DNA of 48,502 nt from Bacteroidales bacterium (GTDB lineage: Bacteria; Bacteroidota; Bacteroidia; Bacteroidales; WCHB1-69): positions 1 to 48,502 of the forward strand of contig JAGCFD010000039.1 of assembly GCA_017650305.1 (NCBI GenBank), read 5' to 3'. Shown in pieces: positions 1 through 48,502 of this stretch. Under the pieces are notes generated by a model. It did not search any database and had not been told where the DNA came from. It saw only the letters and a list, made by a program, of their open reading frames with translations. The stretch's first letter is position 1. The number at the start of each line of letters is the position of its first letter. A program made the position numbers and the translations under genes.

Positions 1-99
1 CTTTGCAGACTGAATCAACAACTTGAGGTTATCAGCCTCCGGGCGGATAGTCGTTGTGATTTGCTTTTAAAATGTATCTTTGCAGACTGAATCAACAAC
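1..99 (+). CRISPR. 3' end of a type II CRISPR array (one partial and one full 47-bp repeat)
   Basis: A 47-bp unit at 53-99 begins GTTGTGATTTGC and ends GAATCAACAAC. Its last 22 bases recur exactly at 1-22, and the two copies are separated by a 30-bp spacer at 23-52. Repeats of 46-48 bp with 30-bp spacers are usual for Bacteroidota type II-C loci. The first 14-15 repeat bases match the anti-repeat of the tracrRNA upstream of cas9, which fixes the crRNA strand as plus. The array therefore runs towards the 3' end of the cas operon, which is on the minus strand. No further repeat follows base 99, so this is the terminal unit; the rest of the array and any leader lie left of the window. The target of the single visible spacer is unknown. 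Confidence 0.93.
75..82 (+). promoter_or_regulatory. Bacteroidota -7 promoter box inside the CRISPR repeat
   Basis: Repeat positions 23-30 read TATCTTTG, an exact match to the Bacteroidota -7 consensus TAnnTTTG. A TTG at repeat positions 2-4 lies 18 bp upstream, close to the usual 19-21 bp for the -33 element. The same TATCTTTG box precedes several ordinary genes in this window. If active, transcription would start near the 3' end of each repeat and read into the next spacer. This is inferred from sequence only. Confidence 0.5.
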
Positions 100-122
100 A
101 CGTTATTCAGTCTGCATTGTTT
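81..122 (+). terminator. Array-end hairpin built from the last repeat and its flank
   Basis: TGCAGACTGAAT at 81-92, inside the final repeat, is perfectly complementary to ATTCAGTCTGCA at 105-116. This gives a 12-bp stem with a 12-nt loop, followed by TTGTTT. The layout fits an intrinsic terminator for the plus-strand array transcript just before the convergent cas2 gene. The U-tract is interrupted by one G, so efficiency is uncertain. Confidence 0.6.
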
Positions 123-208
123 ATCAAGTATTTACAGCGATTATTTCAATAAAAAAATCAGATAAGATAAAGTGTTCTGACTGGGTTCTCCACTCACTTT
201 TTTCATTC

Positions 209-1476
<1,268 letters not shown>

Positions 1477-1477
1477 A

Positions 1478-2308
1478 CTATTTTAGAGATTTTTGTTTCT
1501 CCGAGGGTGGCAAAAAATTGTTTGGTGTGGAAACGCTTCTTCCCAGTTCCTTTTCCGTCTCCTTGCGTGCGACACCGGCCACTTTTCCACCGCGTTTGGC
1601 GATTTTTTTGCTTTCAGAAAAAGTATCAGGTTCCTCTTTTTGAGAAATCTCCGTGGTGACGCGCTCACCCAGCATCGTGAAGATCAGTTCCAAATCATCC
1701 ATGTGATCACGGAGGTTTTGGTTTTTCCTCGTCAAGCCTTTGAATTCCTTATACTCGGAAGGGGTCATTCCAAAAGTGGCTTTTGAGATTTCTGCTGTCA
1801 AAATGGCAAAGTCCCGTTCTTCGGTTATGCCGCGCCGTTTCCACTCATCGGTCAGGTTCTGACGGATGGCAATGCCTCGCAGGCGTTTGTCTATCCAATC
1901 TTTAGGGTATCCTTTTTTTTCGTAGAGTTCCTTCATGCGTTCCTGAGCGAGTTCGGGATTCTCAATCTCCAGCATACGCTCATAGCCGACCTGTGCCAGC
2001 CATTGCTTGAAGGGTTCAGCTTTAGGTGAAGGTATGGATTGGACTATCCGGAAAAGACCTTTCACATTAGCTGACTGCACTTTACGTTTTTTGCCATCCA
2101 GTGCAATCATTTCTACAGGGGTACAAATTGTACCCCAGTTGAGATTCAAGGCCTCGTCGCGCGAACGCATTTTTTTGATGTATTGCTTAGGGTCTTTACT
2201 ATCCGTCAAAGCTTCAACAACGTCATATACCGAAAAATACCATTGCTCTTCTTCTTCATTCCATACGGAACGGATTTTCCTGTCTTGAAATAGTTTGATG
2301 TTGCTCAT
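1478..2308 (-). CDS. BRO-N domain protein (phage antirepressor/DinD-like) inside the cas operon
   Basis: This 276-aa protein has a BRO-N domain at about residues 10-110. Visible family marks are WYFSVYDVVEALTDS, then GLFRIVQSIPSPKAEPF and KQWLAQVGYERM, followed by the conserved C-terminal part with LTDEWKRRGI, LRDHMDDLELIFTMLGE and the basic tail around KKIAKRGGKVAGVARKE. The same architecture occurs in stand-alone BRO family proteins of Bacteroidota and in DNA-damage-inducible protein D; BRO-N domains bind DNA in phage and baculovirus proteins. The gene overlaps the cas9 stop by 4 bp (ATGA) and ends one base before cas1, so it belongs to the operon. It shows no Csn2 or Cas4 features. The family is secure; a role in adaptation, regulation or damage response is my inference from position only. 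No disruption is seen. Confidence 0.85.
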   Translation of the reverse strand: MSNIKLFQDRKIRSVWNEEEEQWYFSVYDVVEALTDSKDPKQYIKKMRSRDEALNLNWGTICTPVEMIALDGKKRKVQSANVKGLFRIVQSIPSPKAEPFKQWLAQVGYERMLEIENPELAQERMKELYEKKGYPKDWIDKRLRGIAIRQNLTDEWKRRGITEERDFAILTAEISKATFGMTPSEYKEFKGLTRKNQNLRDHMDDLELIFTMLGERVTTEISQKEEPDTFSESKKIAKRGGKVAGVARKETEKELGRSVSTPNNFLPPSEKQKSLK

Positions 2309-5300
2309 AGTTTTTGATTGTTAAATTCAATGATGTTGCCTATTCGGTCAACCTTCAATGGAATGCAAGTTTCCTTTATCATTTCTCCTGTAATGGCACG
2401 TTCAGCTTTGTTCGTCGAAGTAAACTCCACTTTATCTACAATTGTTTTGGCTACTTTTTCATCTATAAAGAAGCACTGATTCCCCGTGCAACTTACCATC
2501 TTATATATCCTTTTCTTGTCAATCACCTTAACACCATCTCTCAACTCTTCAGCAGTAGGCAAATATACCAAATCATTGGGTGAGAGAATGAATAGCAGAT
2601 GTGCATCGGCAGAAACGAGTTCTTTCTCTTTCAGACAGGTTTCAATATTATCGTGCCATTTTGCTCCAAACTTTTTCTGGCAATCAACCATCTCATTGAG
2701 CGGAATGGTCAAATATGAACGAACATTCACCATCTCTTCACTTTCCTTATTCAATTTATCAGAACTAAAAATTGCAAAGAAGAGGTTTGTTCCCTTGTCG
2801 GCTTCAACAAATTTTTTAGCCTTGCACCCAGTTTGTCCAATAGAATACTTGTTACCACTTTCGTAACGACGCACTTTATAAATCGGTTTATGTGGCCTAC
2901 CGCCATTCAGTTCGACAATGTTGCGGTTCATTTCATCAATGCCATCAGCAGAAAAAGCAAGTTCAGGATTATTGTCTTTAGTTTGCAGATGAGCTTTTAG
3001 AATCTTCTGAATGCCTGTATCAGTAATGCCGCCAATTCTATCTAAAGCCTTGTTATATTCTTTTATCCCTGACATATAATCGACCAAATCACTCATAAAA
3101 CGAGTAGCGAAATATCGTTCTTTGGTCTCTTGAGTAAAATAGTAAACCTCTATTTTCTTAATATCTACATCCGACCAAACATCTTTGTTGTCCTCGACAT
3201 ATTTCTTGATGTCTTTGGAAGTCTTACCTTTCGCCAATAACTCAAGCACTTTCTGTTTGAAATCTTTATTGACGATGCGCTTGGGACTTTTCAGAGCTTC
3301 ATTCAAAGATACTGACTTTTTAAAACGCAAGTTAACTTCTCCCCAACCGGTGTCTTTATGCATCGATTTGCGGATTGCCCAACTATCCCCTTGCGCTTGT
3401 ATCACCATAACCTTCTTGCCTTCATTGTCAAAATGCTGATAAAGGTTTGTTGTTTTGTTGATGACACGCAAGTTTTGCTTGAAACTAACAATGATGCTTT
3501 CCAGAGTTTGCCTTGCATCCGTGGTGAACGAATCCCAAGGTGTGGTAAACTCTTTGGCTATTTCACGTTCTTTGCCGTCAATCAACATTTTCTCGAATCT
3601 ACGAAGCTTGCGCTGTAGCTGATAGCGGTTTGCATTATGTTTTGAATGTGCCGCCTCATTATTGAGCAGGTTCACGTGATTGCGTGTGGTACAAGCAATC
3701 ACAATGGCATCCATTGCATGATGCCGATGGTCAATACGTTTTTTGTTGAAACCTTTCTGAAGTTCAAGCGGCATGTCTGGCACCTCGTGGCCATTAATGA
3801 TCTTCGTAAAACAATCTTTTCCTGTTAATTGGTTCAACCTTTTGAAACGTGGCAGGACAATGCTGTTCCATACGTCGTTCATTCCCCAGTCTTTCTTCAG
3901 TCGGTCAGTGATGGAACCGTTGCACGAGATAACATTCTTTGAAACAGCCTCCTGCTCCCATTCGCCATTGGCATCCTTTTCACGCACAATATTCGACAGC
4001 AGGCCTTTCACCAACTTGCTAATATAGCGGCTGTCGTTCAACTGACGTTCAATAAAATCATCGGGAATATCTTCCATCAGCAGTTTTCTCATTTTGGGGC
4101 GGTTGGATGAATAGTGGTCTTTTACGAATTTTTGATATGCTTCAACTGAAAATATTTCAACCACTTTCCCTTGGCTTAACTGTACTTTTTCTCCATGGTG
4201 TGCCTTGATGAACTCATACCCCAGAAGTTTGTCCTTCAGTTTGTTTACCTCAGCTTCGCAAATCACTTTATTGCTGAATGAATCATCGAAGTAGCGCGAT
4301 TGGGGAATCACATGTTCAATCTCGTATGCGGATGTGAATAGCTTGGCAAGTGGAATCACTTCGCCCGTGTAGGGGGAACGGTATTTTTGTTCCAACCAAA
4401 GTTTGTACTTGGAAATCTCCAACTTTGAAGGCTGTGCTGTTTTGGAAATTTTGTTGACGAAATCAAAATCTTTGTCATCTTTGGTGAGATTGTCCAATGC
4501 ACTTTCTTCGTAAATCCTCAAAATATCCTGCTGACTTGGCGAATACGGACGGACATTCTCAATCTCATATTCAGGATTCGTAAACTCCATCAGCATCGCC
4601 TTTATGCGCAGATTGGCGCTCTCGTTCTCTAATATACGCTCCGTCATCTTTTTGCGCTTGTCGGCTGGATTCTTCATCTCACGCCCAAGTTCCACGTGGA
4701 TCTCGTCTATCTGCCCCTCTTGTCTCCAGATGTCGCGAACGGTTCGCAGCGTTTCGGTTATCACCTGTTCCACGATAGGATTTCGCAATGAATGTTGTTT
4801 GAATTTCTTAAGATAAAGGTCTATATCTTCGGGCTTTCCCCATTTCTCTATTTCCTTAGCTTCGGAGTGGCGACCATAAACGATGTAACACGCCAACCAT
4901 ACAGGCAAACCTCTGAAATGAGAAATGTCAATCAGATTAATCGCCTTTTCTCTAACTCGAGTTTTGATATAGTCGTCATATTCGCCAGAGATAATCTTCT
5001 CTATTTTGTCCCGGGTTTCAGGGTTGATGCTACTTTCGTTCCAGAATTTCCCCATTCGCATCAGAGGAAGCAACTTTTTTATTGCCTTCTCGGAATAGGA
5101 ACCGTAGTCTTTTTTGAAAGGCTTCACTTTACTGAACACTTCTACAAAACTGTCAGACAACTCGTATTTCTCAGCAAACTTAGCCAAGGCCTTGTTGATT
5201 TCGATTTTATCTTCAACCGAATATAAAATGTGCCAAAGATGCATTTCTGTCTCGGGCGAAAGGAAGTCAGCATTGACACAGCACTTGGTCAATCCAGCAA

Positions 5301-6897
5301 GGATGGTAGCTCTTGTTTCATTGCAAGGATATTCCTTATCCTCCACATAATTCCAACGATAGGGATAATGTTCTTGTCCTTTCAGTTTCTTTATCTTAAA
5401 ATAGGAGTTCAACAATGTGTCTTGCTTGATGGAGGCTCTATCATTCAGCCAATCAAACAGCTTAACGTATTCATCTTCTGACTTTAAGAACTCTTGAGTG
5501 ACGTCAATATCGTCTTCTCGTTGATAAATCCTAATGTATTGCACAAACTGCCACAATCGAAATTCTTGGAATAACGGATTCGATTTGGCAACACACTTCA
5601 CTGGATATGGTTTTCCTTCTTTGTCATATCGCGTTTCATAAGGGCAGTCGCTAATCAGCGATTTCTTGCTCTTTAGAGGACGTTGGTAAAACAGAATATC
5701 TTCAACAAACAACTTGGTAAAGTCTGGTTTTGCAATATTGTTCCTATGGGCTTCATTATTTGGGTACAACAGTTCAATGCAACTCTGATAGAGTTCTGCA
5801 TCTTGTAATTCGGGAACAAAAGTCTTCTGCTTTTCAAGAATATTCTTTAATTCTTCTTTATAAAATTTGCGTTCTACCGTTCGGACCAATTTACCGATTA
5901 TTTTTTGATCGGGTTTCTGTAATAGGGTGTCGTAGATGTAGCAACCGATGGTCTTGTCACTATTATTGAGATCTTCTTCCGTTTTTATTTTTATCAACTT
6001 CCACTCACTATCCCACTCAGCTTCAGTCGGAATCCTAAACCTTCTGCTTAATTGTCCGTTTTCATCATATTTATCATTACCGTCTTTATCTATATCAACA
6101 GTGGCTATGATATTTTTTTCTTGTCCAATCCAATTCGGAACATTTTTCTTGAATATTTTGCCAACATCTCCATTTTGAAGAACAATGGTTAAAACTTTCA
6201 GCTCCTTATAGACTTGCCCAGTATCAATAATATCAGCAATGATTTGCCTGTCAAAATATTGTCTCGTTTTGGGTGACACTTTTTCTTCCTCATCCTCGCC
6301 ACGTAATTGATAATAGCCGCGTTTTTGATTGAATTGTAATAATATCCATGCAAGCTCCTCTTTTTCGAGTTTTTGTGTCAACGCCTTTTTGCGCAAATAA
6401 TATATTGTCCAGTCATAAGGAACCTTTTTCCCGTTTGCAACGAGTTGAGGCTGGTTTTGGGCAAAGTCCGCCAACATCTCATTGAATGAGTTTAAGAAAA
6501 GAAATTCTGCTCTCCCTTCCTGATTGACTCTCCAAGCCAGTTTGGGTTCTTTGTTGTCTATAAATTTACCATATTGATCAATTTGTTCGGCTAAGTGGTC
6601 TGGTAAGAAACCCATATTCTTCAGCACCCGCAACATGCGCTCACGGCGGAGAAGATACCGTTCATGAATGCGACGAACCATTCTGAATTTTGTTCTATCC
6701 GCCGTTTGCGATTTAGTGTTACCCCTGTCAAAATCGCCTAAAGTGCCTTCATCCATTGGAATAATTCTGCTGCCTGCAGCACTAATTTCCACAGGTTTCA
6801 GGTACGTTGTTTCATTTTCGCGGGTAACTTCCTCCGCATTCACCACCGCCCAACCGATGCTGTTGGTGCCTAAGTCAAGTCCTAATATTTTTTTCAT
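2305..6897 (-). CDS. cas9: CRISPR-associated endonuclease Cas9 (large type II-C form)
   Basis: This 1530-aa RNA-guided DNA nuclease has all catalytic segments. RuvC-I is GLDLGTNSIGWA with Asp8. The Arg-rich bridge helix spans about 58-97. RuvC-II is IHVELGRE with Glu736. The HNH core is YEIEHVIPQS with His862, then Asn876 and Asn885. RuvC-III is HHAMDA with His1060 and Asp1063. Wedge and PAM-interacting regions fill roughly 1150-1530. It is longer than most II-C Cas9s (about 1000-1400 aa) but similar to other large Bacteroidota forms. The absence of csn2 and cas4 argues for II-C. The ATG is 16 bp downstream of the tracrRNA terminator, without a visible promoter or Shine-Dalgarno between. The gene looks more AT-rich than the flanking housekeeping genes. 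No catalytic residue is missing. Confidence 0.97.
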   Translation of the reverse strand: MKKILGLDLGTNSIGWAVVNAEEVTRENETTYLKPVEISAAGSRIIPMDEGTLGDFDRGNTKSQTADRTKFRMVRRIHERYLLRRERMLRVLKNMGFLPDHLAEQIDQYGKFIDNKEPKLAWRVNQEGRAEFLFLNSFNEMLADFAQNQPQLVANGKKVPYDWTIYYLRKKALTQKLEKEELAWILLQFNQKRGYYQLRGEDEEEKVSPKTRQYFDRQIIADIIDTGQVYKELKVLTIVLQNGDVGKIFKKNVPNWIGQEKNIIATVDIDKDGNDKYDENGQLSRRFRIPTEAEWDSEWKLIKIKTEEDLNNSDKTIGCYIYDTLLQKPDQKIIGKLVRTVERKFYKEELKNILEKQKTFVPELQDAELYQSCIELLYPNNEAHRNNIAKPDFTKLFVEDILFYQRPLKSKKSLISDCPYETRYDKEGKPYPVKCVAKSNPLFQEFRLWQFVQYIRIYQREDDIDVTQEFLKSEDEYVKLFDWLNDRASIKQDTLLNSYFKIKKLKGQEHYPYRWNYVEDKEYPCNETRATILAGLTKCCVNADFLSPETEMHLWHILYSVEDKIEINKALAKFAEKYELSDSFVEVFSKVKPFKKDYGSYSEKAIKKLLPLMRMGKFWNESSINPETRDKIEKIISGEYDDYIKTRVREKAINLIDISHFRGLPVWLACYIVYGRHSEAKEIEKWGKPEDIDLYLKKFKQHSLRNPIVEQVITETLRTVRDIWRQEGQIDEIHVELGREMKNPADKRKKMTERILENESANLRIKAMLMEFTNPEYEIENVRPYSPSQQDILRIYEESALDNLTKDDKDFDFVNKISKTAQPSKLEISKYKLWLEQKYRSPYTGEVIPLAKLFTSAYEIEHVIPQSRYFDDSFSNKVICEAEVNKLKDKLLGYEFIKAHHGEKVQLSQGKVVEIFSVEAYQKFVKDHYSSNRPKMRKLLMEDIPDDFIERQLNDSRYISKLVKGLLSNIVREKDANGEWEQEAVSKNVISCNGSITDRLKKDWGMNDVWNSIVLPRFKRLNQLTGKDCFTKIINGHEVPDMPLELQKGFNKKRIDHRHHAMDAIVIACTTRNHVNLLNNEAAHSKHNANRYQLQRKLRRFEKMLIDGKEREIAKEFTTPWDSFTTDARQTLESIIVSFKQNLRVINKTTNLYQHFDNEGKKVMVIQAQGDSWAIRKSMHKDTGWGEVNLRFKKSVSLNEALKSPKRIVNKDFKQKVLELLAKGKTSKDIKKYVEDNKDVWSDVDIKKIEVYYFTQETKERYFATRFMSDLVDYMSGIKEYNKALDRIGGITDTGIQKILKAHLQTKDNNPELAFSADGIDEMNRNIVELNGGRPHKPIYKVRRYESGNKYSIGQTGCKAKKFVEADKGTNLFFAIFSSDKLNKESEEMVNVRSYLTIPLNEMVDCQKKFGAKWHDNIETCLKEKELVSADAHLLFILSPNDLVYLPTAEELRDGVKVIDKKRIYKMVSCTGNQCFFIDEKVAKTIVDKVEFTSTNKAERAITGEMIKETCIPLKVDRIGNIIEFNNQKL

Positions 6898-6913
6898 GTT
6901 AGAAAGTTTTCAT

Positions 6914-6944
6914 AAAAAAAGAGCGAGAATGCAGTCCCCGCTCT
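6914..6944 (-). terminator. Intrinsic terminator of the tracrRNA
   Basis: On the minus strand a 10-bp stem (AGAGCGGGGA with TTCTCGCTCT, two G-U pairs) with loop CTGCA is followed by seven T residues. It ends the tracrRNA 16 bp before the cas9 start codon. Confidence 0.85.
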
Positions 6945-6993
6945 GAATGTTTTCACAACGGAATAATCCTTATTGTGATTTGCTTTAAATTGT
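6914..6993 (-). ncRNA. tracrRNA upstream of cas9
   Basis: Plus-strand bases 6973-6986 are identical to repeat positions 2-15, so the minus-strand RNA carries a 14-nt perfect anti-repeat, plus weaker complementarity (AAA, TGT, TGCA) up to about 6999. Downstream on the RNA come a small GGA/TCC hairpin, a GUUGUGA segment and the terminator stem, the usual order anti-repeat, nexus, terminator. The 5' end is set at about 6993 from the -7 box at 6998-7005; this gives an RNA of about 80 nt. The GUUGUGA segment repeats the first seven repeat bases and could pair with the end of the anti-repeat (6953-6958 with 6973-6978). That may be a normal nexus feature of this tracrRNA group. The exact 5' end is inferred. 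Confidence 0.85.
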
Positions 6994-6997
6994 GCTG

Positions 6998-7005
6998 CAA
7001 AAATA
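6998..7005 (-). promoter_or_regulatory. Promoter -7 box for the tracrRNA
   Basis: The minus strand reads TATTTTTG, matching TAnnTTTG, and places a start at about 6991-6993, just inside the anti-repeat. No good -33 TTG lies at 19-21 bp; a TTTG lies 11 bp upstream instead, the same arrangement as in the repeat. Confidence 0.55.
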
Positions 7006-7074
7006 CTATTTTATTTCAAATCTCCGAATAAAACATATAAAAAATTTAAAAAAAAATTCAATCAGCGCATCTTT

Positions 7075-7091
7075 GTGACACAATCTGTCAC
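7075..7091. other. Dyad GTGACA-N5-TGTCAC
   Basis: A perfect 6-bp inverted repeat with a 5-bp centre lies between the radical SAM gene and the tracrRNA. On the minus strand a T-run begins only about 20 bases further on, so it is not a classical terminator. It could be an operator (the arms resemble a Crp/Fnr-type half-site) or a weak transcript-end hairpin for the radical SAM gene. I cannot decide which. Confidence 0.3.
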
Positions 7092-7128
7092 CAATCCTCA
7101 ACTTTTCCCACCACAATACTAAAAAACC

Positions 7129-8100
7129 TCACCCCTCCACCTCAAACCGCACCTGGGGAAATGCTTTCTTGTTGGCGGAGGCGTACCCTACCGCATAGTT
7201 GATCTCCTGGGCGGGGACCTTCACCACCACCGGTCCGTCATGCGCCGCAACGGCTTCTGCGATGCAGTCGCGCCACAAGGCCGTCAGCACCAGCTCTTTG
7301 AACGACACATGGAAAGGACCGGCCAGATAGTCGGTGCCCTTGAGCAACCCTTCCGATGGATGAAGCCCCATCCTGAGTATTGTAACCCCATGTCCCACAA
7401 AATAGCGGTACAGGTCCTTGCACCACTCCACCGCTGTCTCGAGGTCCAACGGTTGATACTGTCCTTGCCGATACTGCTCAGCCAAGAGCGTGTCCTTGAC
7501 GACCAACGTGGGATATATCCGGGTGCACGAGGCGCCCAACTCCACGATGGTCTCCGCCGTGCGCATGGCCTTCTCCTTCGTATCGCCCGGCAGTCCGATC
7601 ATCATCTGCAAGCCCAAGGAGAAGCCAGCCTCCGTGATCATCCGCGAGGCCTCTCTGACCTGCGCCACCGTGTGTCCACGCCCCACCCGCGACAAGATCT
7701 CATCATCCAGAGACTGCGCCCCTAGCTCAATGAGCACCACCCGATAGGCTTTCAAGAGTTCCAGGACCTCAGGCGTGATATAATCGGGACGTGTGGACAA
7801 CTGGATTCCGTTCACTAGTCCGCTTCGCACATAAGGCTCAGCCACCTGAAGGAATGCTTCCTGTTCGGAAAGCCGCATGCCCGTAAAGCTTCCTCCAAAG
7901 AAAGCAATGCGGACCTCCGCATCCTTCGGCATGGTGGCCAGGTGGGACTCTATGACAGCCTTTGCCTCATCAGGCGTAGGCACCTTCGGTTGGCCAGCAA
8001 TGGCGAACTGGTTGCAGTAGGAGCATCGGAACGGGCAAGCGCGTTGCGGGATGAAAACAGGAATCACCCGATGTGGATTGGCTTTCTTCATCATTTTCAT
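7129..8100 (-). CDS. Elp3/YhcC-like radical SAM protein
   Basis: The protein carries the radical SAM cluster motif CPFRCSYC near its N-terminus, which binds the 4Fe-4S cluster used to cleave S-adenosylmethionine. It is followed by the family segments AFFGGSFTGM, STRPDYIT, IELGAQSLDD, GRGHT, MMIGLPGDT and RIYPTLVVKDT. These match the Elp3-like group of radical SAM enzymes found widely in bacteria; the acetyltransferase domain of true Elp3 is absent. Substrate is unknown. The frame opens up to 8145, but a -7 box lies at 8109-8116, so the transcript should start near 8102. That favours Met codons at 8100, 8094 or 8091; translation may be nearly leaderless. It is divergent from the TonB receptor gene. 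Confidence 0.8.
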   Translation of the reverse strand: MKMMKKANPHRVIPVFIPQRACPFRCSYCNQFAIAGQPKVPTPDEAKAVIESHLATMPKDAEVRIAFFGGSFTGMRLSEQEAFLQVAEPYVRSGLVNGIQLSTRPDYITPEVLELLKAYRVVLIELGAQSLDDEILSRVGRGHTVAQVREASRMITEAGFSLGLQMMIGLPGDTKEKAMRTAETIVELGASCTRIYPTLVVKDTLLAEQYRQGQYQPLDLETAVEWCKDLYRYFVGHGVTILRMGLHPSEGLLKGTDYLAGPFHVSFKELVLTALWRDCIAEAVAAHDGPVVVKVPAQEINYAVGYASANKKAFPQVRFEVEG

Positions 8101-8108
8101 AAAAAAAG

Positions 8109-8116
8109 CAAAAGTA
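8109..8116 (-). promoter_or_regulatory. -7 box for the radical SAM gene
   Basis: The minus strand reads TACTTTTG (TAnnTTTG). It lies within the longer open frame, which is the reason for choosing a start codon downstream of it. No clear -33 element. Confidence 0.5.
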
Positions 8117-8160
8117 AGAAAAATAGCCCTACCTTCATCGGCCAAAAAGAGAAAAAACTA

Positions 8161-8168
8161 TATCTTTG
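8161..8168 (+). promoter_or_regulatory. -7 box for the TonB receptor gene
   Basis: TATCTTTG matches TAnnTTTG exactly and sits 31 bp before the ATG at 8199. The alternative TTG start at 8166 falls inside this box and is therefore rejected. Confidence 0.65.
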
Positions 8169-8198
8169 CAGCCTTTTTCAAAGAGACATCTTATAAAT

Positions 8199-10604
8199 AT
8201 GCGTCACAACTTCACACTCCGGCTCTTCGCGTTTTTCGCACTGACAGTCAGCACCTTCTCGATGTGGGCGCAAAACGTCACTCTGTCAGGGACCATCAAA
8301 GACGATTCCAACGGGGAGACGTTGTTGGGTGTCTATATTCTGCTTTCCGACACCATGCATCATAAAGTAGTGGATGGGTGCGTCACCAACCAGGCGGGCT
8401 TTTACTCCATCACGGTTCCGGCCGGAGTCTATGAGGTGAGCGTCAACTACATGTCGTACAAGGAGCAGAAGACCGTCATGGATCTGCGCAAGAGTCAGCG
8501 ATACGACATTGATTTAGTGCCGGATGCCATCCTGGGCGAGGAGGTGGTGATCAAGGGAGAACGTACCAACAACAATGTGGAGAGTGCGGATGTAGGCCGC
8601 ATGGAGATGAAGATTGAGACTATCAAGGCGTTGCCGGCGTTGATGGGCGAGGCGGACATCATCCGTTCCATCCAATTGCTGCCGGGAGTCCAATCGGGCG
8701 GCGAGGGCAACAGCGGCTATTACGTGCGCGGCGGCGGCACCGACCAGAACCTCATCATGCTTGACGAGGCCACCATCTACAACTGCGGTCACCTTTTCGG
8801 CTTTTTCTCCATCTTCAACGCTGACGCCGTCAAGAACATCGAGATGATCAAGTCGGGCATGCCGGCCAACTACGGCGGGCGCGCTGCCTCCATCCTCAAC
8901 GTCACCCAGAAAGAGGGCAACATGAAACGATTTGAGGTGGACGGCGGCATCGGACTCATCTTCTCGCATCTAACCCTTCAAGGACCCTTCAAAAAGGACA
9001 AGGCGTCATTCCTCATCTCGGCACGCCGCACCTATGCTGACCTGATCATCCAGCCCTTCCTCAAGCCTACCTCTCCGCTAAAGGGCATGGGCTTCTACTT
9101 TTACGATCTTAACGCCAAGTTCAACGTCGTCATCAACAACAAACACAGGCTCTATTTCGGGGCCTATTATGGCAATGACCACTACGGCTTCCAATCAAAC
9201 TCTCAGCAGACCAAGGCCATTTTCGTTTGGCGCAACGCAGCCGCCTCCGCGCGCTGGAACTACATCATCAGCAACAAGCTCTTTCTCAACACCTCCGCCA
9301 CCTTCAGCTACTACGATTTTGGCACGGAGATGCGTCTGGACGTCTATGAGTTCAAGCTCAACTCTGGCATCCGCGACTACACGCTGAAGAGCGAGCTCAC
9401 CATCTTGCCCATCCCGAAGGTCACCATCAAGACTGGCGTACACAACATCTTCCACGTGTGCCATCCAGGACAATATGCCGTGCAGGCAGGCACCGGCTTT
9501 GACTTCTCCCTGCCGAAAGTGCAGCCATATCTTGCCAACGAATTCAGCTTATATGCTCACACCGAGTACGACCCTACCCCATGGTTGAAACTCAACATGG
9601 GTGTTCGTTATACCAACTTCACCCACTTAGGCGCCTTCACCCGCTATGTACTTGACGACCTTGGATATGTGGCCGACTCCATTATCTATCGCCCCGGGCA
9701 GACAATCAGCCAATATAACAAAGTTGAACCGCGCTTCTCCGCTCGTTTCCTGCTCGACTCCCTGACATCCATCAAGGTGTCCGCCACTCTAAACTACCAA
9801 TTTCTGCACCAGATCTCCATCGCCAGCATCACCTTACCTACCGACGTCTGGATGCCCTCCACGGACATCCTGAAGCCCCAGCGGGTTTGGCAATACTCCC
9901 TCGGCGTGTTCCGCAACTTCCATCAGAACATGTTTGAGGCCTATATCGACCTATATTTCAAACAGATGTACAACCTGGCCGAATATCGTGACGGCCTCGA
10001 CTTCAGCTTCGTCACCATCAATCCGGACCAGCTGTATGTCTTTGGCAAAGGCTGGGCCACCGGGGCCGAGTTCTTTGTCCGCAAAACCCGTGGGCGTTTC
10101 ACCGGATTCATCGGCTACACGTTAGGCTTCACGCGAAGACAGTTTGACGACCTCAACAACGGCGAGCCCTTCTGGGCCAAGTACGATCGTCGCCATGACG
10201 TGTCTATCAGCTTGTGCTACGAGATCATCCGCAACAAGCTGAGCGTTTCAGCCCTTTGGGTATATCAGACCGGCAACACCATGACCATCCCCATAGGCTA
10301 CTATTTCTACATGGGATCCTACATCACTGAGTATAGCGGTCGCAACGAATTCCGCATCAAGCCTTACCACCGTCTCGACATCTCATTGGACTGGACCATC
10401 AAGAAGACCCGGAAATGGGAAACCGGCCTCAACTTCTCCATCTACAATGTTTATAACCGCAAAAACCCGTTCTTCATCTTCTTCGAAACAAGAACCAACG
10501 CCGACTTCTCGCCTGAGAACCCCAATTTCTCCTTGGAGACACAGGCCTATCAGATGAGCTTGTTCCCCATCATCCCGTCTATCACTTGGAACTTTAAATT
10601 CTAA
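8199..10604 (+). CDS. TonB-dependent outer-membrane receptor with carboxypeptidase-like N-domain
   Basis: This 801-aa protein begins with a signal peptide ending near MWAQ (residue about 24). A carboxypeptidase-regulatory-like beta-sandwich follows at about 26-105, then a plug domain at about 110-230 with LPGVQSGGEGNSGYYVRGG and the SGMPANYGGR segment. A beta-barrel ends in an aromatic residue (NFKF), the usual outer-membrane assembly signal. Such receptors import siderophores, vitamins or oligomers using TonB energy. The substrate cannot be read here. It lacks the SusC-specific layout; the next gene, 5 bp downstream, is a DUF4249 lipoprotein rather than SusD. That receptor/DUF4249 pairing is common in Bacteroidota. 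Confidence 0.9.
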   Translation: MRHNFTLRLFAFFALTVSTFSMWAQNVTLSGTIKDDSNGETLLGVYILLSDTMHHKVVDGCVTNQAGFYSITVPAGVYEVSVNYMSYKEQKTVMDLRKSQRYDIDLVPDAILGEEVVIKGERTNNNVESADVGRMEMKIETIKALPALMGEADIIRSIQLLPGVQSGGEGNSGYYVRGGGTDQNLIMLDEATIYNCGHLFGFFSIFNADAVKNIEMIKSGMPANYGGRAASILNVTQKEGNMKRFEVDGGIGLIFSHLTLQGPFKKDKASFLISARRTYADLIIQPFLKPTSPLKGMGFYFYDLNAKFNVVINNKHRLYFGAYYGNDHYGFQSNSQQTKAIFVWRNAAASARWNYIISNKLFLNTSATFSYYDFGTEMRLDVYEFKLNSGIRDYTLKSELTILPIPKVTIKTGVHNIFHVCHPGQYAVQAGTGFDFSLPKVQPYLANEFSLYAHTEYDPTPWLKLNMGVRYTNFTHLGAFTRYVLDDLGYVADSIIYRPGQTISQYNKVEPRFSARFLLDSLTSIKVSATLNYQFLHQISIASITLPTDVWMPSTDILKPQRVWQYSLGVFRNFHQNMFEAYIDLYFKQMYNLAEYRDGLDFSFVTINPDQLYVFGKGWATGAEFFVRKTRGRFTGFIGYTLGFTRRQFDDLNNGEPFWAKYDRRHDVSISLCYEIIRNKLSVSALWVYQTGNTMTIPIGYYFYMGSYITEYSGRNEFRIKPYHRLDISLDWTIKKTRKWETGLNFSIYNVYNRKNPFFIFFETRTNADFSPENPNFSLETQAYQMSLFPIIPSITWNFKF

Positions 10605-10609
10605 CAATT

Positions 10610-11542
10610 ATGAAAAAAGCACTCTACCATATCATCATCTTGCTCACCTTGGTTTGTCTGGGCTGTCAGACCGAGATAGAGGTAGAGTTGCCCGACTACA
10701 CCTCCAAGCTGGTGATTGAGGGGACCATCGAGAACGACAAACCGGCTATGGTGGTCCTATCAAGAAGCATTCCCTTCTTTTCCGAAATCGACATTCAATA
10801 TATCCTGCAGAATGTGCTGGTGCGGGATGCCGAGGTGTGGGTCACGGCTGACGACGGGGAGACCGAGCAGCTGTCGTTCCAGTTATACGGGGAATCGCCC
10901 TATTACATGGCATTTGTCAGCCCCACCTTGCGGGGACGCGAGCGCATGGGCTACACCCTGACCGTCATTTGCAACGACACGACTTACACCGCACACACCA
11001 CCATCCCGTCCACTTTCGACCTCGACAGCATCTGGATAGACTCCACCTACATAACTGGCGAATTCAACAATCATAGGGGAAATGTGCGTTGTCTGCTAAC
11101 CGACAATCCGGCCGAAGACAACTACTATTCCTTCTCTGTCAAGGTGCGCAACCACTTATTCACCGATCGTCTTTGGGTCTATTCATTGCCTATGGCCTTT
11201 GACGACCAGACCTTCAACGGGCAGACCTTCAACTTTGAGGTGCTGCGCGCCGGCGTTTCCTCCTTCCTGATGCCCGAAATGGACGAAGAGACCAGGAAGG
11301 CCTACTTCAGTTTCAACTATATGCGCGGGGACACCATCTATGTGCGGCACAGTCTCATCGACCACGAGACGTACCGTTTCATGATCACGGGCGGAAGTGA
11401 TGCCATATTCGGATCCAACCCATTCACCAACCCCGCCCCTGTATCCTCCAATCTCAGAGGAGGCAACGTCTTGGGCAACTGGTCGGGGTTTGCCTCAAAA
11501 GTGGACACTATTATTTGGGAAAATGAAGACGTTGGCCGTTAG
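10610..11542 (+). CDS. DUF4249 family outer-membrane lipoprotein
   Basis: This 310-aa protein has a lipoprotein signal with Cys19 in CLGC. The mature part starts with the DUF4249 pattern EIEVELPDYTSKLVIEGTIEN and continues with a beta-rich domain typical of the family. DUF4249 proteins are encoded next to TonB-dependent receptors in Bacteroidota and probably act as surface partners, in a position analogous to SusD. Here the gene starts 5 bp after the receptor and is surely cotranscribed. The stop codon TAG is embedded in a heptamer repeat tract (GTTGGCC GTTAGCT GTTAACT), so the last codons were shaped by the repeat. Function beyond receptor partner is not known. Confidence 0.8.
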   Translation: MKKALYHIIILLTLVCLGCQTEIEVELPDYTSKLVIEGTIENDKPAMVVLSRSIPFFSEIDIQYILQNVLVRDAEVWVTADDGETEQLSFQLYGESPYYMAFVSPTLRGRERMGYTLTVICNDTTYTAHTTIPSTFDLDSIWIDSTYITGEFNNHRGNVRCLLTDNPAEDNYYSFSVKVRNHLFTDRLWVYSLPMAFDDQTFNGQTFNFEVLRAGVSSFLMPEMDEETRKAYFSFNYMRGDTIYVRHSLIDHETYRFMITGGSDAIFGSNPFTNPAPVSSNLRGGNVLGNWSGFASKVDTIIWENEDVGR

Positions 11543-11700
11543 CTGTTAACTTTGAACTTTGACTCTGAACTTTGACTTTGAACCTTGACTTTGAACTTTG
11601 ACTTTGAACTTTGGCTATTGGTCGTTAGCCTCCTAACCTATTAACCTACTAACCTACTAACCTCTTAACCTCCTAACCTTCTAACTCCAAACTGCTAACT
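11531..11700. repeat. Composite intergenic simple-repeat tract
   Basis: Three repeat types follow one another between the convergent genes. Heptamers GTTGGCC/GTTAGCT/GTTAACT run across the stop codon (11531-11551). A 13-bp unit AACTTTGACTTTG and variants fills about 11551-11606. A short heptamer stretch (GGCTATT, GGTCGTT) is followed by octamers of the CCTACTAA type to about 11690. I see no reading frame or promoter in it. The 166-bp gap holds nothing else. Confidence 0.8.
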
Positions 11701-11709
11701 GACAACTCC

Positions 11710-11898
11710 TCACTCATATTCGTACTCATCAGTCCAGATATCCCACTCAAAATCATCCCAATAGAGATCATTCTCCGAGTCGGTGGAATCTTCGTTGATG
11801 AAATAGTCGGAGGCGCCATAAAGCCAATGATCCATAGTGGCACATGAGGTCAAAAGCAGCACTGCCAGCGAACACAATATGATGAGACCTTTTTTCAT
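11710..11898 (-). CDS. Small acidic lipoprotein
   Basis: This 62-aa protein has a lipoprotein signal with Cys19 in LLTSC. The mature 44 residues contain about 15 Asp/Glu and about 11 Trp/Tyr/Phe but no Lys or Arg. I do not recognise the family. It lies 20 bp downstream of the DUF4197-like lipoprotein gene and is probably cotranscribed with it. A clean signal peptide and spacing support a real gene. Function is unknown. Confidence 0.6.
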   Translation of the reverse strand: MKKGLIILCSLAVLLLTSCATMDHWLYGASDYFINEDSTDSENDLYWDDFEWDIWTDEYEYE

Positions 11899-11918
11899 GA
11901 TGAAGAGCGACAGATAAC

Positions 11919-12611
11919 TTATCTGACCAGAATAGAATCACCTTCAACGCGGTGAGTGGAATCGGTGCGGATGAGTTCTTCTTCCAAACGCATCTCCTCG
12001 AAAATTCCATCCATCAAGCCCGTCACTATCTGGTTTTGGATGTCCACCGTGACAGGTGCGGGATTATATTGGCGATAGATATTGAGGATGTCGTTCCAAA
12101 GAGTGGAAACGTTGAAAAGCTCCATACGGATGGAAACGGGTGATTGAAGAGCATTTTTAATATAGTCGTACTTCATGAACTTGAAGTAGTCGGTGATGGT
12201 TCCGCTTTCTCCATAGAACAGCTTGTCTGGATTCTCGATATCCAGATCCGAGACAGCGTCTTTGTAGGCAGAGCTTACGTTAGCGGCGCAACTCTCAGCC
12301 AATCTATTAGCACGAAGAATTAAAGAATCGGTCATGAAGCCATAATTATGGTTGGCAAGTGTGTCAAAAATGGAGCTTTGCAGATTAGCGAAATCGATCC
12401 GATAGGCAGCATCCTTATAATTGTAGAACCCGTTGTATGTGCACAAATGGGCCACCGCAGAATCGACAGAACTGTTCAAACAAGTGGTGATAGCCTGTAT
12501 CTTCTGTGAATTGGTATACAACTGGTTCACATACGTGTCAGTGTTATCCTCGCAAGCAGAAAAGAGTACCAAAGCGAGCACGAAAGCGGACAATATTTTA
12601 AGCTTCTTCAT
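11919..12611 (-). CDS. DUF4197-like lipoprotein
   Basis: This 230-aa protein has a lipoprotein signal with Cys20 in FSAC; the acidic residues directly after the Cys (EDNTD) resemble Bacteroidota surface-export signals. The mature part is helical and follows the DUF4197 pattern: SAVAHL, an NRLAES helix, a TDYFKFM segment, then IVTGLMDGIFEEMRLEEELIR near the end. Similarity is clear in order and spacing but not strong in every block, so the family call is moderate. DUF4197 proteins have no established function. A -7 box at 12632-12639 starts this transcript, which probably includes the small acidic lipoprotein. Confidence 0.65.
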   Translation of the reverse strand: MKKLKILSAFVLALVLFSACEDNTDTYVNQLYTNSQKIQAITTCLNSSVDSAVAHLCTYNGFYNYKDAAYRIDFANLQSSIFDTLANHNYGFMTDSLILRANRLAESCAANVSSAYKDAVSDLDIENPDKLFYGESGTITDYFKFMKYDYIKNALQSPVSIRMELFNVSTLWNDILNIYRQYNPAPVTVDIQNQIVTGLMDGIFEEMRLEEELIRTDSTHRVEGDSILVR

Positions 12612-12631
12612 CTTCAGAAAAAATTAGGGGG

Positions 12632-12639
12632 CAAAGATA
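12632..12639 (-). promoter_or_regulatory. -7 box for the DUF4197-like gene
   Basis: The minus strand reads TATCTTTG, 20 bp before the start codon at 12611. Confidence 0.6.
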
Positions 12640-12724
12640 TAATTTTTACGGATATAAATCCACCAAACACCCGGAAAACTCTCTGAAAATTTTCTATTTT
12701 CGCCACGTCATTAGTCACGAGATC

Positions 12725-13471
12725 ATGATAGACCCTGTTTTACAATTCATACCTGACATTCCATCTACAAACCAATGGTTAGCGGAAGAGGCTGCCGAGG
12801 GCATCTCCCGAGGTGTTCCGCTGACGCCTTTCACGGCCGTTTTCACCGATTTTCAAGAAGATGGACATGGGATGGGGACCAACAAATGGTTCAGCGAACG
12901 CGGCAAGAACATGCTGCTATCCATCTATTTCACCGCCCGGACCAGCGCCGCCCGGCAGTTTCTCTTCAACCAGTATTTTGCGGTCGCCACGCGCAAGTTT
13001 CTGCTGCAACACCTGCCCGAAGTAGCCATCAAGTGGCCCAACGACATTTACGTTAACGGGAAGAAGATTGCCGGCATCCTCATCGAGCACCATCTCAGAG
13101 GCGATGCGCTACAATACACCATTGCCGGCATCGGCATCAACATCAACCAAGACCATTTCCCCGACGACATCCCCCACCCCACCAGCCTTCACCTTGAGAC
13201 TGGCAAAATCTTTTCCGTTGAAGAGTTGACATGTCAATATTGGGAGATATTGCAAGAATGTTTTGACGACTACGACTGGGATGCGGACATTGCCATCAAT
13301 CCATCGTACATCGAATCGCTGTACCAGCTGAACGAATGGCATGAATACATCATAAAGGGCGAGCGGCGCGAGGCGAAAATCATCGGCTTGGACGCCTTCG
13401 GGCGACTCAGACTCTCCATGCGCGACGGGTCCGAGTCGCTATGCGGCTTTAAAGAGATTGTATTTATTTAG
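12725..13471 (+). CDS. birA: Biotin-[acetyl-CoA-carboxylase] ligase
   Basis: This 248-aa enzyme activates biotin with ATP and attaches it to carrier proteins such as the acetyl-CoA carboxylase subunit. It shows STNQWL, the KWPNDIYVNGKKIAGILIE block (KWPND at 103-107), and GIGININQ. It has no N-terminal helix-turn-helix, so it is a monofunctional class I ligase, not a repressor. The biotinyl-AMP loop is unusual: G47 H48 G49 M50 G51 T52 N53 replaces the common GRGRxGR pattern, with the two loop arginines changed. A possible -7 box, TATTTTCG, lies at 12696-12703. The gene converges on the nucleoside phosphorylase gene with a 13-bp gap. Confidence 0.9.
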   Translation: MIDPVLQFIPDIPSTNQWLAEEAAEGISRGVPLTPFTAVFTDFQEDGHGMGTNKWFSERGKNMLLSIYFTARTSAARQFLFNQYFAVATRKFLLQHLPEVAIKWPNDIYVNGKKIAGILIEHHLRGDALQYTIAGIGININQDHFPDDIPHPTSLHLETGKIFSVEELTCQYWEILQECFDDYDWDADIAINPSYIESLYQLNEWHEYIIKGERREAKIIGLDAFGRLRLSMRDGSESLCGFKEIVFI

Positions 13472-13484
13472 CGAGTTCCCAGCA

Positions 13485-14351
13485 CTAAATTCTATCCAGA
13501 ACTGTGCGACCGAGCTTTTCCATCTGGTCGTGATAGGAATCCAAGAAGCGGCCCGTAACGCGGTTGGCGATGATCAAACACACCGTTAGCGCCTGATGAC
13601 CAAGCACTCTACCCAATCCATAAATAGCAGAACATTCCATCTCCATATTGGTCACCTTGTGGCCTTTATAATCAAAGGCCTCGATGGCTTGATTCAGTTC
13701 TGGATACATCAGTTTGGCACGGACCTGACGGCCTTGCGGGCCGAAGAAGCCGGGAGCGCTAATCGTAATACCCTGGCGCATATCGTGAGCTACTCGCTCC
13801 AGCAAGTCGGGAGCTGCCGGCGTGCAGTAGGGATGCGGGAGCAGCGAACTCCAGGAGGTCTGCTGGATAAAAGCCTCCGCAAGTTCCTTGTCCAGGCAGC
13901 CTGAGGTATCGTAATAATTCAAAACACCGTCAATGCCCATGCCGAAGGCGGAAGCCACGGGCGTGCCCACCTCGATATCTTCCTGCAACGCACCGGATGT
14001 GCCTACACGGACCAGCTTCAACGTACGGTGCTCAGGCAACACCTCGTTAGTCTTCAGGTCGATATTGGCCAAGGCATCCAACTCGTTCAGGACTATGTCG
14101 ATATTATCCGTTCCCATTCCTGTTGACATCACAGACACCCGTTTGCCCTTGTAAAGACCTGTATGGGTCACGAGTTCACGATTCTGGCGTTTAAGTTCTA
14201 TGGTATCAAACATCTTGGAGAACATCTCCACACGACCGGGGTCGCCCACCAGGATAACATTGTCGGCCAACTCTTCTGGGTGAAGATTCAAGTGATAGAT
14301 GGCCCCATCGGGCTGTTTCGGCAATTCAGATGCAGGTATTTTCATAATCAT
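13485..14351 (-). CDS. Nucleoside phosphorylase (uridine phosphorylase-like)
   Basis: This 288-aa protein belongs to the NP-I phosphorylase family, which cleaves nucleosides with phosphate to base and ribose-1-phosphate. It shows the phosphate-binding VGDPGRV (35-41), MSTGMGTDNI, VGTSGAL (116-122), and NMEMECSAIYGL at 235-246 with the ribose-binding MEME. Length and motif order fit uridine phosphorylase-like members of Bacteroidota; substrate choice between uridine and purine nucleosides is not certain. Two Met codons lie at 14351 and 14345. A -7 box (TATCTTTG, 14373-14380) precedes it. Confidence 0.85.
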   Translation of the reverse strand: MIMKIPASELPKQPDGAIYHLNLHPEELADNVILVGDPGRVEMFSKMFDTIELKRQNRELVTHTGLYKGKRVSVMSTGMGTDNIDIVLNELDALANIDLKTNEVLPEHRTLKLVRVGTSGALQEDIEVGTPVASAFGMGIDGVLNYYDTSGCLDKELAEAFIQQTSWSSLLPHPYCTPAAPDLLERVAHDMRQGITISAPGFFGPQGRQVRAKLMYPELNQAIEAFDYKGHKVTNMEMECSAIYGLGRVLGHQALTVCLIIANRVTGRFLDSYHDQMEKLGRTVLDRI

Positions 14352-14372
14352 CTAATTTTATTAATGAGAAGG

Positions 14373-14380
14373 CAAAGATA
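14373..14380 (-). promoter_or_regulatory. -7 box for the nucleoside phosphorylase gene
   Basis: The minus strand reads TATCTTTG, 21 bp before the start codon. Confidence 0.55.
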
Positions 14381-14437
14381 CGTTTTTTACTTTATTGTAG
14401 TATTGAAAAAAAGAAGAATGATAATTCGGGGTCACTC

Positions 14438-15157
14438 TCACACACCCACAATATTCTGAGGGGTGATCATGGCCAACAACTTCCCATCTTGGCGTCCGTT
14501 ATCCGTGATGAAGAGCACATCGGGACGATGTCTCCGGTCTCTGGAAGCCTGGAACATGCGGGAAGCATCCTCCAGGGTGGCGTCGGCGCTGAGAAAGTCA
14601 TACTTCCGCCACTCGCCCTGCTGTTCGGAAAGATAGGGTTTGAGGTCTTGAAATGTCAGATCGTCAGAGATGGCATTCCCCGAGCCATCGGCCAGATAGC
14701 GCATCACCACTTTGGCGCTAAAGACTCCCTCCACGCTGAAGCCGTCCATAACTGGGACGTAGGAATAGTCGTTGCGAGTCATAACCCTCATCGCAGACAG
14801 GACGGAATCGGTCCATGATGGAGCAAAGATTCGGCTCTTAGGAATAGCGAGACGCATCAGGGTCTGCGGATTCAGTGTGTAATAGAGCGTGTTGACCTGC
14901 TTCAAGGCGGCATCTGTCACCACAACCAAATCCTGCCCACCCTTTGACCAGTCGCGATGGGAAAGCAGATTGCGCAAGGTCCTGCAAAAGGCCAAATTGC
15001 TCCGGATGCTATGGTAACGCGGCATCTGCTCCAGTTCCTTCATATCCTGGACATTCAGATTGTCGGCCACCCACTCTTCAATCTCGCGATAGCGTTCCAA
15101 AAATTGATTTGCTCGATTTTCTAACATATTATCATCATTAGATCCCATAAAAATCAT
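14438..15157 (-). CDS. CBS domain protein
   Basis: This 239-aa cytoplasmic protein has an N-terminal helical part of about 85 residues and a C-terminal CBS pair. The CBS signs are SVLSAMRVMTRNDYSYVPV with GVFSAKVVMRYLAD, then DASRMFQASRDRRHRPDVLFITD with LLAMITPQNIV. CBS pairs bind adenosine nucleotides and act as sensors. There is no attached enzyme or transporter domain. It lies 16 bp downstream of the patatin gene and is probably cotranscribed. The start may be Met4 or Met11. The partner it regulates is unknown. Confidence 0.7.
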   Translation of the reverse strand: MIFMGSNDDNMLENRANQFLERYREIEEWVADNLNVQDMKELEQMPRYHSIRSNLAFCRTLRNLLSHRDWSKGGQDLVVVTDAALKQVNTLYYTLNPQTLMRLAIPKSRIFAPSWTDSVLSAMRVMTRNDYSYVPVMDGFSVEGVFSAKVVMRYLADGSGNAISDDLTFQDLKPYLSEQQGEWRKYDFLSADATLEDASRMFQASRDRRHRPDVLFITDNGRQDGKLLAMITPQNIVGV

Positions 15158-15173
15158 GCATCCAACTCAGCCC

Positions 15174-16196
15174 TTACTTGTTGGCTTTTTCCTCGTCATT
15201 GTCATACCACTGGAAATAGGCTTCAGCATAAGTCTTTCCTGATTTCACCAGCTCCTTCTTCATTTCATCATTGATGTCAAAATCCACTGCCCCGACTCCT
15301 AACGTATCAATATAGACCGTACGCTGCCAATCATCACTGTGCAGGTGGGTGTTGTTTTGGGAATCAATCAGCGTGGTCACCAACGCTTTGGTGTAAGAGA
15401 GAAAATCGTCGATCTTTTTGCATGGTGCGGGGCCTTGGCCGAGGTACATGGCAATCTCCTCTTTCGCATCCAGGCGAAAGCCCAATGTCTCCTTGTTATA
15501 CACATACTCGTTGACGACGCTGGCTCTGTTCATCTTCAGCAACTCATTGATCTTCTCGTAATATTCTGTACGACGGGCATGATTCCTGTCGGCGAGATAG
15601 GAAACCTGGTCGAAAGTCTTGACAGAGTAGTTGTCCAAGAGACCTCCATCCACCAGCACGTGATTATTTTTTTCGTCTCTTTTGGCGGCGAAGAAGAGAG
15701 GGATGGACATGGATACACGGGCGGCGTCTGCCACTTTCACCTTAGGGGTATGCAGGGCGCTGTACATCTTGGAGAGGCCGGTCGAGAGGTCGGCGCCGAC
15801 CAAGTAGATATCCCGATACTTGTGGGTGTTGGCTATCTCTTCAAAAGTGGCCTCGCCATTGCCGGTTTTCCGTTGGATAAAACTGGCTATCAAGTTTCTG
15901 AAATAGTATCCTTGATACCAGCCATATTCGTTCATCAGACGTTTTGTGTCACGCACAACGCCGACCGAATCGTCCATAAAATCCTTGAAATTCAGTTTCC
16001 AAAGGATATTCCGAACCTCTTCGGCCGTATAGCGCATACCGACCAGCACAGCCATCATGGCGCCGGCGGACGTGCCCGCCACTCTCTCAATATTCTGTAG
16101 AATTCCTCTGCTGTCAAGCACTTCCAAAGCGCCCACATACGCGATGCCCTTCACACCGCCGCCTTCAAAAACCAGATTTTTAAAATGATAAGCCAT
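15174..16196 (-). CDS. Patatin-like phospholipase
   Basis: This 340-aa protein has the full patatin catalytic set: oxyanion loop EGGGVKG (11-17), nucleophile elbow GTSAG with Ser43, and the Asp of the dyad in VDGG (Asp183). Patatins hydrolyse acyl groups of membrane lipids or other esters. No signal peptide or transmembrane segment is visible, so it is probably cytoplasmic. The group resembles intracellular bacterial patatins rather than the secreted ExoU type. The gene follows the secreted esterase gene by 55 bp and precedes the CBS gene by 16 bp, which suggests one transcript. The substrate is not known. Confidence 0.9.
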   Translation of the reverse strand: MAYHFKNLVFEGGGVKGIAYVGALEVLDSRGILQNIERVAGTSAGAMMAVLVGMRYTAEEVRNILWKLNFKDFMDDSVGVVRDTKRLMNEYGWYQGYYFRNLIASFIQRKTGNGEATFEEIANTHKYRDIYLVGADLSTGLSKMYSALHTPKVKVADAARVSMSIPLFFAAKRDEKNNHVLVDGGLLDNYSVKTFDQVSYLADRNHARRTEYYEKINELLKMNRASVVNEYVYNKETLGFRLDAKEEIAMYLGQGPAPCKKIDDFLSYTKALVTTLIDSQNNTHLHSDDWQRTVYIDTLGVGAVDFDINDEMKKELVKSGKTYAEAYFQWYDNDEEKANK

Positions 16197-16251
16197 ATCT
16201 TTAGTTTTTTAATGATTAATATCTTTTGTTGATGAATGATGATCTCACGAC

Positions 16252-17346
16252 TTAGTGTTGCAGCACCATCTTAGCCACCTCCAGACCTTTAATGGTCAAC
16301 ACGTAAATGCCCTGCGGGAGATGACGAAGGTCAAGTTGTGCAGTCGTGGCGTCAAGATGAAAACGCTCCACCACCCGTCCCTGCATATCCACGACTTCAA
16401 GGGTCGTGGGTGCCTTGACTCCCACATGGACAAGGCCATCGCTGGGATTAGGCCACACCTGGACATTCTCAATCTGGCGACTTTCCATTCCTGTACCGCC
16501 AGCCGTTCCGACAAAGAAATCATGGATGAGTGACATATAGCCCACATCATATTGATTGGGACTCAGATACCAAGTGTGGGTGCCGCCAATCACCTTCACG
16601 TGCTGCAGGTCGACACCTCCCTGGTAGGTATAGTGTACGAAGCGAAGGCCATCGTTGTGAACGTCTGGCAACGTGTCAATAGCAGGTTCGCCCGTACATC
16701 CGTTGGCCGTTTGCCAGTATTGGAGGATAGCATCCACACCGAGACCGAGATTTGACCCGAAAGTGGAGGAATAACCGTTGTACCCCACCACATTGTCGTT
16801 TGTGCCGTGAATGTGCAGCATCCGCACAGGCGTCACCGGAGTCTGAGCCGCCATGACAGTTGTAATAAGGCCGCTGACGGGCGCGCAGGCCATGATACGA
16901 TCGCCATGTTCGATGGCCATACGGTGCGTCATGAAACCTCCCATGGAGAAGCCCGTGAAGAAGACACTGTCGGGATCCAGGCCATATTGAGCTGTGAGCG
17001 AATCAAGCAAAGCCATCAGGAAGCCGGAGTCGTCCACGTCGCTATTCATCAATGCGGCATTCCACATATTGCCGATGCCGAGGTTGCGGGCTTCCGGGGC
17101 CACCATCGCCCAGCCGTATTCATTGGCGATCTGAGCGAAGTGGAACTCATTGTCAAGGCGGGTAATATTGTCACCCAGACCGTGCAGAAAGAAGACTACC
17201 GGCGGAGTCCCATCGTGATGGTCTGGCATTCTTATCAAATAATTACGATTCACATTCTGCCAAAGGAATGTCTGGGTTTGAGCAGAAATGGTGCCGGTGA
17301 AGGCAATGGACAGCAGAAAAACAAACAGGGCGATTATTTTCTTCAT
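16252..17346 (-). CDS. Secreted alpha/beta-hydrolase (esterase/PHB depolymerase-like) with T9SS sorting domain
   Basis: This 364-aa protein starts with a signal peptide ending near ISAQ (residue 23). The hydrolase domain has oxyanion segment FFLHGLGDN (52-60), nucleophile GFSMGG with Ser134, acid Asp184 in HGTNDN and His257 in GGTHTW. It resembles secreted LpqC/PHB depolymerase or feruloyl esterase-like enzymes. The last 70 residues (from VWPNPSDG at 297) form a type A C-terminal sorting domain ending in GIYVLTIKG and KMVLQH, so export across the outer membrane by the type IX system is expected. No secretion machinery is encoded in the window. A strong promoter (TTG, 20 bp, TATCTTTG) precedes it. 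Confidence 0.88.
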   Translation of the reverse strand: MKKIIALFVFLLSIAFTGTISAQTQTFLWQNVNRNYLIRMPDHHDGTPPVVFFLHGLGDNITRLDNEFHFAQIANEYGWAMVAPEARNLGIGNMWNAALMNSDVDDSGFLMALLDSLTAQYGLDPDSVFFTGFSMGGFMTHRMAIEHGDRIMACAPVSGLITTVMAAQTPVTPVRMLHIHGTNDNVVGYNGYSSTFGSNLGLGVDAILQYWQTANGCTGEPAIDTLPDVHNDGLRFVHYTYQGGVDLQHVKVIGGTHTWYLSPNQYDVGYMSLIHDFFVGTAGGTGMESRQIENVQVWPNPSDGLVHVGVKAPTTLEVVDMQGRVVERFHLDATTAQLDLRHLPQGIYVLTIKGLEVAKMVLQH

Positions 17347-17368
17347 AATTGACGTTTATTTGAAATGG

Positions 17369-17399
17369 CAAAGATAATAATTTTTCCATTTTTGATCAA
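17369..17399 (-). promoter_or_regulatory. Promoter of the secreted esterase gene
   Basis: On the minus strand TTG (17399-17397) is followed after 20 bp by TATCTTTG (17376-17369). Both elements and their spacing fit the Bacteroidota -33/-7 consensus. Confidence 0.7.
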
Positions 17400-17410
17400 T
17401 AAAATGTCAC

Positions 17411-17441
17411 TTGCATCACACTTTTTTCGGCACTATTTTTG
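17411..17441 (+). promoter_or_regulatory. Promoter of rmuC
   Basis: TTG (17411-17413), 20 bp, TATTTTTG (17434-17441): a full -33/-7 promoter, divergent from the esterase promoter. The untranslated leader to the ATG at 17506 would be about 58 nt. Confidence 0.7.
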
Positions 17442-17505
17442 CAAGAGAATAACAGTCGCATAAAAATTAAAAACAAAATCACTAATCACTAATCATCAAA
17501 TCATT

Positions 17506-18981
17506 ATGGAATACTCTTTGGTTATCGTCATCATCTCTGCCATTGCAGGCATCGTTTTAGGTTCTCTCGTCGTGGGTCTAATCCTCAGAAGTAAGAACAG
17601 CATCATCAAAGCCAACCTCGAATCTGCCAACACCTTGTTGGAAGAGGTGCGGAGTCAGGCCCAGAGCGACCTGCAGGATGCCAAGAAAGAATATGAAAAA
17701 CGTCTGGCCGACATGAAGACTGGCGAGCAAGAGCACTACAAATCGTTGTTGGAGGCCAAAGACGAGGCCAACAAGAAGGCGATGGAGACGCTCAAGTCTC
17801 ACTATGAAGAGTCTTTGGCGGAACAGAAAAAGAGCATCAACGACACGCTGTCGCGCATTGCCACCGACAACAAAGCCGCCACCGAGGAGATGCTGAAGGC
17901 GCGGCAGAAGGAGTTTGCCGAGACAAGCGCCACCAACATCGGCCAGATTGTCGATCCGCTGAAAGAGACCATTAAAAATATGGAACAGGCCATGCAGAAC
18001 TCCTCCAAGGATGTGGCCGACTTCAAAGGGGCCATGGAAGCACAGCTGAAACAAATGATCAACCAGAGCGTTGCCACACAGAAAACGACTGAGGAACTGA
18101 CCAATGCCTTCAAGCACAAAAGCAAACTGCAAGGCAACTGGGGCGAGACCGTGCTCACCGAATTGTTAGAATTGCAAGGATTGACCAAAGGGGTGCATTT
18201 CGACACTCAGGCTCCTATCCGCGACAGCAAGGGAACAATTGTAAAGAACGAGGATGGCAGCACGATGATTCCCGACGTCATCCTCCACCTTGACCAGAAG
18301 CGCGAAGTCATCATCGACTCAAAAGTGTCGCTGACAGCCTTTTTCGACTTCGTCAATGCCGATACGGAAGAAGAACGCCAGCAACGACTGAAAGCGCACA
18401 TCAGCAGTCTGAACCAGCATGTAGCGGAGCTTTCCAAAAAGGACTACTCTTCATACATACAACCGCCCAAGGTGAGAATGGACTACGTCATCATGTTCGT
18501 GCCTCACACCGGCGCATTATGGACTGCCCTCAACAGTCAGCCAGACCTGTGGCGCAAAGCCATGGAGAAGAATGTGTTCATCGCCGATGAGCAGTCGCTC
18601 TACGCCGCTCTCCAAATCATCCGCATGACCTGGACCCAGATCAAGCAGGCGCAAAACCACGAGTTGGTTTACAAACTTGCCGGAGAAATGATCGATCGTG
18701 TAGGTCTGTTTATGAAGAACTATGATGATGTAGGCAACGCACTCAAGAAGGCCCAAACCGCTTTCGATGACGGCAAAAAGAAGCTTGTGAACAAAGGCAA
18801 GAGCATTATTGTTTCGGCCAACAATCTGATCAAAATCGGTGTAAAGCAGAGTCCCAAGAATCCGATTCCCACATTAGAAGACATCGACGAGGCCGTAGAT
18901 ACCGCCTTGGATGCAGCATCAGATGAGATGCTTGGCCTCGGAGACCCGCACCAGACGAGTGACGACCCCAATAACGAGTGA
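17506..18981 (+). CDS. rmuC: DNA recombination protein RmuC
   Basis: This 491-aa protein has an N-terminal membrane anchor (about residues 5-27), a long charged coiled coil (about 30-200) and the RmuC nuclease-like core. Core marks are KLQGNWGETVLTELLE (around 210), PDVILHLDQKREVIIDSKVSL, VIMFVPHTGALWTAL and NVFIADEQSLYAALQIIRMTW. RmuC is thought to limit inversions at short inverted repeats during recombination. The 3' end overlaps the convergent flippase gene by 63 bp. Length is usual for the family. It has its own promoter and appears to be a single-gene unit. Confidence 0.93.
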   Translation: MEYSLVIVIISAIAGIVLGSLVVGLILRSKNSIIKANLESANTLLEEVRSQAQSDLQDAKKEYEKRLADMKTGEQEHYKSLLEAKDEANKKAMETLKSHYEESLAEQKKSINDTLSRIATDNKAATEEMLKARQKEFAETSATNIGQIVDPLKETIKNMEQAMQNSSKDVADFKGAMEAQLKQMINQSVATQKTTEELTNAFKHKSKLQGNWGETVLTELLELQGLTKGVHFDTQAPIRDSKGTIVKNEDGSTMIPDVILHLDQKREVIIDSKVSLTAFFDFVNADTEEERQQRLKAHISSLNQHVAELSKKDYSSYIQPPKVRMDYVIMFVPHTGALWTALNSQPDLWRKAMEKNVFIADEQSLYAALQIIRMTWTQIKQAQNHELVYKLAGEMIDRVGLFMKNYDDVGNALKKAQTAFDDGKKKLVNKGKSIIVSANNLIKIGVKQSPKNPIPTLEDIDEAVDTALDAASDEMLGLGDPHQTSDDPNNE

Positions 18982-20391
18982 GGCAACCGACACCACGAGC
19001 AGAGAAAGCAGCAGGGCCACTCCGGGTCTTGACGGGCATACATGGCTGAAGTCGAGCCATCGGGCAGAGAGTATTGTCATGGGCACCAGCAGGGCCGTAA
19101 ACAACAGTGTGGAGATCCAGGGAAGCGACCTGAAAGGCACCTTCAGCTCACGCATGGCAATAATCCACTGAAGCAGGGAAACCACCGATTGGGTGCACAG
19201 ACTCGTGATGGCGGCGCCTCGGGCATGCCAATGCGGGATGAGAATCAGATTCAACAGGATATTGATCAAGATGCCTACAACTGCCGTAACATTCAATTTG
19301 CGAAGATTACCGTTTGCCGTAAGCAATGTGCCAAAGACATAGGTAAACGAGATGGGTATCAGTCCGCAAATCAACACAGAGAACACCTGAACGCTCTCCG
19401 ACACATGGTCGGCATAAAGTATCTGCATCACAGGCTCTCGATAGACAGAGAGCACCACCACCATCGTCACAGCATAAAGATAAAGCAAAGAGAAGGCTGT
19501 GCGCACTATGGGGACCACATTCTCTTTCTCCTTTAACATCTTTGAAAAAAGCGGGAGCAAGATCACCGAGAACAAGTAGGCTATCATCACCAATGCATCA
19601 AGCAATCTGAAGGCTGAAGCATAGATTCCAGCTTGAGTGGAGGAAATATCCCCTGGAAGGATACGCTCAATCATGACAGGATCGATACGATTATAAATCG
19701 CCATCAGGAACGTCAGCAAAGCGAAAGGAAGACTTTTCTTCAAGATAAGCAGAAAAAAGGCCTTGTCCCATGTCAGTTTTCGCAGTTTGGATTTCCAAAG
19801 AACAATGGCCAGCGCCACCGCAATAGCAATGAGATAGGCGGCGGTCTGACTGTACACGAACCACTCTATTCTGAAAGGCTCGTCCGTCACATGGCCCCAC
19901 AGCAACATTCCACAGAAGAGTATCGCCAACAGTCGATCAAGCACCGAGAGAAAACTATCCGTCTTGAACATCATCAAGGCAGACACATTGGAACGCAGGT
20001 AGAGCATGGTGGCGTTCAGGAATTGGTTGAAACCGACCCAGAAAAGCAGTTTCAATTGGACACCCCGATAGCCTATAAGCAATGCCACCGCATAGATGAC
20101 CACGAAATAGACTATACAAAGGAGGAACCTAAGCACCAAAATAGATGACAAGTGCTTGTCGAGAAGCTGGTTATTGCGGGCGATATTGCGATTATTGAAA
20201 TTGCAAATGCCCATGTCCAGCAGCATATAAAACATGTAGGAGAAGTTGAAAACGGCAAAATAAAGGCCATATTCAGCCGCTCCAACCTGATTTTGCACCC
20301 CGACATCTATCCCCAGGATCCAGAAGGGTTTTACTAACAGATTGAGAAATAAAAGGATGCAGAGATTCAAGACAAAATCCTTCTGTTTCAT
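18919..20391 (-). CDS. Polysaccharide/oligosaccharide flippase (MOP superfamily)
   Basis: This 490-aa integral membrane protein has about 12-14 predicted transmembrane helices and the pattern of Wzx-like polysaccharide exporters, including the early GAAEYGLYFAVFNFSYMF region and the mid-protein NRIDPVMIERILP segment. Proteins of this group flip lipid-linked glycans across the inner membrane. No glycosyltransferases lie nearby, so the cargo is unknown; lipid II flippase MurJ is less likely from the sequence pattern. The gene follows leuS by 21 bp on the same strand and is probably cotranscribed. Its last 63 bp overlap the 3' end of rmuC on the other strand. Confidence 0.82.
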   Translation of the reverse strand: MKQKDFVLNLCILLFLNLLVKPFWILGIDVGVQNQVGAAEYGLYFAVFNFSYMFYMLLDMGICNFNNRNIARNNQLLDKHLSSILVLRFLLCIVYFVVIYAVALLIGYRGVQLKLLFWVGFNQFLNATMLYLRSNVSALMMFKTDSFLSVLDRLLAILFCGMLLWGHVTDEPFRIEWFVYSQTAAYLIAIAVALAIVLWKSKLRKLTWDKAFFLLILKKSLPFALLTFLMAIYNRIDPVMIERILPGDISSTQAGIYASAFRLLDALVMIAYLFSVILLPLFSKMLKEKENVVPIVRTAFSLLYLYAVTMVVVLSVYREPVMQILYADHVSESVQVFSVLICGLIPISFTYVFGTLLTANGNLRKLNVTAVVGILINILLNLILIPHWHARGAAITSLCTQSVVSLLQWIIAMRELKVPFRSLPWISTLLFTALLVPMTILSARWLDFSHVCPSRPGVALLLSLLVVSVASLVIGVVTRLVRVSEAKHLI

Positions 20392-20412
20392 AGTCTGGAT
20401 CTCTGCCTTCTT

Positions 20413-23250
20413 TTACAAGACGATATTAATGATTCGCTTCGGAACGACGATGATTTTTTTCGGTGTTTTGCCATCGAGCCACTTTTGAACGCCGGCATCA
20501 GCCATAAGGATGGGTTCGATTTCCTTCAGAGTATAGGTCACCGGGAAGGTCATTTTCAAGCGCATTTTGCCATTGAAGGAGACCGGATAGGTAAACTCAC
20601 TCTCTTGCATATAGGACTCGTCAAAGACCGGGTAAGGGGCGTTCACCACAAAATCCGTATGACCCAACAATGACCACAGTTCTTCTGCCAGATGTGGTGC
20701 GTAAGCGGAGATCAGCACACAGAGCGGTTCCAAGATCTGACGTTTGCAGCACTTGGCATCGGCCAGTTCGTTGACGCAGATCATGAAGGCGCTCACGGCC
20801 GTATTGAAGGAGAACTTTTCGTTGTCATCTTCAATCTTCTTGATCGTCTTGTGGAGGATTTTGAACTCCGCGCGGGTCGGCTCATCATCATTGACCATCC
20901 AAACGCCTTCGGCATTATGGTAGAGGCGCCAAAACTTCTTGATGAAGCGGAAGACGCCCTCGATGCCATTCGTATCCCAGGGCTTGGACATCTCCACAGG
21001 TCCGAGGAACATCTCATACATGCGCAATGTGTCAGCGCCGTAGCGTTCGACAAGATCATCTGGGTTCTGGACATTGTATTTGGACTTAGACATCTTCTCC
21101 ACCTCCCAACCGCAGACATACTTGCCATCTTCCAAGATAAACTCGGCATCGGCGAACTCCGGCATCCACTTCTTGAAAGCCTCAACGTCCAACAGATCAT
21201 TATGCACGATATTGACATCCACATGGATGGGCATGGTCTCGTACTGGTCTTTCAGTCCAAGAGAGACATATTGGTTGGTTCCCACCACACGATACACGAA
21301 ATTCGAGCGGCCTTGGATCATACCTTGGTTGATCAGTTTCTGGAAGGGTTCATCTTTGCAGCAAAGGCCCATATCGAAGAGGAACTTGTTCCAGAAGCGG
21401 GAATAGATGAGGTGTCCCGTAGCATGTTCGGCCCCACCGACATACAAATCCACATTCTGCCAATAGTCATTAGCCTCCTTGGAGAAATAGCGTTCGTCGT
21501 TATGAGGATCCATATAGCGGAGATAATAACCGGAAGAGCCTGCGAAACCGGGCATCGTATTATACTCCATTTGGTATCCATTATAGGTCCAGTCCTTTGC
21601 GCGGGCAAGTGGAGGCTCGCCGGTCTCCGTGGGCTTGAATTCATCCACGTAAGGCAGTTGGACAGGCAATTCAGATTCCGGGATAGGATAAGGCATACCA
21701 TCTTTATAATATATTGGGAATGGTTCGCCCCAGTAGCGTTGGCGGCTGAATATAGCATCGCGCAGACGATAATTGACTGTGCCATAGCCGATGCCCATAT
21801 CCTTCACCTTCTCAATCACGGCCTTGCCGCCTTCCTTGACGGTCATGCCCGTGATGAATCCGGAATTGACGCAATAGCCCGTCTTGGCATCCATGCTCTC
21901 GGCCCAGGTGTCGGGGTTGCTCAGCGCATCCGGCTCGGGGGCGACCACCTGACGGATGGGCAGGTTGAAGTGACGTGCGAAGGCGAAGTCACGGCTGTCG
22001 TGGGCAGGCACTGCCATGATGGCGCCTGTGCCGTAGTCGGATAGCACATAGTCGCTGATCCATATCGGGATGCGTTCCTCTGTGATGGGGTTGACCGCAT
22101 AGGCGCCCGTAAAGACGCCGCTCACCTTCTTGACATCAGCCTGGCGTTCGCGCTCGGAGCGGTTCTTGGCCCATGTGACGTAGGCTTCCACCTCAGCCTT
22201 CTGCTCAGGCGTGGTGATATGTTCGATCATCTCATGTTCAGGACAGAGCACCATGAAGGTCACACCGAAGATGGTGTCGGGACGGGTAGTGAATATCTCA
22301 AAAGAGGGTTCGCATTGGAGGCCATCGTAGTTGCCGCCCATATAGATTCGTTTCCAGTCGTACTGACCCTGTTGAGCCAGGGGGAACCACACCGCAGCGC
22401 CCTCGCTACGACCGATCCAGTTACGTTGAATCTCCTTCAGGGAATCAGTCCACTCCACCCTGTCAAGGCCCTCCAAGAGTCGCTCCGCGTACGCGGAGAC
22501 TCTCAGGATCCACTGTCTCATCAGCTTGCGCTCCACTGGGAAGCCGCCACGCACAGAGAGTCCATTCACGACCTCATCATTGGCCAACACCGTGCCCAAT
22601 TTCGGACACCAGTTCACCCACGTATCTGCCAGATAAGCCAAACGGTAGTTCATCAAGATCTCCTGCTGTTCCTTTTCAGATGCGGCCTTCCACTCTTCTG
22701 CCGAAAAAGTCATCGGAGTGGTCTGGGCTACATCCAGACCTTCGGTGCCATTCTTGCTGAAGGCGTCAATCAGTTCATCAATAGGACGCGCCTTGCCACG
22801 CTTGTTGCAGTAATAGGAGTTGAAGATCTGGAGAAAGGTCCACTGCGTCCATTTATAGTACTCCGGATCGCAGGTGCGGAACTCGCGGTCCCAGTCGAAT
22901 GCGAAACCAATCTTATCCAGCTGCTCACGATAACGCTTCACGTTCTGATCAGTGGTTATCGCAGGCTGCTGGCCAGTCTGGATGGCATACTGCTCCGCAG
23001 GCAGGCCGAAAGCATCGTAACCCATGGGATGCAGCACATTGAACCCCTTCTGACGTTTGTACCGGGAGTAGATATCGGAGGCGATATAGCCCAGCGGGTG
23101 ACCGACATGGAGTCCCGCACCAGAGGGATACGGGAACATGTCCAGCACATAGTATTTCGGTTTCTGAAGATCTATCTCTGTCTTATAAACTTTCGACTCT
23201 CTCCATTTTTCTTGCCACTTAGCTTCAATTTCCTGAAAATTATATTCCAT
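20413..23250 (-). CDS. leuS: Leucyl-tRNA synthetase
   Basis: This 945-aa class I enzyme charges tRNA-Leu. The HIGH motif is HVGH (48-51) within [15 protein letters not shown], and KMSKS is intact at 719-723. The inserted editing domain is visible in [15 protein letters not shown] and in [16 protein letters not shown], with its conserved threonines and the Asp. The C-terminal anticodon-binding and terminal domains are present. The length is usual for Bacteroidota. It lies 40 bp downstream of the giant repeat protein gene and 21 bp before the flippase gene. I see no promoter box in the 40-bp gap, so its promoter may be further upstream or weak. Confidence 0.97.
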
Positions 23251-23290
23251 TGCAGGTTATTAGTTATGATTTGAATGATTCTATTTAGTC

Positions 23291-26200
23291 TTATTTTTTG
23301 ACGATGATCTTTCGGACATCCACGGTGTTGTGATTGCTGTCGAGGCAACGTACGTAATAGATGCCGGCAGCATAAGAGGCACATGAGATATTCACATCGC
23401 TGCCGTCCGAAGCTATGGTCTGCAGCGTGCGACCCAGGTTATCCACCAATGTGACGTAAGCCACAGAAGAAGCTGCCTCAGCCGTGTGGATTGTCAGCAC
23501 ATCCTGAACCGGATTCGGGTAAATCAAGATCTGGGAATCGTTGACATACTCCTCAACGCTCACACCGCAAGTGATGACAATAGACTTTTCAATAAAGCCG
23601 CAGTTGTTGATCAAACGGGCAGTCAGCGTGCCAGTACCATTCGTGTTGATTTGCACGAAGGCTGAGCTGACATTATTGTCGGTGAGTACCCATTGCGGGT
23701 GGGTGATGCGCCATTCGTAGCGAGTCACATCATTGGCAGTGATAGAGTACATGTAAGAACCATAGGTGGAGATATACGGATTACCTGAAATCTCACCAAC
23801 AGCGGAAGGCAGAGGCTTCACCAAGAGCATCAACGTGATGACGCTGTCACATCCGAACTGACTCTGCAGGTGAAGCGTATGAACGAAGTTGCCAGCGACA
23901 GTCTGTTCGGGAAGATTGAATCCATTGTTCGTATATGCTGTTCCTTGGCAGACCTCATCGGTTATATTCACTTGGTAAGTCTCATGAACATTAACCTGAA
24001 GTTCTGCAGTATTATGACAACCATTGTCGCCAGTCACCGTCAATGAATACAAATCGCTGGTGGCCGCATTGACGACAATAGACTGTGTGGTCTCGCCTGT
24101 ATTCCACAAATATTGGGTAGCATCAGTAGAAGCGTACAAAGTAGTGAAGGAGCCTTCACAATAATCAGACTGACCCACAATAGAGATGTATGGAACCGCG
24201 ATAGAAGCGACATTCAGGCTGGTGCTGGAGGAGCATCCATACGCATTGGTACCCGTCACAGTGTAAATGCCACCGGTATTGACAGTCAGATTGTCTGTGG
24301 TCGTTCCGTCATTCCAAAGATATGCCGTAGCTCCCGTTGCCACCAGAGTCTGGCTCTCATTTGTACAGAGAGTAGGACTACCCTGGATAGACATCACGGG
24401 CACCGGGTTCACCGTAAGGGTAACCGTTTGGGAAGCTTGGCAACCGTTGACAGCCGTTCCGACAACCGTATAGTTGCCACCTTCAGAGACAGTGATATTA
24501 GCCGAGTTAGAACCTGTGGACCACATATATGAGAAGGCGCCCGAAGCGCTCAAATTCGTGGTCTCGCCCTGGCAGATGGTCAGCACTCCAGCAATCTGCA
24601 CATCGGGAAGGGCGTTGACCGTCACAGTTCTCGATGCTGTGGTGGAGCAACCTTGGGCGTTTGTAGCCGTAACCGTGTAGATAGTCGTAGTCTGCGGCAT
24701 CACAGAGATCACAGAGCCTACATCTTGAGTGCTCCACACATATTGGGCAGCGCCTGTTGCGGTCAGCATGGCAGCCTGACCAGCACAGATATTGTTTTCA
24801 CCCTGAAGCGTGACGACAGGCAACGGCAATTGAGTCACATGTACCGAATCAGCACGTGAACAACCCAAAGAGTTCGTGGCCGTCACGAAGTATGTTCCAG
24901 GGGTAGATACGGTGATTGAGTTATTAGTAGAGCCTGTTGACCAGGTATAGTTATTACCACCTGTCACAGAAATTGTGGTGCTATTACCCTCACAAATAGA
25001 GGTATTACCGACAAAGTTAATAGACGGAAGCACCTTGACTGTCACGGTGACAGCGGTGGCAGCGCTACAGCCATACACAGATGTTGCGGTGACTGCGTAT
25101 GTAGAAGTTGTAGTCGGATACATGGCAATATCCTCCGTGGTGGCGCCATTAGACCACACGTAAGAGGTTCCGCCATGAGCAGAGAGGATGGCAGCCTCGC
25201 CACGACAGATAGAGACGTTACCATTGATGGTCGGGGTTGGCAGCGGATGAACCACCAGCTGATCACTGGCAGAAGTGGAACAGCCAAACTCATTAGTGGC
25301 AGTCACCGTATAGACACCGGCGGAATCAACGGTAATCTGGGAACCGGAAGAACCGTTAGACCATGTGTAGGTGATATTGGCAAGTTGCGGCAGTGTGTAG
25401 GTATAGCTTTGACCGGCACAGATGTCGTGCTGCATGCCAAACGTAAGTGTCGGCAGCTCGTGGACAACAACCTCGACAGAATCGGAAGAGGAACAGCCGG
25501 CAGCATTGCTAACCGTCACTTTATAGACGCCAGGAGCATTAACCTGGATAGACTGGGCGGTGCTATTGTTGGACCATTGGTATGCATATCCCGAAGGAGC
25601 TGACAAGGTAGTGCTTTGACCTTGGCAGATATTAAGATTTCCTGTGATGGAAGCTGTCGGGATAGGACTGATCTGAACAGATGCCGAAGCAATGCCATGA
25701 CAGCCGTTGGCGTCGGTTGCCGTCACTGAATAGGTACCGCTTGTCGTGACCGGATTCACGTTGCTGTTTGCGCCATTGCTCCACACGTAGGATGTGGCAC
25801 CGGTAGCTGTCAGCACTACCGTATCACCTTGGCAAGCCACATTGGCGCCATTGACATGGATGACGGGCAGTTGCACCACAGAGATGTTCGTACTGGCTGT
25901 GGCAGTACAGCCATTAGGATCGGTAACCAGCACTGTGTACATCGTGTTTACAGTCGGAGACACCGTTATGATGGAGGTCGTTTGGCCTGTGGACCAGTTG
26001 TAAGTGTTTCCGGAAGCGGAGATGGCGTACAAGGTGACTGCATCGCCGACACAAAGGACCTCATTGGAGAGGATGCTCAAGGAAGGTGTCGGATTGACGA
26101 TCACGGTAGCTGAGGCAGAAGCCGTACAACCATTATTGGCAGTGACGGTGACGGTGTAGGTGCCGGAGGTAGTCACATTATGATATGACTGTGTGGAGGC

Positions 26201-29200
26201 ATCATCCCAGAGATAGGTCACACCGCCTGAAGCGCGGAGGTTCGTGGTCTGTCCCTGACAGATGGTGAGATTGCCATCAATAGAAGCTGTCGGAGCGGTC
26301 AAAACAGTCATCTGGTCTGTTGCCGAAGTAGAGCAGCCGAATTCGTTAGTGACAGTCACCGAGTAGGTGCCGGCACTACTAACGGTTAACTCGTGCCCAG
26401 TAGCGCCATTAGACCAAACGTAAGTCAAGTTAGCGTCATTAGGCAACGAATAGGTATAGGATTGTCCTTCGCAAATGGTATGTTGTACACCGAAATTGAG
26501 TGTGGGCTTTGCATGAACCGCCACCGTAGCAGATCCGGTAGCAGAGCAGCCAGAGCCATTGCTGACGGTTACGGAATAGACGCCAGAGGTGTTGACGGTC
26601 AAAGTGCGTTCAGTACTGTTGTCAGACCAATGGTACGTATAGCCGGCAGGAGCTGTCAGGGTTGTGCTTCCACCTTGACAAATGCTAAGGTTGCCCGTGA
26701 TATTGGCTGTCGGGATCGGGCTGACCGTCACATCAAAGGAAGACGTGTTATGGCAACCATTAGCGTCCGTTGCGGTTACAGAGTAATTTCCGGTGGAGGT
26801 CACTCTATTAACGGCGGTAGTTGCGCCATTGCTCCAGAGATAGCTGGTAGCACCAACAGCGGTAAGCGTAACCGTGTCTCCGTAGCAAGCTGTATGCGTT
26901 CCGGAAATCAAGATGTTAGGTTGTTGAGCAACCGTGATGGTAGTGCTGGCTGTTGCCGTACAACCATTAGGATCGCTAACCAAAACCGTGTACATGGTAT
27001 TCACAGTAGGAGATACGGTAATGACGGAAGTAGTCTGGCCGGAAGACCAGTTGTATGTATTGCCAGGAGCGGAGATAGCATAGATGGTAACCGCATCGCC
27101 AGCGCAGAGTGTCTCGTTGGCCAGGAGGCTCAGGGAAGGTGACGGATTCACAATAACCGTCGCAGAGGTCGTGGCACTACAACCATTATTGCCCGTAACC
27201 GTCACAGAATAGGTGCCGGAGGAGGTAACATTGATATAAGACTGTGTGGAGGCATCATCCCAGAGATAAGAGACACCGCCCGTCGCACGCAATGTGGTGC
27301 TCTGGCCCTGACAGATGGTCAGATTGCCGTTGATGGCAGCATTCGGAGTGGCCAGCACTGTCAACTGGTCGGTGCCGGTAGTGGAACAGCCATACTGGTT
27401 GGTGGCGGTCACGGAATAGGTGCCTGCAGTGTTAACGGTCAGTTCGTGGCCAGTAGAACCGTTAGACCAAACATAGTTGATATTCTCAGACTGCGGCAAG
27501 GAGTAGGTATAGCTTTCTCCCTGGCAGATGGTATGCTGAACTCCAAAATTCAGAGTCGGTTTCTGGTGGACAGCCACGGTAGCGGAGCCTGTAGCATAGC
27601 AGCCAGCATCGTTCGTGACGGTCACCGTGTAAGTACCCGAGGTGTTGACCGTGCGCGTCTGTGAGGTACTATTGTCATCCCAGCGGTAAGTGAAACCGGA
27701 GGGGGCAGAGAGCGTCGTACTTCCGCCTTGGCAAATATGAAGATCGCCTGCAATATTTGCGCTGGGTATCGGACTGACTTGAAGTGTGAAGGAAGCATTT
27801 CCCGAACATCCGTTAGCATCGGTAGCCGTAACCTGATAGGTGCCGGAGGTGGTAGCTTGAATGGTGCTGGAAGTGCTGCCGTTGTTCCACAGATATGTGG
27901 TGCCGCCCACAGCAGTCAGTTGGGCAGGTGTGCCCTGACAAACAGAAGAGGGTCCCGTGACAAACACCGACGGAGACGGAGAAACCGTAATGGTGGTGCT
28001 GGCCGTATTGGTGCAGCCATTGGCATCTGTCACCAAAACCGTGTACATGGTGTTCGATGTCGGGGAGACAGTGATGAAGGAGGTATTCTGGCCGGTAGAC
28101 CAATTATAGCTATTGCCCGTGGAAGAGATAGCATAAATGGAAACCGATTGTCCTTGACAGAGTTGTTCGTTGGACAAGAGTGTCAGCGTCGGTGTCGGGT
28201 TCACCACCACGGTGGCAGAGACGGCAGCGCTACAGCCGTTATTAGCCGTGGCTGTCACAACATAAGTACCAGCCGTGGAGACCGTCAAAATAGCCTGAGT
28301 GGAGCCGTCATCCCATTGATAACTCACGCCGCCGTTGGCACGCAAGGTCGTGGTACTACCCTGACAGATAGATACGGAACCCGTAATGGTCGGTGTCGGG
28401 AGAGCATATTGCGTAACATTCGCTTGAATAGTGCTGCTACATCCTAAAGAGTTGGTAACGGTTACCGTGTAGAGGCCAGGTGCATTAATGGTCACACTCT
28501 CTGTTGTACTGCCATCATACCATTGGTAAGTGTAAGCTTCGTTACCGGTAACAGTGAGGGTTGTGCTACCATTCTCGCAGAAGAACCGGTTGCCGGAGAT
28601 GGAAGCTGTCACCTGACTGGATACCAGTGTCACTTGTGCCGTGGAAGAACAGCCATGAGCGTCCGTACCAGTCACCGTATAGGTACCCGCATACAAGGTG
28701 GAAATGGATTGTGTCAACTCACCAGAACTCCACTCGTAAGAGGCAGCGCCTGTGGCCGTCACCATAGTCGTGGACCCCACACAGAAACTGGTTCTACCGA
28801 TAATCTGCACTGTCGGATTATTGAACACAACGAGGTGGCGGCTGGCCGTACTGGAACAGCCGTTGGCATCCGTAACGGTAAGTGTATACAGCCCTTGCGT
28901 ATTCACGGTGATGAATGTTGCAGAAGAGCCGTTAGACCAGGCATAATCAACACCCGTACCGCTTGCGGCAAAGGTAGTAGTGGCACCTTCACAGATCGTG
29001 TCCTGACCATTAATATAAACGACCGGCAACTCATTAACAACCACCGTAAGATAACCTTCGCGGGAGCAGTTATAATCGTTGGTGGCAGTGACATGGTAAG
29101 TTGTAGTAGCGGAAGGATACACCTCAACGGTATCAGTCGTGCTGCCGTTTTCCCAGATGTATGAGGAACCGCCCGATACAGTCAAAACGGCACTGTTGCC

Positions 29201-31204
29201 GGCACAAATCTCCTGATTCCCCGCAAGCTGGATGTTTGGCAATTCCACAACTGTCACGGTAAATTCTTCAGAGCCTTGACAATCAAACTCGTCTGTGACC
29301 GTGACCACGTATGTGCCAGACTCTGCAACCGAGATTATCTGGGAGGTCTCGCCAGTATTCCACAGATATGACAAGTCCGCCGGCTCTGCGGTAAGGTTCT
29401 CAGAACCGCCTGCGCAAAGGTATTGTTCGCCAGCAATAGTGGGAGCGGGATTCTCATGTACGATCAAACGATAGTAATATACAGAATCATAGCCAGGTTC
29501 TGTTGCATCTGTGATGAAAGCATACAAGCCGCCTTCTGTCAACAAGCTATCGGCGAACTCATAAGGAAGCTGGCTGCTGCAAATCTCTTGAATAATGGTG
29601 TCAGGATTGTACACAGCCGGGATGACATACAGATGTACGGGCTGCAAGCTGTCACATCCTTCTGCAGTCTGATAATGCATGGTATAATCACCCGTCTCAT
29701 ACATCTCCAAAGTGTCATAAACGAAAGGAAGATAGATCTCGTGAGCATTGAAGAACAATGTATCCATAACGTAGGATGGCAACAAGGAGAGGATCACCGT
29801 CACCACGCTGTCGCCGCCCGCAGCATTCTGCAAAATGAAATCATAACTTCCTTCCTCCGTCAAAGCGGAATCCAGATAGATATAGGGTTCATTGGAGCAG
29901 GTGACCGCCTCAACGGTGTCGTATACACTCGGAACGGTAACCACATACAGGTGGCGGAGGGTATCGCAACCGAAAGCGACCGTGTCAGGCACAGCCACAT
30001 CATACTCACCCTCTTCAGCAATCATCGAGTCGCCATAGAGTGTGGGATACCAACTTTCACCCACCAGGATTGTGAGCGTGTCAACTGGATTGTCAACCAC
30101 GATAACTGTCCTGTGGGTTGTCAAACTGTCACAGCCATACATGGAAGGAGTGTAGTACTCCACAACACCGGGCGTGAGATATGTAAGATGGGTGACGGGA
30201 TCATCATACGGCATCTGGTTCTGACAAATCGTGATCGTATCATAGGCCTCATCTGCATATTTAGGATGAACGGAGAAAATGACCTGGGAGAAGGTATCAC
30301 AATCCACAACAGGAATTTTGAATGTGGTGTCCACCGTCAATGTGATGCCCTGGAAATCGTAAGGGACATCCGACTCACAGACATCTATGCGGATTGTGTC
30401 TTCATACTCAATCGTTGTAATGTTCAGTGTATACACATCGGGGCAAGAAGAGGCACCGTCAAAAAAGTAAGTGTAAGTACCAGGGGCATCAAAATAGAAC
30501 AGAGAGCTGTCAATTGTTTCGGGGAGGGAATCCACCACAGTCCAATTCACCAAACCAGAGGTAAGCACGGTAGTATCCATAACAAGAGGATAATTCCCTT
30601 GACACACTTTAACGTTCAGACTGTCTACATTTGACTGTACCACAGATAATTTCAGAAAGACATTCAAGCTGTCGCATCCTGCCTGGGTGGGATAAGGCAC
30701 ATCATACGCGCCAGGAGCATTGAACTGATGGTCCTCATCCAGCACATACGGAAGATCGTAGGAACAGACCGTCACCAGCATTGTGTCATGCAGATCATAG
30801 GTTGGCAAAAAGTGGACATCGACTTTAACCAAGCTGTCACAGCCATAATGGTTTACGAAGGGCAGTTGATAAACTCCAGTGTCCGTCAACAGATAATCGC
30901 TATAGAAGATCGGGAGTCCATCCGGACATACGCCCAGATCAACGAGGGTGTCAGAGTTGGGCAAAGACTGAACAATATACAACGTGTAGAGAGTATCCTC
31001 TGACAACGTATCGTATTTCGCCAAAATAAAGTTTCCGGGTTCTCTGAAGACCGTGTCATCATAGAAAATCGGGAACTCGTTCTCACACTTCTGAATACTG
31101 ACAGTGTCAGAAAAATTCAGTCGGGTAGCCTGGGCAGTCAAATTCGTCCATGCTAACATCATCATCACGATGCAGCAAAAAGCGGTTCTAAAGGTTGCTT
31201 TCAT
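23291..31204 (-). CDS. Giant T9SS-secreted repeat protein (Ig-like repeats)
   Basis: This 2637-aa protein has a signal peptide ending near LTAQA (residue 26). An N-terminal part (about 30-580) holds several modules marked by GCDSL/CDTL and LPY segments. Then come 26 Ig-like repeats of about 70 residues (about 583-2410), each with an ICxG Cys near the start and a GCS Cys near the end, which probably form a disulfide. One more GCDS module follows. The C-terminus is a type A T9SS sorting domain with IYPNPVQDVLTIH and GIYYVRCLD. It is a probable surface adhesin or matrix protein. Repeats 6-20 are three copies of a five-domain block. Long open frames on the opposite strand are by-products of this repeat composition. 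Confidence 0.9.
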   Translation of the reverse strand: MKATFRTAFCCIVMMMLAWTNLTAQATRLNFSDTVSIQKCENEFPIFYDDTVFREPGNFILAKYDTLSEDTLYTLYIVQSLPNSDTLVDLGVCPDGLPIFYSDYLLTDTGVYQLPFVNHYGCDSLVKVDVHFLPTYDLHDTMLVTVCSYDLPYVLDEDHQFNAPGAYDVPYPTQAGCDSLNVFLKLSVVQSNVDSLNVKVCQGNYPLVMDTTVLTSGLVNWTVVDSLPETIDSSLFYFDAPGTYTYFFDGASSCPDVYTLNITTIEYEDTIRIDVCESDVPYDFQGITLTVDTTFKIPVVDCDTFSQVIFSVHPKYADEAYDTITICQNQMPYDDPVTHLTYLTPGVVEYYTPSMYGCDSLTTHRTVIVVDNPVDTLTILVGESWYPTLYGDSMIAEEGEYDVAVPDTVAFGCDTLRHLYVVTVPSVYDTVEAVTCSNEPYIYLDSALTEEGSYDFILQNAAGGDSVVTVILSLLPSYVMDTLFFNAHEIYLPFVYDTLEMYETGDYTMHYQTAEGCDSLQPVHLYVIPAVYNPDTIIQEICSSQLPYEFADSLLTEGGLYAFITDATEPGYDSVYYYRLIVHENPAPTIAGEQYLCAGGSENLTAEPADLSYLWNTGETSQIISVAESGTYVVTVTDEFDCQGSEEFTVTVVELPNIQLAGNQEICAGNSAVLTVSGGSSYIWENGSTTDTVEVYPSATTTYHVTATNDYNCSREGYLTVVVNELPVVYINGQDTICEGATTTFAASGTGVDYAWSNGSSATFITVNTQGLYTLTVTDANGCSSTASRHLVVFNNPTVQIIGRTSFCVGSTTMVTATGAASYEWSSGELTQSISTLYAGTYTVTGTDAHGCSSTAQVTLVSSQVTASISGNRFFCENGSTTLTVTGNEAYTYQWYDGSTTESVTINAPGLYTVTVTNSLGCSSTIQANVTQYALPTPTITGSVSICQGSTTTLRANGGVSYQWDDGSTQAILTVSTAGTYVVTATANNGCSAAVSATVVVNPTPTLTLLSNEQLCQGQSVSIYAISSTGNSYNWSTGQNTSFITVSPTSNTMYTVLVTDANGCTNTASTTITVSPSPSVFVTGPSSVCQGTPAQLTAVGGTTYLWNNGSTSSTIQATTSGTYQVTATDANGCSGNASFTLQVSPIPSANIAGDLHICQGGSTTLSAPSGFTYRWDDNSTSQTRTVNTSGTYTVTVTNDAGCYATGSATVAVHQKPTLNFGVQHTICQGESYTYSLPQSENINYVWSNGSTGHELTVNTAGTYSVTATNQYGCSTTGTDQLTVLATPNAAINGNLTICQGQSTTLRATGGVSYLWDDASTQSYINVTSSGTYSVTVTGNNGCSATTSATVIVNPSPSLSLLANETLCAGDAVTIYAISAPGNTYNWSSGQTTSVITVSPTVNTMYTVLVSDPNGCTATASTTITVAQQPNILISGTHTACYGDTVTLTAVGATSYLWSNGATTAVNRVTSTGNYSVTATDANGCHNTSSFDVTVSPIPTANITGNLSICQGGSTTLTAPAGYTYHWSDNSTERTLTVNTSGVYSVTVSNGSGCSATGSATVAVHAKPTLNFGVQHTICEGQSYTYSLPNDANLTYVWSNGATGHELTVSSAGTYSVTVTNEFGCSTSATDQMTVLTAPTASIDGNLTICQGQTTNLRASGGVTYLWDDASTQSYHNVTTSGTYTVTVTANNGCTASASATVIVNPTPSLSILSNEVLCVGDAVTLYAISASGNTYNWSTGQTTSIITVSPTVNTMYTVLVTDPNGCTATASTNISVVQLPVIHVNGANVACQGDTVVLTATGATSYVWSNGANSNVNPVTTSGTYSVTATDANGCHGIASASVQISPIPTASITGNLNICQGQSTTLSAPSGYAYQWSNNSTAQSIQVNAPGVYKVTVSNAAGCSSSDSVEVVVHELPTLTFGMQHDICAGQSYTYTLPQLANITYTWSNGSSGSQITVDSAGVYTVTATNEFGCSTSASDQLVVHPLPTPTINGNVSICRGEAAILSAHGGTSYVWSNGATTEDIAMYPTTTSTYAVTATSVYGCSAATAVTVTVKVLPSINFVGNTSICEGNSTTISVTGGNNYTWSTGSTNNSITVSTPGTYFVTATNSLGCSRADSVHVTQLPLPVVTLQGENNICAGQAAMLTATGAAQYVWSTQDVGSVISVMPQTTTIYTVTATNAQGCSTTASRTVTVNALPDVQIAGVLTICQGETTNLSASGAFSYMWSTGSNSANITVSEGGNYTVVGTAVNGCQASQTVTLTVNPVPVMSIQGSPTLCTNESQTLVATGATAYLWNDGTTTDNLTVNTGGIYTVTGTNAYGCSSSTSLNVASIAVPYISIVGQSDYCEGSFTTLYASTDATQYLWNTGETTQSIVVNAATSDLYSLTVTGDNGCHNTAELQVNVHETYQVNITDEVCQGTAYTNNGFNLPEQTVAGNFVHTLHLQSQFGCDSVITLMLLVKPLPSAVGEISGNPYISTYGSYMYSITANDVTRYEWRITHPQWVLTDNNVSSAFVQINTNGTGTLTARLINNCGFIEKSIVITCGVSVEEYVNDSQILIYPNPVQDVLTIHTAEAASSVAYVTLVDNLGRTLQTIASDGSDVNISCASYAAGIYYVRCLDSNHNTVDVRKIIVKK
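25241..28399 (-). repeat. Three tandem 1053-bp super-repeats inside the giant secreted protein gene
   Basis: Copies lie at 27347-28399, 26294-27346 and 25241-26293, each exactly 1053 bp (351 aa, residues 936-1286, 1287-1637, 1638-1988). Each holds five Ig-like domains in the same order. Their starts are of types GNLTICQG, LLANExLC, VxGxxxxC, GNLSICQGG and FGVQHTIC. Equal length and fixed order show whole-block duplication; the copies look close but not identical. Confidence 0.9.
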
Positions 31205-31245
31205 ATCTTTAATTTAATAATTACTCTAATACAAAATAAAGGCTG

Positions 31246-31253
31246 CAAAAATA
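31246..31253 (-). promoter_or_regulatory. -7 box for the giant secreted protein gene
   Basis: The minus strand reads TATTTTTG, 41 bp before the start codon at 31204. No clear -33 element. Confidence 0.5.
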
Positions 31254-31288
31254 CGATTTTTATGCTATTTAGTATAACTTGAAATTTT

Positions 31289-31296
31289 TATTTTTG
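31289..31296 (+). promoter_or_regulatory. -7 box for the gene at 31316
   Basis: TATTTTTG lies 19 bp before the ATG at 31316 and is divergent from the box at 31246-31253. Confidence 0.5.
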
Positions 31297-31315
31297 CAGG
31301 CGAAATTTTTCCTCC

Positions 31316-31867
31316 ATGTTCACCACAACAGTCATAGCACCATTTTTGAAAAGTGTAAGGCTTCAACCTAACGAAACCTGCCTTGATATAGGCGGTCACA
31401 AATACACCAATGCTGCGTTTGTGCAGTTTGTCGCCCCCATCATGAACGAGTTGGACACCCTCAACGACAGCGTTGTCATGCTGTTGATGGAGGAAGATGT
31501 GCAATCATACGCTGCGCTGTTTGCCTGCCTGCTGACGGGCAAAACGGTGGTCCCTGTCTCAGCTTCCTGGTCGGAAGCCCAACGCGAGCTCGTCCGCCAA
31601 AATGTCGCGACTGACACGCTGCTATCACGAGAACGCATGCAATACTACTTTCGGATGACCGTGGAGGATGCCATTTGCCGTATTGACAATGGCCTTTACC
31701 AATTCACTGACTCTCAGGTCATGGTACGATGTTTCTCTTTTACGCCAGACGGACTGCGCGAAGAGAGCTTCACCAGCGAAGAGATCACTCGGACAGTGCC
31801 ACCCCACCCCATCCATCTATTCCGTTTTTTCACTGACAAGATTGCCCAACCATGTTCTACTATCTAA
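31316..31867 (+). CDS. Protein resembling the N-terminal part of an AMP-binding (acyl-adenylate) enzyme
   Basis: This 183-aa cytoplasmic protein follows the pattern of the first 100-120 residues of acyl/aminoacyl-adenylating enzymes. After an IGGHKYTNAAFVQFV-type opening comes VVMLLMEEDVQSYAALFACLLTGKTVVPVSASWSEAQRELV, written here as separate blocks: MEEDVQSYAALFACLLTGK and VVPVSASWSEAQREL. The P-loop, core and C-terminal lid of such enzymes are absent. The similarity is by pattern only. The gene has its own -7 box, an intact frame and a 16-bp overlap with the next gene, which speaks against a decaying fragment. Function is unknown; adenylation is not expected. Confidence 0.5.
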   Translation: MFTTTVIAPFLKSVRLQPNETCLDIGGHKYTNAAFVQFVAPIMNELDTLNDSVVMLLMEEDVQSYAALFACLLTGKTVVPVSASWSEAQRELVRQNVATDTLLSRERMQYYFRMTVEDAICRIDNGLYQFTDSQVMVRCFSFTPDGLREESFTSEEITRTVPPHPIHLFRFFTDKIAQPCSTI

Positions 31868-32814
31868 ATAAAAACACTGTAATACAACTAATTGCAGCCG
31901 TAGGACTGGCAACATGGGCTGTGATAGGCATCATCACCCAGATGCAAATATTGCCCCCTGACAATCAGGCCTTCCTATACCAAGCGACCTATCCGTTTTT
32001 TTCCAGCAATCCATGGTCATACAAGGCACTCGCCATCACCTTGACACTTTTGTCCGCCTTGATGGTCCAGACCTTCTTCAGCATCAGCAAATTTGCGGAA
32101 AGTACGACATACATGCCAATCGTATTCTTCCTTCTTCTTTTTGATCTCAACCACTCCTTCATCCTTTTCTCGCCCGTATTCTTTACCTTCGCCACCACCG
32201 CTATAGTACTCGTGCTGAATTCGGAAAACGAACACGGGAATCCCATCAGTCACAGGCTTTTCAGCTGCGGCCTCATCATCGGAATCAACACGCTTTTTGA
32301 CTACAATTCCATCTGGCTGATGGCTTTTTTGGTCCTTATCATCATCATCACCCGAATCTCCAAATTCAAAGAGATTCTCATCTTGCTTACCGGCTTTGTT
32401 TTCATATACCTCTATTTTTTCACCTACGGATTTCTCTCTGATTCTATGTCAAGCATCATGGAAGGCCTCCACAAGATGAAGTTTTTCCACATCATCCATC
32501 ACGCCTCATCCATACAATGGCTTGACTGGCTGATGCTTGGAGTGTTGGGCTTGACTTTGGTGGTATTCTCTTTCTCCGAAAAGATTTATTTCGACAACAA
32601 GATTGTGGCTTTACGTCGCCGGTATATTTTCTGCATCTTATTGATTATCACTTCGATAATCATCATGTTGTTATCGCCATACCGCTTACCCACGGCGTTA
32701 CCATACGTGCTGATGCCGACCTCCATCATCTTCTCCATAGCCAGTTTGATGGAGCAACGCAACTGGGTTCACACTTTTTTCATCATTGCTTCTTGTGTTC
32801 TTTTATGGCTCTAA
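31852..32814 (+). CDS. DUF6427-like multi-pass membrane protein
   Basis: This 320-aa protein is almost entirely hydrophobic, with about nine or ten predicted transmembrane helices separated by short loops. Its start (MFYYLNKNTVIQLI) and overall pattern resemble the DUF6427 membrane family of Bacteroidota; this is a recollection of the pattern, not a confirmed match. The start overlaps the preceding gene by 16 bp and the end overlaps rnhB by 10 bp, so all three are probably coupled in translation. Function is unknown. Confidence 0.6.
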   Translation: MFYYLNKNTVIQLIAAVGLATWAVIGIITQMQILPPDNQAFLYQATYPFFSSNPWSYKALAITLTLLSALMVQTFFSISKFAESTTYMPIVFFLLLFDLNHSFILFSPVFFTFATTAIVLVLNSENEHGNPISHRLFSCGLIIGINTLFDYNSIWLMAFLVLIIIITRISKFKEILILLTGFVFIYLYFFTYGFLSDSMSSIMEGLHKMKFFHIIHHASSIQWLDWLMLGVLGLTLVVFSFSEKIYFDNKIVALRRRYIFCILLIITSIIIMLLSPYRLPTALPYVLMPTSIIFSIASLMEQRNWVHTFFIIASCVLLWL

Positions 32815-33407
32815 AATCCCATTTTTCAGAAAAGGTTGTCATTGAATGCGGGTGTGACGAAGTCGGGCGCGGGTGTGTGGCGGGTCCGGTGTGTGCGGCA
32901 GCTGTGATCTTACCTCATGATTATCACAATGACCTGATCAATGACTCCAAGCAGTTAACCGCCAAGCAGCGCGAGGAGATCCGGCTCATCATCGAACGGG
33001 ACGCCATCGCATGGTCCGTTCAGACACTCAGCGAGCAGGTCATTGACAAGATCAACATTCTCCAAGCCTCTATTCAGTGCATGAACAATGCTGTTGGCGC
33101 GCTCTCCGTGCGTCCGGAGCTTCTCCTGATCGATGGCAACAAATTCCACGACCAGCATCACATTCCCTTCCGCTGTATCGTCAAGGGTGATGCCCAGTAC
33201 CTCTCCATCGCGGCTGCATCCATCTTGGCCAAGACGCACCGCGACAAGTTGATGGAGCAACTTCACGAGGAATATCCCATGTATGACTGGAAACACAACA
33301 AAGGCTATCCGTCGCCCAAACAGATAGCCGCCATCAAAGAATATGGACGCTCCCCCTATCACAGGAAAAGCTTCCATATCAAGCAATTGGATCCAACGCT
33401 ATTTTAG
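32805..33407 (+). CDS. rnhB: Ribonuclease HII
   Basis: This 200-aa enzyme cuts the RNA strand in RNA/DNA hybrids and at single ribonucleotides in DNA. It has the first catalytic pair in DEVGRG (Asp18, Glu19), then LLIDGN and the conserved GDAQYLSIAAASILAKTHRD block, all usual for RNase HII. The ATG at 32805 is chosen because upstream Met-like codons are TTG and give a non-conserved extension. It overlaps the membrane protein gene by 10 bp. The stop codon TAG lies in register with the heptamer repeats that follow. Confidence 0.94.
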   Translation: MALKSHFSEKVVIECGCDEVGRGCVAGPVCAAAVILPHDYHNDLINDSKQLTAKQREEIRLIIERDAIAWSVQTLSEQVIDKINILQASIQCMNNAVGALSVRPELLLIDGNKFHDQHHIPFRCIVKGDAQYLSIAAASILAKTHRDKLMEQLHEEYPMYDWKHNKGYPSPKQIAAIKEYGRSPYHRKSFHIKQLDPTLF

Positions 33408-33451
33408 CTGTTGGCTGTTAGCCGTTAGCCGTTGGCTATTGGCCGTTAGCC
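33405..33451. repeat. Heptamer tandem repeat at the rnhB stop codon
   Basis: Six 7-bp units follow the stop codon: CTGTTGG, CTGTTAG, CCGTTAG, CCGTTGG, CTATTGG, CCGTTAG, then CC. The stop codon sequence ATTTTAG itself fits the unit. The tract separates two convergent genes; the remaining 40 bp to 33491 show nothing notable. Confidence 0.8.
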
Positions 33452-33491
33452 ATAAGATTTTGAATTTAACTGGTCTCTGATATCTGACAAC

Positions 33492-34061
33492 TCATTTCAG
33501 ATCCAGCATCTCTTCCAGCTGGCGCTCGTCTTTGCCGAGAATCTTGAGGTAGTCGCTTAGCTGAACCGCCAAACTATCATTAGGATAGCGGTTTACAAAG
33601 TCTCTATATTGGTCTTGAGCGCTGGTGTAATCGCCTAAGATATCGTCATAGATGATACCTCGCTGATAATAGCAGTACTTGGCATTCTCATGCTCTGGGT
33701 ATTTTTCTTGAAAATCATAGAAAATCTTCAGAGCTTGTTTGGCATACCGGGCCGTTTCATCGCGTGTGACAGCAGACTTGGCCAGGATCATACTGCCAAT
33801 GCCGGCCTTGTAGAGCATATCGGCCGCAACCTCCTTTTGAGAGTCTTGTTCTGCAAACGACATCGCGGAGCGGATGAAGCGATTAAAGGCTCCCGTGTCA
33901 ATAATTCCCAGATGGTAAAGCGAGTCAGCATGATGATATTCACTGAGCATAGCCGACATTTCAACACTCTTCCCACTGTCACCTGGATTTTGGGTTTTCC
34001 GATGGCAAGAATAGCCTGCGACCAACAAGGCGCAAAGCAGCAGAATCGTATATCGTCTCAT
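33492..34061 (-). CDS. TPR-containing lipoprotein
   Basis: This 189-aa protein has a lipoprotein-like signal with Cys19 (AGYSC, a loose lipobox). The mature part is helical with two to three tetratricopeptide-like repeats, clearest in AADMLYKAGIGSMILAK, YAKQALKIFYDFQEKYPEH and YTSAQDQYRDFVNRYPNDS. TPR lipoproteins act as scaffolds for envelope complexes; the outer-membrane assembly factor BamD has a similar layout but is longer. It follows def by 5 bp and is surely cotranscribed. Partner and role are unknown. Confidence 0.75.
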   Translation of the reverse strand: MRRYTILLLCALLVAGYSCHRKTQNPGDSGKSVEMSAMLSEYHHADSLYHLGIIDTGAFNRFIRSAMSFAEQDSQKEVAADMLYKAGIGSMILAKSAVTRDETARYAKQALKIFYDFQEKYPEHENAKYCYYQRGIIYDDILGDYTSAQDQYRDFVNRYPNDSLAVQLSDYLKILGKDERQLEEMLDLK

Positions 34062-34066
34062 CGCAC

Positions 34067-34624
34067 TTACTTTTTGGGGTGAACCGTCTTATAGGAAGTA
34101 TGTGTCTTGCCTGTGGCAATGTCATTGAGAGAACGTTTCAGTACCATCTTCTTGATGGAGGAGAGACGATCCACAAAGACTTTTCCCTCCAGATGATCGT
34201 ACTCGTGCTGTATGACGCGGGCCACAAGGCCGTCGAAATCTTCCTCATGGAACTGTCCGTCAGCGTCATAATACTCAATGTGGATATTAGATTTACGAAC
34301 CACATCTTCATTGAGATTAGGGAGACTGAGGCATCCTTCGCCGAACACGAAATCCTCGCCCCACTCTTCGGTGATAATGGGATTGATGAAGGCTCCCTTG
34401 AAGATTCTGACATTGGGGAATGATTCTTTAAAAGGCTCGGAATCAATGACAAAGAGCCGAATATCTTTTCCGATTTGGGGAGCGGCAAGGCCCACGCCAC
34501 CGGCATGGTACATGGTCTCGAACATATCCGCCACGAGCGGTTTCCAGTCTGTATTCTCTACATCAACCTCATGCGCCACTTTGCGCAAGACAGGTTCTCC
34601 GTAAACGTAAATAGGTAACACCAT
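34067..34624 (-). CDS. def: Peptide deformylase
   Basis: This 185-aa metalloenzyme removes the formyl group from the first methionine of new proteins. All three motifs are intact: GVGLAAPQ (43-50), EGCLSLP (96-102) with the Cys metal ligand, and HEYDH (140-144) with the two His ligands and the catalytic Glu. The length is usual for Bacteroidota. No methionyl-tRNA formyltransferase gene lies next to it. It sits between a heptamer repeat tract upstream and the TPR lipoprotein gene 5 bp downstream. Confidence 0.96.
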   Translation of the reverse strand: MVLPIYVYGEPVLRKVAHEVDVENTDWKPLVADMFETMYHAGGVGLAAPQIGKDIRLFVIDSEPFKESFPNVRIFKGAFINPIITEEWGEDFVFGEGCLSLPNLNEDVVRKSNIHIEYYDADGQFHEEDFDGLVARVIQHEYDHLEGKVFVDRLSSIKKMVLKRSLNDIATGKTHTSYKTVHPKK

Positions 34625-34627
34625 AAA

Positions 34628-34692
34628 TAGTTGATAGTTAATAGTTAACAGTTAATAGTTATTGTTGTTTATAGTTTTTAGTTTTATAGTTA
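34628..34692. repeat. AT-rich heptamer repeat between ruvX and def
   Basis: Units TAGTTGA, TAGTTAA, TAGTTAA, CAGTTAA, TAGTTAT and looser copies run to the TAA stop of ruvX, and a G-rich extension reaches into its last codons. It has the same 7-bp period and TAGTT core as the tracts at 11531 and 33405. Confidence 0.75.
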
Positions 34693-35142
34693 TAGGTTGG
34701 GTTGGGGGTCGGAGTTGAAGGCCAATTGTTCCATATAGGTCTGTAGAATGATAGCGGCGCTCACCTTGTCGATCAGCGCTTTGTTTTGGCGGTCTTTCTT
34801 CTTCAATCCGGCATCAATCATCGATTGGAAGGCCATTCGGGAAGTGAAGCGCTCGTCCACACGGGCAATGGTGGTGTTGGGCGAGATATTGGGCAGCTCC
34901 TTCCGCAGTCTGTTGACAAAGGGTTCTATATAGCGGGTTGAGTCGGAGGGAGTGTTATCCAGCTTGCGCGGTTCTCCTATCACGACCACGTCCACCTTCT
35001 CCGTTTGAAGGTATTTTTTCAAAAAATCGAACGCTTGCGCCACTGGAATGGTATCCAGTGGATTCGCGCAGATTCGCAATTCATCCGTCACGGCAAACCC
35101 GACTCTTTTCTGACCGTAATCTATAGCTAATATCCTACCCAT
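34690..35142 (-). CDS. ruvX: Putative pre-16S rRNA nuclease (YqgF/RuvX)
   Basis: This 150-aa RNase H-fold protein takes part in 5' maturation of 16S rRNA; it was earlier called a Holliday junction resolvase. Motifs are ILAIDYGQKRVGFAVTD near the N-terminus with the first catalytic Asp, VVIGEPRKLDN, and ARVDERFTSRMA with the second acidic pair. The start at 35142 gives MGRILAIDYG, as in homologues; the frame upstream is an unlikely extension. It overlaps the end of cstA by 8 bp. The C-terminal SDPQPNL is encoded by low-complexity sequence that joins the heptamer tract. Confidence 0.9.
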   Translation of the reverse strand: MGRILAIDYGQKRVGFAVTDELRICANPLDTIPVAQAFDFLKKYLQTEKVDVVVIGEPRKLDNTPSDSTRYIEPFVNRLRKELPNISPNTTIARVDERFTSRMAFQSMIDAGLKKKDRQNKALIDKVSAAIILQTYMEQLAFNSDPQPNL

Positions 35143-36595
35143 TGACGACTTGCGATTTTTCTCTTTTATAGGATTTGACCAGGAAAACAATCAGGATTCC
35201 GAGCGTGATGGCAGCGGCGAGAGCATAACCGGTTCCACGAGAGAGCCATCGTCCGAGGCCCTCCTTTTCTGCCACAAGCAGGAAACTGGAGGTCACCATG
35301 GTCATGAACAACGCAGGCAACAAGGTCAACAGATACCACAACTTGCCTTTGTTGCGTCTCAGATAGACCGTGATGGCCCACAGGGTGAAGGTTGCCAGAA
35401 GTTGGTTAGCCCATGCGAAGTAGCGCCAAATAACATCAAAGCCATTGGCATCCATCAAACTGAAAATCAGGAAAAACAGCGTGACAATAAAAATGGGGAT
35501 GGCGATGAACAGTCTGTTCTTGACAGGTTTCTGATCGTAGTGCATAAAATCGGCCACGATAAGACGGGCAGAGCGCAGGGCGGTATCGCCGGATGTGACG
35601 GCTGCGCTGATAACGCCCAAGATGGTAATGATGGCAATAACCTTCGGGAACCAGGTGTCGGCGATGAGACCGACCATGGCAGGTCCCGACTTGCCGACCG
35701 TATCAATACCACTCTCGGGGCTGAAGAAGTAGGTGGCTGCAGCAGCCCAGATCAAGGCCACGACGCCTTCGGTGATCATGGCGCCGTAAAAGATGGGACG
35801 GCCTTGTTTTTCATTGACCATACAGCGTGCCATCAAAGGTGACTGGGTGGCATGGAATCCGGAGATGGCACCACAGGCGATAGAGATGAACATCATCGGG
35901 AATATGGGGTTGTGGGCAGCATTGGGATGACGATTCTGCAATCCCGACCAGAGTTCGGGTATCTCGGGACGGTAAACGAAAAATGCCACCACAATAGCGA
36001 GGGCCATACCCAAGAGGAGAAAACCGAAAACAGGATAGATTCGGCCGATGAGTTTGTCGATAGGCAGCAAGGTGGCGATGAGATAATATACCAGCACGAT
36101 GCCCACCCAGACGAACACGCTCATATTGGGAGTGAAGTGTACCGTAAGCAAGGTGGCCGGGGTATTCACAAACACCACACCCACCAGAATCATCAGCAGC
36201 ACCATAAAACCACGCATGAACTGTTTGATGCCATTGCCCAGATATTCGCCATGGATTTCTGGAAGGCTGCAGCCCTTGTTGCGCAGAGACATCATGCCCG
36301 CGAGGTAGTCGTGGACAGCACCGGCGAAGATACTGCCAAAGACAATCCAAAGGAATGAGGATGTGCCAAATTGCGCGCCCATGATGGCACCGCAGATGGG
36401 GCCCACACCCGCAATATTGAGGAATTGGATCAAGAATATGCGCCACGGTTTCATCGGCACATAATCCACACCATCTTCCATGGTGACGGCCGGCGTCTTC
36501 CGGTCACCATCGGCGCCGAAAATACGCTCCATGAAGGTTCCATACACCAGATAACCGACAAGCAGCACCACAAGTGCTATGCAGAAAGTAATCAT
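35135..36595 (-). CDS. cstA: Carbon starvation protein CstA family transporter
   Basis: This 486-aa membrane protein has about 13 predicted helices and the CstA family blocks: DGVDYVPMKPWRIF, FLNIAGVGPICGAIMGAQFG near the N-terminus and GAISGFHATQSPLMARC in the middle. E. coli CstA and its relatives take up pyruvate or peptides. This protein is shorter than E. coli CstA (about 700 aa) and matches the short form common in Bacteroidota. It lies 37 bp downstream of the nucleotidase-domain gene and overlaps ruvX by 8 bp. Substrate is uncertain between pyruvate and peptides. Confidence 0.88.
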   Translation of the reverse strand: MITFCIALVVLLVGYLVYGTFMERIFGADGDRKTPAVTMEDGVDYVPMKPWRIFLIQFLNIAGVGPICGAIMGAQFGTSSFLWIVFGSIFAGAVHDYLAGMMSLRNKGCSLPEIHGEYLGNGIKQFMRGFMVLLMILVGVVFVNTPATLLTVHFTPNMSVFVWVGIVLVYYLIATLLPIDKLIGRIYPVFGFLLLGMALAIVVAFFVYRPEIPELWSGLQNRHPNAAHNPIFPMMFISIACGAISGFHATQSPLMARCMVNEKQGRPIFYGAMITEGVVALIWAAAATYFFSPESGIDTVGKSGPAMVGLIADTWFPKVIAIITILGVISAAVTSGDTALRSARLIVADFMHYDQKPVKNRLFIAIPIFIVTLFFLIFSLMDANGFDVIWRYFAWANQLLATFTLWAITVYLRRNKGKLWYLLTLLPALFMTMVTSSFLLVAEKEGLGRWLSRGTGYALAAAITLGILIVFLVKSYKREKSQVVNG

Positions 36596-36632
36596 TCTAT
36601 CCTAATTTTTTAAGTCTAAATAAGTTCATACG

Positions 36633-37403
36633 TTACGGTTGACGCTCGATGACAACACGGCCCTCCAGACGACCGTCTATTGACTTGCCCGCACTGGTCA
36701 TCTCCTTAATCTCCTCAATAAGGAAATCTCGAAAAATCATGTTGACATATACGGCATTTTCGAACTGCACTCCGCTGATTATCCCATCTCCGCCCTTAGC
36801 GATGAAATCGAGGGTGACCATCGTATAGAGACGATTGTCGTCCAAGGGTTCTTTGCCAACGAGAATCTTGACGGGTTTGCCGTTGCGATAAGTCATCACA
36901 ACACCAGCCATCGGTTCATTTTTCTTATCGGTAAAGCGCATGAGGGCCTTGCGCAACTCGCTTCCTTTGATTTGCAGAAAGACCAACGTGTTTTCAAACG
37001 GGGAGACATCATAGATGTCGGCCACACGCACATCTCCGGCGGGAATCTGGGAACGGATGCCGCCAAAATTAAGCAACGACATATCGCATTGGGCGAACAT
37101 GGGGTCGTCAACATATTGCGGTCCGCGCTCCAGCAGCAAGGTTGTCAGAAAGTTTGAGAGCGGGCTCTCCGGCACAAAGGAGTTCAAGGTCCGCTCCGAA
37201 TGTCCGATAACAATGTTTATCATCTCTTCCAGCTGTTGGTGTTTGATCTCGACATATTGTTGCAACATGGGATCCACCTTGGAGTCCCAGGTAGAATCCA
37301 TCCGGACCATCCGGTATTGATACTGGAAAGATCCAGATGCAACTTGGGCACAACCAGTGACGGCCATGCCCAAAAACCATATTAAAATCAGTCTCTTTCT
37401 CAT
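36633..37403 (-). CDS. Lipoprotein with 5'-nucleotidase C-terminal domain only
   Basis: This 256-aa lipoprotein has Cys18 in VTGC. It holds only the substrate-binding C-terminal domain of UshA-type 5'-nucleotidases, seen in ESPLSNFLTTLLLERG, SLLNFGGIRSQIPAGDV, DVSPFENTLVFLQIKGSEL and TLDFIAKGGDG. The metallophosphatase domain that carries the metal site is missing. In many Bacteroidota it is encoded by a separate neighbouring gene, but none is seen here. The gene overlaps the nitroreductase-like gene by 4 bp. Without the partner it should bind but not cleave nucleotides. Confidence 0.82.
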   Translation of the reverse strand: MRKRLILIWFLGMAVTGCAQVASGSFQYQYRMVRMDSTWDSKVDPMLQQYVEIKHQQLEEMINIVIGHSERTLNSFVPESPLSNFLTTLLLERGPQYVDDPMFAQCDMSLLNFGGIRSQIPAGDVRVADIYDVSPFENTLVFLQIKGSELRKALMRFTDKKNEPMAGVVMTYRNGKPVKILVGKEPLDDNRLYTMVTLDFIAKGGDGIISGVQFENAVYVNMIFRDFLIEEIKEMTSAGKSIDGRLEGRVVIERQP

Positions 37404-38026
37404 TCTTTATCTGCTGGGTATCCGACACATTGGGCCAGAATCGCCTTACCATTGAATTTCAAAGCAGTTTTAAGGTCATCGCGATTGATGTGCCCCAGCA
37501 CGACAGTACTGAGGGTATTGGAGGCACAATAGAGATAGACATTCTGGCTCACGAAACCGGCATCGGTAGCGCCATAGAACTCTTTGGCAGATTCGTCAAA
37601 GCCTTTCATCTTGTCATAGTTGGCTACAAAAAGCAGCATGACAGGAGCCACCTTTGCAAAGGCACTATGAGAGGCCACGGTGCGCAGATCATCACCCGAG
37701 ATGAAGATCAGCTTGTTATCCTCGGCATTGTACAGATAGGTTGCATCAGGCAAGAAGACGTAGATGTCAATTTCTTGAGCGTTACGTGCTGAGGGAGCTG
37801 TACGCTTGCCATCGGGGCGGTTGACGCCATTGGCGCACCACAAAAGATCGGAGATCTGCTGAATAGAGAGCTTTGTAGTTGAGAATTCCCGGGAAGTGGA
37901 ACGACGGAATAGCGTTTCATTCAATGGCAGGCCTCCTTTGGTCTGGGGCAAGGGGAGCTGAATATCTTGTGCGATCAACAAACTGCTCATACAAAAAAGC
38001 GATATGATTAGGAATATTTTTTTCAT
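37400..38026 (-). CDS. Exported SagB/nitroreductase-family protein
   Basis: This 208-aa protein starts at 38026 with a signal peptide (MKKIFLIISLFCMSSLLIAQ). The rest follows the SagB/ThcOx-type nitroreductase pattern: LPQTKGGLPLNETLFRRSTSRE, ISDLLWCANGVNRPDGKRTAP with SARNAQEID, and the flavin-side C-terminal segments GFVSQNVYLYC and GYPADKE. Such proteins bind FMN and reduce or oxidise small molecules or peptides; an exported form is known in Bacteroidota. The open frame upstream of 38026 lacks a signal peptide and is rejected. It lies 4 bp after floA and overlaps the nucleotidase-domain gene by 4 bp. Substrate is unknown. Confidence 0.78.
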   Translation of the reverse strand: MKKIFLIISLFCMSSLLIAQDIQLPLPQTKGGLPLNETLFRRSTSREFSTTKLSIQQISDLLWCANGVNRPDGKRTAPSARNAQEIDIYVFLPDATYLYNAEDNKLIFISGDDLRTVASHSAFAKVAPVMLLFVANYDKMKGFDESAKEFYGATDAGFVSQNVYLYCASNTLSTVVLGHINRDDLKTALKFNGKAILAQCVGYPADKE

Positions 38027-38030
38027 CTGA

Positions 38031-39005
38031 TTATTTTTTGGGAGTCTTATCCTGACCGATTTTGCTAATGCCATCGCGCATTTGGGTGTCGGCTTTAATA
38101 TTTTCAAGGCGGTAGTAATCCATCACGCCCAGGTTGCCGGTGCGGAATGCTTCGGCGAGGGCGAGTGGCACTTCTGCTTCTGCGAGGATAACTTTGGCAC
38201 GGGCCTCTTGAGCCTTAGCTTTCATTTCCTGTTCGGAAGCCACAGCCATGGCGCGGCGCTCTTCGGCCTTGGCTTGTGCAATGTTCTTGTCGGCATTAGC
38301 CTGATCCATCTGCAGCATAGCGCCGATGTTCTTACCCACATCCACATCGGCAATATCGATGGAGAGGATCTCGAAGGCTGTGCCAGAATCCAAGCCTTTG
38401 GAAAGCACCAACTTGGAGATGGAGTCAGGATTTTCCAGCACCATCTTGTGGGTCTCGGCAGAACCGATAGCGGTCACGATGCCCTCGCCTACGCGGGCGA
38501 TGATAGTCTCTTCGCCGGCGCCACCCACGAGTTGGCGGATGTTGGTACGTACCGTCACACGAGCCTTGGCGATAAGCTGAATACCATCCTTAGCCACGGC
38601 GGCAACCGGAGGAGTGTTGATCACCTTCGGATTCACGGATGTCTGGATGGCTTCCACCAAGTTACGGCCGGCAAGGTCGATGGCGGTAGCAGCCTTGAAG
38701 TCCAACGGGATATTAGCCTTGTCGGCAGAGATCAACGCATTCACCACAGCCGAGATATGGCCACCGGCCAGATAGTGGGCTTCCAGTTGGTCACGACCCA
38801 ACGGAATACCTGCTTTGGAAGCAGTGATCATAGAGTTCACAATCTTATCTGGGGGAACGCGACGCCAACGCATCAGGATAAGCTGAATCAAGGAAATATG
38901 CACACCATTCAAGATGGCGATGAACCACAGTCTCAAAGGCACCATCCAGAAAAAGACGATGACTAAGATGACAATGGCAACAACAATAAAGATCGTACTT
39001 GTCAT
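38031..39005 (-). CDS. floA: Flotillin-like protein FloA
   Basis: This 324-aa membrane-bound protein has an N-terminal hydrophobic hairpin (about 4-42) and the conserved UPF0365/FloA body: [63 protein letters not shown] and the Ala/Glu-rich coiled coil around 225-290. FloA scaffolds form functional membrane microdomains. It follows nfeD by 7 bp, the usual partner order, and precedes the exported nitroreductase gene by 4 bp. The family identification is secure. Confidence 0.94.
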
Positions 39006-39012
39006 AATGATA

Positions 39013-39474
39013 TTAATTTAAAGGTTTTACGAATATCTCATTTTGTTCAATCTTAACTATCTCGATGGGGGTGTTCACATCTACAAAATCCTGCATAGAG
39101 GTCACCTCCACCTTCTGATCTCCAAAGAGGCCAGTGCCTTTTTGGGCCAAGCGGGACAACGCCACGCCTGTATCGCCAGGTTTAAGCTGCTCGCTGATCT
39201 CATTCATCTTACCATCGATCTGTGTATGCAGCTGAAGCTTTCGCCAGGTCTTGGTTCGCATCATAAAGTAGAACGAGAGCAATGTGACGATAGCGACTGC
39301 AAAAATCATGATAGTGCCTGCCGTGGCTCCATAGATCACGAATGTGCCGACGATACCGGCAATCATGCAGAGCACTCCAAAGATGGCCACCACCCCGCCA
39401 GGGATGACGAGAAAGTCCAAGATCATCAGCAGAAGACCGACGACAATAATCAGTATGATGCTTCCAATTTTCAT
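39013..39474 (-). CDS. NfeD-like membrane protein
   Basis: This 153-aa protein has three or four N-terminal transmembrane helices (about 4-72) and a C-terminal OB-fold domain (about 85-153), with [20 protein letters not shown] and [17 protein letters not shown]. This is the short NfeD form that lacks the protease domain. It is encoded directly upstream of floA, the standard partner, and 9 bp after tyrS. NfeD partners are thought to act with flotillins in membrane organisation. Confidence 0.88.
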
Positions 39475-39483
39475 AATGGCGAA

Positions 39484-40770
39484 TTAGGCAATGTGTACAA
39501 TATAATAATTCTTCTTGCCTTTCTGAACCAAGATATAATGACCGTTCATCACCAAATCGGAGGTTACGGTAAGATCCTCTTTAACCTTGTTCTTGTTAAT
39601 GGAGACGCCATTATCCTTGAGCATACGACGGGCTTCACCTTTGGATGCAAAGATGTTGGTATGTTCAGACAGGAAGTCCACCACGCCGCAGCCGTTTTCG
39701 ACAACGGACTTGGGCACTTCCACTTGAGGCACGCCCTCGAAAACGGAGAGGAACAGTTTCTCCGGCAGGGCGGCGAGGCTCTCAGACGTGCCTTTGCCGA
39801 AAAGGATCTCAGATGCGTTAACAGCAGCATTGTAATCATCCTCAGAGTGGACACGGATAGTCAGGTCTTTGGCCAGGGCTTTTTGGAGAATGCGAAGATG
39901 CGGGGCTGCATCGTGTTCTTTCTCCATCGCTTCAATTTCCTCTTTCGTGAAGTGTGTGAAAATGCGGATATAGCGTTTGCTGTCGTCATCGGAGCAGTTG
40001 AGCCAGAACTGATAGAAGGCATAGGGGGAGGTGCGCTCGGGATCAAGCCAGATATTACCCTTTTCTGTCTTGCCGAACTTGCCGCCATCGGCTTTCGTGA
40101 TGAGGGGACAAGTCAGCGCGTACGCTTCACCATTGGCGATACGGCGAATCATTTCAGTGCCGGTGGTGATATTGCCCCATTGGTCAGAGCCACCCAGCTG
40201 CAGTCTACAGCCATAGTTCTGGAAAAGGTATAAGAAATCGTATCCTTGCACCAGCTGGTATGAGAACTCGGTGAATGACATGCCGTCACCTTCTCCATTG
40301 AAGCGCTTCTTGACAGAATCTTTAGCCATCATATAGTTGACTGTGATATGCTTGCCAATATCTCGGATAAACTCCAGGAAAGAGAACTTGCTCATCCACG
40401 TATAGTTATTCACCAGTTGTGCGGCGGTGGGGCCTTCCGACTCAAAATCCAGGAACTTGCTCAACTGTTTCTTGATACATTCCTGGTTATGTTTGAGGGT
40501 CTCTTCATCCAAGAGGTTTCGTTCTTGCGACTTGCCAGATGGATCGCCGATCATGCCGGTGGCGCCACCCAACAAGGCGATAGGGCGATGGCCGCAACGT
40601 TGGAAATGCGACAGCATCATGATACCTACCAAATGGCCAATATGGAGAGAGTCGGCAGTCGGGTCGATGCCCAAATAGGCCGTACATACTTCTTTGTTCA
40701 ACAGTTCCTGCGTTCCGGGCATGATATTATGCAACATGCCACGCCATTTCAATTCTTCTACAAAATCCAT
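39484..40770 (-). CDS. tyrS: Tyrosyl-tRNA synthetase
   Basis: This 428-aa class I enzyme charges tRNA-Tyr. It has the HIGH motif HIGH at 43-46, [12 protein letters not shown] before it, the GGSDQWGNI tyrosine/tRNA segment around 193-201 and a KMSKS-like KFGKT at 231-235. A C-terminal S4 RNA-binding domain fills about 365-428. The length is usual. It lies 40 bp downstream of the DUF4878-like gene and leads a co-directional run of closely spaced genes (nfeD, floA and onward). A weak box TAGGTTTT lies about 35-45 bp upstream. Confidence 0.96.
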
Positions 40771-40810
40771 CGATTCAATTTATTTAATAGTTAATGTCAT
40801 ACGTCAAAAC

Positions 40811-41194
40811 CTACAAGGAGAGCTTAACACACCAATGGCCATCCTCCTTTTTGAGATTCATGTCTTGTTCCTTCACTTTACCATTGAGCGAATATTTGCA
40901 GTGGCAGACAGCCGTACTGTCGGTTTGTTCCGTGCATGTGACGCTGGTGATGTCGAGTCTGTTTTTCTTCACCTTGTCAAACTGCTCCTTATTTTCGTTC
41001 ATCATCTTCTCAAGTTGCTCAATGATAATATGTTCCTTTGCAGGGGTATACTTGTAAACATTGGTAAAATCTCCCGTGTTGAAAGATTTCAGGAACTCCT
41101 TGGTAGCATATTCCGGAGTAGATTGGTCTTCAACCTTACAAGAAGCACATAGTAAGAGAGCCAACAAGACAATCAACAAATTTTTCAATTTCAT
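40811..41194 (-). CDS. DUF4878-like lipoprotein
   Basis: This 127-aa protein has a lipoprotein signal with Cys19 in CASC. The mature part fits DUF4878, an NTF2-like fold: TPEYATKEFLKSFNTGDF, then a helical region and the strand pattern STAVCHCKYSLNGKVKEQDM and LKKEDGHWCVKLSL at the end. Such small lipoproteins are common in Bacteroidota and have no assigned function. A -7 box lies at 41216-41223. Confidence 0.75.
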   Translation of the reverse strand: MKLKNLLIVLLALLLCASCKVEDQSTPEYATKEFLKSFNTGDFTNVYKYTPAKEHIIIEQLEKMMNENKEQFDKVKKNRLDITSVTCTEQTDSTAVCHCKYSLNGKVKEQDMNLKKEDGHWCVKLSL

Positions 41195-41215
41195 ACATTA
41201 TAATTTTAGAGTTGG

Positions 41216-41223
41216 CAAAAATA
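41216..41223 (-). promoter_or_regulatory. -7 box for the DUF4878-like gene
   Basis: The minus strand reads TATTTTTG, 21 bp before the start codon at 41194. Confidence 0.5.
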
Positions 41224-41273
41224 ATAAATTTTGCGGAGATTGGAATCTCCTTATCAACGATTGTATTTTTTTT

Positions 41274-41281
41274 TATTTTTG
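41274..41281 (+). promoter_or_regulatory. -7 box for mscL
   Basis: TATTTTTG lies 36 bp before the ATG at 41318. The longer open frame starting upstream of this box is rejected for that reason. Confidence 0.55.
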
Positions 41282-41317
41282 CGAAAAATTTATTGTATCA
41301 TTAAAAACACAACAAGT

Positions 41318-41788
41318 ATGGCAAAATCAGGTTTACTTAAGGAATTCAAAGAATTCGCTTTAAAAGGCAACGTGATGGACATGGCCATCGGTGTCATCAT
41401 CGGTGGTGCGTTCGGCAAAATCATCACCTCTTTGGTTAATGACATCTTGATGCCTCCTATCGGATGGCTTCTCGGTGGTACGGATTTCACCAAATTGAGC
41501 TTGACGTTTCCGCAACGCAAGGTGATGGAAACGGTTGTGGGAGAAGATGGTCTTCCCCAGACCGTGGAAAAACTGATGGATCCTGTGACCTGGAACTATG
41601 GTAACTTCATCCAAGTGACCATTGACTTCCTGATCGTGGCCATCTGTATCTTCATGGTGGTCAAAGGCATCAATAAGCTCTCTGCCCTCCGCAAGAAAGA
41701 AGAGGAAGAGGCTCCGGCACCTGCTCCAGAACCCACCAAGGAAGAAGTTCTGCTCACTGAGATCCGCGACCTGTTGAAAAACAAATAA
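41318..41788 (+). CDS. mscL: Large-conductance mechanosensitive channel
   Basis: This 156-aa inner-membrane protein opens under membrane tension to release solutes during osmotic downshift. TM1 is [20 protein letters not shown] with its Gly/Ala-rich pore face, followed by the loop [16 protein letters not shown]2 at [19 protein letters not shown] and a charged C-terminal helix. The periplasmic loop is of usual length. The Ala/Pro-rich [12 protein letters not shown] linker before the last helix is typical. It is a single-gene unit with its own -7 box and a strong terminator. Confidence 0.96.
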
Positions 41789-41812
41789 CAGATCCTCAGG
41801 AACCGACCCATG

Positions 41813-41853
41813 CAGAGCATGTGCGGTCAGACGGCCGTACATGCTTTGTTTTA
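41813..41853 (+). terminator. Intrinsic terminator after mscL
   Basis: A stem of 11 bp (AGCATGTGCGG with CCGTACATGCT, one G-U pair) with an 8-nt loop extends by three outer pairs to 14 bp and is followed by TTTT. It lies 25 bp after the mscL stop. Confidence 0.8.
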
Positions 41854-41893
41854 TCATTCAAAAATTAGAAAACACAAGATAACCAGAAGAAAA

Positions 41894-43072
41894 ATGACAG
41901 AGTTGAAGGGCATACACATCATCGACGACCTGCAAGATGCGGTTGCGAACCTTACCATTGAAGATGGGATCATCAAGAGCCTTGAATATCTTGACGTGCA
42001 GCCAGACGCGTCACAACCGGTCGTCATGCCGGCATTCACCGATTTGCATGTGCACTTCAGGGATCCGGGGCTGACCTACAAAGAGGACGTAGTGTCGGGC
42101 AGCCACGCGGCTGTCAGAGGCGGCTACACAGCCGTCAACATGATGCCGAACACCTTGCCGGTTGTTGACACTTTGGACAAGGCTCGTGACGTGGAGGCCC
42201 GCGTTCGTGCCACAGGGCTCATTCACGGCAATCAGGCTGTCAGCATGACCATCGGGGAGTTGGGGCAAGACTGCTCACATCTGACGGCGATTCCCGCAGG
42301 CGCCATCCCATTCGTTTCGGACGACGGCAAGGGAGTGAATCGGGACGACATCATGGAGCAGATTTTCCTCATCTGCAAGGAAAAAGGATTCCTCATCATG
42401 GCGCACGAAGAAGATGCCCGATACAGTCCTGCAGACCTTCGGATGGCGGAGAACATGATGACTTTCCGGGATCTGGATTTATGCCGGAAGACAGGCGGCA
42501 GCATTCATTTCTGCCACGTCAGCACACGCGAGGCCATCGAGGCGATACGCGAAGCCAAGCGCGAAGGGCTGGCCGTATCCTGCGAGATCTGTCCGCACCA
42601 CATCTTCTACAACGCAGAGCAGGCCAAGCACTATCGGGTGGCGCCTCCCTTCCGGACTGACAACGACATAGAGGCGCTCATCTGCGCATTGCAAGACGGC
42701 ACCGCCGAAGTCATCAGCACTGACCACGCGCCACACACACCCGAAGACAAGGCCAACGGTGCCAACGGCATCTCCGGCATAGAAACCGCCTTCGCGCTCT
42801 GCTACACCAAGCTGGTGCGTGGCGGCCATTTGTCATTACAGCAACTCATCCGTCTGATGTCGACCAAGCCTTCCGAGATGATGCGCCTCAACAAAGGCCG
42901 CATCCAGGAGGGCATGCAAGCCGACCTCGTATGGGCGGATTTGCAGAACCCTTATCAAATTGACCCAGCTTCATTTGCCTCCAGAGGAAAGAACACGCCT
43001 TTTGCCGGAGTAACCGTATATGGACGTATTCTCAAAACCCTGAAAGCCGGGAAAACGGTTTATTCCGAATAA
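41894..43072 (+). CDS. pyrC: Dihydroorotase
   Basis: This 392-aa zinc enzyme closes carbamoyl-aspartate to dihydroorotate in pyrimidine synthesis. It has the metal-binding DLHVHFRDPGLTYKED, GGYTAVNMMPNTLP, HFCHVSTREA and TDHAPHTPEDKA blocks, and the C-terminal NKGRIQEGMQADLV of the amidohydrolase fold. The pattern is class I. The ATG at 41894 gives the usual start; upstream in-frame codons overlap the mscL terminator and are rejected. No other pyrimidine gene lies nearby. It precedes xseA by 8 bp, so the two are cotranscribed. Confidence 0.93.
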   Translation: MTELKGIHIIDDLQDAVANLTIEDGIIKSLEYLDVQPDASQPVVMPAFTDLHVHFRDPGLTYKEDVVSGSHAAVRGGYTAVNMMPNTLPVVDTLDKARDVEARVRATGLIHGNQAVSMTIGELGQDCSHLTAIPAGAIPFVSDDGKGVNRDDIMEQIFLICKEKGFLIMAHEEDARYSPADLRMAENMMTFRDLDLCRKTGGSIHFCHVSTREAIEAIREAKREGLAVSCEICPHHIFYNAEQAKHYRVAPPFRTDNDIEALICALQDGTAEVISTDHAPHTPEDKANGANGISGIETAFALCYTKLVRGGHLSLQQLIRLMSTKPSEMMRLNKGRIQEGMQADLVWADLQNPYQIDPASFASRGKNTPFAGVTVYGRILKTLKAGKTVYSE

Positions 43073-43080
43073 CTCTCATC

Positions 43081-44472
43081 ATGGAAAACCAACGCGAGAC
43101 ATTCAACGGCCATCCCATCTACGCACTCTCCGAAATTGCGATGAGCCTCCACAATGTTATCGAGCGGACCTATCCGCAACCCTACTTCATCAAGGCGGAA
43201 ATCCTGAAACTGAACTATTATCCCCACTCCGGCCACTGTTATCCCGAGCTTATTGAGAAAGAGGGCGACAAGATCAAAGCCGAGATACGGGGTGTCATCT
43301 GGTCCACTCAATACCAACAAATCAACGCACGGTTCAAGCGCATCACGGGCGAGCCGCTGCGCGAGAACATCAGCATCCTTTGCCTCGCCAAGATAGAATA
43401 TAGTCCGAAGCATGGTCTCGCATTGCACCTCCAAGACATTGAGCCCACCTTCACATTAGGCGAGCTAATGAAAAATCGGGCCGAGTGCATCGAAAAGCTG
43501 AAAAAGGAAGGCATTTTCGAGAACAACCGCAAGTTGCAACTTCCGCTTCTTCCCAAACGCATAGCAGTCATCTCCGTAGAAACGAGCAAAGGATACAGTG
43601 ATTTCATCACAACCCTTCGGGAGAACCGGGACGGATACTGTTTTGAGACCACCCTGTTCCCCAGCATACTGCAAGGAGAAAAAGCCATCACGGGCATCAC
43701 ATCCCAGTTGGCGGCCATTGAGAACCGCAAAGCTGATTTTGACTGCGTTGTCATCGTCAGAGGCGGTGGCGGCGATGTGGGGCTCAGCTGCTATGATGAC
43801 TACCAGATGGCTCACATGGTAGCCACCTACCCTCTTCCTGTGTTGACGGGCATTGGGCACTCCACCAATCTGACCGTGGTGGACATGGTGGCGCACACCC
43901 ACAAGATCACGCCCACGGAAGTCGCCTACACACTCCTCCAATCCTTCAAGAACTTTGACGAAATCGTGGAGACATGCCGCAGACGGATTGCGGACATTGC
44001 CGAAAAACGCATCGCAAAGCAGAAGTTGGAGCAGACGCTCGTGGAGAACAGATTCAAGCAATCCGCCTCCTCACTGCTTCAGAAGCAGCGCAACACCCTG
44101 CTGACCATCTCTCAGAATCTATCACTTTATGTTCAGCGGCTCACCATAGAGCAACACAACCTGTTGAACAACTTTGCAAAGAGCGTCAGCAGAACCGCTC
44201 CCCAGCATGTCAAGCAACAGCAAGAGAGACTCTCAGACCTCTCATCCCAGATAACCATTCATAGCGGGAGGCTACTTCAAAACGCCAAACAGAGCTTGAC
44301 AAACACTGAGGAGAAGATCGCCCTACTCCACCCCGACAACATTTTAAAACGAGGATTCAGCATCACCATGAAAGATGGCAAAGCCGTCATGAAAACATCA
44401 GAACTGAAAGCGGGAGACATCATCCGCACTCGTTTCTACGAAGGCGAGACGGAGAGTGTTGTCAAATCATAA
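43081..44472 (+). CDS. xseA: Exodeoxyribonuclease VII large subunit
   Basis: This 463-aa protein degrades single-stranded DNA from both ends as part of exonuclease VII. An N-terminal OB domain (about 10-125) is followed by the catalytic domain with LPKRIAVISVETSKGYSDF, VIVRGGGGDVGLSCYDDY, VLTGIGHSTNLTVVD and a long coiled coil, then the short C-terminal LKRGFSITMKDGK segment. The small subunit gene xseB, often next to it, is not present here. It follows pyrC by 8 bp; its last 6 bp overlap the convergent cdsA gene. Confidence 0.94.
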   Translation: MENQRETFNGHPIYALSEIAMSLHNVIERTYPQPYFIKAEILKLNYYPHSGHCYPELIEKEGDKIKAEIRGVIWSTQYQQINARFKRITGEPLRENISILCLAKIEYSPKHGLALHLQDIEPTFTLGELMKNRAECIEKLKKEGIFENNRKLQLPLLPKRIAVISVETSKGYSDFITTLRENRDGYCFETTLFPSILQGEKAITGITSQLAAIENRKADFDCVVIVRGGGGDVGLSCYDDYQMAHMVATYPLPVLTGIGHSTNLTVVDMVAHTHKITPTEVAYTLLQSFKNFDEIVETCRRRIADIAEKRIAKQKLEQTLVENRFKQSASSLLQKQRNTLLTISQNLSLYVQRLTIEQHNLLNNFAKSVSRTAPQHVKQQQERLSDLSSQITIHSGRLLQNAKQSLTNTEEKIALLHPDNILKRGFSITMKDGKAVMKTSELKAGDIIRTRFYEGETESVVKS

Positions 44473-45324
44473 CATCAACAATATCGCAAGGAAAGTGACC
44501 ACTGGATAGGCGGTCAGGAGAATGGAGTCCATGCGGTCGAGCACACCGCCATGGCCAGGCATGATGCGTCCGGAGTCTTTCACTCCAGCCTGCCTTTTCA
44601 GCAATGATTCAAGAAGATCTCCCATTGTGGCGAGTACCGCAACCGACAATCCGAACAGCAGCCATCCATACCAATGGAAAGATGCCTGCTCTAAAATCTT
44701 CTCTGCCCAGAAATAACCGGCAAGCAGGGAAGCCAGCATCGTGAACACTATTCCCGTGATGGTTCCTTCCCACGTTTTGTTGGGAGAGATTCGTTCTATC
44801 ATCTTATGGCGACCATAGAGACTGCCACCCATATAGGCAAAAGAGTCATTAATCCATATCAGCACAAAGGACAACAGGACCACTCCACCGTAGGCTTTAT
44901 TCAGGCAAGCATCTGTCAAGAGAGCCATCGGCAGCACAATCCAGAACATGGCGAAGAGGTCTGCGCCGACATATCGCAAGGAATCCTCCCTTTTTCTAAA
45001 GATTTCTACAATAACAAGGAAGAAAAACAACAAGATGAAATAGTGGAAGATCTGGTATTGGCCTATCGGAATCATGGGCGACAGTTGTCCCAGAAGGAAG
45101 AACAGATACACAAGCACCGTCCATACAATCAAAATATTGCGGGATAGATTGTCGGAAGGTTCACCTCTCATTCTGAAAAACTCCACCAGTCCTACCACAG
45201 AGAGAAAACACATCAGCGGTATCATCCCTATGGGATAAAGGGTGGCGAGCACCATCAGTGCCGCATATACGGCGCCAGATGTAGCCCTAATTGCCAGATT
45301 TTTGATCTTCCCGTTGCTCATCAA
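44467..45324 (-). CDS. cdsA: Phosphatidate cytidylyltransferase (CDP-diacylglycerol synthase)
   Basis: This 285-aa inner-membrane enzyme makes CDP-diacylglycerol from phosphatidate and CTP for phospholipid synthesis. It has about eight transmembrane segments, NDSFAYMGGSLYGRHKM with SPNKTWEG (181-188) and the family signature KDSGRIMPGHGGVLDRMDS (249-267) with its conserved Asp residues. It lies 9 bp after the LUD gene and ends 6 bp into xseA on the other strand. It closes the leftward rsfS-ftsH-LUD-cdsA run, an order I recall as conserved in Bacteroidales. Confidence 0.94.
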   Translation of the reverse strand: MMSNGKIKNLAIRATSGAVYAALMVLATLYPIGMIPLMCFLSVVGLVEFFRMRGEPSDNLSRNILIVWTVLVYLFFLLGQLSPMIPIGQYQIFHYFILLFFFLVIVEIFRKREDSLRYVGADLFAMFWIVLPMALLTDACLNKAYGGVVLLSFVLIWINDSFAYMGGSLYGRHKMIERISPNKTWEGTITGIVFTMLASLLAGYFWAEKILEQASFHWYGWLLFGLSVAVLATMGDLLESLLKRQAGVKDSGRIMPGHGGVLDRMDSILLTAYPVVTFLAILLML

Positions 45325-45333
45325 CCTATGAAT

Positions 45334-45981
45334 TTACATATCATCCTGCACCAGGAAGACGAACATGCGAGGTTCCTGAGGAGTATAGACCGGTTTGCCC
45401 TCATCGTCGACAACATTCTTCGGCGTCACGAACTCCACGATGGAACTGTCGGGATCATCACCGTGAGAGAGCACATAGGCCATGGCATCGGCATGAGTCG
45501 GGAATACGCATCGGGAACGCGTCATCACAATAATGTCTTTAGCGATATTGCGGATCGAGGGATACAATATCGTGCGTGGAGAGAAGCCAACGCTACCCGA
45601 GCAGGCAATCAGCATATCGGAGAATACGATGGCGGCGTCGGCCGGTTCACCAAATGGGACCACATTGGAGAAGGGTATGCCGCGTTTTTGGAGGAAAGAA
45701 TGAATATTCGGGGTCAATGCGACCAGGGAATTATACTTTTGTTTCTCCAAGAATTGGGCAAGGCTATTATAGATCACCTCTTTCGGAAAGGGGAAGAATT
45801 TCCCGCCGCCAGCACGGAAATGCTGGACGAACTCATCCACGATAGGCTGTTGGAACTTAGAGAAGAAAGCATACTTCTCCAAATCCTGTTCATTCTGAAG
45901 GGATTTAATATGATTGACATCACGCATCCTCTTGCGGATGACATCCTTAGGTTTCTCTGATTGTAGTCTGTCTGAATCCAT
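45334..45981 (-). CDS. LUD domain protein (LutC/YkgG-like)
   Basis: This 215-aa cytoplasmic protein has a C-terminal LUD domain: FGEPADAAIVFSDMLIACSG and SVGFSPRTILYPSIR, followed by DIIVMTRSRCVFPTHADAM. The family includes the LutC subunit of lactate oxidation, but isolated members have no fixed role. LutA and LutB are not encoded nearby. It lies 2 bp after ftsH and 9 bp before cdsA, so it is part of that operon. An enzymatic role in lactate use is therefore doubtful here. Confidence 0.78.
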   Translation of the reverse strand: MDSDRLQSEKPKDVIRKRMRDVNHIKSLQNEQDLEKYAFFSKFQQPIVDEFVQHFRAGGGKFFPFPKEVIYNSLAQFLEKQKYNSLVALTPNIHSFLQKRGIPFSNVVPFGEPADAAIVFSDMLIACSGSVGFSPRTILYPSIRNIAKDIIVMTRSRCVFPTHADAMAYVLSHGDDPDSSIVEFVTPKNVVDDEGKPVYTPQEPRMFVFLVQDDM

Positions 45982-45983
45982 TG

Positions 45984-48107
45984 TTATTCGGAAATGCTAG
46001 GCTGTTCTGATAAATCGTTTTGTGAGTCAAGATTCTGGCTGGGAGTTGGCTCGGAGTCAGTTTCTTGGGTAGGTTCCGAAGGCTTCTCCGGGGTTGCTGT
46101 GGTTTGGGGTTCGTCATCTTTTTTGGCGAAAGGTCTTTCCCCAAGGATACGTTCTACATCTTCAGCAAAAATGACCTCTCTTTCCAGCAGCAATTGGGCC
46201 AACTGTTCCAGTTCTGCCATGTGTTGCTCCAAAATAGACTTAGCGCGTTGGTAACATGATTCGACCAGGTCGTGGACCTGTTTGTCGATATCTTGAGCCG
46301 TTTTCTCGCTATAGGGTTTCCCGAAGGCGAACTCTTGTTGGCCAGTAGAGTCATAGTAGCTCACATTGCCAATCTTTTTGTCGAGGCCATAGTAGGCGAC
46401 CATGGCATAGGCCATTTTAGAGGTTCTTTCGAGGTCGTTGAGGGCGCCTGTGGATACCTGACCGAAGACAGCATCTTCCGCAGCACGGCCGCCGAGGAGT
46501 GCCGTCATCTCATCCACCAACTGGTCGTAGTTAGTCAGTTGGCGTTCTTCGGGAAGATACCATGCGGCGCCAAGGGCTTTGCCGCGGGGCACGATGGTAA
46601 CCTTGACCAGGGGTGAGGCATAGCGCAGGAGCCAGCTGACTGTGGCGTGACCTGCTTCGTGATAGGCCACGGCACGCTTTTCTTCCGGGGTGAAGACGCT
46701 ACTCCGCCGCTCCAAGCCGCCTATGATACGGTCTACGGCGGCGAGGAAGTCCTCCTTCTCGACAAACTCCTTATTGTTACGGGCGGCGATCAGGGCTGCC
46801 TCGTTACACACATTGGCGATATCGGCGCCGGAGAAACCGGGCGTTTGTTTGGCAAAAAAGTCGAGGTCGACATCCGGGCCGATCTTGATATTGCGGACGT
46901 GGACACCGAAGATGCCTTTGCGCTCGCTGAGGTTGGGCAGTTCGACCTGTATTTGACGATCAAAACGTCCTGCTCGCAGCAATGCGCGGTCGAGGATGTC
47001 GGCACGGTTGGTGGCAGCCATGATGATTACGCCGGCATTGGTGGAGAAGCCGTCCATCTCGGTCAACAACTGGTTAAGAGTGCTTTCGCGCTCGTCGTTC
47101 ACATTGCTCATGGCATTTTTGCCACGGGCACGACCGATAGCGTCAATTTCATCGATAAAGATGATACATGGAGCCTTCTCCTTGGCTGTTTTAAAGAGGT
47201 CGCGCACGCGGGATGCGCCTACGCCCACGAACATCTCCACGAAGTCTGATCCCGACAAGGAGAAGAAAGGGACTTTGGCTTCGCCGGCCACGGCTTTCGC
47301 CAAGAGGGTTTTACCGGTGCCCGGAGGGCCGACCAGCAACACGCCTTTAGGGATCTTGCCACCCAGCACGGTATATTTCTTAGGATTTTTAAGGAAGTCG
47401 ACAACCTCCTCGATTTCAAATTTGGCACCTTCCAGACCAGCCACATCCTTGAAGGTGACCAGTTGACCGGACTTCTCATCGAATTCCTGGGCACGGGATT
47501 TGCCAATATTGAAGATATTGCCACCGCCGCCAGGACCCGAGCCACCGCGCATGGAGCGCATCCACATCACCATCATGCCTATTATCAACAACATAGGCAA
47601 GAACCAGATCATCAGATCCCACCCCCAATTACGGGAATTGTCTTGTTTGACCGGGAAGTCATAGTTGTCAATAATGTCAGTCTCGGTCAGTGTCGTATCC
47701 GCGGCCAAAGCTTTTTTGATGGCATTGGTCTTGATATCCTTCAGTTCCTCCTGAAATGAGGAATAGTCGCTAACGGAGATATAATATTGAGGGCCTTCCA
47801 CATTTTTGCTAACGCTCTCGTAACGAGATTGTTTCAAGGCTTCTTTTGTCAGATAGACATTGGCTCTATGGCTTTTATTCACATACTCCATCCTATCCAC
47901 ATCCCTATTTTCCACCATCTGCTTGAACTGTGTGTTGTCAATCTCTTGCATAGTGGTATTCGTTGCCCTAAGGAAATAAATACCAATGGCCACAGCTATC
48001 AATATGTATATATAGGAAAGGGTATTGGATATTTTGTTTTTATTATTTTTGGGATTGTCCTTTTTCCCGTTCATGTTGCCAAGAGGGTTATTATTCTTTT
48101 GTGCCAT
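45984..48107 (-). CDS. ftsH: ATP-dependent zinc metalloprotease FtsH
   Basis: This 707-aa membrane protease degrades misfolded and regulatory membrane and soluble proteins. Two transmembrane helices lie at about 30-48 and 163-183 around a periplasmic domain. The AAA+ module has Walker A GPPGTGKT (260-267), Walker B IIFIDE (315-320) and the second region of homology around [19 protein letters not shown]. The protease motif HEAGH is at 483-487. A Pro/Thr/Glu-rich C-terminal tail follows residue 665. It lies 24 bp after rsfS and 2 bp before the LUD gene. Confidence 0.97.
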
Positions 48108-48131
48108 AAAAAATGATGGTCATTAAAAGGG

Positions 48132-48502
48132 TTAAAATGATTGAATCTCAGCGTCATTCCAGAGAGCTTCGACCTTGTAATAGTCGCGGGCTTCGGGTTG
48201 GAAAATGTGGACCAATATATTAAAATAGTCCAACAGTACCCACTCGCAGTTTTCAAGTCCTTCTACATGTTCCGGTTTGACGCCGGCAACTCGTTGTGTT
48301 GTTTCCTGGACGAAATCACACAATGTCTCCACATGTGGTTTGGAATTGCCGGTGCAGACGATAAAGTAATCAAAATAGGCGTGATTAACTTTTTTCAGAT
48401 TCATACACTTTATATCAACGCCTTGTTTCTCAATGAGCGCTTGTATAATGAGTTCCTCTAAATTACCTTCAAAAGGGATTCCTTCAAATTTAACTTTTTT
48501 TC
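48132..48502 (-). CDS. rsfS: Ribosomal silencing factor RsfS (5' end beyond the window)
   Basis: The frame stays open from the right edge to the stop at 48132, giving at least 122 residues. The upstream part reads KFEGIPFEGNLEELIIQAL, then IEKQGVDIKCMNLKKV, and the core has YFDYFIVCTGNSKPHVETL, GLENCEWVLLDYFNILVHIF and YKVEALWNDA. These match RsfS/Iojap, which binds ribosomal protein L14 (uL14) and blocks subunit joining in starved cells. A Met codon at 48404 is internal, since conserved residues precede it. The true start codon lies just outside the window. It precedes ftsH by 24 bp. Confidence 0.93.
   Translation of the reverse strand, partial: KKVKFEGIPFEGNLEELIIQALIEKQGVDIKCMNLKKVNHAYFDYFIVCTGNSKPHVETLCDFVQETTQRVAGVKPEHVEGLENCEWVLLDYFNILVHIFQPEARDYYKVEALWNDAEIQSF

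Follow-up and report, generated by a model that had tools for sequence, protein, structure and literature searches.

A Bro-N gene between cas9 and cas1 in Bacteroidales type II-C operons, a possible swappable accessory of DNA-cutting immune operons

We identified a Bro-N gene lodged between cas9 and cas1 in the CRISPR operon of the window, that is, the whole 48,502-nucleotide stretch of a Bacteroidales contig analysed here, and met this arrangement often in the family to which the window belongs but seldom in the rest of the order. We favour, with a probability of roughly 0.4, a reading in which DNA-cutting immune operons carry the gene as an optional accessory that can be swapped and that would provide a second layer acting on cut or foreign DNA. 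The encoded protein probably binds DNA. Our literature search found no report of a Bro-N gene between cas9 and cas1. The features of the operon are listed below.

2305..6897, minus strand: cas9, 1530 aa (TIGR01865, 397.9 bits against a cut-off of 100)
1478..2308, minus strand: Bro-N accessory gene of the PADLOC PDC-S13 family, 276 aa, at the cas9/cas1 junction
1991..2278, minus strand: Bro-N domain, about residues 11-106 (Pfam, 46.9 bits against a cut-off of 25.6)
2066..2197, minus strand: exchangeable patch within the Bro-N domain, about residues 38-81 (from entropy, patch and core identities, sliding correlation over 142 rows, and dN and dS)
1523..1957, minus strand: conserved helical C-terminal part, about residues 118-262 (from alignments and predicted helices)
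544..1476, minus strand: type II cas1, 310 aa (TIGR03639, 315.9 bits against a cut-off of 120)
209..547, minus strand: cas2, 112 aa (TIGR01573, 75.3 bits against a cut-off of 24.5)
53..99, unstranded: CRISPR repeat of 47 bp, the only full copy, with a partial second copy at 1-22 and a 30-nt spacer at 23-52
6954..7013, unstranded: candidate tracrRNA anti-repeat upstream of cas9 (local match to the CRISPR repeat of the window)

The operon reads, on the minus strand, cas9, Bro-N gene, cas1, cas2 and then, directly after cas2, the CRISPR array, which occupies positions 1-105 and is truncated by the contig end after one full 47-bp repeat, one partial repeat and one spacer. By content (cas9, cas1 and cas2, with neither csn2 nor cas4 among them) it is a type II-C operon with the Bro-N gene as its fourth gene. 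The ATG of the Bro-N gene (2308-2306) overlaps the TGA stop of cas9 (2307-2305) in the motif ATGA, and its own stop (1480-1478) is followed by the single base 1477 and then the ATG of cas1. The first-pass annotation had described this 276-aa gene with its ATGA overlap and 1-nt gap, and both the coordinates and the curated models confirm it.

The 104 genomes of the window's family hold 36 cas1 genes above the type II cut-off. Based on coordinates and open frames, a Bro-N gene is next upstream in 17 of the 36 (G000, G012, G014, G021, G022, G033, G043, G060, G066, two loci of G074, G075, G078, G079, G082, G084 and G085), and at 14 of these 17 loci the upstream sequence shows cas9. Fourteen of the 17 copies are also uninterrupted, the exceptions being a broken copy in G060, one with a frame break near its start in G075 and one truncated by a contig end in G082. 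Cas9 joins cas1 directly, with no Bro-N gene, at 7/36 loci; one locus (G010) carries RhuM, five have other slot content or another order (G045, G050, G053, G067 and G103), and six of the 36 genes encode a different, shorter Cas1 that is 36-46% identical. In G067, a 133-aa Bro-N piece (L140:10353-10754, 69% identical) lies upstream of cas9 rather than at the cas9/cas1 junction. By eye, about half of the family's PDC-S13 copies outside CRISPR loci are fragments or contain stops, some of which are explained by contig ends.

A wider sample, spread evenly over the order, took in 393 genomes; type II cas1 was present in 140, which gave a list of 145 genes, and 142 of these lie outside the family of the window. 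Only one of these 142 (G448) has a Bro-N gene in the slot, with 101 of the loci read and 41 judged by coordinates alone against the Bro-N matches listed. Apart from G448, 100 of the other 141 were read in order of score from the highest down, one being skipped because it lacked upstream sequence. Of these, 98 had cas9 within reach; the slot held Bro-N in none and RhuM pieces in one. We rejected chance insertion or artefact, since the arrangement recurs at 17 of the family's 36 type II cas1 genes. The proposal that the gene is a stable member of the operon held up on its recurrence, co-directional tight packing and purifying selection on its core, and the arrangement is not confined to this one genome.

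The PADLOC model PDLC04920 (PDC-S13) matches the window protein over residues 2-273 of 276 with 399 bits, and PHROG 15286 also matches it full-length (345 bits). The first-pass annotation had called the gene DinD-like, a label that goes back to a weak C-terminal match. Identity with DinD (NF008573) was rejected at 20.7 bits against an NCBI cut-off of 242; this weak match aligns the C-terminal stretch 141-226 of the window protein with residues 141-226 of DinD. The Bro-N and PDC-S13 models also match in the E. coli control genome, presumably at DinD, and DNA comparison of the window gene with E. coli gave no match. The closest solved fold to the predicted structure of the window protein is DdrC of Deinococcus radiodurans, at an rmsd of 11-15 A and with a different domain arrangement, and a profile search by sequence returned no PDB entry at E<=1, DdrC included. 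DdrC is a DNA-damage-response protein of Deinococcus, and we know of no link between it and CRISPR.

A Bro-N domain also raises the possibility, which we consider unlikely, of a phage-derived antirepressor-type protein that would control the cas operon or resident prophages, with the patch setting the operator or repressor addressed. Such a regulator would fit the weak matches to PHROG 'anti-repressor Ant' families (36, 26 and 20 bits), the presence of relatives at 37 IMG/VR loci, and the exchange of the patch described below, as expected of changing partners. In addition, the authors who described a Bro-N/KilAC gene in phage ICP1 suggest a role in regulation or no CRISPR role (PMC8263062). 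However, no second Pfam family was found in the window protein at E<=1e-3, so that neither a KilAC nor an ANT domain is recognised; the Bro-N half of the phage antirepressor architecture is present and the antirepressor-type C-terminal domain is absent from the Pfam scan. The gene also lies inside the cas operon instead of being divergent, it is flanked there by cas9 and cas1 without any intervening repressor gene, and the same family is found in unlike operons.

Strong purifying selection acts on the C-terminal core, whose dN/dS was 0.01-0.04 in the five of nine pairs with a finite estimate, compared with 0.05-0.12 for cas1 in three of nine pairs, and the core was lower in all three; dS was saturated in four of the nine pairs for the core and in six for cas1. 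The patch behaves differently, and is exchanged as a cassette within the Bro-N domain (about residues 38-81). Between the window protein and one of the two copies in G074 (G074b) the patches are only 30% identical while the cores are 90% identical, and against the stand-alone copy L183 the patches are 77% and the cores 57% identical. The patches of G021 and G022 are unlike despite Cas1 proteins that are 98% identical. In a sliding comparison of each segment with the rest of the protein over 142 rows, the correlation was 0.11-0.17 in three windows within residues 24-83 and 0.67-0.81 in fourteen windows starting at residues 84 to 214; it was 0.59 in the last window (224-263), 0.32-0.37 in the first two and 0.21-0.57 in those in between. 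Restricted to the 18 type II rows, this comparison did not separate the patch from the rest. Some pairs show a smaller synonymous distance for the patch than for the core (0.26 versus 1.60 between G000 and G012, 0.39 versus 2.46 between the two G074 loci), and others show equal or saturated values. Silent cassette copies, as programmed switching would use, were not seen, since the window genome (84.65% complete) has a single Bro-N match.

We built a quick tree of the core (residues 85-262, 143 rows). A clade with SH-aLRT 96 unites the 18 type II-linked copies and one solo copy, L035; L155 and the type V-A copy L150 fall just outside it (support 88), and the two Treponema V-A copies and some restriction-linked ones (L297, L299 and L300) join within a clade of 38 rows (95). 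The best tree also keeps the type II rows by themselves together, at a support of only 25. When the 23 type II, type V and L035 rows were constrained together, p-AU was 0.956 and the held tree was 60 log units better. The type II and V copies may thus be one clade, a constraint result that does not prove a single origin, while on this tree the type I CRISPR copies are separate from them and require four label changes. The expected grouping apart from stand-alone homologues was borne out in part, as the type II and V copies group apart from most of these and one clade is not rejected, but the solo copy L035 falls inside.

Three Cas9 lineages that are only 23-31% identical to one another adjoin this Bro-N gene; shuffling of Cas9 in type II-C loci has already been reported (PMC12669027). 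At L033 and L037 (G021 and G022) Cas1 is 98% identical and Cas9 is 28% identical, the effector having been swapped beside the same adaptation genes. Strict co-evolution of the whole Bro-N protein with Cas1 was rejected by a Mantel test over 15 loci (r=-0.01, p=0.50), and the correlation with Cas9 was r=0.25 (p=0.07). Congruence with Cas1 is partial: it was absent for the whole protein and emerged for the core (r=0.45, p=0.001; Cas9, r=0.28, p=0.054) over 14 loci without the patch and G075, whose frame is broken near its start, both exclusions having been chosen after the first Mantel result. Leaving out L155 as well gave r=0.56 (p=0.0003) with Cas1 over 13 loci. Patch distances follow neither Cas1 nor Cas9, and core and patch distances are unrelated to each other (r=0.03, 14 loci).

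A scan of a collection of 84,980 species genomes found at least 570 relatives, the best 80 of which were taken as loci. Cas genes were seen at 11 of these 80 or more, a lower bound because cas genes were sought with a limited query set. Two of the 11 are type II loci (L149, the locus of G085, and L155). Some of the contigs, among them that of L155 (labelled Eubacteriales), come from MAGs and might be misbinned. In type V-A, the order is cas12a, Bro-N, cas4, cas1, cas2 in L151, and L152 differs only by a piece of RhuM ahead of Bro-N; L150, the locus of G260, has cas12a, Bro-N and an array with no adjoining cas1/2. Cas12a occurs in 15 of the 393 order genomes, and among the matches listed Bro-N lies beside it only in G260. 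In type I-C, Bro-N and cas4 follow cas7 in L211, and cas7 and RhuM in L157. A third locus, L185, placed in I-C by a cas4-like piece only, runs from Bro-N through a Fic-domain gene to that piece (L185:777-3067). The type I-E locus L179 reads cas6e, 1 nt, Bro-N, 3 nt, cas1e. Bro-N is beside cas3 in the type I-G loci L193 and L202, and in L202 it is flanked by two Cas3g-like genes (L202:4137-7004 and 8110-11106).

Relatives were also found in type I restriction loci (L297, L299 and L300) and in type III restriction loci (L191 and others). Among 43 operonic neighbours scanned out of 45 listed, ResIII was found in 7, N6_Mtase in 3 and N6_N4_Mtase in 3, and many of the 43 were unrelated genes. The solo copy L035 (G002) is 84% identical and sits between apparently unrelated genes. 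Relatives occur in 4 of 50,697 phage records and 12 of 72,556 plasmid records. In L294 (G374) the start of cas1 appears, by eye, fused to the end of cas2 behind an intact Bro-N gene (L294:9860-9950), so that cas1-cas2 look deleted; degenerate repeats follow.

The first-pass annotation had listed help to Cas1-Cas2 among the possible roles, and one reading of these loci is a helper of spacer acquisition that would supply Cas1-Cas2 with broken DNA ends, as Csn2 or Cas4 would in other subtypes. The Bro-N gene lies directly upstream of cas1 or cas4 in types II, V-A, I-C and I-E, the core tracks Cas1 better than Cas9, and a binder of DNA ends would fit. We nevertheless regard it as the least probable of the readings weighed, because Bro-N is also found in restriction operons, which acquire nothing, stays intact where cas1-cas2 look deleted (L294) and accompanies Cas12a where no cas1/2 adjoins (L150); in addition, seven family loci dispense with it and the whole protein shows no correlation with Cas1. 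The restriction operons, L294 and L150 show that the family is not restricted to cas1-cas2 loci, as a fourth adaptation gene like csn2 or cas4 would be, and they make an obligatory adaptation gene less likely.

The slot between cas9 and cas1 takes varied cargo, including Bro-N, RhuM, RAYT-like and DUF1016 genes. RhuM occupies it in G010, where it opens with MSNIK, the same five residues as Bro-N, likely a trace of replacement. Bro-N in G033 follows the 3' portion of a RhuM gene (172 aa, truncated by a contig end, 80% identical to that of G010), an order that recurs in L157 and L152, that is, in other CRISPR types; the slot of G103 holds a DUF1016 remnant. A gene of about 200-230 aa resembling REP-associated tyrosine transposases (RAYT) fills the slot in 23 of the 98 order II-C loci, for example L334:3326-3949, L344:3304-3993, L360:3388-4020, L378:3356-3979 and L402:1340-1960, with 18 more. 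Five members scanned scored 44-51 bits, below the family cut-off of 80, and a sixth had no Pfam match; we found no report of such a gene with cas9 and cas1 in our literature search.

This variety, together with the lone movement of L035, would suit a mobile single gene that settles at the junctions of defence operons without helping them. Such a passenger seems improbable to us, given a core dN/dS below that of cas1 in the three pairs with both values finite, the 14 uninterrupted copies out of 17, and the three distant Cas9 lineages with which it is found. The alternation with RhuM raises a different reading, which we hold to be doubtful though less so than the passenger, in which the protein is a guard or back-up toxin, silent while the nuclease works and harming the cell once a phage inhibitor blocks it, with the patch as sensor. 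One report puts forward this role for RhuM in restriction operons, where it would serve as a toxin domain (PMC3710099), and most II-C strains of B. fragilis are reported to have RhuM-type ORFs at the cas1/cas9 junction (PMC5704556). The guard would also be in keeping with RhuM sharing the slot with Bro-N or replacing it (G010, G033, L157 and, as a piece, L152), with the Fic gene beside Bro-N in L185, and with PADLOC listing both Bro-N (PDC-S13) and RhuM (PF13310, PDC-S05) as PDC models. The N-terminal parts of RhuM and Bro-N align weakly by profile (probability 41%, E 3e-4), whereas the C-terminal parts differ. Against the guard, no toxic domain is recognised in the window protein, the solved fold closest to its prediction is a DNA-damage protein, and a strongly constrained core does not by itself single out a toxin.

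The reading of the gene as an optional accessory of DNA-cutting operons draws on where the gene lies, how often it recurs, which host systems carry it, how selection acts on it, the exchange of its patch and the predicted fold, all computed here, from which we infer DNA-break binding, coupled translation, a second-layer role and the target of the patch. What the host operons have in common is DNA cutting and not acquisition, and this, with the predicted damage-type fold, the constraint and the placement with a nuclease, suggests action on cut or foreign DNA. The Bro-N protein would be produced together with Cas9, probably by coupled translation, and would most likely bind cut or otherwise marked foreign DNA coming from the nuclease. 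By holding or shielding that DNA it might leave broken phage DNA unrepaired or warn the host, and would thus act as a second layer behind the primary nuclease. The patch could be a specificity or recognition surface that is exchanged between variants and joined to the conserved helical C-terminal part. A more specific proposal, which is a good deal less likely, is a DdrC-like break-binding helper with a recognition cassette, common to both CRISPR classes and to restriction, that would sense DNA cut by the nuclease or under repair by a phage protein and block its repair. If true, such a helper would amount to a second-strike module of general use, with the cassette determining the target. A gene common to types II, V-A, I-C, I-E and I-G and to restriction would indicate a shared need, perhaps concerning the fate of cut DNA, and the natural patch variants put the question of recognition within direct reach of a test.

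Several known systems resemble this gene in part. Its stand-alone homologues match the same PADLOC model, PDC-S13, but PADLOC names a single-gene candidate, whereas the window gene is part of a cas operon; the family is a PADLOC candidate whose name our literature search did not find. The ICP1 gene, present in one isolate, is likewise a Bro-N gene beside cas genes, but it is divergent, lies outside the operon, carries KilAC and belongs to a phage (PMC8263062). PcrIIC1 and DUF3800 belong to different families, and Bro-N and RhuM are absent from the main text of the paper that describes them. Like the Bro-N gene, PcrIIC1 and DUF3800 are optional extra genes in some class 2 loci, and according to the same paper the accessory genes of class 2 CRISPR systems form a growing set in which more are expected (PMC12669027).
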